Source of the DNA: a virus | Length of the DNA: 39,612 nucleotides | Reading direction: 5' to 3' (one strand) | Virus record (IMG/VR): IMGVR_UViG_3300024502_000023 | Location: 1-39,612 of that record | Shown: positions 1 to 39,612 of the stretch, one piece after another | Layout: the number at the start of each line of letters is the position of its first letter | Position numbering within the stretch: position 1 is the first letter of the stretch | The notes under the pieces: generated by a model | Seen by the model: only the letters and a program-made list of their open reading frames with translations | Databases searched by the model: none | What the model was told of the DNA's origin: nothing | Position numbers and translations under genes: made by a program

Positions 1-1
1 A

Positions 2-73
2 CTTAAATCTAAAATCAGAGAAGAAGCCCAAGAACTTAACTTATTGAAGAAAACTGCCAAATTACCACTATGA
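2..73 (+). CDS. 33: 3' end of gp33-like late-transcription coactivator (partial)
   Basis: An open frame enters from the left edge and stops at a TGA (71-73) overlapping the next gene's ATG as ATGA. Only 23 residues are visible: a basic/acidic helix with the pattern KI..EA...NLL, ending LPL. From memory, T4 gp33 has a similar EKIQSEAIDENLL stretch near its C-terminus, and in T4 gene 33 lies directly upstream of gene 59, as here. gp33 bridges RNA polymerase and the sliding clamp during late transcription. The assignment rests on this short motif plus synteny, so it is tentative; the 5' part is outside the window. Confidence 0.5.
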   Translation, partial: LKSKIREEAQELNLLKKTAKLPL

Positions 74-678
74 GTTTTCAGTTCAAAGAGCATAACGGTT
101 ACTCCGCTTTTGCTTTATATAATGCGTTGAAATTACATTTCAGTTCACCATCGTATGACTATTTCAAATACCATGGTACAACAAATGTAAGTGAATCAAC
201 ATTTATGAATAGAAGGGACAAATATTCTTTCTATAAATTGTCACGCAAGTACAATCTGGAAGAATTGAAGAATTATTATGTGGCAAATTTCCTAGAAGGT
301 GATGTTCGTTGGGTTGGTGCAATATCTGGTCCTGATGGCGAAGAAACCTACAAGAAATGGCAAGGAAGAAATCAACGCTTGACATATCAGTTCGAACAAG
401 ATATAATATTCTTATTCGATTCATCTGGTAGTTTACTTCATGTTGATAACGGTAGTCATCCATACTTGTTGACAATGATGATGCAAGGTGAGGTGATGAT
501 TGAAACTGTGGCTATATTGAATGACATTATGGGATTCTTTCCTATGTGGCAAAAGAAAATAACTGATGACATTGTGTGGCCAAATTGGAAATTAAAGATT
601 GAAAAATACACACCGTTTATACATTATGATAAAGCCAAATTCAAGGCTATTGTGAAAGAACAATATGAAAATCAGTAA
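70..678 (+). CDS. 59: gp59-like DNA helicase loader
   Basis: The 202-residue product is close to T4 gp59 in length (217). It carries the gp59-like block RRDKYSFYKLSRKYNLEEL around residues 48-66, followed by an aromatic VRWVGAISGPD segment and a C-terminal DDIVWPNWKLKIEKY stretch. In T4, gp59 binds branched DNA and gp32 and loads the gp41 replicative helicase at forks and recombination intermediates. The start overlaps the upstream stop (ATGA), implying translational coupling. In T4, gene 59 is directly followed by gene 32; here an antisense endonuclease gene and a nucleotidase gene lie between them. The last codons overlap the convergent endonuclease gene by 7 bases. Confidence 0.85.
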   Translation: MSFQFKEHNGYSAFALYNALKLHFSSPSYDYFKYHGTTNVSESTFMNRRDKYSFYKLSRKYNLEELKNYYVANFLEGDVRWVGAISGPDGEETYKKWQGRNQRLTYQFEQDIIFLFDSSGSLLHVDNGSHPYLLTMMMQGEVMIETVAILNDIMGFFPMWQKKITDDIVWPNWKLKIEKYTPFIHYDKAKFKAIVKEQYENQ

Positions 679-1250
679 GATTTTCTAGGCAACATACCCA
701 ATTTCCAACCGTCAGGTGGATTTTTGGTTAATAATTGTTCAACACCATTATTGTACCATTTATTTCCTTTTGTTGTTGGTCTTTGATTCAATCGTCCTAA
801 AATCCAACCAACACCAGGATGTTTTGTTGATAAAGAATTCTGTTTGCCATTATTATACCACCTACTAGATTTGTTATATTCACTTCTTCTTTTGGATTGT
901 TCTTTTTTACTTTTTTCTGTTTGTTTTTTACCAAAAGTGCCTTCTCCTCCCAAGGTTGAATTATAACCGTTACTATTCTCAAAATGAATAAAGGAATTAT
1001 ATTCAAGTATAAAATAATTTTCCATTTCATTCAAACAGTGTAATTCATCCTTTGATTGATACAAAACAGACCATTCAAAATTTTCCCATCCATACTTATG
1101 TAACGCATTATAAAATGGATAATCAGGACAAATTTTTGAACGATGTATATAGTAGTGTTGTTGTTTTCTTGATGGCCACCTAGAATCAAAACCTATGTAA
1201 ACTTTACCGTTTAATCTATTGACACATTTGTAGATTGAATATATAATCAT
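672..1250 (-). CDS. GIY-YIG homing endonuclease
   Basis: The 192-residue product begins with a GIY-YIG nuclease domain: SIY at residues 5-7, YIG at 18-20, a likely catalytic Arg at 24 or 28, and the catalytic-type Glu in NEMENYFILEY (E77). The C-terminal half has two related repeats, each WYNNG followed about 15 residues later by GW.LG, which are probably DNA-binding. The ATG at 1250 is preferred over an in-frame ATG at 1292 because GAGAG (1262-1258) lies 7 bases before it and the nuclease fold starts immediately after. The gene is antisense between gp59 and the nucleotidase, the position expected for a free-standing homing endonuclease. A late-promoter-like ATAAATA lies upstream on the same strand. 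Confidence 0.9.
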   Translation of the reverse strand: MIIYSIYKCVNRLNGKVYIGFDSRWPSRKQQHYYIHRSKICPDYPFYNALHKYGWENFEWSVLYQSKDELHCLNEMENYFILEYNSFIHFENSNGYNSTLGGEGTFGKKQTEKSKKEQSKRRSEYNKSSRWYNNGKQNSLSTKHPGVGWILGRLNQRPTTKGNKWYNNGVEQLLTKNPPDGWKLGMLPRKSY

Positions 1251-1308
1251 GCTGATACTCTCAGAAAGTGTTAGAGTAGGTGCAGACGGCAATCTGGCGA
1301 CCTACAAC

Positions 1309-1315
1309 TATTTAT
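1309..1315 (-). promoter_or_regulatory. Late-promoter-like motif for the endonuclease gene
   Basis: The minus strand reads CATAAATAG here, matching the T4-type late promoter core (T)ATAAATA. Initiation a few bases downstream would leave a leader of about 50 bases before the ATG at 1250. The motif is short and expected by chance in AT-rich DNA, so it is supported only by its position and orientation. Confidence 0.4.
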
Positions 1316-1327
1316 GAAAGATTTGTG

Positions 1328-1822
1328 ATGAAGATAATGAAAATAATGGTAGATATGGATGGAGTTCTATGTAACTTTGAAAAGAGATACAAGGAACTTT
1401 ATGGTGATGTTTCAGAGAAAGACCGCAGAGCGGTTTTTCGTCCAAACTTTTCCGATTTTATTGCAACGAATCAGTTTGCAACACTAGAACCAATGCCAGA
1501 TTTTTGGATTCTACATCAATATCTGAATCTGTTGAATATTCCAAAACAAATTCTTTCTTCAACTGCATATGAAGAAACGTTTGAAACTATTAGTAAACAA
1601 AAAAGAGAATGGTTACATAATCACAATGTTTATTGGCCTGATCCAATTTTTGTTCCTGGTAAGAGACACAAATACAAGTTTGCTCAACCAGACACAGTAA
1701 TCATTGATGATACATATAGTGTCATTGAAGATTGGCGAAATCATAACGGTATCGCCATATGGCATAAAGATGCAAGAAATACCATTTCAGAATTGGAATC
1801 CTTGCTCATTTCGCCTAAATAA
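1328..1822 (+). CDS. HAD-family 5'(3')-deoxyribonucleotidase
   Basis: The 164-residue product has the HAD phosphohydrolase motifs in order: VDMDGVL near the N-terminus (nucleophile and acid/base aspartates), LSSTAY (motif II Ser/Thr), a lysine-rich GKRHKYKFA (motif III) and VIIDDTY (motif IV acidic pair). Length and spacing fit the 5'(3')-deoxyribonucleotidase group (NT5C type), which dephosphorylates dNMPs and is common in T4-like phages. The ATG at 1328 is preferred over 1280: it has GAAAG 7 bases upstream and places the catalytic DMDG close to the N-terminus, while the extra residues from 1280 are not conserved-looking and overlap the opposing endonuclease gene's upstream region. It lies directly before gp32 and probably serves nucleotide-pool control. 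Confidence 0.8.
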   Translation: MKIMKIMVDMDGVLCNFEKRYKELYGDVSEKDRRAVFRPNFSDFIATNQFATLEPMPDFWILHQYLNLLNIPKQILSSTAYEETFETISKQKREWLHNHNVYWPDPIFVPGKRHKYKFAQPDTVIIDDTYSVIEDWRNHNGIAIWHKDARNTISELESLLISPK

Positions 1823-1889
1823 ATCCATATAATGAATTATGTGGATAATCCGTTTAATACTCCGTAATATACCGTAATAAGGAAATAAT
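1823..1889 (+). promoter_or_regulatory. gp32 leader: hairpin plus CCGTAATA repeats (candidate autoregulatory operator)
   Basis: Directly after the nucleotidase stop, 1823-1832 pairs with 1837-1846 (one T-G wobble) around a TGAA loop. This is followed by three related units, CCGTTTAATA (1850), CCGTAATA (1862) and CCGTAATA (1872), then AAGGA (1879-1883), 6 bases before the ATG. In T4, gp32 represses its own translation by nucleating on an upstream pseudoknot and spreading over unstructured A/U-rich repeats covering the ribosome-binding site. The layout here is analogous, though no pseudoknot partner was found. A TATAAT at 1828-1833 lies inside the hairpin; its -35 is poor. Confidence 0.5.
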
Positions 1890-2768
1890 ATGACTGACTT
1901 TTCAAAACTCAAAAAATCTTCAGGCAATCTGGAGAAACTCACTAAAGCCATCGAGCAACTCAACAGCTCATCAGAAGGTGGTAAATCAGACGACAAATAT
2001 TGGAGACCAGAGGTCGATAAAGCAGGTAATGGCATGGCCACTATCCGTTTTCTACCTGCACCGCCAGCTGATGGTGAGGACGGTCTGCCTTGGGTGAAAG
2101 TATTTTCTCATGGATTCCAAGGTCCTGGTGGATGGTTGATTGATAATTGTTTGACAACTAAGAACCAACAATGTCCAGTTTGTGAACATAACAACCGTTT
2201 GTGGAATTCTGGTGTTGAAGCCAATAAAGAAATCGTCCGTAAGCAGAAGCGTAAACTTAACTACATTGCAAACGTGTATATTGTCAGTGATCCAAAGCAT
2301 CCTGAGAATGAAGGACAGGTAAAACTGTTCAAATTTGGTAAGAAAATCTTTGATAAGATTAATGAAGCAATGAACCCTGCTTTTGAAGATGAAACACCAA
2401 TCAATCCATTTGATTTGTGGAAGGGTGCAAACTTTAAATTGAAGATTCGCAAAGTTGATGGTTATCAGAACTACGACAAGAGCGAATTCGAATCACCATC
2501 TTCTCTATTTGATGATGATGACGAACTTGAAAAGGTTTGGAAGCAAGAATATTCCCTACAGGAATTGGTTGCTGATAAAGAATTCAAGTCTTATGATGAT
2601 TTGAAGAAACGACTCGACAAAGTTTTGGGTGCAGCTGATGTACCTAAGACAACTGTTGAGCAAGCACGAGCTTCAGCTCCCGTAAAGAAAGTAGCTGATG
2701 ATGCTCCTTTTGATGTGCATGAAGATGATGATGACATGGCCTACTTCTCAAAGTTGGCAGATGACTAA
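1890..2768 (+). CDS. 32: gp32-like single-stranded DNA-binding protein
   Basis: The 292-residue product matches T4 gp32 in length and architecture. A basic, Ser-rich N-terminus (cooperativity domain) is followed by the OB-fold core with the zinc ligands H74, C87, C95 and C98; the 13-residue His-Cys spacing and the CPVC pair are as in T4 (H64, C77, C87, C90). Next come the signature KRKLNYIANVYIVSDP, the PENEGQVKLFKFGKKI segment and GANFKLKIRKVDGYQNYDKS. The C-terminus is the usual acidic tail (DVHEDDDDMAYFSKLADD) that recruits replication proteins such as the gp59 loader. AAGGA lies 6 bases upstream. Transcription ends at the hairpin just after the stop. Confidence 0.95.
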   Translation: MTDFSKLKKSSGNLEKLTKAIEQLNSSSEGGKSDDKYWRPEVDKAGNGMATIRFLPAPPADGEDGLPWVKVFSHGFQGPGGWLIDNCLTTKNQQCPVCEHNNRLWNSGVEANKEIVRKQKRKLNYIANVYIVSDPKHPENEGQVKLFKFGKKIFDKINEAMNPAFEDETPINPFDLWKGANFKLKIRKVDGYQNYDKSEFESPSSLFDDDDELEKVWKQEYSLQELVADKEFKSYDDLKKRLDKVLGAADVPKTTVEQARASAPVKKVADDAPFDVHEDDDDMAYFSKLADD

Positions 2769-2772
2769 AAAG

Positions 2773-2797
2773 AAACCCCGCTTCGGCGGGGTTTTTT
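2773..2797. terminator. Bidirectional Rho-independent terminator with TTCG tetraloop
   Basis: AAACCCCGC (2773-2781) pairs perfectly with GCGGGGTTT (2786-2794) around a TTCG loop. A T-run follows on the plus strand, and a TTTCTTTTT run follows when read on the minus strand. It sits between the convergent gp32 gene and the gene ending at 2796, whose TAA stop lies in the terminator's T-run. Confidence 0.95.
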
Positions 2798-4274
2798 ATA
2801 TGACCACGATATTGTTATAAGTTATTGTTGCGTATGTTGTTTCGTGGTTTCTCACACTTGGTATATCAGTCTTAACTGGTGTTGACTTTGATGCAACACT
2901 ACCAATTATATTTTGATTTTGTATTTCAGGCACCACAGGGTCTGTTGCAGTTAATTTATTATTAATATTGTCATTTGTTGCTGCAACAAGAGCTGCACCT
3001 TGTGGTGACACCATGTTCGCCGGTGCAGAAGATAATGGTGGTGGTGTTTCTGCCGGTGCACCAACGGGTTCTGGTGGGGTATATTCAAGCTTGTTATCAG
3101 TTTTCTTTAAACGATTGAGATTTATACTTTCAGGTATTTTAATGTCCAGTTCTGGCATTTTAACATCACCTGGAATCAAATCACCTAAAAGATTCTTCAA
3201 TCCTTGAATTAACTCTGGACCATTGCCTGTGTCTATCTTAGAATAATCTTCCCAGTTGTCTAGTTTGTATTTGTTATCGTCCCTCACTTTCACCCAACCC
3301 TTTAATTCTTCCATTTTTGCTTTGGAGAAAGTGGTTTCTTCACCGTTTGGACCTAACAAATTATAATATTCTTTTCCTGTTTTGTCTATCATTCTTTCCG
3401 CATTTTTCATTGCGGCTTCGGCATTTTCTTTGGTGTCAGATTGTTGTAACAAGAATTGACCTAATTTGTATGCAGCATAACCTGCCATTAATCCACCAAT
3501 CACCCATGGATTAACCAAAAATCTCAACATTGGTCCAACAATACTAGACAATTTCATAATCATCTTCATTATGTTATTTGACAGAAAAGATTTAACTACG
3601 TCAAATGCGCCTTTTATAACAGACAATACACCACTAATTGATTTTTCAATTGCGGCTAAAACAGAATTCATTACGCCTTTGATAATATCTGTAATTGTTC
3701 CTATTATACCTTTTGCAGCTTTAGCCAAAGTTTCTTCATCAATATCTTTTTTAACAATGAAGGCTCTTGTTTGACCAGTACCACCCAAAGCCTGTAATAG
3801 TTCTTTGTGTCGTCTTTCTTTTTCTAATTCTTTTTCTTCTTTGAAGTTTTCTTCTTTATCAAATCTAGCCTTCATTTCATCTTGTGACTTGACAAGATGT
3901 TTATAAATCTTCTCCAATACCGGTGTTGCAAGGCCTTCACCACCAACATCAGAAATCTTTTTGATTTTATCACCAGTCTTTTTGCGTTCACGGATTGGTT
4001 TTAAACGACCAGTAAAGTATTCAATATCTTGAACATCACGACCAGCCAATCTACCATAGATGGCAGGACCCAAAACAGAACCAAATGTCAATATCTTTAC
4101 GATATTCAATGGGTCTATCTTCTGTGTGAATCCTTTGATTGTGCCTCTTGTTTTAAGAGAAATGGCTTTTGTAATGGCAGTACCAATACTCTTTTCAAAG
4201 ATTAATTGGTCAGCGATTAACTGGGTTAAACCAGTTTTTCTAATTCGTTTGGCTTGTTGATAGGTAATACTCAT
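2796..4274 (-). CDS. Large hydrophobic structural protein, tape-measure/hub-like, last gene of minus operon
   Basis: The product has 492 residues and no family I can name with certainty. A charged helical stretch at about 125-163 contains ERRHKELLQAL, nearly identical to a segment of the upstream 583-residue protein. It is followed by a long hydrophobic helical region (about 185-275, including NPWVIGGLMAGYAAYKLG), then a Pro/Ala-rich linker and a short C-terminal NHETTYATITYNNIVVI. Hydrophobic helices with coiled coils are typical of tape-measure and pilot proteins. Its start overlaps the upstream stop (ATGA), so the two are translationally coupled. I infer an internal tail or hub component; which of the pair is the true tape measure is undecided. 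Confidence 0.5.
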   Translation of the reverse strand: MSITYQQAKRIRKTGLTQLIADQLIFEKSIGTAITKAISLKTRGTIKGFTQKIDPLNIVKILTFGSVLGPAIYGRLAGRDVQDIEYFTGRLKPIRERKKTGDKIKKISDVGGEGLATPVLEKIYKHLVKSQDEMKARFDKEENFKEEKELEKERRHKELLQALGGTGQTRAFIVKKDIDEETLAKAAKGIIGTITDIIKGVMNSVLAAIEKSISGVLSVIKGAFDVVKSFLSNNIMKMIMKLSSIVGPMLRFLVNPWVIGGLMAGYAAYKLGQFLLQQSDTKENAEAAMKNAERMIDKTGKEYYNLLGPNGEETTFSKAKMEELKGWVKVRDDNKYKLDNWEDYSKIDTGNGPELIQGLKNLLGDLIPGDVKMPELDIKIPESINLNRLKKTDNKLEYTPPEPVGAPAETPPPLSSAPANMVSPQGAALVAATNDNINNKLTATDPVVPEIQNQNIIGSVASKSTPVKTDIPSVRNHETTYATITYNNIVVI

Positions 4275-6022
4275 CTTTGTTGAACCAGTTTTCTATGAAA
4301 AGGTGAAGTGTCATCAATTTCACCATCTTCTTTTCTATTTTGTGCAGGTGGTGTAGATTGAACAACGGTGGTATTGATATTCTTCTGTATTGTTTTCGAT
4401 TGGTCTATTTCATTCTTCAATTCAGTGTTGTCTTTTGATACTTGTGCCAGTTTATTGCCTAAATCAGCACCGACTTGAAGTGATAACGATTCCCTCTTGG
4501 TGATTCTATTTAAAAGACCAGGTCTATTTCTTGGATTCTCTCTCAAATATGATTTAAATGCTGTGTCAACATTTTGATAGTCATATTCGGTCAATTTAAA
4601 AATGAAATCACTCGCATTTTTAGCCTGTGATGCATATTGCAGTGCCTCTTTTTCTTGCACAGTACCATACTGTAATCTTCTGTCAGCCAAATACGCAACA
4701 ACTCTATCATCATTTGCAAATTGTGGAAAGGTGAATCGTAAATCACTTTTCACTTTATTCAACACGTATTTGTCATACCACTTTAATTGTGCATCATACA
4801 ATTCACTTGTTTTCTCTGCTGCAGCTTGTCTCCATTGTTTATCGAACTCTGGTGTTCCAGGTTCAGCAGTCAATCCAAATTGTGGATTATCTCTTGCGAA
4901 TTGGTGAATTGTTTTTGAACCAGTATTCATGCCAAAAATACCATAAGATTTTGTACCTTTGGTATCTTTAACAATCTGAGCACTTCTGGACATGGCTTCA
5001 GACTCGGTTCTTGCACCGGTTTCTCCGATTACCGAAATCTTGGCTGCGGTTACCGGTCCCTCAAAGATTCTTTTTGCTGTACCCATAGTTCCAGGTTCAC
5101 TGGGTTCACCGGTTCTTGTTCCACCAACACTGGGTATTGCAGCAGCAGATGCACCTTTAGACATGAAAAGTCCTGCACCAAGACCACCTAGGACTAAAAG
5201 ATTTCTCATGGAAAATAAGCCAGGTTTTTTGTCGAATTTCTTTTCGACACCTTTTAGTTGCCTTTCCATTTTAGTTTTCTTCAATTTATCTTTGATTTGT
5301 TTCGATAAATCTTTCTTCAAGTCTTTTAGATTCTTGTATTCTTTGGTATCTTCCAGTTTTTCTTCTTCACCTTTTAATGCACCAAGAATCTCTTTATGTC
5401 GTCTTTGTTCTTCCAAATCTTCCAACTTTAATTCGACCATGTTCTTTTCTGTTTCCAGTTTTCTTATCTCATGGTTATCTACCATCAGTTCAAAAATAGA
5501 ACCAAGAAGTCCTTCACTGGTGTATTTTTCTGGTGTGAGATTCTTTTCTTCACCTTTTTTGAACAAACCCTTTAGTTTGCCGGTGAATGATGCAACAGAA
5601 GATTCGGCAGTTTTCTTTGATTTATCTGAAACACTTGCTTTTACCTTTGTTTCTGCTCTTGCAGTTTCAGGTTTTGTTTCTTCTTGTGCAATCTTCTCTA
5701 CAGGATCTTTCTTTTGTTCTGGTGTCATACCAGAAGAATTTTCAATCAACTTTCTTATAACTGGTGTAAGTTGAGATTCTGTATAAGCAGGCTTTTGTGC
5801 CTGTGCCATCTTTTTCTTTAGAAGATTGTCTTCCGCTTGTTCTTTGGCTTTTTCTTTTACTTGTTCTAGTTGTTTCTTGGTTAGATTCTGACCACCATCC
5901 ATCATAATCAGGCCAATTTCACCTGCGTCTAGTAGTTCTCTGAAAGTAACATCATCCATCATGCGTAACTTTTGTTCACGCAAGTTCTCAACATATTTCT
6001 CAACTTTTCTAGAATCTTCCAT
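4271..6022 (-). CDS. Tape-measure/hub candidate with muralytic (VgrG-type lysozyme-like) domain
   Basis: The 583-residue product is close in length to T4 gp29 tape measure (590). Residues 1-260 are highly charged and coiled-coil-like, with RRHKEILGAL at 207-216 shared with the downstream gene. A hydrophobic segment (about 273-295) could span a membrane. Residues 328-425 resemble muramidase/chitosanase-like domains of phage tails and VgrG spikes: IGETGARTES (E334 candidate catalytic Glu), then SYGIFGMN, then PGTPEFDKQW with aromatic helices. This would cut peptidoglycan during infection. The gene follows the gp26/gp51-like frameshift pair, as tape-measure genes follow chaperone genes in other phages. 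The lysozyme call rests on motif pattern only. Confidence 0.5.
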   Translation of the reverse strand: MEDSRKVEKYVENLREQKLRMMDDVTFRELLDAGEIGLIMMDGGQNLTKKQLEQVKEKAKEQAEDNLLKKKMAQAQKPAYTESQLTPVIRKLIENSSGMTPEQKKDPVEKIAQEETKPETARAETKVKASVSDKSKKTAESSVASFTGKLKGLFKKGEEKNLTPEKYTSEGLLGSIFELMVDNHEIRKLETEKNMVELKLEDLEEQRRHKEILGALKGEEEKLEDTKEYKNLKDLKKDLSKQIKDKLKKTKMERQLKGVEKKFDKKPGLFSMRNLLVLGGLGAGLFMSKGASAAAIPSVGGTRTGEPSEPGTMGTAKRIFEGPVTAAKISVIGETGARTESEAMSRSAQIVKDTKGTKSYGIFGMNTGSKTIHQFARDNPQFGLTAEPGTPEFDKQWRQAAAEKTSELYDAQLKWYDKYVLNKVKSDLRFTFPQFANDDRVVAYLADRRLQYGTVQEKEALQYASQAKNASDFIFKLTEYDYQNVDTAFKSYLRENPRNRPGLLNRITKRESLSLQVGADLGNKLAQVSKDNTELKNEIDQSKTIQKNINTTVVQSTPPAQNRKEDGEIDDTSPFHRKLVQQR

Positions 6023-6163
6023 TTACTTTTTTCTTTGTTGTTGCAGTTCTTTTATTTTTCTATTTTCTTCTTCAATAAATTGTAACAACATGGCGATATA
6101 AATGTCCCTCTCCCAAGGAATCATTCCTTCCAACTCAGTAAGACTATACTTATGGTGCTGCAT
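6023..6163 (-). CDS. Short gp51-like frame, probably expressed as -1 frameshift extension of gp26
   Basis: From the ATG at 6163 the frame encodes 46 residues beginning MQHHKYSLTELEGMIPWERD and ending in a charged helix (EEENRKIKELQQQRKK). It is too short to appear in long-gene lists but looks conserved in type: the SLTELEGMIPWERDIY pattern is familiar from small tail/baseplate assembly proteins of T4-like phages. No Shine-Dalgarno precedes 6163. The same frame is open further upstream through the end of gp26, encoding YDDLGNYYKTNFALM, so the natural product is probably a gp26 fusion made by frameshifting at 6220-6226. The stop at 6023-6025 abuts the next gene's ATG (6022). Confidence 0.65.
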   Translation of the reverse strand: MQHHKYSLTELEGMIPWERDIYIAMLLQFIEEENRKIKELQQQRKK

Positions 6164-6213
6164 CAATGCGAAGTTAGTCTTGTAATAATTACCTAAATCA
6201 TCATAACGAAGTA

Positions 6214-6942
6214 TTAACCGAAAAAACTTTCGAGGCCCTCCACATCAAATGAGTGTTCATAACCACACTTAGAACATTTGGCCTCAATGCGTTTCTTCAT
6301 CTTTGGCATGTTATTGAAGAAATGTTCCATTCTTTCGAACTGTTGTTGATTCAAAGATTCAACAAACTCAAGTAATTCTTCCTCTGGTGTCTCATTTGCA
6401 TAGTAGAACTGTTCACCGTCATAAATGTATTCGATACAACTTGCAATCAATTTGAACGTCATTTCTGTGACATTCTTTGCTTCCAATGAATCTTTCATTA
6501 TGCCATAAACAGGATATCTCATCTTTACAATGATACTATCCGTTATCTTGATTTCAGGATCAACTATCTCGTCAGCTTCAGGTTTGATTTCAGTCAAATT
6601 GATTTTGGTTTCAATTGTGTTACCACATTGTTTACCTTCTTCAATTTCATTTGTACAACGATACTTTGATTCTACAACCTCACTAACAGATTTGGCTCTC
6701 AGATTCAAAAAGTAATATTCAATATCAATAATTGGTATCTCATTGATATCAAACTTTTCAGACATTGTACAGACATTAATAATGTCATTGATTGAATTCT
6801 GAATGGTTGCAGAGTCATTAGATTCCACAGCCATCAAAAGTGTTTTTTGTTCTTTTACAAGAAACGGTCTGAATTTTACCTTTTTCTTTGAAAGTGGTAA
6901 TTCAAGTTCATATGTTGGCACCTCAAGTTTTGGTAAAGCCAT
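6214..6942 (-). CDS. 26: gp26-like baseplate/tail assembly protein
   Basis: The 242-residue product resembles the T4 baseplate protein family (T4 gp26, 208 residues). It has LELPLSKKKVKFRPFLVKEQ, then a helical LLMAVESND segment, IIDIEYYFLNLRAKSVSEVV, and four cysteines forming a likely zinc ribbon (C in YRCTNE and QCGN, and CSKC near the C-terminus), ending VEGLESFFG. In T4, gp26 belongs to the central hub pathway; the arrangement here suggests a chaperone role for tail assembly. A strong GAGGAG (6953-6948) lies 5 bases before the ATG. Its 3' end carries the predicted frameshift site leading into the gp51-like frame, so two products, 242 and 306 residues, are expected. Confidence 0.8.
   Translation of the reverse strand: MALPKLEVPTYELELPLSKKKVKFRPFLVKEQKTLLMAVESNDSATIQNSINDIINVCTMSEKFDINEIPIIDIEYYFLNLRAKSVSEVVESKYRCTNEIEEGKQCGNTIETKINLTEIKPEADEIVDPEIKITDSIIVKMRYPVYGIMKDSLEAKNVTEMTFKLIASCIEYIYDGEQFYYANETPEEELLEFVESLNQQQFERMEHFFNNMPKMKKRIEAKCSKCGYEHSFDVEGLESFFG
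6220..6226 (-). other. Predicted programmed -1 ribosomal frameshift site (T TTT TTC)
   Basis: In gp26 the last codons are AGT TTT TTC GGT TAA, giving a perfect X XXY YYZ heptamer, T TTT TTC, in the zero frame. About 9 bases before it is GTGGAGGG, a Shine-Dalgarno-like element at the spacing that stimulates -1 shifting in E. coli dnaX. After slippage the frame continues CGG TTA ATA CTT and stays open for 65 codons to the TAA at 6023, giving a 306-residue fusion (6942 to 6023). The joint reads ESFF-RLILRYDDLGNYY. Phage tail-assembly chaperones (lambda G/GT, P2 E/E') use this arrangement just upstream of the tape-measure gene. No clear downstream pseudoknot was seen. Confidence 0.7.
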
Positions 6943-6958
6943 AATAACTCCTCAGTTT

Positions 6959-7501
6959 TTAAATTATATAATTAAAGAATGAATTGTTCTGCCAGTAAGT
7001 ATAGACAAAAGTAACGGTTAATTTGTGTGGTGAGTCTGAACCCCAGTCCAAATCCAATTGATTAATGGAAATAGGATATGCCTGAACCAATTCCACAGAG
7101 TATCTTAGTTTGTTTGCAACATCATATTGATTGATGATGATTGATGTTGAATATTGGTCTCTGTAATTCATGTTGTTTGTGGTTTTAGGATTAACTTTAT
7201 CCAACCACGCATCAAAGAAATACTTTTGCTTCATGTCTCCATCTAAAATGAATGTCAAATCAATGTCATTATAGGTGGAAATATATGGTAGTTTTTCGAT
7301 AGGACCATATGTTTTTCTGTCCATCGTTGCAATAGTTCTACCTGGAAGTTGTGCAGTCTCACAACGCAAGGATAGGTTTCTGGATGTAACATCCAGCTGT
7401 GAAAATAGTGTCAGAGGCACATAAATGTTTGCTTCAAACCTATTTGCTCGTGCAAGGTCTGTTGTAAAACTGGACTTAAATTCTTCTAAGGATCTAGGCA
7501 T
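6959..7501 (-). CDS. gp19-fold tail-tube-like protein (tube initiator gp54-like or tube paralogue)
   Basis: The 180-residue product follows the T4 gp19 tube pattern: ARANRFEANIYVP near the N-terminus, LRCETAQLPGRTI, a YGPIEKLPY loop, YNDIDLTFILDGDMKQKYFFDAW, then INQLDLDWGS and a TVTFVYTYW strand near the end. T4 gp19 has 163 residues. Such proteins form or cap hexameric rings of the inner tail tube. The main tube gene normally sits beside the sheath gene, which is not in this window, and here the neighbours are gp4 and gp26. A tube initiator (gp54-like), a tail-completion protein or a second tube protein are all possible. AAGG lies about 8 bases before the ATG. Confidence 0.65.
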   Translation of the reverse strand: MPRSLEEFKSSFTTDLARANRFEANIYVPLTLFSQLDVTSRNLSLRCETAQLPGRTIATMDRKTYGPIEKLPYISTYNDIDLTFILDGDMKQKYFFDAWLDKVNPKTTNNMNYRDQYSTSIIINQYDVANKLRYSVELVQAYPISINQLDLDWGSDSPHKLTVTFVYTYWQNNSFFNYII

Positions 7502-7505
7502 TTGT

Positions 7506-8117
7506 TTACCTTATTTGGTCTAACGATTCTTGCCAAACCGTCTTTTGGTTTTCTTTTGCAAATTGTTGTATTGGTAGATGCAGCGCAACATCCCATTCTT
7601 CTGGTTCAACAGCAAGTATCTTAGACCTTATATGGCCATACAAATATAACTTCAAACAAGGCTTAAATTCTTTCAGTCTAGTGAGTGAATTTAGAATAGG
7701 GTATGTTATGCGGATTCTTTTAATCTCATCTTCATCGTTATAAATTGCAAATTTCATTAACTTTCTCATAAACACAACACGGTGTTTGAGTGGCAGATAA
7801 TGAAGGTTCAGTCCTAGAAAACCACCAGATTCTCGTTTGAGTGGTAAAACCAAAGGAAACTTGTCATAATATGGCAAATCACCCTTTAATTTTGGGTCAT
7901 ACATGAAGAAATACATACCACCCATTAGAAATTTCTGTCTATCGGCTGGTTTTGTGTATCTGTTCTTCTCTCTGGTGATTGGTCTTGCAAGAGCTCTAGG
8001 GTCACGCAAGGACTGGATTTTTTTCAACAACCAATTCAAAGATTCTCGACTCATCGTTTGGTGTTGAGCCGCAATCTTTTCTTCAGTTAATGTAGTAAGT
8101 ATAGATGGATTATTCAT
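7506..8117 (-). CDS. Conserved phage protein of unknown function beside gp4
   Basis: The 203-residue product is basic and rich in aromatic residues, with GGMYFFMYDPKLKGDLPYYD, FPLVLPLKRESGGFLGLNLHYL and, nearer the end, EWDVALHLPIQQFAKE. I recognise this as a type conserved in marine T4-like phages but cannot assign a structure-based family. In T4 the neighbour of gene 4 is gene 2, whose product protects DNA ends from RecBCD; by position this could be a functional counterpart, but I see no sequence motif proving it. There is no signal peptide or membrane segment. It lies 13 bases after gp4 and 4 bases before the tube-like gene, so is clearly part of the same operon. Confidence 0.6.
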   Translation of the reverse strand: MNNPSILTTLTEEKIAAQHQTMSRESLNWLLKKIQSLRDPRALARPITREKNRYTKPADRQKFLMGGMYFFMYDPKLKGDLPYYDKFPLVLPLKRESGGFLGLNLHYLPLKHRVVFMRKLMKFAIYNDEDEIKRIRITYPILNSLTRLKEFKPCLKLYLYGHIRSKILAVEPEEWDVALHLPIQQFAKENQKTVWQESLDQIR

Positions 8118-8130
8118 TCAAATATTTAGG

Positions 8131-8574
8131 TCAGCGTTTTGATAGTCCTAAATCATATTCCGTTAGTATTTTGAATTCCCAACCTCTGTCCAGGCAATAT
8201 TCAGTGGCAGCTTTCCACTTGGAACTATTGATACCCCATGTTGCCACTTCTTGAATGTATTGTTTTGTGACTCTCCTGCCCTTTGTTGGAGGTCTTGTTT
8301 GGCGGTCCGGTTTAATCTCCAACATCATGGTTTTCACTTTATTGTCACGGGTTCGAACCTTAACAATCATGTCTGGAAAATATCTGTGCCACTTACCGTC
8401 TACCGGTGACAGGTAAGGAATGGCAAGTTCTTCTGAACCCCAATGTAAAACATCAGGATTGGTATCTAACCATGTCATAACCCTACATTCCCATGAGGAA
8501 CGGTAGATTATATTTCTATGGTCACCCACGTATTTCGCAGGGTTCTTTGGTCTAAAGATTCCGGAATATGCCAT
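8131..8574 (-). CDS. 4: gp4-like head completion nuclease-fold protein
   Basis: The 147-residue product aligns along its length with T4 gp4 (150 residues; also called gp50/gp65). Shared blocks include MAYSG at the start, KY.GD, IIYRSSWE, WLDTNPDVL.WGSE and TWGINSSKWKAA near the end. It has a PD-(D/E)xK nuclease pattern: PD at 67-68, EIK at 86-88 and an upstream Glu (E29). gp4 acts at the filled head before tail joining, and the nuclease fold may trim or process packaged DNA ends. It is the first gene of the minus-strand operon. No Shine-Dalgarno is evident before the ATG, and the start region overlaps the plus-strand late-promoter motif. Confidence 0.9.
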   Translation of the reverse strand: MAYSGIFRPKNPAKYVGDHRNIIYRSSWECRVMTWLDTNPDVLHWGSEELAIPYLSPVDGKWHRYFPDMIVKVRTRDNKVKTMMLEIKPDRQTRPPTKGRRVTKQYIQEVATWGINSSKWKAATEYCLDRGWEFKILTEYDLGLSKR

Positions 8575-8579
8575 AAATA
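8573..8579 (+). promoter_or_regulatory. Late promoter motif for the gp48 baseplate operon
   Basis: CATAAATAC matches the T4-type late core (T)ATAAATA. It lies in the 32-base divergent gap and just overlaps the gp4 start codon on the other strand. Initiation about 6-7 bases downstream gives a leader of roughly 20 bases containing AGGA (8597-8600), 6 bases before the ATG at 8607. This is the best-placed late promoter in the window. Confidence 0.6.
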
Positions 8580-8606
8580 CTATATATGTTTTTTTCAGGA
8601 AAATAA

Positions 8607-9743
8607 ATGGCAGGATTCTACGAAAATAATGGTACCTTTAGTAGTGATGATCCAAGAATACCTCAAGGTAACATAAGTCCCATAAGAAGAATGGAACTTG
8701 TGCGTGATACAGTCGTGAATGTTGTTCCCACTGAAGGTCAAGCACAAGGTCCTTTGGCCGATTTATTTAAATCACAATATCAAAGTTCTGTTTTAAGTTA
8801 CCCGAGAGATTCTGGTGCGCCAGACAAACACCACGAGGTTCAATTTGATATTCGTGACATTTCATCTGTCTCCGCTGAAGATTTGCAAAAATTAATGAGC
8901 ACAATTTCTGATAAAGCTCTAGAAGGTGCTTCAAACTTTGCATCAACTAGTGGAGAACAAATAGATGCCGTATGGCAGAATGTAAAAAACCAAGGATTAG
9001 AAACAACAGCAACAAACGCATTAGAGTGGTTGAAGAAATTACCTGGTGATGTTGGTTCTACATTTTACAACACAGTTTTGCCAACTGTAACTGGTGCTTT
9101 CAATTCAATAAACACCAATTTCACAGGAAGCACTGGAAATGCATTGGCACCAGGAAAAACAGCAATAAAAGATACGATTCGCCTCTATATGCCTGATACA
9201 TTGAGTTTTGGTTATCAGGTACAATACGATAAATTGAGTTTGGCTGAAGCAGGTAGTTCTTTACCATTGGTTGGTGGTATTGCTCGTGCAATTACATCTA
9301 CAATCCAGAATCCTGCAGCAAGACTATTACAGAACAAGATGGGTTATGCATTCAATCCTCAACAACAAGTTTTGTTTGAAGGTATTGATTTCAGAGAATA
9401 CGACATGACTTTTGTTTTTACACCGACTTCTGTTGAAGAAGCCTATGATATCACAAAAATCATAAAGACATTCAGAAAACATGCTGCGCCAACAATTGTA
9501 AATGGTTTGGCAGGTTTCTTCTTCACACCACCATCAGTTTTTGATATATCATTCTACAGAAATGGTATACCAAATGAAAAGATTTCTCCTATTAGAACAA
9601 GTGTTATTACCAATATCAATGTGGATTATGCACCAAACGGTTGGTCTGCCATGGTTGATGGTATGCCAGCGCAAACGATTCTAACTCTATCATTCAGAGA
9701 AATCGACCTTGTTGATAGAACTTCAATAGAAAAAGAACTGTAA
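8607..9743 (+). CDS. 48: gp48-like baseplate tail-tube cap
   Basis: The 378-residue product is near T4 gp48 in length (364). The N-terminal half is variable and helical. The C-terminal half has the gp48/gp54-type block starting IRLYMPDTLSFGYQVQYDKL, then FNPQQQVLFEGIDFREYDMT, FVFTPTSVEEAYDITKIIKTF and a final TLSFREIDLVDR. gp48 joins the central hub to the first tail-tube ring. It is the first gene of the plus-strand baseplate operon, with AGGA 6 bases before the ATG, and one base separates it from gp53. A gp54-type initiator cannot be fully excluded because gp48, gp54 and gp19 are related folds. Confidence 0.8.
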   Translation: MAGFYENNGTFSSDDPRIPQGNISPIRRMELVRDTVVNVVPTEGQAQGPLADLFKSQYQSSVLSYPRDSGAPDKHHEVQFDIRDISSVSAEDLQKLMSTISDKALEGASNFASTSGEQIDAVWQNVKNQGLETTATNALEWLKKLPGDVGSTFYNTVLPTVTGAFNSINTNFTGSTGNALAPGKTAIKDTIRLYMPDTLSFGYQVQYDKLSLAEAGSSLPLVGGIARAITSTIQNPAARLLQNKMGYAFNPQQQVLFEGIDFREYDMTFVFTPTSVEEAYDITKIIKTFRKHAAPTIVNGLAGFFFTPPSVFDISFYRNGIPNEKISPIRTSVITNINVDYAPNGWSAMVDGMPAQTILTLSFREIDLVDRTSIEKEL

Positions 9744-9744
9744 A

Positions 9745-10338
9745 ATGAAGTATTTTCAGACTTTACCTAATGCCGCATTAATAAACACCAATGACGGTTC
9801 GTATGTCATATTAAAGGACCTTTTAACAAGGTCTCAAATTATACCAAATTTGTTGGATAATTCACTGGTTTTCTATGAATATGATGTACAAGAAGGCGAC
9901 ACACCAGAAATTATTGCCACCAAGTATTACGGTGACCCATACAGACACTGGATTGTACTTCACACAAACAACATAATTGATCCATTGTGGGAATGGCCAT
10001 TGTCTGGTAGAGTTTTGGAAGATTATATAACAGACAAATACGATGACCCTTCGGCACTATATTCATATGAAATGGTGACAACTACATATGATGGATTCAC
10101 CGGTTACACAACAGTAACCAGAAATTATATTGGTGAAGAAAAATACAATTCGTTAAGTGAAACTTCCACTACGTATACGATAGGAACAACAACATCTACC
10201 GTTACAATAACAAAAGGTGCCGTTTCTTTTGCTGAATATGAAAGACGAAAGAACGAAGAACGTAGAAAAATTAAGTTGTTGAAAAAAGATTATGTTTCAC
10301 AAATTGAAAAAGAACTTACCACATTGATGATAAGATAA
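9745..10338 (+). CDS. 53: gp53-like baseplate wedge protein
   Basis: The 197-residue product equals T4 gp53 in size (196). It starts MKYFQTLPNAALINTNDG and carries the characteristic LysM-like segment from VQEGDTPEIIATKYYGDPYR through HWIVLHTNNIIDPLWEWPLS. gp53 attaches to the wedge and helps clamp wedges around the hub. The C-terminus is a basic charged helix. No clear Shine-Dalgarno is present; the one-base gap after gp48 suggests translational coupling. Confidence 0.9.
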   Translation: MKYFQTLPNAALINTNDGSYVILKDLLTRSQIIPNLLDNSLVFYEYDVQEGDTPEIIATKYYGDPYRHWIVLHTNNIIDPLWEWPLSGRVLEDYITDKYDDPSALYSYEMVTTTYDGFTGYTTVTRNYIGEEKYNSLSETSTTYTIGTTTSTVTITKGAVSFAEYERRKNEERRKIKLLKKDYVSQIEKELTTLMIR

Positions 10339-10339
10339 G

Positions 10340-11668
10340 ATGGAACTAAAAGACGGTCAAACCGCTCAGTCACAAGACGCAGCAATTGATGATTTAAATA
10401 TCATCACTAAAGAGGGCAAGGAACTTTCAGTAAAACTCCTATTGGTGGAGTTTTCATACTTTGAGGACTTGTTCGCATCTTCTATTTCTGGTTACATAAC
10501 TCTGCGTGACGGATTTAACATCATTGGCACCTGTGGTCTAAATGGTGTGGAATTCTTAGATATAAGTTTTGGTAAAGCCAAAAACTCTACAACAAATCTC
10601 AAACAAAGAGTCAGAATATATCACGGTGAAATAAAACCAGTTGGAAACATGAACAGCCAAATGCTGAAGTTGTATTTCTGTTCGGAAGAATTGGTATTGG
10701 CTGAACAGATGAAAATCAAAAGAGATTTCAGTAGTCATATAAGTGATATGGTTTACCAGATACTAACAGAGGATATGAAAGTATCTGAGGAAAAGATAAA
10801 GCATATCGAATCTACTATCGGTGTTTATGATTTTACTATTCCAACACTAAATCCATTTAAAGCAATCAACTGGTTGTCTCTATATGCAAGACCAACATTC
10901 TCCGATTTGGTTGGTGCAGACATGGTATTCTTCCAGAACCGTGATGGATACAATTTCAGGTCTATTTCTTCAATGCGAACAGATGCACCGATAAAGACTC
11001 TGAATTATCAACAGAACAATTTACCTGGACAAGACCTTGCATCGAAATATAGTTCTGTATTGGACTTTGAGGTTGTCAAATCATTTAATGCACTGAATGA
11101 TATTTCAAATGGTACATATGCAAACCGTGTCATTGTGGTGGATCCATTTACCAGAAGTTATATTGTTAAAGATTTTGATTACAATGAATACATAAAGAAA
11201 GTTACACCAGTGAATGGTGCAGGTGTTATGCCAGAATATACCAATAGGCTTGGTTTAAAAACAAACCAAAACTATGAAGGCAAAATTAAAGTCATTTGGG
11301 GCAACTCTGGTCAAGCAGAAAAAGATTTCATTTCAGATTATGATGGTGCAGTTGCACACGATGTTTTTGCGGAAGAATATGTACGATACAGAACCGCACA
11401 ATTATCTCTTGCATATCAAACAGTGTTAAAGTTGAAAGTTCCTGGTGATCCAACTTTGTCTGTGGGCAAGGTAGTAGATTTCAATGTCTATTCATTGATA
11501 AACGAAACGAACAGACAACTTGATAAATATTATTCTGGAAAATATCTAATAACTGCGGTACGCCATGTAATACAATCTCAAGGTGTGTACCAAACAATTC
11601 TTGAAATAAGTAAAGATAGTTCAGTTCAACCTTATAGTTCTTCAAAGGACATGACTTGGTATGAGTAA
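10340..11668 (+). CDS. 27: gp27-like baseplate hub protein
   Basis: The 442-residue product fits the gp27/VgrG/P2 gpD hub family in layout (T4 gp27 has 391). An N-terminal beta domain includes LVEFSYFEDLFASSISGYIT, a second beta region includes YDFTIPTLNPFKAINWLSLY and later VFFQNRDGYNFRSISSM, and a final beta barrel has LKVPGDPTLSVGKVVDFNVY. The hub trimer surrounds the spike and continues into the tail tube. The stop overlaps the spike OB gene start by 8 bases, matching the physical hub-spike contact. The assignment is by pattern and gene order rather than by a diagnostic motif. Confidence 0.75.
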   Translation: MELKDGQTAQSQDAAIDDLNIITKEGKELSVKLLLVEFSYFEDLFASSISGYITLRDGFNIIGTCGLNGVEFLDISFGKAKNSTTNLKQRVRIYHGEIKPVGNMNSQMLKLYFCSEELVLAEQMKIKRDFSSHISDMVYQILTEDMKVSEEKIKHIESTIGVYDFTIPTLNPFKAINWLSLYARPTFSDLVGADMVFFQNRDGYNFRSISSMRTDAPIKTLNYQQNNLPGQDLASKYSSVLDFEVVKSFNALNDISNGTYANRVIVVDPFTRSYIVKDFDYNEYIKKVTPVNGAGVMPEYTNRLGLKTNQNYEGKIKVIWGNSGQAEKDFISDYDGAVAHDVFAEEYVRYRTAQLSLAYQTVLKLKVPGDPTLSVGKVVDFNVYSLINETNRQLDKYYSGKYLITAVRHVIQSQGVYQTILEISKDSSVQPYSSSKDMTWYE

Positions 11669-12839
11669 TTATGTCGTAAACTCACAGTATTTTTGGACAG
11701 GTGTTGTTGAAGATACCTTGGATCCAATGAGCATGAAAAGATGCAAAGTGCGTATCTTTGGTGTGCATGGTGAAAATGTGCCGACAGAAAAACTACCATG
11801 GGCAACTCCTTTGTATCCTCCTGGCGTAAGAAGTTACAATTCTTTGTTAGAAGGTGAATATGTTGTCGGATATTTCCAAGATGGTAACGCATCACAAGTA
11901 CCAATTATTGTGGGTGTTGTACCTGGTGTTATTCCAACAGGAAGCAAAACATCACCGATTGCAACAAGCACGAGCACAATAACATCCAAAGCATTTAGAG
12001 AAAATAGTCCAGACCCAATTAAGAAAGATGCGCCTGCCGGTGTCAATACAGGTGTTCAACCTGGTCTTCCATCAGTTCCTGCTGCATCAAGAGGTCAGTA
12101 TGAAGGAACAATCTCTTGGGTCACAAATAAAAATTTGACACCAGGTTGTGGAGTAGGACTATCAATTAGTTTAACGGACACGGATTTTGCATTATTTAAT
12201 CCTACTGCTGCAATACAACAAGCAATTAAAAGTGGTAAGAATAAAGCAGCACAAACAATCAGAATGAAATTATCCATAATTAATGAAAATTTCAGAAAAG
12301 TTATGGATGCAATACTTACTGCCATTGGACAAGATAAAACAGGACAATTATCACTTAGTTTTTCTTTGTTGAAACAAGCAGTTAGAAAAGTCAATCAAAT
12401 CACAAAAAAGATAGTCCAGGCAGTAGAATATGCATCTTATTATGTGGGTTTGGTTGAACAAATAAACAACATAGTTAATTATGTTAAGAGTTTACCTAAA
12501 AGATTCCAGGCCTTATTGCAAGAATGTGTAAGTCAATTCTTGGGTTCAGTAAATAATCTGGTGAATCAAGTTAAATCTATTCCAGGTGCAGTTAATGGAC
12601 CAATCGAGAGTGTTCTGCAAACATTAAAACTTACTTCAGAAAAACAACTTGCTGATGCAAGAGAATCTGCAAATATTGCAGCAAGTGGAAATCCAATGGC
12701 CAATTCCATAACTCTGATTGAAAATTCAACAGATGCGGCCAATGTGGCAAACACAATTATACTGGAAATGTCTGCAAATGCAAACTCGACAATTGCAAAT
12801 ACGACAACGTATGATCCTTCTAAAATGAAATCACCATGA
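11661..12839 (+). CDS. 5: gp5-like spike protein, OB-fold part without visible lysozyme
   Basis: The 392-residue product begins with a gp5/VgrG-type OB domain: FWTGVVEDTLDPMSMKRCKV, LPWATPLYPPG, GEYVVGYFQDGNASQVPIIV and GVVPG within the first ~95 residues. T4 gp5 (575 residues) follows its OB domain with a lysozyme and a beta-helix needle. Here residues 100-160 are a Pro/Ser-rich linker, and 175-350 are amphipathic helices with no lysozyme motif that I can see. The needle is in the next gene, which overlaps by four bases (ATGA). The helical domain is unassigned. The spike is therefore split, with peptidoglycan cutting probably done by another protein. Confidence 0.8.
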   Translation: MSNYVVNSQYFWTGVVEDTLDPMSMKRCKVRIFGVHGENVPTEKLPWATPLYPPGVRSYNSLLEGEYVVGYFQDGNASQVPIIVGVVPGVIPTGSKTSPIATSTSTITSKAFRENSPDPIKKDAPAGVNTGVQPGLPSVPAASRGQYEGTISWVTNKNLTPGCGVGLSISLTDTDFALFNPTAAIQQAIKSGKNKAAQTIRMKLSIINENFRKVMDAILTAIGQDKTGQLSLSFSLLKQAVRKVNQITKKIVQAVEYASYYVGLVEQINNIVNYVKSLPKRFQALLQECVSQFLGSVNNLVNQVKSIPGAVNGPIESVLQTLKLTSEKQLADARESANIAASGNPMANSITLIENSTDAANVANTIILEMSANANSTIANTTTYDPSKMKSP

Positions 12840-13663
12840 CAATAGACTTTATACCAACACTAGAACCAGAATCACCAAATAACGAGGACACCCAACCGGA
12901 GTCCAGACACAACTATGTGACTTCTACACCTAGAGGTCATTTCTTTGAAATGGATGATACACCGGACAGAGAAAGAATTAGACTTTCTCACCGTTCAGGT
13001 ACATTTATTGAAATGCACCCTGGTGGAGATGAGGTTCATAAAGTTTATGGTGATGGATATGAAATCACTGTAAAAAATAAACAAGTAATTATTCAGGGTG
13101 ATTGTAAGGTAGAAATACATGGTGATTGCAGCGTACTTGTCAAAGGAGACAAGACTGAAACAATCGAAGGAAACTTTGAACAACATATCAAAGGACATTA
13201 CACTCAGGTTGTTGAGAAATCAGCCAGTGTAAGTGTTGTTGGTGATATGGATGTTAATGCTGGCGCAGGAGCAACAGGTGCACTGTCACTTTCAGCTGGA
13301 GACTATGTGTATGTTGGCACAAACTTGTCAGTTGATGGTGAAATGAGTGCAAAGAAAATTACATCCGAGACAAGAGTTGACGCTTTGGGTGGTATGAGTG
13401 CTGGAGACCAAGGTTTCGTTACCGTTTTAGGTGGTCTTTCTGTGGGAGTACCACTTGCACAACCAGGTCAGATATATTCTTTAGGAAATATTACTACCGC
13501 TGCATCTGTACTTGCAGCCGCTTCGGTAAATGGTTCCATGGGCAATTTCGGTAAAATGACTGCAACCTGGATGACCGATGCAAAGAACGTGGGTACATTT
13601 AATTCACATATACATGATACACCAAAAGGTCCAAGTGGACCACCAACACCTTCTATGAGTTGA
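12836..13663 (+). CDS. Spike needle: gp5 C-terminal beta-helix with HxH tip
   Basis: In this 275-residue product, residues 20-75 (RGHFFEMDDTPDRERIRLSH and FIEMHPGGDEVHKVYGDGYE) match the region that starts the triple beta-helix in gp5/VgrG/gpV spikes. Next comes a ladder of short strands ending VKGD, IEGN and IKGH, typical of Gp5_C repeats. The C-terminus reads NSHIHDTPKGPSGPP with H258 and H260; an HxH pair at the apex binds iron in the P2 gpV and phi92 spikes. T4 instead uses a separate PAAR tip (gp5.4). The start overlaps the OB-protein stop (ATGA), so the pair should be made in equal amounts and assemble together. Confidence 0.85.
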   Translation: MTIDFIPTLEPESPNNEDTQPESRHNYVTSTPRGHFFEMDDTPDRERIRLSHRSGTFIEMHPGGDEVHKVYGDGYEITVKNKQVIIQGDCKVEIHGDCSVLVKGDKTETIEGNFEQHIKGHYTQVVEKSASVSVVGDMDVNAGAGATGALSLSAGDYVYVGTNLSVDGEMSAKKITSETRVDALGGMSAGDQGFVTVLGGLSVGVPLAQPGQIYSLGNITTAASVLAAASVNGSMGNFGKMTATWMTDAKNVGTFNSHIHDTPKGPSGPPTPSMS

Positions 13664-13673
13664 GGATTAATTT

Positions 13674-14561
13674 ATGAGTAGTATATACGGAAGATTAGGT
13701 TATAATCCAGAATATGGAAATAGTGGAGTTTCAGACTTTACACCTGAAGTACAGAAAAAGATAGACAGTATGCCTCCGCTCTTGTCGGAATGGCAGATGA
13801 ATGACTTGGCAGCCAACACCACCACAGGATATTTTCAGAATCCTTGTGCACCGATTGCAAATAATTTGATGACGGCTGCAAATTCTATTATTGTGGCATG
13901 TAATAGTGTCAGTAACCTGTCATCCTTGGTAACTGCATCCAAACTGTTGTCTGGTTATCCAGCTGTATATGCATTTGATGAAATTCAAGGAAATGTACTG
14001 GTTTCTCCCGCAGTTACTGGTGAGGGTCCACAATTTAGAGACCATACGGACAGAATTTCTGGTGTTGTGCAACCAAATGCAAATACCATTAATATGCCAC
14101 ATTACTCATCGGCAATGTCCATAGGTAAAATATTGATTTATCTGGTTGCACAATCTGACGGAATACAGAATAATTCACCAATTATGGGTAATTTCACCAG
14201 TTTGTTTATTGCAAACACACTGCAAAGTTATTCCAACACAATAAACTCTTATCCTTCTATTATCAGTTCGAATATGTCCAGTACTACGATAGTTGATCCT
14301 GAAACTGGTGGTTCAACTGTAATTTATACGACAAGTTTGACTCCTGCACAAGTTGCCACCATGGCTAATACCGTGAATACCGTGGTTACTTTGATGAGTA
14401 CTAGAAGAATCAGTGATAATACATTTTACACGAATTCACAAAGAGTTATGAATGATTATGCTAGTGTAGATACATTCTCAAATCTTGGTGCATCCGAGGA
14501 AGATTTGTTGAGTATGATTGGCACCAGTAAATTACAAGAAAGACTTAACGCAAATACATAA
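13674..14561 (+). CDS. Unrecognised baseplate-operon protein
   Basis: This 295-residue product belongs to no family I can name. It begins MSSIYGRLGYNPEYGNSG, has Asn/Ser/Thr-rich helical stretches (ANNLMTAANSIIVACNSVSN and SLTPAQVATMANTVNTVVTL), and a central GPQFRDHTDRISGV followed by MPHYSSAMSIGKILIYLVAQ, which looks like a compact conserved core. No membrane segment or enzyme motif is evident. GAGG lies 8 bases before the ATG. Its place between the spike needle and gp25 suggests a hub-wedge linker or a spike-associated protein. The composition resembles its structural neighbours, so nothing points to recent transfer. Confidence 0.6.
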   Translation: MSSIYGRLGYNPEYGNSGVSDFTPEVQKKIDSMPPLLSEWQMNDLAANTTTGYFQNPCAPIANNLMTAANSIIVACNSVSNLSSLVTASKLLSGYPAVYAFDEIQGNVLVSPAVTGEGPQFRDHTDRISGVVQPNANTINMPHYSSAMSIGKILIYLVAQSDGIQNNSPIMGNFTSLFIANTLQSYSNTINSYPSIISSNMSSTTIVDPETGGSTVIYTTSLTPAQVATMANTVNTVVTLMSTRRISDNTFYTNSQRVMNDYASVDTFSNLGASEEDLLSMIGTSKLQERLNANT

Positions 14562-14658
14562 ATCCGAAAATTCGAAATCCTGCGTTCCGGCCCCTGAAAT
14601 TTCTCCGACGAGCTCAGGATTCCAAAAAGCGATTTTACTCCTAGCACATAAATAAAAG
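14562..14658. other. Intergenic gap with imperfect GC-richer hairpin
   Basis: This 97-base gap is the longest within the baseplate operon. AATCCTG (14576-14582) can pair with CAGGATT (14615-14621), with inner pairs CGT/ACG (14583-14585/14608-14610) and CGG/CCG (14588-14590/14605-14607) around a 14-base loop. It is GC-richer than its surroundings and lacks a following T-run, so it is not a normal terminator. It could be an mRNA processing or attenuation element before gp25. No reading frame of note lies in it. Confidence 0.4.
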
Positions 14659-15051
14659 ATGGCAACCTTACAAAAGATTTACTCAGACATAGATTTTACC
14701 TTCACCAAAAAACCGGTGTCGGCTGATGTTGCTTTAAGTTATGATAGCCAAGCGGTGATTCGTTCGGTACGCAATTTGTTATTGACAAAACACTACGCCA
14801 GACCATTCAATCCTGACCTGGGTTCTAATGTTGGTGATATGTTGTTTGAAAACTTCAGTAACTTTACTGCATCTCGCCTGGAAAAAGAGATAACTACCGT
14901 CATTGAACGATATGAACCGAGAGTTATACTTCAAAGTGTGGTTGTTTCGATGGTACAAGATAAGAATAGTTATGAAGTTAGACTCACTTTTTATTTGCAA
15001 AACTCAACATCTGCATTAACAACAACACTTCTTTTAGAGAGAACTAGATAA
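14659..15051 (+). CDS. 25: gp25-like baseplate wedge protein
   Basis: The 130-residue product is nearly the same size as T4 gp25 (132) and fits the GPW/gp25 family. It has VRNLLLTKHYARPFNPDLGS, then VGDMLFENFSNFTASRLEKE, and IERYEPRVILQSVVV. gp25 is a conserved wedge and sheath-initiating protein of contractile systems, related to TssE in type VI secretion; it joins the wedge to the first sheath ring. It is followed after one base by gp6, its binding partner in T4. A late-promoter-like ATAAATA occurs at 14648-14654, but too close to the ATG to drive this gene. Confidence 0.93.
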   Translation: MATLQKIYSDIDFTFTKKPVSADVALSYDSQAVIRSVRNLLLTKHYARPFNPDLGSNVGDMLFENFSNFTASRLEKEITTVIERYEPRVILQSVVVSMVQDKNSYEVRLTFYLQNSTSALTTTLLLERTR

Positions 15052-15052
15052 C

Positions 15053-17140
15053 ATGGCCGGTGCAAATAGCAATATTCAACTAACAGAATTGGATTTTGAT
15101 GCAATCAAAAACAATCTGAAAACATACTTGCAGTCACAGGATGTACTGAAAGATTACAACTACGAAGGTTCTGCACTTTCAACATTATTGGATATTTTGG
15201 CGTACAATACACATTACAACGCATATTATCTGAATATGGTTGCAAATGAACTGTTCTTAGACACTGCCGCAAGAAGAAGTTCCGTTGTATCGTTGGCAAA
15301 AATGTTGAACTATACACCGAAATCAGTCAAGGCACCAGCGGCAACTGTACACATAATAGTGAGTGATGTTACTGATCCAGAATTAACACTACCAAAATAT
15401 ACAAGATTGTTGTCTGAAGCCGTGGACGGCACAAACTATACCTTTACAACGACAGATGTTATGTCAACCGTGGTAAATCTTGCAACAAATACTGCTGAAT
15501 TTTACAATGTCAACATCAAGCAAGGCATCCCTTCTGCACAAAACTTCATTGTAAATAATACTACGAACCCAACATCAAAACTACTCATCAAAGACGCAAA
15601 CATTGATACATCGTCCATACAGGTGACAGTTTATCAATCAATAACAAGTACAAACTTTGAAACATTTACACTGGCAGAGAACTATCTAGACCTGGACGGA
15701 ACATCAGCTGTATATTTCTTAGAAGAAAGTACTGATGGTTATTATCAAATTTATTTTGGTGATGGCATCTTAGGTAAGAAATTAACAGATGGAAATGTGG
15801 TAAGAATCAATTACATCTCTTCCAATGGCACCGCATCACATGGCGCTAATTCATTTGTTATGTTGGACACAGTTGGTGGTTATTCGAATGCAACCGTGCA
15901 GAGTGTAACATCTTCCGCATCAGGCAGTGAGAGAGAAACGATGGCATCTATTCGTTTCCACGCACCTAAGGTATATGGTTCACAGAGCAGAGCCGTTTCT
16001 AAGGATGATTACATTGCTGCAATTCAAAACAACAAGATGGGTTATTCGTTTGATGCAGTGAATGTATGGGGCGGAGAAGAAAATGATCCACCAGTTTATG
16101 GTTCTGTACTGATTGCAATGAAACCAAAGGGTGCATACACACTAACAGAGGCACAGAAGAACAAAATTATATTGGATGTTATCAATCCAATCTCTGTGAT
16201 GACGGTCAAACCAAAAATTGTTGACCCAGACTATACTTACCTGCAAATTACGGCAGAAGTTCTGTATGACCCAAAGAAAACAACTCTTTCGGCCGCAGAA
16301 TTACAGAATGCAGTTAAACAAAGTATTGCAAACTATGCAGCAGCAAACTTGAATACATTTAATTCTACATTCTCCATGTCAGACTTTAATACAGTCGTAA
16401 AGAATTCTAATGCATCAATTGTTGCAAACGATATGTCAATTAAAGTGCAGAAGAAATTCTTTCCAAGTTTGGTGACACCAACAACATACAAACTATACTA
16501 TGGTATAGGTCTTAAGAAAGGTATGTTCCAGAGTGGTATCACAAGTACACCTGCTATTACACTCAGAAATCCATCGAATTTGGCAACATCAATTAGTGGT
16601 CTATTCATTGAAGAAGTTCCATCTTCTAGTGGTGGAATTGAAAAAATCAATGTGTTGAATCCTGGTTTCAGTTATCAGTACGCACCAACAGTTGAAATCA
16701 GAGGTGACGGTACAGGTGCCACAGCGATTGCAACAATTAATAACAACGGTACAATTAAAGAAATCACAGTCACAAACAAAGGGACTGGATACACAAGTGC
16801 TCTCGTTGTAATTACGGCCAAGTCTGGTGATACAACAGGACAATCTGGTGCCGCATATGCAATACTTGAAGGACAATATGGAACATTGAGAACATATTAT
16901 AATGACAACCAAAATGTCAAAACTATTTTGAATCCAAATGTTGGTTCTGTAGATTATGTGAATGGTGTAATCACATTAGACGCATTCAATCCTTTGGCAA
17001 TTGATGATCCACTGGGTCAATTTGTAATGACAGCAAACCCATCATCATCAATCATTTCATCATCATTCAATAGAATTATTACTGTTGATCCATTTGATGC
17101 AAACGCCATTATAGTTAATGTTACACCTAAGACAACATGA
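15053..17140 (+). CDS. 6: gp6-like baseplate wedge protein
   Basis: The 695-residue product (T4 gp6 660) has the classical gp6/gpJ-like N-terminus: LTELDFDAIKNNLKTYLQSQ, GSALSTLLDILAYNTHYNAY and ANELFLDTAARRSSVVSLAK. The middle contains FGDGILGKKLTDGNVVRINY and RAVSKDDYIAAIQNN, as in baseplate_J-type proteins. gp6 dimers form the iris-like ring around the hub. Residues about 527-608 are a GYT-type beta module (LNPGFSYQYAPTVEIRGDG, then TNKGTGYTSALVVI) that T4 gp6 lacks to my knowledge and that recurs in neighbouring genes. The stop overlaps the next start as ATGA. Confidence 0.93.
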   Translation: MAGANSNIQLTELDFDAIKNNLKTYLQSQDVLKDYNYEGSALSTLLDILAYNTHYNAYYLNMVANELFLDTAARRSSVVSLAKMLNYTPKSVKAPAATVHIIVSDVTDPELTLPKYTRLLSEAVDGTNYTFTTTDVMSTVVNLATNTAEFYNVNIKQGIPSAQNFIVNNTTNPTSKLLIKDANIDTSSIQVTVYQSITSTNFETFTLAENYLDLDGTSAVYFLEESTDGYYQIYFGDGILGKKLTDGNVVRINYISSNGTASHGANSFVMLDTVGGYSNATVQSVTSSASGSERETMASIRFHAPKVYGSQSRAVSKDDYIAAIQNNKMGYSFDAVNVWGGEENDPPVYGSVLIAMKPKGAYTLTEAQKNKIILDVINPISVMTVKPKIVDPDYTYLQITAEVLYDPKKTTLSAAELQNAVKQSIANYAAANLNTFNSTFSMSDFNTVVKNSNASIVANDMSIKVQKKFFPSLVTPTTYKLYYGIGLKKGMFQSGITSTPAITLRNPSNLATSISGLFIEEVPSSSGGIEKINVLNPGFSYQYAPTVEIRGDGTGATAIATINNNGTIKEITVTNKGTGYTSALVVITAKSGDTTGQSGAAYAILEGQYGTLRTYYNDNQNVKTILNPNVGSVDYVNGVITLDAFNPLAIDDPLGQFVMTANPSSSIISSSFNRIITVDPFDANAIIVNVTPKTT

Positions 17141-20025
17141 TATCAGAAAATAAAAAAACATCGTTGTTGGTAACAGAACAGTTACCAGATTTTGTCAAAG
17201 AAAATCCTGATTACGCAAACTTTTCTTTGTTCCTGCAAGCTTACTATGAGTGGATGGAACAATCAGGTCAAATGTTGGAAGGTTCCAAGAACCTTCTTTC
17301 TTATGCTGACGTTGACACTACATCAAATAATTTTCTGACATATTTTACCAATGAATTTCTGCCTAACTTCCCAGCAGAATCATTGATTGATAAAAGACAG
17401 GCAGTAAAGATTGCCAAACAGTTGTATCAAACCAAAGGTACACCTGCATCATATCAATTTCTTTTCAAGATACTTTTTGATTCACAGTTTGAATACTTCT
17501 ACACACAAGATGCGGTGTTGAAGGCTTCAGATGGTATATGGTATGTTGCAAAGAGTTTGAAATTAAATTCATCAGACGATGCATTCCTAGGTCTAAACGA
17601 TGCAATAAATGGAAGTTATAGATTATTTGGTGAAACCACCAAGTCTATTGCAACTGTTGAAACTGCGGTCATCAGTGGTGAAAAGATTGAAGTCTTTATT
17701 TCCAATATCGAAAGACTATTTCAATCAGGTGAATTTGTCCGTGTTGTGGACAGTTACAATCAGGATGTTTATTTTCTAAACGGCGTGGCCGTACAGAAGA
17801 ATGAGAACGGAGATTATCCAACTGGTGCAACCACACTCAGAGCAAAGATTGTAGGTCAGATTAGTCAAATCAGAATCAATCCTAGATTCAGAGGGTTGTC
17901 CTATAAAGTTGGTGACCCAGTAATTGTTTACGGTGGTCTAAGTTCAAACACCGGTATCGGTGCAACAGCTGAAGTATCTGAAACAACAAGAGGTTCTATT
18001 CAAAGTGTACAGGTTGTTGAAGGTGGTTATGGTTTCAGAGCATCACCTAATACAGTAATCAATGTACAAGGTGATGGTTCTGGTGCAAACTTGGTTGTTG
18101 GTTCTTTGGATCCAACCGCATCAAAGACTGCACAGGTAACAAGAGTTGCAAATAATGTCATCAGCATTGGTCAGAATGTCACAATCGGTAATGCAACCTA
18201 TTCTTTCTTTGCGGCCAATACACAAGCAAATGCAAACACACCACTGATAAATGCGTTTTCTTTTATTGCATTTACCACATACCCATTATCATCCATTCTA
18301 GTCGAAAATGGTGGCGGCGGTTTCTCTACAGTGCCAACTGTTACTGCAACATCAAACTATAAAACATATCTGGACACTGATGCAGACTTAGCCAAGTTGG
18401 GTATATTGTCACCAATTCAAATCAAAGACAGAGGTTATGGTTATCAAGCCAATGATAAAATCATATTGACTGGTGGTACAGGTGCAGGTGCATTTGCAAA
18501 CGTCAAAACAGTAAACGCAATTGGTGCAATTACCAGTGTTGAATATGTTTATGATCCGAATTTGTTGTATCCATTGGGTGGTCTAGGTTATAGAGCAGGA
18601 GATGGATTACCAGGATTATCAATACAATCCGCAAACAATCAAGCCAACGGTGCATCACTGTACATACCTGGTGTGTTGGGTGATGGTGAATCTTTATTGC
18701 CAATTGTTGACCGTGCAGGTTCAATTACAACAATTAAACTGTTGACAGCTGGTGAAGATTATGTTGAGGTTCCTAATGTATCATTGAGAGTACAAGATAT
18801 TGTGGTATCAAATGTTTTTGTCGGAAATACTCCACAAAAAGACGATGTTATTTACCAGGGTACCGATATTAATGTTGCATCTTATCGTGCAACCGTAAAC
18901 TCAATTTCTATTCTGCAACCATTTAATGATCCAGCAAACACACTGTATAATATCAGAGTGTTTAACTATACTGCATCACCAAATACACAACTGCCACTAA
19001 AGATTGATAGAAATATCAACTTGACCATGGCAAATACACAGTTCAATTCAAACTACAACAGATATGGTGTCAGAACATATGGCGATGGATCCGCAAGAGC
19101 AAATGCAACATTCTTAAATGGTCTTGCGTTGAGTCAAGGTCAGTATATCAACTCTCAAGGTCAACCAAGTTCGTTCAGTGTACTGCAAAGTAAAGATTAT
19201 AACAACTATACTTACCAGATTACAGTTGAAAAAGAGATTGCAAAGTACAGAGACATTCTAATCAATCTACTACACCCTGCCGGCATGAAAGTTATTGGCA
19301 GAATGGTTGATAAGAACCTTGCAAACTTTGACTATCACGCTCAGAGAGCCACATATTCTGCAAGACCGTTGTATGCTGCAAACGGTGGTATTGGTGGTAC
19401 AGGTGCAACAGCAACGATTGCAACCGATTTCACCAATAAGAGCAACAATATAATCAAGTTCAATAATATATTGGGTGCAAACCTTGCAAACATCATCTTT
19501 GCAAACTCAACCATATTGAAACTGGAAAATTCAAAAGGTTCAAATGTCTCAGGTCTGGTACTTGCGGTAGATTCTGTTAACGATACAGTTAAAATAGATG
19601 CAAATGTTTGGTTGACCTTCTCAAACGTGGCATCTGTAACTGCAAACGCAGGTTCAAACACCATAAATATTACGAAAGTCCATACTGCGGTTTACAATGT
19701 CATCAACAACGGAACATATACCGATGTATTCTATCCGTTGAAAGATATTCTGTTCGCAGGAGACAAGGTTCTAATTGCAAACAATACACAAAAGACGGTC
19801 AATTATGTAGATTATGAAGATAATGTGGTCTATCTGACCGAGAATCTGACGAGTGATGCAAACTCATACATGAGTGTCAATAGAACATTCGTCAGTGAAA
19901 GTAACTATGTATTAGACCAAATCACATTAATTGGACCAGTAGGAACAACATACATACCTGAACTAGTAACTCAGGACGGAAGAAATATCATAACACAAGA
20001 TGGAAAAATCATCCTTTTGGGGTAA
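17137..20025 (+). CDS. 7: gp7-like baseplate wedge protein
   Basis: The product has 962 residues (T4 gp7 1032). The N-terminus reads LVTEQLPDFVKENPDYANFS and FLQAYYEWMEQSG, then a helical part with LYQTKGTPASYQFLFKILFD, the pattern of gp7/tail-protein-I-like wedge proteins in marine T4-like phages. gp7 links gp6, gp8 and gp10 in the T4 wedge. From about residue 275 it contains several GYT-type beta segments (VVEGGYGFRASPN, IKDRGYGYQANDKIILTGGT), then the conserved-looking YQITVEKEIAKYRDILINLL and HPAGMKVIGRM block, and a beta-rich C-terminus. Its position between gp6 and gp8 supports the call, which T4 sequence similarity alone would not settle. Confidence 0.75.
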   Translation: MISENKKTSLLVTEQLPDFVKENPDYANFSLFLQAYYEWMEQSGQMLEGSKNLLSYADVDTTSNNFLTYFTNEFLPNFPAESLIDKRQAVKIAKQLYQTKGTPASYQFLFKILFDSQFEYFYTQDAVLKASDGIWYVAKSLKLNSSDDAFLGLNDAINGSYRLFGETTKSIATVETAVISGEKIEVFISNIERLFQSGEFVRVVDSYNQDVYFLNGVAVQKNENGDYPTGATTLRAKIVGQISQIRINPRFRGLSYKVGDPVIVYGGLSSNTGIGATAEVSETTRGSIQSVQVVEGGYGFRASPNTVINVQGDGSGANLVVGSLDPTASKTAQVTRVANNVISIGQNVTIGNATYSFFAANTQANANTPLINAFSFIAFTTYPLSSILVENGGGGFSTVPTVTATSNYKTYLDTDADLAKLGILSPIQIKDRGYGYQANDKIILTGGTGAGAFANVKTVNAIGAITSVEYVYDPNLLYPLGGLGYRAGDGLPGLSIQSANNQANGASLYIPGVLGDGESLLPIVDRAGSITTIKLLTAGEDYVEVPNVSLRVQDIVVSNVFVGNTPQKDDVIYQGTDINVASYRATVNSISILQPFNDPANTLYNIRVFNYTASPNTQLPLKIDRNINLTMANTQFNSNYNRYGVRTYGDGSARANATFLNGLALSQGQYINSQGQPSSFSVLQSKDYNNYTYQITVEKEIAKYRDILINLLHPAGMKVIGRMVDKNLANFDYHAQRATYSARPLYAANGGIGGTGATATIATDFTNKSNNIIKFNNILGANLANIIFANSTILKLENSKGSNVSGLVLAVDSVNDTVKIDANVWLTFSNVASVTANAGSNTINITKVHTAVYNVINNGTYTDVFYPLKDILFAGDKVLIANNTQKTVNYVDYEDNVVYLTENLTSDANSYMSVNRTFVSESNYVLDQITLIGPVGTTYIPELVTQDGRNIITQDGKIILLG

Positions 20026-20028
20026 ACA

Positions 20029-21741
20029 ATGTCAACAGTAAAGATTACGCAACTACCATTAATTACAGCACTTAATGCAAACACCGCACAGACGGTGTTT
20101 TTGGTCGTTGATGTGCCAACAGATACAACTGGTAGATTCACAGGTACAACACTTGCACAAGGACTTTATTCACATAATGTTCTGAATGTGGGTAACAATG
20201 CAGTGGTCTTACCAAACACTGTCGCACAATTTGCTGGTTCATCAGACAATTACCTGCAAGTAAATCTACAGAATAATAGTGGCAATGGTTCGGCAGACTT
20301 TGTTATCACCGCAAATAATGGTACGGACACCACATACTATATTGACCTGGGATTGAACGGTTCTTCTTTCAACTATCCAGGTTACACCTATGCAAAAGCT
20401 TTGGACGGATACTTGGTTGTTCAAGGTGACATGGCAAACACACCTGGTGGAAACCTGGTGATTGGTACAACGGTTCCAAATAAGAATGTTTCTATTCTAT
20501 TGGGTTCTGCCGATGCAAATGGTATCTCTGCCGAATTCATCTACAATACCGGTTTCAAACTGAGAAACTTACCAATTATTTTTGGTAATGATACGATACA
20601 AAACACAGCGGCAGCACCGTTTGCGGTAACAAATGCATCCTTCTTACAGGCAAACTCCGCATTTGCTGCACAGAATACGACAGGCAACTATGCAAATTCA
20701 GCCTTTACCAAGGCAAATTCTTCCTTTGTCACAGCAAACTCCGCAGCTGCATTTGCGAACGCAGCAGGTGACACAGCTGCAACAGCTGTTATTAATGCTG
20801 CAACGGCCGACAGTAAAGCAGTAACTGCTGGCAATTATGCGAACTCTGCGTTCTCAAAGGCAAACTCTGCATATGCAACGGCTAATGCTGCATTGGCAAA
20901 CACAACAGGCACATTTGCTGGTGACTTGAATGTTACAGGTAATGTTATAGTCAAATATGCAATGCAGATTGTTAAGCCAGATATGCCAGGTAATGGTGTG
21001 TATCTGTTGGTTAATGGTTCTAATACAGGTTCTTACGGTATTCCTTCCAATCCAGGTTATACAATACTGACAGTTGGTCCAGACGGACAAGGTAACCGTA
21101 TCGTTGGTGAATCATACAGTAACACTGCATCAGATTATGTTTCATTCATTGGTCGTCGTGCTCGTGGTACTTCTGCAAATCCTTTGGCTGTGGCCAACAA
21201 TGATATAATTGCTAGATTCGGTGGCAATGCATACGGTGCAACCAAGTTTAGTCAGTATGCGGATGGCAGAATTGAGATTGTGGCTGCCGGTGACCACACC
21301 GACACATCTAAGCCAACAAGAATTCGTTTTATGACAACAGCATCTGGCACAAACAATGTGACAGAGGTTGCATCATTCAATGGAGATACGGCGGCTTTCT
21401 CTGGAACAATCATACCAACTAAGGGATTTGTGTTCACACCTAGAATTCCAGGTGGAAACCAGACTGCAATTACTGTCAACTATGATACAGATTCCATTAT
21501 CAAAGCCAATTTGGCCACAGATTTAACCATCACACATACAAACTATATTGCTGGCAAAGTTGTTGAAGTTTGGTTGGTCAACGTTGACAATGCAAACCAC
21601 ACCGTCACACACGGTTGTGCTGCGTTGAGATCCACAAACAAATCAACCACGACAACAATTACTGCTGGCAGTTCTATGTTGTTGAAGTTCTTTAGTATTG
21701 ATGGTGATAATGCAAACACTTTCGTTTCTATTATTGGGTAA
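20029..21741 (+). CDS. Fibre-like structural protein with ANSAF repeats
   Basis: The 570-residue product starts with MSTVKITQLPLITALNANTA, common in fibre proteins. Residues 50-185 form a beta domain (AQFAGSSDNYLQVNLQN, SADFVITANNGTD) found again in the last gene of the window. Residues about 200-290 are Ala/Asn repeats of the YANSAFxKANS type with the cassette ADSKAVTAGNYANSAF, probably a trimeric rod. The C-terminal part (FVFTPRIPGGNQTAITVNYD, TDLTITHTNYIAGKVVEVWL) is a beta domain ending in FVSIIG. It lies inside the baseplate cluster between gp7-like and gp8, suggesting a short fibre anchored to the wedge. The receptor is unknown. Confidence 0.75.
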   Translation: MSTVKITQLPLITALNANTAQTVFLVVDVPTDTTGRFTGTTLAQGLYSHNVLNVGNNAVVLPNTVAQFAGSSDNYLQVNLQNNSGNGSADFVITANNGTDTTYYIDLGLNGSSFNYPGYTYAKALDGYLVVQGDMANTPGGNLVIGTTVPNKNVSILLGSADANGISAEFIYNTGFKLRNLPIIFGNDTIQNTAAAPFAVTNASFLQANSAFAAQNTTGNYANSAFTKANSSFVTANSAAAFANAAGDTAATAVINAATADSKAVTAGNYANSAFSKANSAYATANAALANTTGTFAGDLNVTGNVIVKYAMQIVKPDMPGNGVYLLVNGSNTGSYGIPSNPGYTILTVGPDGQGNRIVGESYSNTASDYVSFIGRRARGTSANPLAVANNDIIARFGGNAYGATKFSQYADGRIEIVAAGDHTDTSKPTRIRFMTTASGTNNVTEVASFNGDTAAFSGTIIPTKGFVFTPRIPGGNQTAITVNYDTDSIIKANLATDLTITHTNYIAGKVVEVWLVNVDNANHTVTHGCAALRSTNKSTTTTITAGSSMLLKFFSIDGDNANTFVSIIG

Positions 21742-21751
21742 TAAATAAATC

Positions 21752-23134
21752 ATGGCAAATAAATTTCTTATTACGAACACCGCAAAATTAACTCAGGTTG
21801 AACAGGTCTACTATGCACCTGTTGCGATTGTTCCTCCGGCCAACAATACAATCACTCAGACATATTGTTTTCTATCTAGAGCCGAACCTTGGGAAACTCC
21901 AGATAATCCACCGGTGCCAACACAAGATGTTAAGTCACTGAAGAATATATACAAAAACATCTTTGTTGTCAAGCATGTTACTTCAAATGACATTTCTCCT
22001 GTAATTGCAAGGAGAGATTGGACAGCCAATACGGTGTATGATTCTTACAAAGACACCTTGGACATGAATGTACAGGATGAAAACAATAATCCTTTTTACA
22101 AATTCTATGTAAAAAATCGTTACGACCAGGTATTCAAGTGTTTGTGGAACAAAAATGGTGCACCTTCAACTGAAGAACCATACTTTGAACCTGGTGTTTA
22201 CGGTAACAACAATATCTTCCAAGGTTCTGACGGTTACAAGTGGAAATTTATGTATACGATTGATACCGGTCTGAAGTTAAAGTTTATGGACGCATCTTGG
22301 ATGCCCATACCTGTTGGTAGAAATGTACCAAACGCAGAGAAAACTTCTATCGGTAGTGGTGGTGTAGAAGTTATTAATGTATTGGAAGGTGGTTTGTTCT
22401 ATGACCCAGCCAATGCGGTAGTATCTGTTGCAATTACAGGTGACGGAACAGGTGCGTCAGCGACAGCAGAAGTATCTGAAAGTGGTGTAGTAACAGATAT
22501 TATTGTAACAAATACAGGTTCAAATTATACATATGCAAACTCCAGAATTGTTTCCTCGTTAGGACAATCTGCCGTTCTAGAAACACCACTGTCTCCAGTT
22601 GGTGGTCATGGATATGATCCTATTTCAGAACTAGGTTGTAGTCATGTTATGTATTCAGTTCAGTTTAATGGTTCGGAGGGTGGTAAAATTCCAACTGAAA
22701 TAGATTATTATCAGATTGGATTAATTGCAAACCCATCAACAAAGACCTTGTTGACTACGAATGACACCTATGTACCTGCGACCGGTGCAATCTATAAGAC
22801 AACAACAGACACGATTGTTGCACCAGGTTTTGGTGCATATGTACCTGATGAGATTGTTTATCAAGGTGACAGTCTCGAAACTGCAACATTTTTTGCTACA
22901 GTTTTATACTTCGATACTGCATCCAATATAATTAACCTTCTAAATATTACAGGTACACCGACAATTAATGCACCATTAAATAGTACGGTATCAAAAACTA
23001 CAAGAACTCTCTTATCATATTCTCAACCAGACTTTTCATTGTTCTCAGGATATATCACACACATTGAAAACAGGTCTAGTGTCACAAGAAGTTCTGACGG
23101 AATAGAACAATATAAATTTGTGTTAGGTTATTAA
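21752..23134 (+). CDS. 8: gp8-like baseplate wedge protein, enlarged
   Basis: The 460-residue product is longer than T4 gp8 (334). Its first 190 residues match the gp8 pattern: YCFLSRAEPWETPDNPPVPT, IARRDWTANTVYDSYKD, a YDQVFKCLWNKNG segment and GSDGYKWKFMYTID. gp8 is a dimeric wedge protein bound to gp7 and gp10 in T4. Extra length comes partly from a GYT-type beta module at about 203-268 (INVLEGGLFYDPANAVVSVA, then TNTGSNYTYANSRIV). The gene ends QYKFVLGY, and AAGGA in front of the next ATG couples it to the giant protein. Gene order gp6, gp7, gp8 is as in T4, apart from the inserted fibre gene. Confidence 0.88.
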   Translation: MANKFLITNTAKLTQVEQVYYAPVAIVPPANNTITQTYCFLSRAEPWETPDNPPVPTQDVKSLKNIYKNIFVVKHVTSNDISPVIARRDWTANTVYDSYKDTLDMNVQDENNNPFYKFYVKNRYDQVFKCLWNKNGAPSTEEPYFEPGVYGNNNIFQGSDGYKWKFMYTIDTGLKLKFMDASWMPIPVGRNVPNAEKTSIGSGGVEVINVLEGGLFYDPANAVVSVAITGDGTGASATAEVSESGVVTDIIVTNTGSNYTYANSRIVSSLGQSAVLETPLSPVGGHGYDPISELGCSHVMYSVQFNGSEGGKIPTEIDYYQIGLIANPSTKTLLTTNDTYVPATGAIYKTTTDTIVAPGFGAYVPDEIVYQGDSLETATFFATVLYFDTASNIINLLNITGTPTINAPLNSTVSKTTRTLLSYSQPDFSLFSGYITHIENRSSVTRSSDGIEQYKFVLGY

Positions 23135-23143
23135 AGGAAAAAA

Positions 23144-26100
23144 ATGGCTCTAAATTTCAATGTTGATCCATACTACGATGATTTCGACCCAGCGAAAAAC
23201 TTTCATCGTGTTTTGTTTAAGCCTGGTTATGCAGTTCAGGCCAGAGAACTAACACAGGCACAAAGTATACTTCAAGACCAGGTTACCAAGTTTGCTGATA
23301 ACATTTTCAAGCAAAACTCTCCTGTAACTGGTGGTCAAGTCACAACAAACTTCGATGTATATTACATCAAGTTAAAGACAACCTTTAATGACATTGATAT
23401 TGATGTTACAAACTGGGAAGGTTTGTTGGTACAAAACGCAACTGGTACCGTAATTGCCAGAGTTGTTCAGATTGCGACACCAACTGGTACTGCCACCGCT
23501 GGAGATCCACCCACATTAATCGTTGCATATAAAACAGGCAGTCGATTTGGTGACAGTGATATCATTTATGATGTTGCATCTAATTCTGCCGTACAGGCAA
23601 TTGATTCTGGTTCAACCGGTAAATCTTCTGTTGCTTCTGTTGCAGAAGGTGTTTTCTATGTTGAGGGACATTTCGTACAGGTTAATCCACAAACTGTTAT
23701 TGTGGAAAAGTACAGCAATACACCATCAAGAAGAATCGGTCTGAATATTACCGAAACAATTTATGATTACATCAACGACAATTCTCTGTTGGATCCAGCC
23801 ATTGGTTCCACAAACTATCAGGCACCTGGTGCAGACAGATATGTTATTCAATTAACATTAGAAACCAGACCAATTCAATTTGGTGATGACAATAAATTCA
23901 TCGAATTGGTCCGTGTAACAGATGGTTCTGTTGCAAAAATGTTGGACGGTTCGGTATACAACGTCATTGATGATTACTTTGCAAAAAGAAACTATGAAAC
24001 CAATGGCGATTTCGTTATTGATAACTTCAAGTTGACACCTAAACCTAATCCTGATGACACAAACTCCTACATTCTATCGGTAGGAAAAGGTCTGGCTTAT
24101 GTACATGGTTACCGTGTAGAAAGTCCTGGTCAAATTGATATCGTTTCCAATCGTGCAAGAACTACCGATACCAGAAATAACGGACCAGTTTTCGTTGACT
24201 ATGGTTCTTACATGTATGTGGATTACCTACGTGGTAATACATCATCTTCATTCGATACAACAGTTGCACAGAAGGTAGAATTACATTGTGTTTTGCCTGA
24301 GAGTATCAACACATCCTCAAACGGAACATATGCAGCAACGACAATTGCAACTGGTTATATCCGTGGTCTGGCATACGACACAAGTTCAAACACAGCCAAT
24401 GCAAACACCTATGTCTACAAGGCATTCTTGTACAACCTAGAAAGCAAAGCACCATCAGCCAATGCGGCTGCAGGTGGTACAAACACCATTCAACTTGCAT
24501 CTTCATATTCAACCGTGAACGATGCGTATAAGGGTGTTAACATTTCTATCGTTGCTGGTCCTGGTCGTGGTGAGGTCAGAACCATCTCTGCATATGATGG
24601 TGCAACCAGAACTGCACAGGTCAATAGAGATTGGACAGTGCAACCAACAACTGCATCAGTTTATGTACTGAACTTTGATGTTAAAGATACAGAATCTATT
24701 GTTACAGTTGACAGTAATAGAAACATAGATGCATCTGCAAGAATTAACGTACAGGGCAAAACAGATTTTGTTTCAACTGGTGACGCATTGCTTGAGAATA
24801 CCAATTCATCTGAAATGATTTTCAAGGTTGGTAATTTTGTATCATCAATCACAGATTCATCATACACAACACAACAAGTTTGGAGAAATATCTCCTTCAC
24901 CTCAACAGGTAGTGGTGTTTCAGCTGAACTAAACTATGAGAACGCATATGATGGTGTGTTCTATCACTTTGGTACACCTAGTTCCGTGTTAAGTTCTTCT
25001 ACTGTATTGGAAAACTATGTTGTCATGGTTACAGACAAAGGTTCAAACACCTTAATTAAGAATGGTGATATTGTACCTTGGGTGACAGCAGGAAGAACCG
25101 TTACATTGGATAACGATGCATCAATTGCAACATTTGATGCAACAGATTTGTTACCATTCACGGCAACAATCATTGCAAAAGTTTATGTTCAAAATGCTGA
25201 CAACACAGGTTTCATCCGTAAGTTTAAGAACCTAATCACAGCCAACCTCGCAACAGTAAACATTTCTGGCACACAAGTTGGTGTTGGTACATACGTTGAT
25301 GACACTTCATTGACTTCAACAGGTCAAGTATACATCACAAAGGCAGGACTGGTAACACCAGGTCAAAAACAAAGTCTGTATCTGTCTGATGTAAAGAGAA
25401 TCGTTAAGATTATTGATACACAAGATGCAAACGTGGCACCAACCACAAATATGTTGTTGAACACTTTATATGATGTAACATCCAACTTTACATTTGATAA
25501 CGGACAAAGAGACGGTTTCTATGACCATGCATCTATTGCATTGAAACCGGGTGCAGCAGCACCAAAAGGAAACATCCTTGTTTATGTTGACTACTATCAA
25601 CACACCGGTGGTGATGGTTATTTCAGTGTTGCTTCATACACTAACTCGACACTACAAGAAGAATACAGATCCATACCATCGTACAAGAGTACCAATGGTA
25701 CAGTCTACAGTCTGCGTGACTGTTTAGACTTCAGACCTGCGAGACAAAATGCACAGGTAGATTTTATTTACCGTTATTCAAGCACAGGTCCACAGAACTA
25801 TGGTCTAAATCTACCGACAGACTTGAGTGTATACTACAGTGATTATTCCTACTATCTTGGTAGAAAAGACAAACTTGTTCTAAGTAAAGATAGAAAGTTT
25901 GAAATCATTGAAGGTGTTCCAAGTTTAGATGCAAATCCACCTGAGATTCCAGATGGTGCATTGTTACTTGCAACAATTACACACGCACCATACACTGGTT
26001 ATGTTGCATCAGAAACACCTGTTGGTTTGATACCAGACCTATCTCTTGAGAATACACAGTACAGAAGATATACATTCAAAGATATCTCCAGAATTGACAA

Positions 26101-29100
26101 CAGACTGAACAGAATTGAATACTATACATCATTAAATCTGTTGGAACAGAAGGCATCTGCACTACAAATTTCAGACACATATGGTCTGAATAGATTTAAG
26201 AATGGTATTCTTGTTGATGACTTCTCTAGTTATGCAACGGCAGATACAACCAATACAGATTACAATTCTTCCATCAATCGCCGTGACCGTGTATTAAGTG
26301 CAACACAGAATGTCAAAAACTTCCCATTGAAGTCTGCACTGGTGGTTGAAAACTTAGGTCAGTTGGCATCGTCTGTAACAACTGGTTTGGATTACAAGAT
26401 CCACCAAGATGGTCAAGTAAAGTACTTCAGTCTTCCATACACCACATCCAATGTGGCATCACAGAAGTTTGCATCAAGAACCGTCAACGTTAATCCATTC
26501 TCATTCATTGACAAAGAAGGTGTTGTTGATTTAACACCAAACATTGATAACTGGGTTGATACAGACTATGCACCTTCAATTTTGGTTGTTGATCCTGACC
26601 TGCAAATCTTCTCCGAAACACCAAACACAGTGAACGTGTTGACTGCTGGTGACTGGAAAGCCATTCCAGGTACGACAACTACAAAGACCACCACACAAAC
26701 AACTACAAGCGGTCAGTGGCAAACAACAACAGTAACATCTGATACTTACCAGAATCAAACACAAACAAATATTCTTGGAACATATCAGAAGATTAACAAC
26801 ACATATGCATTAAACAATGAATACATCACCGATATAAGCGTGATGCCATATGTTCGTGCTCAAGAAGTGGTTGTTTCTGGTAGAAATATGTTATTGAATA
26901 CATCTGTTGATGCATATTTCGATACACAGAATGTCAATAAGTATTTCAGAAAGGCCAACATTATTGAATTGGCTGGCGTTACAGGGACATTTAATGCTGG
27001 TGATGTAATCGGATATTTCTCGTCTGGTACATTCTACCCAACTGGCCGTGTCATCTACGCATACCAGAAAACATCTACAACAACAAGACTATATGTTGCT
27101 GGTGATGGAACATCAACATCATACACCACCAACGGTACACTAAAGAGTGCCGTGTTTAATTCTGGTGGTTCTTATGTTACTTCTCCCGCATCTGGTACCT
27201 TGGTGTCCAGCCAACACTACGGTGGTATGGTAAGAACTGCAAACAGTTCCACAAAAATACAATTGTCTGGTCTGGCATCGACAACAGAAGGTTACTATGT
27301 TGGTAACACCATCTATATCAATAGTGGTACTGGTGCAGGACAGTCTGCAACAATTACAACATACTATGGTGCAAACCAAAGTGCTGTTTTAAGTTCATCT
27401 GTTACAACAACAGCAAATGCCATCTATTCTATGGGCGACCTGAAAACGGACGAAACAGGTGCAATACATGGTGTGTTCATTGTTCCAACAAATACTTTCC
27501 ATACAGGTCAGAGAATCTTCCGTTTCGATGATTCAAATGGAAATGCTGGTGCAGAAACAACCTTTGCACAAGGCACATTCTATTCAGAAGGTCTACAGGC
27601 GACCGCACAGAAGGTAAACTTTGGTGCATCACCTGCTGGTGCATCTGGTACATTCGTACAGACCAACTATGCAAACAACGTATTGATTTCTTCATCATCA
27701 AATACGGCTGTCGTAAGAATTCAAAACACTTATGACCCTGTTGCACAGACATTCATGGTCGATAAAGACAACTTCCCGAATGGTACATTTATCAGTTCGG
27801 TCAAGTTCTTCTTCAAGAACAAACCAACAACAGACAATTCACCAATTACATTATCAATCGTTGGTACACTGAATGGTTATCCAAATGGTCAGACACTAGA
27901 CCATTCGATTGTTACTTTGAATCCAACTCAGGTAACTGTTTCGGACAATCCACAATACTTGGATTCAACCACTTACACTGAATTTACATTCTCTGTACCA
28001 ATTTACATTCAACCTGGTACATTGTATGCATTCATTCTGAAATCAAATTCAAATGAATATGTGATGTGGAGTGCCGCAACAGGTGACATTGCATTGAAAT
28101 CTTCATGCAAGAACTTACCAAGTGATCCTATACCATCGAATGTTACAAAGATTGGCACTGCACCATATATTGGTTCGTTGTTCATTTCACAGAATGCACA
28201 GACATGGACTACCGACCAGAACCAGTCACTAATGTTTGTATTAGATAGATGTGTATTCACAACAACTGCATCACCAACAATTCAATATGTGGTACCAAAA
28301 GGTCTACCACAGAGAAATCTGTTTGAACAGAGTATTGAATACTTCAAAGATGCAAACAATACCATTTCATCTTCAACAAATCTAACACCAAAACTGACAA
28401 ACAATAATACTGTTATTGATGCGTTGAATTTTACCACAACAGATTTTATTCCATCAACTGCTTCTGTACAGTACAGTTACAAATCAACACTGAAGAGCAG
28501 TAACACCGCAACAAGTAATACATCTATTGTACCAGGCAAATACGGTACACCAAGCGCAGATGACATTTACTTGGGTGATGGTAATGGTCAAAGAATTCTG
28601 TTGGCCAATACAAGTAATTCGTTGTCAATGTTCGCAAGACTTGCAACAAAAGATGCGGCTGTAAGCCCAATTATCTCCGATGCTGGTCTTTCTGCATACA
28701 CCATCAAGTGGAACATTAACAACTGTGAGATTACCAACTCACACATTACAATCTCCAACTCTGGAAATGGTTACACACAACAAACAACTACAGTTACATT
28801 CTCTGCACCAACAGGTGGTTCTGGTGCAGTCCGTGCAACTGGTAATGTTGTCGTGTCTGGTGGCCAAGTTACTTCTGTATACATCACCAACCCTGGTGCA
28901 GGATACATTGAGACACCTACTGCAACTATCTCCGATGCAAACGGAACACCAGGAACTGGTGCGACTGTGATTGTTGCAGGTGAAACATCTAAGTCTGGTG
29001 GTAATGCACTGGCTAGATATGTCACCAAGAAGGTTGTATTGGATGCAGGTTTCGATTCAGGCGACTTGATTGTTTACATGAGTGCATATCGTCCAGTTGG

Positions 29101-29431
29101 CACAGATATCCATGTATACTACAAGATACTGAACAGAAACGATAGTCAACCATTCAATGATTCCAGCTGGCAACTGATGACTAAAATCAATAGTTCCGGT
29201 TCTAAGTATTCGAAAGACAGAACCGACATTATTGAATACTCTTTTGCACCAGGAACAGGCGGCATTGACCAAGGTTTCGTTTCTTACACAAGTTCGACAG
29301 GCCAAGTTTACACATCATTCAGTCAGTTTGCAATCAAAGTCGTGTTGACTTCAACAGACAACACCTTTGTTCCATTTGCAACTGATATCCGTGCAATCGC
29401 ACTACCTGCTAACGTCAACCCAGTGTTCTAA
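23144..29431 (+). CDS. Giant DUF4815-like baseplate/fibre structural protein
   Basis: The 2,095-residue product has an N-terminus with PYYDDFDPAKNFHRVLFKPG and QARELTQAQSILQDQVTKFA, and a region near 785-870 with RDGFYDHASIALKPG, DGYFSVASYTNSTLQEEYRS and LRDCLDFRPARQ. This is the pattern of the DUF4815 family in cyanophage and marine phage structural proteins. A Thr/Gln-rich linker (about 1180-1212) leads to DISVMPYVRAQEVVVSGRNM, another recurring phage motif, then long beta-rich regions and a GYT module at about 1862-1945. It occupies the place of T4 gp10, which carries fibres, so a wedge-periphery or fibre-anchor role is inferred. AAGGA lies 6 bases before the ATG. Confidence 0.8.
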   Translation: MALNFNVDPYYDDFDPAKNFHRVLFKPGYAVQARELTQAQSILQDQVTKFADNIFKQNSPVTGGQVTTNFDVYYIKLKTTFNDIDIDVTNWEGLLVQNATGTVIARVVQIATPTGTATAGDPPTLIVAYKTGSRFGDSDIIYDVASNSAVQAIDSGSTGKSSVASVAEGVFYVEGHFVQVNPQTVIVEKYSNTPSRRIGLNITETIYDYINDNSLLDPAIGSTNYQAPGADRYVIQLTLETRPIQFGDDNKFIELVRVTDGSVAKMLDGSVYNVIDDYFAKRNYETNGDFVIDNFKLTPKPNPDDTNSYILSVGKGLAYVHGYRVESPGQIDIVSNRARTTDTRNNGPVFVDYGSYMYVDYLRGNTSSSFDTTVAQKVELHCVLPESINTSSNGTYAATTIATGYIRGLAYDTSSNTANANTYVYKAFLYNLESKAPSANAAAGGTNTIQLASSYSTVNDAYKGVNISIVAGPGRGEVRTISAYDGATRTAQVNRDWTVQPTTASVYVLNFDVKDTESIVTVDSNRNIDASARINVQGKTDFVSTGDALLENTNSSEMIFKVGNFVSSITDSSYTTQQVWRNISFTSTGSGVSAELNYENAYDGVFYHFGTPSSVLSSSTVLENYVVMVTDKGSNTLIKNGDIVPWVTAGRTVTLDNDASIATFDATDLLPFTATIIAKVYVQNADNTGFIRKFKNLITANLATVNISGTQVGVGTYVDDTSLTSTGQVYITKAGLVTPGQKQSLYLSDVKRIVKIIDTQDANVAPTTNMLLNTLYDVTSNFTFDNGQRDGFYDHASIALKPGAAAPKGNILVYVDYYQHTGGDGYFSVASYTNSTLQEEYRSIPSYKSTNGTVYSLRDCLDFRPARQNAQVDFIYRYSSTGPQNYGLNLPTDLSVYYSDYSYYLGRKDKLVLSKDRKFEIIEGVPSLDANPPEIPDGALLLATITHAPYTGYVASETPVGLIPDLSLENTQYRRYTFKDISRIDNRLNRIEYYTSLNLLEQKASALQISDTYGLNRFKNGILVDDFSSYATADTTNTDYNSSINRRDRVLSATQNVKNFPLKSALVVENLGQLASSVTTGLDYKIHQDGQVKYFSLPYTTSNVASQKFASRTVNVNPFSFIDKEGVVDLTPNIDNWVDTDYAPSILVVDPDLQIFSETPNTVNVLTAGDWKAIPGTTTTKTTTQTTTSGQWQTTTVTSDTYQNQTQTNILGTYQKINNTYALNNEYITDISVMPYVRAQEVVVSGRNMLLNTSVDAYFDTQNVNKYFRKANIIELAGVTGTFNAGDVIGYFSSGTFYPTGRVIYAYQKTSTTTRLYVAGDGTSTSYTTNGTLKSAVFNSGGSYVTSPASGTLVSSQHYGGMVRTANSSTKIQLSGLASTTEGYYVGNTIYINSGTGAGQSATITTYYGANQSAVLSSSVTTTANAIYSMGDLKTDETGAIHGVFIVPTNTFHTGQRIFRFDDSNGNAGAETTFAQGTFYSEGLQATAQKVNFGASPAGASGTFVQTNYANNVLISSSSNTAVVRIQNTYDPVAQTFMVDKDNFPNGTFISSVKFFFKNKPTTDNSPITLSIVGTLNGYPNGQTLDHSIVTLNPTQVTVSDNPQYLDSTTYTEFTFSVPIYIQPGTLYAFILKSNSNEYVMWSAATGDIALKSSCKNLPSDPIPSNVTKIGTAPYIGSLFISQNAQTWTTDQNQSLMFVLDRCVFTTTASPTIQYVVPKGLPQRNLFEQSIEYFKDANNTISSSTNLTPKLTNNNTVIDALNFTTTDFIPSTASVQYSYKSTLKSSNTATSNTSIVPGKYGTPSADDIYLGDGNGQRILLANTSNSLSMFARLATKDAAVSPIISDAGLSAYTIKWNINNCEITNSHITISNSGNGYTQQTTTVTFSAPTGGSGAVRATGNVVVSGGQVTSVYITNPGAGYIETPTATISDANGTPGTGATVIVAGETSKSGGNALARYVTKKVVLDAGFDSGDLIVYMSAYRPVGTDIHVYYKILNRNDSQPFNDSSWQLMTKINSSGSKYSKDRTDIIEYSFAPGTGGIDQGFVSYTSSTGQVYTSFSQFAIKVVLTSTDNTFVPFATDIRAIALPANVNPVF

Positions 29432-29432
29432 T

Positions 29433-29651
29433 ATGAGTACAGTAGAAATTACAGGCACAACTTTTGTCCGTGAAATGGGTTCCAAAGCCTTGGTCAACCG
29501 TGATTCGGCTGGCCTCGATGATTATCATAAAAAAAGAAAACTTATGGAACTCCAGAGACAAGAAATAAATAACCTAAAAGAAGAAACCCAAAACATCAAA
29601 CAGGAATTGGGCGAGATAAAACAACTGATGTTAAAACTATTGGAAAAATAA
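29433..29651 (+). CDS. Small coiled-coil protein
   Basis: The 72-residue product starts at the ATG two bases after the giant gene's stop. An in-frame ATG at 29367 would overlap that gene by 65 bases and adds residues that look like noise. The N-terminus, VEITGTTFVREMGSKALVNR, is followed by DDYHKKRKLM and a C-terminal coiled coil with regular hydrophobic spacing (INNLKEETQNIKQELGEIKQ). This looks like a small adaptor or trimerising protein between the baseplate protein and the fibre encoded next, four bases downstream. No function is known to me. Confidence 0.75.
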   Translation: MSTVEITGTTFVREMGSKALVNRDSAGLDDYHKKRKLMELQRQEINNLKEETQNIKQELGEIKQLMLKLLEK

Positions 29652-29654
29652 TAA

Positions 29655-32411
29655 ATGGCTAATACAGTTTCTATACTAAGCTATGCAAACACTTTTGGTG
29701 AATGGGTTGTCAACACAAACCTTCTTGCAAAAGAAAACAACGACATTGCAGCTAACAACTATGTAAAACCTACCGGAACATTGTTTCTAAATGATCCTAC
29801 TTTAGGTCTGCAAGTTGCAAACTCAGCCATTATTCAGGGTGCATTACAAGTTACAGGTGTGGGTTCTTATGGATACCTACAAAACAATCTAAGAGTTGAC
29901 GGACAAGTATATGTCACCAACACAACACTAGGATTGGTAAACTCTGGTCGTGCAAACATTGGTGGTCTTTTATTCGCACACGGACCAAATACTGGTTTAC
30001 AAGTATCAAACACAGCAGTAATTGGTGGAAACCTAAATGTTTCTGGTGCGACCACTATTTCCAACACAATGGTTGTTACTGGTGCGGCATCTTTAGAGTC
30101 AACTCTAACTGTATTAGATGATGTTGTACTAGATAAAAATGTTAATGTTACACAAAATACCTATGTAAACGGTTCAGCCTATGGAAGACACCTGTTTGGT
30201 AACACTTCTGTAGAATCACCAAGAATTGTGGTAACAAATGCAATCTATGCACCATCAGCTCGTCAAGATGTGGACATTTTGTATGCAAACACATTAACTG
30301 TACCTGCTGTTGCTTACATACCCACATTAATATCAAACACTGCTGTAACAACACAACAAGTATCAACATCAACACTGACGTCCAATACAATAACAGCAAA
30401 TTCAGTAACTATTGCCACAAGAATTAATGCTGAGAATGCGAATGCTTCGTTTAACAATTTAGATATTGCTGGTCAATTAAGTCTTGCTGGCAATTTCGTT
30501 GTTAATGGACAGACGGTATACAATTCAAACACACTGACATTAAATGCTGGTTCAGGTACTGCACTGTCTGGATATTTGGAAGTTAATAGAGGATCAAGTG
30601 GTTCAAACGCAGCGTTCCGTTGGTATGAAACACAAAAAGTTTGGCAAGTAAAGAATGTAGATTCAAACATATACTACGATGTATTGGACACTTCAGATTT
30701 AAGCAGTGCATTAGACTCTACAAGTTTAGTAACCGCAGCAACATCCAATACCGTAAACACACTGAATAGTTTAATTGCTACGGTAAATACGGCACTTGTT
30801 GCAAACATAACATCATCTGGAATTTATGCAAACGGTGCATTTGCACAGGCCAATGCTGCATTTGCTGCGGCAAACAACGTAACACCTCAGGTACAACCAT
30901 CATTCAACACCGCAAATGCGGCGTTCTCTAGAGCCAATACATCTGCAAATGCATTTGTCGGAACTACAGGTTCTGTAACTCCAACTGGTGGTTCAATTAC
31001 ATTTAGAAGTAATAATGGTGTGGTAGTTGTTGCAACATCTGCAAACACATTGAATGTTAGTACATCACAAGACTTAAGAACTTCTGCAACGCCTACATTT
31101 GCTGGTTTAAATCTATCTTCACCGTTAGCCATATCACAAGGTGGTACTGGTGCATCTTCAGCAGTCGCAGCGTTGACAGCTCTTCTACCTGATGCATCAA
31201 GCACTCCTGCTGGCTATGTACTTGCAACTGCTGGTGTCGGTTCATATTATTGGGCTGCAGGCGGTACAGGAGGTGGCGGCGGTGCAACACCAGGAACAAG
31301 AATCAATACAACAAGATTGTTCCCAACAGTCAATACAAACCAGACCGTATTCACCACACCTGCATATACACCAGGTGCAGGTCAATTAAGAGTTTATATT
31401 GAGGGTGTACGTCAGTATCCATCAGACTATACAGAGACAAGTAACACCACAGTGACACTTGGTTCAACGATACCAGCTGGCAGTTCACTAATGTTAGAGG
31501 TTGATGCATATACTTCTTATGATTTCTATGCAAACAATATTACATTTACTGCACCCGTTGGTGGTATTCCTTCAACAGCCAACACAGTTCAGTTGGCAAT
31601 TGAGAGTATTGAATCTAGACTTGGTAGTTTAGGTGGTACAGATTCTCCAACATTCACTGGAACTCCAAGAGCACCAACTGCTGCGGTAGCCACAAGTAAC
31701 ACAATGATTGCAACTACTGCATTCGTCAAGAATGTACTTGGTAGTGGTACAACATATGATATTAGTATCAGTGGTACGGCTGGATCAGCAGCAACAGCAA
31801 CAACAGCATCTTCTGTTCCTTGGTCTGGCATTACAAGTAGACCAACATTTGCAACTGTAGCTACATCGGGAGCATATTCAGATTTATCTGGCAGACCTTC
31901 TCTAGCAGCCGTTGCAACATCCGGAATATATTCAGATTTAACTGGAAGACCAACGATACCTACGCTTACCAGTCAGTTGACAAACAATTCTGGATTCATT
32001 ACTGGATTAGATTCAAATACTAACTATAGAATACAAGGTTTAGGTGTTGGTACCGCAGCATCAACATATGAAGTTCGTGCATACGGAAACATCACTGCTT
32101 ATTATGGACAATCTGACATTAGATTGAAAGAAAATATTGTTCCGTTGACTGGTGCATTGAATAAGATTGATAAGATTGGCACATACACCTTCAACTATAA
32201 AACAAGACCAGACCAGAAAAACATTGGTGTTATTGCACAGGAACTTATCGAACAGTTCCCAGAATTAGTATATGAAACAACACCTATTGATGAGGGTACA
32301 GGTTTAGATACGTCCCTTGCAGTTAATTATCAATTGTTGAGTGTCGTTCTGTTACAAGCAGTCAAAGAACTCAAGGCTGAAGTTGAAGAATTAAAAGGAA
32401 AGATTAAATGA
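29655..32411 (+). CDS. Tail fibre with C-terminal S74 intramolecular chaperone
   Basis: The 918-residue product is a beta-rich fibre. Repeated VSNTAVIGGNLNVSGATT-type strands occupy the N-terminal half. They are followed by an AFAQANAAFAAANN rod segment, a SQGGTGASSAVAALTALLPD module, a GQLRVYIEGVRQYPSDYTE beta domain and DLSGRP-type repeats. The last ~99 residues are an S74 peptidase/chaperone: SDIRLKENI places S820 and K825 as the catalytic dyad, then KIGTYTFNYK and NIGVIAQELIEQFPELVYE, and a final coiled coil. The chaperone trimerises the fibre and cuts itself off before S820. The stop overlaps the next start as ATGA. Confidence 0.92.
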   Translation: MANTVSILSYANTFGEWVVNTNLLAKENNDIAANNYVKPTGTLFLNDPTLGLQVANSAIIQGALQVTGVGSYGYLQNNLRVDGQVYVTNTTLGLVNSGRANIGGLLFAHGPNTGLQVSNTAVIGGNLNVSGATTISNTMVVTGAASLESTLTVLDDVVLDKNVNVTQNTYVNGSAYGRHLFGNTSVESPRIVVTNAIYAPSARQDVDILYANTLTVPAVAYIPTLISNTAVTTQQVSTSTLTSNTITANSVTIATRINAENANASFNNLDIAGQLSLAGNFVVNGQTVYNSNTLTLNAGSGTALSGYLEVNRGSSGSNAAFRWYETQKVWQVKNVDSNIYYDVLDTSDLSSALDSTSLVTAATSNTVNTLNSLIATVNTALVANITSSGIYANGAFAQANAAFAAANNVTPQVQPSFNTANAAFSRANTSANAFVGTTGSVTPTGGSITFRSNNGVVVVATSANTLNVSTSQDLRTSATPTFAGLNLSSPLAISQGGTGASSAVAALTALLPDASSTPAGYVLATAGVGSYYWAAGGTGGGGGATPGTRINTTRLFPTVNTNQTVFTTPAYTPGAGQLRVYIEGVRQYPSDYTETSNTTVTLGSTIPAGSSLMLEVDAYTSYDFYANNITFTAPVGGIPSTANTVQLAIESIESRLGSLGGTDSPTFTGTPRAPTAAVATSNTMIATTAFVKNVLGSGTTYDISISGTAGSAATATTASSVPWSGITSRPTFATVATSGAYSDLSGRPSLAAVATSGIYSDLTGRPTIPTLTSQLTNNSGFITGLDSNTNYRIQGLGVGTAASTYEVRAYGNITAYYGQSDIRLKENIVPLTGALNKIDKIGTYTFNYKTRPDQKNIGVIAQELIEQFPELVYETTPIDEGTGLDTSLAVNYQLLSVVLLQAVKELKAEVEELKGKIK

Positions 32412-33148
32412 CAACAAAGGTTAAACCTTCAGTATTGGCCGATACATCTGTAACGGCAGGAACATATGGTTCTTCAACGGCTGTACCTACCATTGTGGTA
32501 GATGCACAAGGTCGTTTAACTTCAGCCACAAATACAAACATTTCTGTTGGTGCAACACAAGTTGCAAACGGACAATATTATAATATCTCAGTTGCATCAG
32601 CCACTTCAGCCACTTCAGCTACATCGGCCAATAGTGCAACGAATGCAACACATGCAACTACGGCAAATACATCTGCGTTGGCAACCTATGCAAACACGGC
32701 AGGTGCCGCAAACACAGCTAACATAGCCACGACCGCATCATTTGCAACACTGGCAAATACAGCTAACACTGCGGCCTTTGCAACTTTGGCCAACACAGCA
32801 AACTTGGCAACCTTTGCAACGCAAGCAAATACGGTACTTTATCCAGCCGGACTAGGTTACAATCAGGCTTGGGCAAACGTCACATCCAGTCGTGTTAATA
32901 ATACAACCTATACAAATGATACAGGAAAACCGATTGCGGTTAAGATAACAGTTTTTGCTTCTGGTTCCAGTGGTTCAAACTTCGGTGGTTATATGTACGT
33001 TGACGAAAATTTAATAGAGACTGTAACTGTTTATGCTGGTGCAACAGGATATCTAACAAAATTAGATGCAATAGTGCCACCAGGTTCTACCTATAGATTT
33101 ACTTTAAGGTCGTTTACTGGTATTAACTCTTGGAATGAATTAAGATAA
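32408..33148 (+). CDS. Short fibre/tip protein with Ala-Thr repeat rod and C-terminal beta domain
   Basis: The 246-residue product begins with a module around SAVTAGTYGSS-like sequence (ADTSVTAGTYGSSTAVPTIV, then VDAQGRLTSATN) that also occurs in degenerate form in the last gene (VDSYGRVTTI). Residues about 60-145 are Ala/Thr/Asn-rich repeats (FATLANTANTAAFATLANTA). The C-terminal ~95 residues (GYNQAWANVTSSRVNNTTYT through LTKLDAIVPPGSTYRFTLRS) resemble the beta-sandwich tips of tail fibres. Overlap with the S74 fibre's stop (ATGA) suggests coupled production and possibly a joint fibre. I infer a distal adhesin or cap. Confidence 0.7.
   Translation: MTTKVKPSVLADTSVTAGTYGSSTAVPTIVVDAQGRLTSATNTNISVGATQVANGQYYNISVASATSATSATSANSATNATHATTANTSALATYANTAGAANTANIATTASFATLANTANTAAFATLANTANLATFATQANTVLYPAGLGYNQAWANVTSSRVNNTTYTNDTGKPIAVKITVFASGSSGSNFGGYMYVDENLIETVTVYAGATGYLTKLDAIVPPGSTYRFTLRSFTGINSWNELR
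32595..32850 (+). repeat. Ala/Thr/Asn-coding direct repeats
   Basis: Short degenerate direct repeats encode SATSATSATSANSATNATHA, then FATLANTAN units. The DNA units (such as GCCACTTCAGCC and TTTGCAAC..TGGCAAATACA) are near-identical, giving scope for in-frame length change of the fibre rod. Confidence 0.6.
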
Positions 33149-33167
33149 TTGATATCTTTGAAGTCTA

Positions 33168-33174
33168 ATAAATA
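33168..33174 (+). promoter_or_regulatory. Late-promoter-like motif before the 116-residue structural gene
   Basis: AATAAATA matches the T4-type late core and lies in a 49-base gap. The expected start point leaves a leader of about 17 bases with AAGAGAAG before the ATG at 33198. This would separate transcription of the last fibre genes from the S74 fibre genes. The motif is short, so confidence is moderate. Confidence 0.45.
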
Positions 33175-33197
33175 TGGTATAACTATAAAGAGAAGAT

Positions 33198-33548
33198 ATG
33201 GCAGCAGGATATCAAAACTTATATTTGGAACAAGGTGCATCATTCAATATGACGATTGCACTGGATGATGTTTACGGCAACAATTATGATTTGACTTCTG
33301 TAACAGCGAGTAGTCAAATACGCAAGTCTTATTATTCAACCAATGCAACAGCCGTATTTTCCACTTCAGTAGATGAACTTACATCTACTGTTTCCTTATC
33401 TTTAACATCAGCACAGACTGCAAATATTGCGGCTGGTAGATACCTATACGACACAATTATTTCCATTCCTGGTGTTCCTGGTACAGCAAATACTGTCATT
33501 AGAATTCTTGAAGGTACTGTAGATGTTTCACCTAGAGTTACAAGGTAA
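33198..33548 (+). CDS. Small Ig-like beta-sandwich structural protein
   Basis: The 116-residue product has the pattern of a phage Ig-like module: LYLEQGASFNMTIALDDVYG, DLTSVTASSQIRKSYY, then STVSLSLTSAQTANIAAGRY with LYDTIIS and RILEGTVDVSPRVTR. Related domains occur in baseplate-upper-protein N-termini and fibre-associated proteins of many phages. It has no signal peptide or membrane segment. The next gene starts five bases on. An adaptor that docks the following fibres is plausible but unproven. Confidence 0.65.
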   Translation: MAAGYQNLYLEQGASFNMTIALDDVYGNNYDLTSVTASSQIRKSYYSTNATAVFSTSVDELTSTVSLSLTSAQTANIAAGRYLYDTIISIPGVPGTANTVIRILEGTVDVSPRVTR

Positions 33549-33553
33549 GAATC

Positions 33554-33775
33554 ATGGCAACGAATCCTCCGTCAACAGTAAGAGTAACCATAGGGCAGAA
33601 CAATCCTTCTGTAACAGCCCTAAGTTATGGCTCTAGAACACTAAAAAGTGCAGCAGATTTAAACCTGACCAATGCACAGGATGGTTATCCGATAATTTAC
33701 CAGGCAAACACCAATACATTTGTCGTTGGTCCTGCTCGTGCTGAGATTCTTTCTGTTGATAATGGATTCTTTTAA
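33554..33775 (+). CDS. Small conserved-looking fibre-operon protein
   Basis: The 73-residue product begins TNPPSTVRVTIGQNNPSVTA and ends in NTFVVGPARAEILSVDNGFF. The segment LTNAQDGYPIIYQANTNTFV resembles beta modules found in fibre proteins. It lies between the Ig-like protein and the long fibre gene; its TAA shares a base with the next ATG (TAATG), so translation is coupled. I do not recognise a named family. It may be an N-terminal connector for the fibre. Confidence 0.6.
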   Translation: MATNPPSTVRVTIGQNNPSVTALSYGSRTLKSAADLNLTNAQDGYPIIYQANTNTFVVGPARAEILSVDNGFF

Positions 33776-36267
33776 TGGCAAATAATACCATACAAATTCT
33801 TCGTTCATATACAAACACTGCGCCGACATTCCTTTATGACGGTCAGTTAGCATATTCATTTGTCAACGATACATTATACATTGGTAATACTGCACAACAA
33901 GTCAGAGTAATTGGTGGTGCAAATACAGTATCAAGAGTTAACAGTGGTTACAATGTTGCAAACAATGCAACACTACTTGCACAACAAGCTTATGATGCAG
34001 CCAATGCGGCAGGTTCTAGTGCAGCTGTAAACGCAGCTTCATCATATGCAAACTCGGCTTTTGTTAAGGCCAATTCTGCATATGCACAAGCCAACTCTGC
34101 ACAATCACATGCACAGGCAGCATTCAATGCGGCCAATAATGCATCTGTTGCACAGTCTGCATTCATACAGGCCAATGCAGCATTTGCGGCAGCCAATAAT
34201 AATGCAAATACAATTACTCTGGTACAAGGTGTTGATACCTTCCAGAACACATTGATTACGGCTGCACAGACACATGCAAGTCAAGCCTTTAACCGTGCAA
34301 ACGGTGCATTGTCTAACACTGGCGGCACAATTAACGGTTCACTGAGCATTTCCCAAGACTTACAAGTATCAGGAAACCTGGTCGTTCTAGGAAATGTGGT
34401 AAACGTATCTACATCCGAAGTCTATGTAAATGATCCTTTGTTGTTCCTGGCGAACAATAACACCACGGATGCAGTCGATATCGGTATTGTGGGCCAGTAC
34501 AGTAACCTTGGTGCAAATACCAATACCGGTTTGTTCCGTGATCCTAATCTGAAAGAATGGATTTTCTTCCAGGGATACACAGCCAGAACAGGTTCAAACA
34601 ACCTAATTAATATTGCACACCCATCGTTTACATATGCAAACGTATATGCAAGCACATTCAAGGGCAGTGTAATTGCAAACACAATATTTGTTGGTGGTAT
34701 TAATGTACAACCACATATGGTCGCAACATTTGTTCACGCAAATGTGGCAGCCAACATTGCAAACTCTGCCGGTGTATATGCAAACGGTGCATTCGTACAA
34801 GCCAACGGTGCATTTATTGCTGCGAATACAGCAGACGGTAAGGCCGTTACGGCTGGTAACTATGCGAACTCAGCCTTTGCACAAGCAAACAATGTAACCG
34901 CAGCATCAACATATGCAAACGGTGCATTCGTACAAGCCAATTCTGCTTATGCATATGCAAACACATTGTCTGGTGGTATCACATCAGCGGGTGTTTATGC
35001 AAACGGTGCATTCATACAGGCAAATTCTGGTTATTCTTTCGCAAATAACACCTATGTTTACACTCAAGTAACTTATGGTGTTGCCGAAGGCGCAGCCACA
35101 AAGGCACAACAGGCATGGGACACTGCAAATGCTGCGTATGCGGTCGCAAACACTGGTGTTCCAGGTCAGGCAACAGACCAATCTGCCAGAGACCAAGCTA
35201 ATTCTGCGTATGCACAAGCCAACTCTGCATCTTTATATGCAAACGGTGCGTTCAGACAAGCTAATGCATCTTTCTTAGTAGCCAATAATGCATCCAACAA
35301 TGCAACAAGTGCTGGTTTATATGCAAACGGTGCATTCAGACAAGCAAACTCATCGTATGAACAGGCAAATACAAATGCCACAAACCTAATAACTGTTGGT
35401 GTCTATGCAAACGGTTCGTTTATACAGGCAAATGCTGCATTTGAACAAGCAAATCTAGCCTTCACAGCAGGTGGTATCACCGCAGGTTCATATGCAAACT
35501 CCGCATTTCTGAAGGCAAATGCTGCATACGGATTTGCAAACACAGTTTATTCTAGTTATGCATACCCAGCTTATGAGAACGCAATTGCGGCAGGCAACTA
35601 TGCAAACTCTGCTTTCAAGTATGCCAACTCAGCATATCTACACGCAAATGCATCTTTTGCATATGCAAACACACTGAACTCCACAATTGGTGGACTTTCT
35701 GGTGTAGATTTAACACAGAATACGTTAATAACTGTTGCACAAACACAAGCAGATTATGCATTCTTAGCTGCCAATTCTGCATCTTTATATGCAAATGGTG
35801 CATTTATACAGGCAAATGCAGCCTTTGGTGTTGCAAACAATGCTTTACCAAAATCTGGTGGTACAATCACAGGTACATTGACTGTACAGGGATTCACCAC
35901 ACTACAATCAAATACATACGCAACGCATGTTTTACCTGCGGCGAACGTAGCCTATGATTTGGGTGCACCGAATAGAAGATGGAAAAAATTATGGTTGGCC
36001 GGTAATACAATTGACCTTGGTGGTGCGGAGATTTCTGCAAACAATGGTGCAATATCTTTGACCAGTGATACTGGTGCAACATTTACCATCTCAGGAACAT
36101 CTGGTTCAGCAGTTGGTTTCTTTGATTATGTACAAGCAAATTCAACCGCATCGTCAACTTCCACAACAACAGGTTCTATTGTTGTTGCTGGTGGTATTGG
36201 TGCAGCAGGTAATGTAAATATTGGTGGTGCATTAACAGCGAATTTAATTTCTGGTGGTACATTCTAA
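33775..36267 (+). CDS. Long repeat-rich tail fibre
   Basis: The 830-residue product starts with TIQILRSYTNTAPTFLYDGQ, a module also found in altered form at the start of the next gene. Most of the protein is repeats of the YANGAFxQANxxF type broken by QGVDxxQNTLI elements and the ADGKAVTAGNYANSAF cassette. Residues about 190-280 are a beta module (SISQDLQVSGNLVVLGNVVN, VDIGIVGQYSN, LFRDPNLKEW) shared with the next gene. The C-terminus has YDLGAPNRRWKKLWLAGNTI and a TGSIVVAGGIGAAGNVNIGG stretch. The repeats suggest a trimeric helical rod. It has no S74 chaperone of its own. Confidence 0.82.
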   Translation: MANNTIQILRSYTNTAPTFLYDGQLAYSFVNDTLYIGNTAQQVRVIGGANTVSRVNSGYNVANNATLLAQQAYDAANAAGSSAAVNAASSYANSAFVKANSAYAQANSAQSHAQAAFNAANNASVAQSAFIQANAAFAAANNNANTITLVQGVDTFQNTLITAAQTHASQAFNRANGALSNTGGTINGSLSISQDLQVSGNLVVLGNVVNVSTSEVYVNDPLLFLANNNTTDAVDIGIVGQYSNLGANTNTGLFRDPNLKEWIFFQGYTARTGSNNLINIAHPSFTYANVYASTFKGSVIANTIFVGGINVQPHMVATFVHANVAANIANSAGVYANGAFVQANGAFIAANTADGKAVTAGNYANSAFAQANNVTAASTYANGAFVQANSAYAYANTLSGGITSAGVYANGAFIQANSGYSFANNTYVYTQVTYGVAEGAATKAQQAWDTANAAYAVANTGVPGQATDQSARDQANSAYAQANSASLYANGAFRQANASFLVANNASNNATSAGLYANGAFRQANSSYEQANTNATNLITVGVYANGSFIQANAAFEQANLAFTAGGITAGSYANSAFLKANAAYGFANTVYSSYAYPAYENAIAAGNYANSAFKYANSAYLHANASFAYANTLNSTIGGLSGVDLTQNTLITVAQTQADYAFLAANSASLYANGAFIQANAAFGVANNALPKSGGTITGTLTVQGFTTLQSNTYATHVLPAANVAYDLGAPNRRWKKLWLAGNTIDLGGAEISANNGAISLTSDTGATFTISGTSGSAVGFFDYVQANSTASSTSTTTGSIVVAGGIGAAGNVNIGGALTANLISGGTF
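34008..35862 (+). repeat. Array of YANGAFxQAN-coding direct repeats
   Basis: Near-identical DNA units such as TATGCAAACGGTGCATTC followed by a .ACAAGCCAA-type sequence recur many times across this part of the fibre gene, for example near 34779, 34914, 34997, 35237 and 35319. Units are in frame and irregularly spaced, so recombination between them would change rod length without a frameshift. Confidence 0.75.
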
Positions 36268-36279
36268 ATATATTATAAT
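36264..36279 (+). promoter_or_regulatory. Possible promoter between the two long fibre genes
   Basis: TCTAAATA (one mismatch to the late core TATAAATA) overlaps the end of the upstream gene and is followed by TATAAT (36274-36279). A start after the first motif would give a leader of about 25 bases containing AAGG (36293-36296), 5 bases before the ATG at 36302. This is weak evidence only. Confidence 0.25.
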
Positions 36280-36301
36280 TGTCTAAAATAGTAAGGTAAC
36301 A

Positions 36302-39300
36302 ATGGCTGCAGGTAACAATACCCCGATTCAGTTATATCACTCAAATACCTCCGGTAGTGTACCAACCTCTGCCAATTTAATTATTGGTGAATTGGCAATT
36401 AATGTACCTGACGGTAAAATATTCTACAAAGACGCATCCAATAATGTAAATGTAATTGCAACCACATCTTCTGTACTTGGTTTCTTTCCAAAAATTACCT
36501 TTAGTGGTGATAGTACAGAACAATATACGGCTGCAGCACCATATGCATATTCAAATGCTTCTTTTCTAAAGGCAAATTCTGCATACGAGAGCCAGAATGT
36601 AACTGGAACTTATGCAAATGCGGCCTATGCACAAGCAAATACAGCCACAACTAACGCAGCAACGGCAGACTCTAAAGCTGTGGCGGCAGGTTCTTATGCA
36701 AACGCAGCCTTCACAACTGCAAATAATAACTCTGCATCTATTACAGATTTGCAAGGTGTTAATCTTACACAGAACACCAACATTTCAAATGTAAATACCT
36801 TTGCAGGTAAGGCATTTGACCAGGCAAATACAAACACAATCAACATCACCAATTTACAGGGTGTTGATACTACACAAAACACCAGTATTTCTTCTGCATT
36901 CTTGCAGGCAAATTCTGCATATGCGTTAGCAAACCTACTGTCTACTGGTTCTGCTCTAGATAGTTTTGCGAGAGAGGTTGCAACAGGTGCTTTCATACAA
37001 GCCAATGCGGCCTTTATTGTTGCAAACAATGCCGTTGCAAACACAGCAACAATTACTCTTGCTGGAAATTTAAATGTACCAGGTTATGCAAATGTGTCAC
37101 AGAGAATGCACGTTGGCACAGGAGACTATACACTTCTACCTAACCTGATTGCACAGTTCACTGGTACATCTGATTACTATTCACAGGTCAACCAACAGAA
37201 CCTATCAGGTAAGGGCACCGCAGACTTTGTTGCAACCGCAAACAACGGTACAGACTCTGTAAACTATGTTGACATGGGTATTGCAGGTGGTAATTACGAT
37301 AACACCACACCAAACGCATTCACCTTTGTACAACCAAATGATGGTTACTTCATGGTGGTGGGTAATCCATCACAGAATTATGGTGGTAATGTTTACTTTG
37401 GTACAGCAGGTTCAGGTTCATTCGCTGACATTGTATTCATTCAAGGTACAGGCCTAGACCAAACTGCAAGATTTAGATACAACGGTAACGTAGAAATCTA
37501 CCGTCCGTTGGTTGCAAACAGTTTCACCACATCTTCTGGCATAAATGTATTGACATATGCACAAGATGCAAATACTTATCTACAAAATTTAATTTCTCAA
37601 AAGGTAAGTAAGTCTGGTGACACCATGACTGGTGCTTTGACAATCAATGCATCAGCATCAGCAAACGCATTGGTCATTAGTGGCAACGTAGCTATCTCAC
37701 AAGACCTTCGTGTATCAGGCAATCTATATTTGGGTGGAAATGCAACAACCATTTCATCCAATAATCTGACATTAAGTGATTCATTAATTTATCTTGCAGA
37801 TGGAAATCCAACAGACTTGGTGGATATTGGTTTTGTCGGTGCATACAATGATGGCACCTACAAACACACAGGTTTTGCAAGAGACCATTCAGATGACAAG
37901 TGGAAACTATTTGATTCTGTAACAGACGAACCTAATACCACAATCAATTTTGCACAAGCAACATACGGTACATTAAAGGTTGGTGGTCTGGAATCTAATT
38001 CTGCAATCATCAAAGGTGTGAACCTGTTTGATTATGCAAACATCATTCACACTCATGCAAACACTGCATACAACAGAGCAAACGGTACAGTACAGTCGAT
38101 AGCAGTCATATCAACCGACCGCCTGGTACAAAGCGCAACAACAGGTAATGTAACAATTGATTTGGCAACTTCTGGTGTAATTGCTGGAACATATACTTAC
38201 CCACAATTACAAGTTGATTCATACGGTCGTGTAACAACAATTAGCAATCAAACTCCAGTTACTTCTTTCAACACAAGAACTGGTGCGGTTACTCTACAAC
38301 TGGCTGATATTACAAATACACTGGGTTATACACCAGAAAATGCGAACACCGCAGCAGCCAACCTTGCACTGATTGCTGGTATCAATGCGACACAGAATAC
38401 AGATATATTCAATGCAACTGATATTGCAACTACTGCAAGAGATAGATTAGTAATTGTATCTCAAGATGCAAACTCTGCATCATCATATGCAAACTCAGGA
38501 TTCATGGTTGCAAATGCAGCCAGTTCATATGCAAATTCTGGATACCAACAGGCCAACTCTGCATACACACTGGCAACCGTTGCAGTTGATAACGCATTGG
38601 CTGGTAGTACATATGCCAACGGTGCATTCTTAAAGGCAAATTCTGCATACGAGAGCCAGAATGTAACTGGCACTTATGCTAATAGTTCTTATCAGCAAGC
38701 AAACTCAGCTGCACTATATGCCAACGGTGCATTCATACAAGCCAACTCTGCATATGGAAGCCAGAACGTAACTGGTACCTATGCAAATTCTGCATATGAT
38801 AGGGCAAACTCAGCATACATTCTTGCACAAGGTGCTTATAATACTGCAAACGCAGGTGTAACTGCTGGTCTTGCATTCATTCAGGCAAACGCAGCATTCG
38901 AACAAGCCAATGCATCGTATGCAAGTCAGAATGTAACTGGTACATATGCGAATTCTGCATACACACAGGCCAACCTGGCAATTACAAACGCATCAGCAGG
39001 TTCTTCATATGCAAACTCCGCATTTGATAAAGCCAATGCTGCATATGCATCACAAAATACCACCGGTACATATGCAAACTCTGCATACACAAGAGCCAAT
39101 ACAGCCGTAAACAATGCAGCCGTTGCTGATGCAAAGGCTGTATCTGCTGGTTCTTATGCGAATTCTGCTTATGAAATGGCAAACAATGCATTCGTTGCTG
39201 GTGGTTTGATTGCTGGTTCTTATGCGAACTCTGCGTTCTTAAAGGCCAATGCGGCTTACGAAAGTCAAAACACAACTGGTGTCTATGCAAATGCAGCTTT

Positions 39301-39612
39301 CAATAAGGCAAACACCGGAACACTCATTGCTCAGGCAGCCTATGATTATGCAAACAGTGTTGCGATTGCAACTGGTTTCTTAACAACAATCATTTGGAAC
39401 GTAGATACATTTACTGGTGATGGTTCAAACACACAGTTTGCTTTGAGTACAACTCCAGTTGCGGCAAACAACGTTACAGTCAACTATAACGGTGCAACTT
39501 TATTAAGAAGTGCATATACATTAGACTTAAACAATATTGTATTCTCATCACCACCAGCCAACGGTGCACAGATTGAAGTTACAGTTACAAGACCATTGGT
39601 TAATGAAGGATA
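36302..39612 (+). CDS. Very long mosaic tail fibre (3' end at or beyond window edge)
   Basis: The frame is open from the ATG at 36302 to the window end: 1,103 residues, then TA, so a stop could fall exactly there. The start NNTPIQLYHSNTSGSV and GELAINVPDGKIFYKD is a common fibre N-terminal module. Next come ANSAY repeats and two QGVNxTQNT elements, a beta domain (about 265-405: AQFTGTSDYYSQVNQQN, TADFVATANNGTD) shared with the fibre gene at 20029, and a second module (about 460-555: AISQDLRVSGNLYLGGN, VDIGFVGAYND, KWKLFDSV) shared with the previous gene. It ends with more repeats and a beta region (TFTGDGSNTQFALSTTPVAA). Confidence 0.85.
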   Translation, partial: MAAGNNTPIQLYHSNTSGSVPTSANLIIGELAINVPDGKIFYKDASNNVNVIATTSSVLGFFPKITFSGDSTEQYTAAAPYAYSNASFLKANSAYESQNVTGTYANAAYAQANTATTNAATADSKAVAAGSYANAAFTTANNNSASITDLQGVNLTQNTNISNVNTFAGKAFDQANTNTINITNLQGVDTTQNTSISSAFLQANSAYALANLLSTGSALDSFAREVATGAFIQANAAFIVANNAVANTATITLAGNLNVPGYANVSQRMHVGTGDYTLLPNLIAQFTGTSDYYSQVNQQNLSGKGTADFVATANNGTDSVNYVDMGIAGGNYDNTTPNAFTFVQPNDGYFMVVGNPSQNYGGNVYFGTAGSGSFADIVFIQGTGLDQTARFRYNGNVEIYRPLVANSFTTSSGINVLTYAQDANTYLQNLISQKVSKSGDTMTGALTINASASANALVISGNVAISQDLRVSGNLYLGGNATTISSNNLTLSDSLIYLADGNPTDLVDIGFVGAYNDGTYKHTGFARDHSDDKWKLFDSVTDEPNTTINFAQATYGTLKVGGLESNSAIIKGVNLFDYANIIHTHANTAYNRANGTVQSIAVISTDRLVQSATTGNVTIDLATSGVIAGTYTYPQLQVDSYGRVTTISNQTPVTSFNTRTGAVTLQLADITNTLGYTPENANTAAANLALIAGINATQNTDIFNATDIATTARDRLVIVSQDANSASSYANSGFMVANAASSYANSGYQQANSAYTLATVAVDNALAGSTYANGAFLKANSAYESQNVTGTYANSSYQQANSAALYANGAFIQANSAYGSQNVTGTYANSAYDRANSAYILAQGAYNTANAGVTAGLAFIQANAAFEQANASYASQNVTGTYANSAYTQANLAITNASAGSSYANSAFDKANAAYASQNTTGTYANSAYTRANTAVNNAAVADAKAVSAGSYANSAYEMANNAFVAGGLIAGSYANSAFLKANAAYESQNTTGVYANAAFNKANTGTLIAQAAYDYANSVAIATGFLTTIIWNVDTFTGDGSNTQFALSTTPVAANNVTVNYNGATLLRSAYTLDLNNIVFSSPPANGAQIEVTVTRPLVNEG
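36567..36606 (+). repeat. 40-base exact direct repeat, copy 1
   Basis: This copy matches 38631-38670 exactly and encodes KANSAYESQNVTG in the same frame. The copies are 2,064 bases (688 codons) apart, so recombination between them would delete the central modules in frame. Confidence 0.85.
38631..38670 (+). repeat. 40-base exact direct repeat, copy 2
   Basis: This is the second copy of the sequence at 36567-36606. The bases just beyond it diverge (CACTTATGCTAAT against AACTTATGCAAAT). It lies inside the ANSAY repeat tract of the last fibre gene. Confidence 0.85.

Follow-up and report, generated by a model that had tools for sequence, protein, structure and literature searches.

A conserved slippery heptamer and an open -1 frame at the end of gp26 support frameshift-made tail assembly chaperones in an uncultured freshwater T4-like phage

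Frameshifting tail assembly chaperone (TAC) genes are expected to lie immediately before the tape-measure gene and to give two products in a fixed ratio, which bind the tape measure and the tube protein and are absent from the virion. The TAC genes of T4-like phages were reportedly identified by Vladimirov, Gautam and Davidson in 2022 (Virology 566:9-15), whose abstract is said to describe frameshifting as conserved in several T4-like groups and T4 as using the separate genes 26 and 51 instead. Poly-T sequences are known -1 signals in the TAC-N genes of T4-like phages (PMC12846349), and a fused long copy of the T4-like TAC agrees with the 2022 identification (PMC10885494). Among long-tailed phages, G-T frameshifting was described as widely conserved, T4 being the exception (Atkins et al. 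2016), and the gpG to gpGT ratio of lambda is about 30:1 (PMC5009743). Cyanophage gp51 was described as short by about 200 N-terminal residues in a report that leaves frameshifting unmentioned (Sullivan et al. 2010, PMC3037559).

The stretch of DNA analysed here, which we call the window, comprises the 39,612 nucleotides of IMG/VR virus record IMGVR_UViG_3300024502_000023, in which the initial annotation had predicted a programmed -1 frameshift joining gp26 to a gp51-like extension. Direct reading of the minus strand gave GTG GAG GGC CTC GAA AGT TTT TTC GGT TAA as the 3' end of gp26, and the slippery heptamer, the GGAGGG element upstream of it and the open -1 frame were all found where that annotation had placed them (Table 1). 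After a -1 slip, the extension runs from CGG (6220) through 6026, giving a long form (TAC-NC) of 306 aa in total. No other in-phase T6Y site occurs among the 11,358 codons of 24 window genes. This one lies four codons from a stop, and when the same stretch is shuffled an open -1 frame of 65 codons has p = 0.0023. That the junction is not due to chance follows from the comparative evidence below, which is far stronger than these window statistics.

Table 1. Coordinates of the gp26 junction and the open reading frames 3' of it (window positions).
Feature	Coordinates	Strand	Details
gp26-type short form (TAC-N)	6214..6942	-	242 aa; ATG 6942; stop TAA 6216-6214
Slippery heptamer T_TTT_TTC	6220..6226	-	0-frame phase, Phe240-Phe241; right phase for a -1 slip
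SD-like GGAGGG, probable upstream stimulator	6236..6241	-	9 nt 5' of the heptamer's first T
-1 frame C-terminal extension, gp51-type domain	6023..6220	-	65 residues, RLILRYDDL...QQQRKK; stop 6025-6023
583-aa ORF, candidate tape-measure or hub protein	4271..6022	-	ATG abuts extension stop (TAAATG)
492-aa ORF, tape-measure-like	2796..4274	-	phrog_3981 'tail length tape measure protein', E 2.8e-05

Profile searches assigned the two parts to different families. The gp26 product belongs to the T4 gp26 family, matching PF12322 with E 1.3e-60 and 205.3 bits (curated cut-off 24.5) and phrog_150 with E 7.6e-64. For the extension, matches were obtained to phrog_634, 'baseplate hub assembly catalyst', with E 2.5e-29, and to positions 231-276 in the C-terminal part of the phrog_150 profile (E 8.7e-07), which means that some phrog_150 members hold both parts in one protein. 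A single PF12322-type copy was found in the 39.6-kb record, a fragment in which a distant second copy could escape detection. The AlphaFold2 model of the window gp26 (pLDDT 87.9) resembles models of gp26 from other phages well. Among solved structures, Foldseek gave a sole chaperone-type hint, the HK97 tail assembly chaperone 2OB9 at ranks 2 and 4 with probability 0.35, and with a TM-score of 0.40 by target length and an E of 1.8-2.3 this match is not significant and the resemblance only suggestive. A PDB sequence search returned nothing relevant.

Relatives were collected from IMG/VR scans with five gp26 queries and from annotated phage records, yielding 255 loci with gp26 identity down to about 25%; 250 of them have an intact junction, and 75 representatives, each below 85% identity, were chosen. 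All 250 intact junctions carry the heptamer in phase, as T_TTT_TTC in 234 and T_TTT_TTT in 16, at 6 to 30 nt 5' of the gp26 stop, and every one of them on a long enough contig continues into a -1 extension of 45-80 codons. The heptamer and the -1 frame are shared by Kyanoviridae, the Vibrio KVP40 group, Emdodecavirus, Pootjesviridae, Aeromonas phiAS5, Delftia PhiW-14 and Acidovorax ACP17, and no relative has lost the heptamer while keeping both frames. A scan of a genome contig collection found no relatives, and IMG/VR scans with the KVP40-like and PhiW-14 gp26 queries returned almost only self matches. The six T's are invariant in 75/75 representatives even though the first of them is supplied by AGT, AAT, GAT, TCT, GCT, CAT or ACT, so that the codon changes among six amino acids yet keeps its T. 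From codon usage, this invariance of the first T would arise by chance with a probability of about 1e-18 if rows were independent, a value that is overstated because the sequences are phylogenetically related.

The T4 lineage has both domains in another arrangement. T4 gp51 combines a PF12322 domain at residues 1-201 (E 3.9e-52) with a phrog_634-type domain after it (E 1.2e-23), and is thus a continuous version of the fusion, whereas T4 gp26 is PF12322 alone and ends just past Phe-Phe. In T4, Citrobacter Ursula and VR7, which have a separate full-length gp51, the Phe-Phe of gp26 is coded TTC TTT and the heptamer is absent; phiAS4 has the same two-gene arrangement and no Phe-Phe. Continuous genes had been anticipated in some relatives, and the gp51 of these four phages carries both domains. 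Across the examined phages, presence of the heptamer coincides exactly with an extension in the -1 frame, and the T4-type two-gene phages may be taken as a natural control for it. A tree of gp26 and gp51 can be explained by a single gene duplication within the T4/Tulanevirus lineage, at weak-to-modest support (87/90, unrooted), and leaves the Campylobacter copy unplaced. In Campylobacter phage WX1 (locus L095, 949-1689), a very divergent continuous gp26+gp51-type gene lies beside the terminase gene and may represent an independent fusion or duplication.

If the extension were instead an independent small gene, gp51, it would be translated from its own start codon or by reinitiation after the gp26 stop. 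It is annotated in this way in P-SSM2, S-PM2, phiN3 and others, following GenBank practice for many cyanophages, and an ATG does lie 2-5 nt past the gp26 stop in the marine SMAHED-type clade and in Schizotequatrovirus. In P-SSM2, S-PM2 and KVP40-like phages an ATG closely follows the gp26 stop, and in the first two it is the annotated gp51 start. This ATG is a lineage feature, and the relatives share no common start codon: ATG, GTG and TTG are absent from -30 to +24 of the slip site in 52/75 representatives, and from the whole stretch before +56, the middle of the conserved region, in 55/179 unique loci. The earliest start codons in the -1 frame of the window are TTG 6166 and ATG 6163, both 3' of conserved coding sequence. 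Neither is preceded by a purine-rich SD, in agreement with the earlier claim that the extension lacks a Shine-Dalgarno sequence of its own, and the relatives have no conserved RBS there. In the isolate genomes S-H9-1 (L098) and ACG-2014d (L100), the gp51-type -1 frame is present after gp26 and wholly unannotated.

Substitution patterns show that, upstream of these starts, the -1 frame changes as a protein-coding sequence would. Between +11 and +56, substitutions at -1 frame codon positions 1:2:3 numbered 145:113:296 in 89 independent sister pairs, and 56:47:97 in the 27 pairs without any possible start; from this third-position bias, selection in the -1 frame acts at the protein level even 5' of any initiation codon. 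An independent gene would also leave the conservation of the T6 run unexplained, and the fused gp51 homologues show that both parts belong to one protein. With no shared start, constraint upstream of the starts and an invariant T6, independent initiation and reinitiation were rejected, and we consider them very improbable. The locus has instead the arrangement of a TAC-N/TAC-NC pair, that is, two overlapping frames of which the second lies in -1 phase and has no conserved independent start.

The heptamer is accompanied by elements of the kind that stimulate ribosomal slippage. SD-like cores were found 5' of it in 52/75 representatives, compared with 27.7 +/- 4.2 after synonymous shuffling (a count reached in 0 of 500 shuffles), and within the SD-like element Glu is encoded by GAG in 34/59 cases against 478/1837 elsewhere (p 6e-7, somewhat overstated because the sequences are related). 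This enrichment and the GAG preference back the upstream SD-like element proposed at the outset. For the clade of the window, no conserved downstream stem-loop was detected (mean z -0.28 vs synonymous shuffles), which leaves that clade with the heptamer and the SD-like element. The region just 3' of the heptamer in the marine P-SSM2 clade, by contrast, was far more stable than synonymous shuffles across 65 unique junctions (mean z -3.4), and in P-SSM2 itself an 11-bp stem begins 5 nt past the heptamer. Pairing of the marine hairpin is preserved in 92.8% of cells, and at one pair two rows have both partners replaced, from U-A to G-C, while the same pair is open in 12/29 rows; covariation evidence for the stem is thus thin, with too few changes to serve as proof by itself. 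A search of Rfam gave nothing above threshold. In marine locus L081 (4720-4754) and related marine loci (L101-L180), the annotated gp51 start, an ATG, falls inside the stem-loop after the heptamer, and S-PM2 seems by eye to have a different, longer stem at a similar place.

These differences could be explained by one frameshift site common to T4-like phages whose stimulators have changed by lineage, the marine cyanophage relatives having a strong stem-loop directly 3' of the heptamer, the freshwater clade to which the window belongs an SD-like element and no conserved hairpin, and the T4 lineage a gene duplication and no heptamer. Since the marine stem-loop holds the annotated gp51 ATG, the same explanation would have many cyanophage gp51 annotations misread; we regard the chances for and against it as evenly balanced.

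A homopolymer T run might alternatively cause the polymerase to slip, so that the long form would be made from altered transcripts, and the T7 or T8 runs in 6/75 representatives could be seen in that light. The run is however exactly six in 69/75 with no drift to longer runs, it always stands in the X_XXY_YYZ codon phase, and the SD-like element and marine hairpin are typical ribosomal stimulators. Transcriptional slippage was rejected on run length, codon phase and these stimulators, and we give it scarcely any credence. That a sequencing error, to which homopolymer runs are prone, or a pseudogenizing T-run indel broke a continuous gene is already refuted by the relatives and has a negligible probability, given that 250/250 loci, drawn from numerous metagenomes and from isolate genomes, show the same frame relation and both frames are under selection.

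That -1 programmed ribosomal frameshifting beside the probable tape-measure gene yields two tail assembly chaperones, the short gp26 and a long form of 306 aa, is thus, in our judgement, highly probable, and the mechanism first proposed for the gp26 junction is upheld. Most ribosomes would finish gp26 (242 aa) at TAA 6214, whereas a minority would probably pause when the SD-like GGAGGG pairs with 16S rRNA. The paused ribosomes would slip one base back on T_TTT_TTC, two tRNA-Phe re-pairing from TTT-TTC to TTT-TTT, and would then add 65 residues to make the 306-aa protein. The short TAC-N and the rarer long TAC-NC would both act on the tape-measure protein probably encoded just downstream, and through its gp51-type tail TAC-NC probably also brings in the tail-tube subunit, by analogy with lambda gpT. 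By homology and position, we infer that gp26 and the long form are the tail assembly chaperone pair of this phage. Likewise, gp51, a hub 'catalyst' whose function was long unknown, is best read as the long form of the tail assembly chaperone.

The genes 3' of the extension are compatible with this assignment. The tape-measure function of these ORFs is suggested by weak PHROG matches and by position, the candidate being either the 583-aa ORF or the next one. Residues 334-507 of the 583-aa ORF weakly match PF21277, a VgrG3-like C-terminal domain (25.4 bits vs a cut-off of 27), which suggests an embedded peptidoglycan-active domain. Other parts of the window were also noted. On the plus strand, gp5 is seemingly split into two ORFs (11661-13663), of which the second (12836-13663) resembles the gp5 C-terminal trimerisation domain (E 3.2e-05, under the cut-off), and the first has no Pfam match and thus no recognised lysozyme domain. 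A TTG-started 206-aa ORF on the minus strand (672-1292) repeats the WYNNG motif and by eye resembles a GIY-YIG homing endonuclease, but has no Pfam match at E 0.001. Two long tail-fibre-like proteins are encoded on the plus strand, one (29655-32411) ending in a C-terminal endosialidase chaperone (Peptidase_S74, E 3.9e-15) and the other (33775-36267) built of ANSAF/ANAAF-type repeats and without a Pfam match.

Compared with known systems, the window is closest to the T4-like TACs (gp26/gp51), which it resembles in protein families, gene order and short/long logic, and it differs from the published examples in coming from an uncultured freshwater clade whose gp26 is at most about 40% identical to those of isolate phages in the collection searched. 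The junction is almost certainly a well-supported further example of the frameshifting already reported for several T4-like groups. The link between gp26/gp51 and the frameshifting chaperones drawn in the initial annotation stood, T4 gp51 being continuous with both domains, and its implied novelty did not, the link having been published in 2022. The scale on which conservation was tested, stimulators that differ between clades and the lack of a heptamer in the duplicated lineage may be new; the enriched upstream SD-like element, and the downstream hairpin found in marine cyanophages and not in the clade of the window, are possibly unreported so far.

The heptamer and upstream SD-like element are also found in E. 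coli dnaX and IS-type -1 cassettes, and the marine relatives resemble these cassettes in a downstream hairpin as well; the gene there is a different one, and the clade of the window has no conserved hairpin. Lambda gpG/gpGT and P2 E/E' are tail chaperones of non-T4-like phages, and the window may be likened to them in having a short/long pair that would act on the tape measure. In T4 itself, gp26 corresponds to the short form of the window and gp51, with PF12322 plus the C-terminal domain, to its long form, but the two forms come from two divergently transcribed genes with TTC TTT in place of one gene with a frameshift. The large comparative set supports frameshift-made tail chaperones in an abundant group of lake and ocean phages, in many of whose cyanophage genomes gp51 has probably been misannotated as an independent gene or missed, and T4, the textbook model, is the exception that uses two genes.
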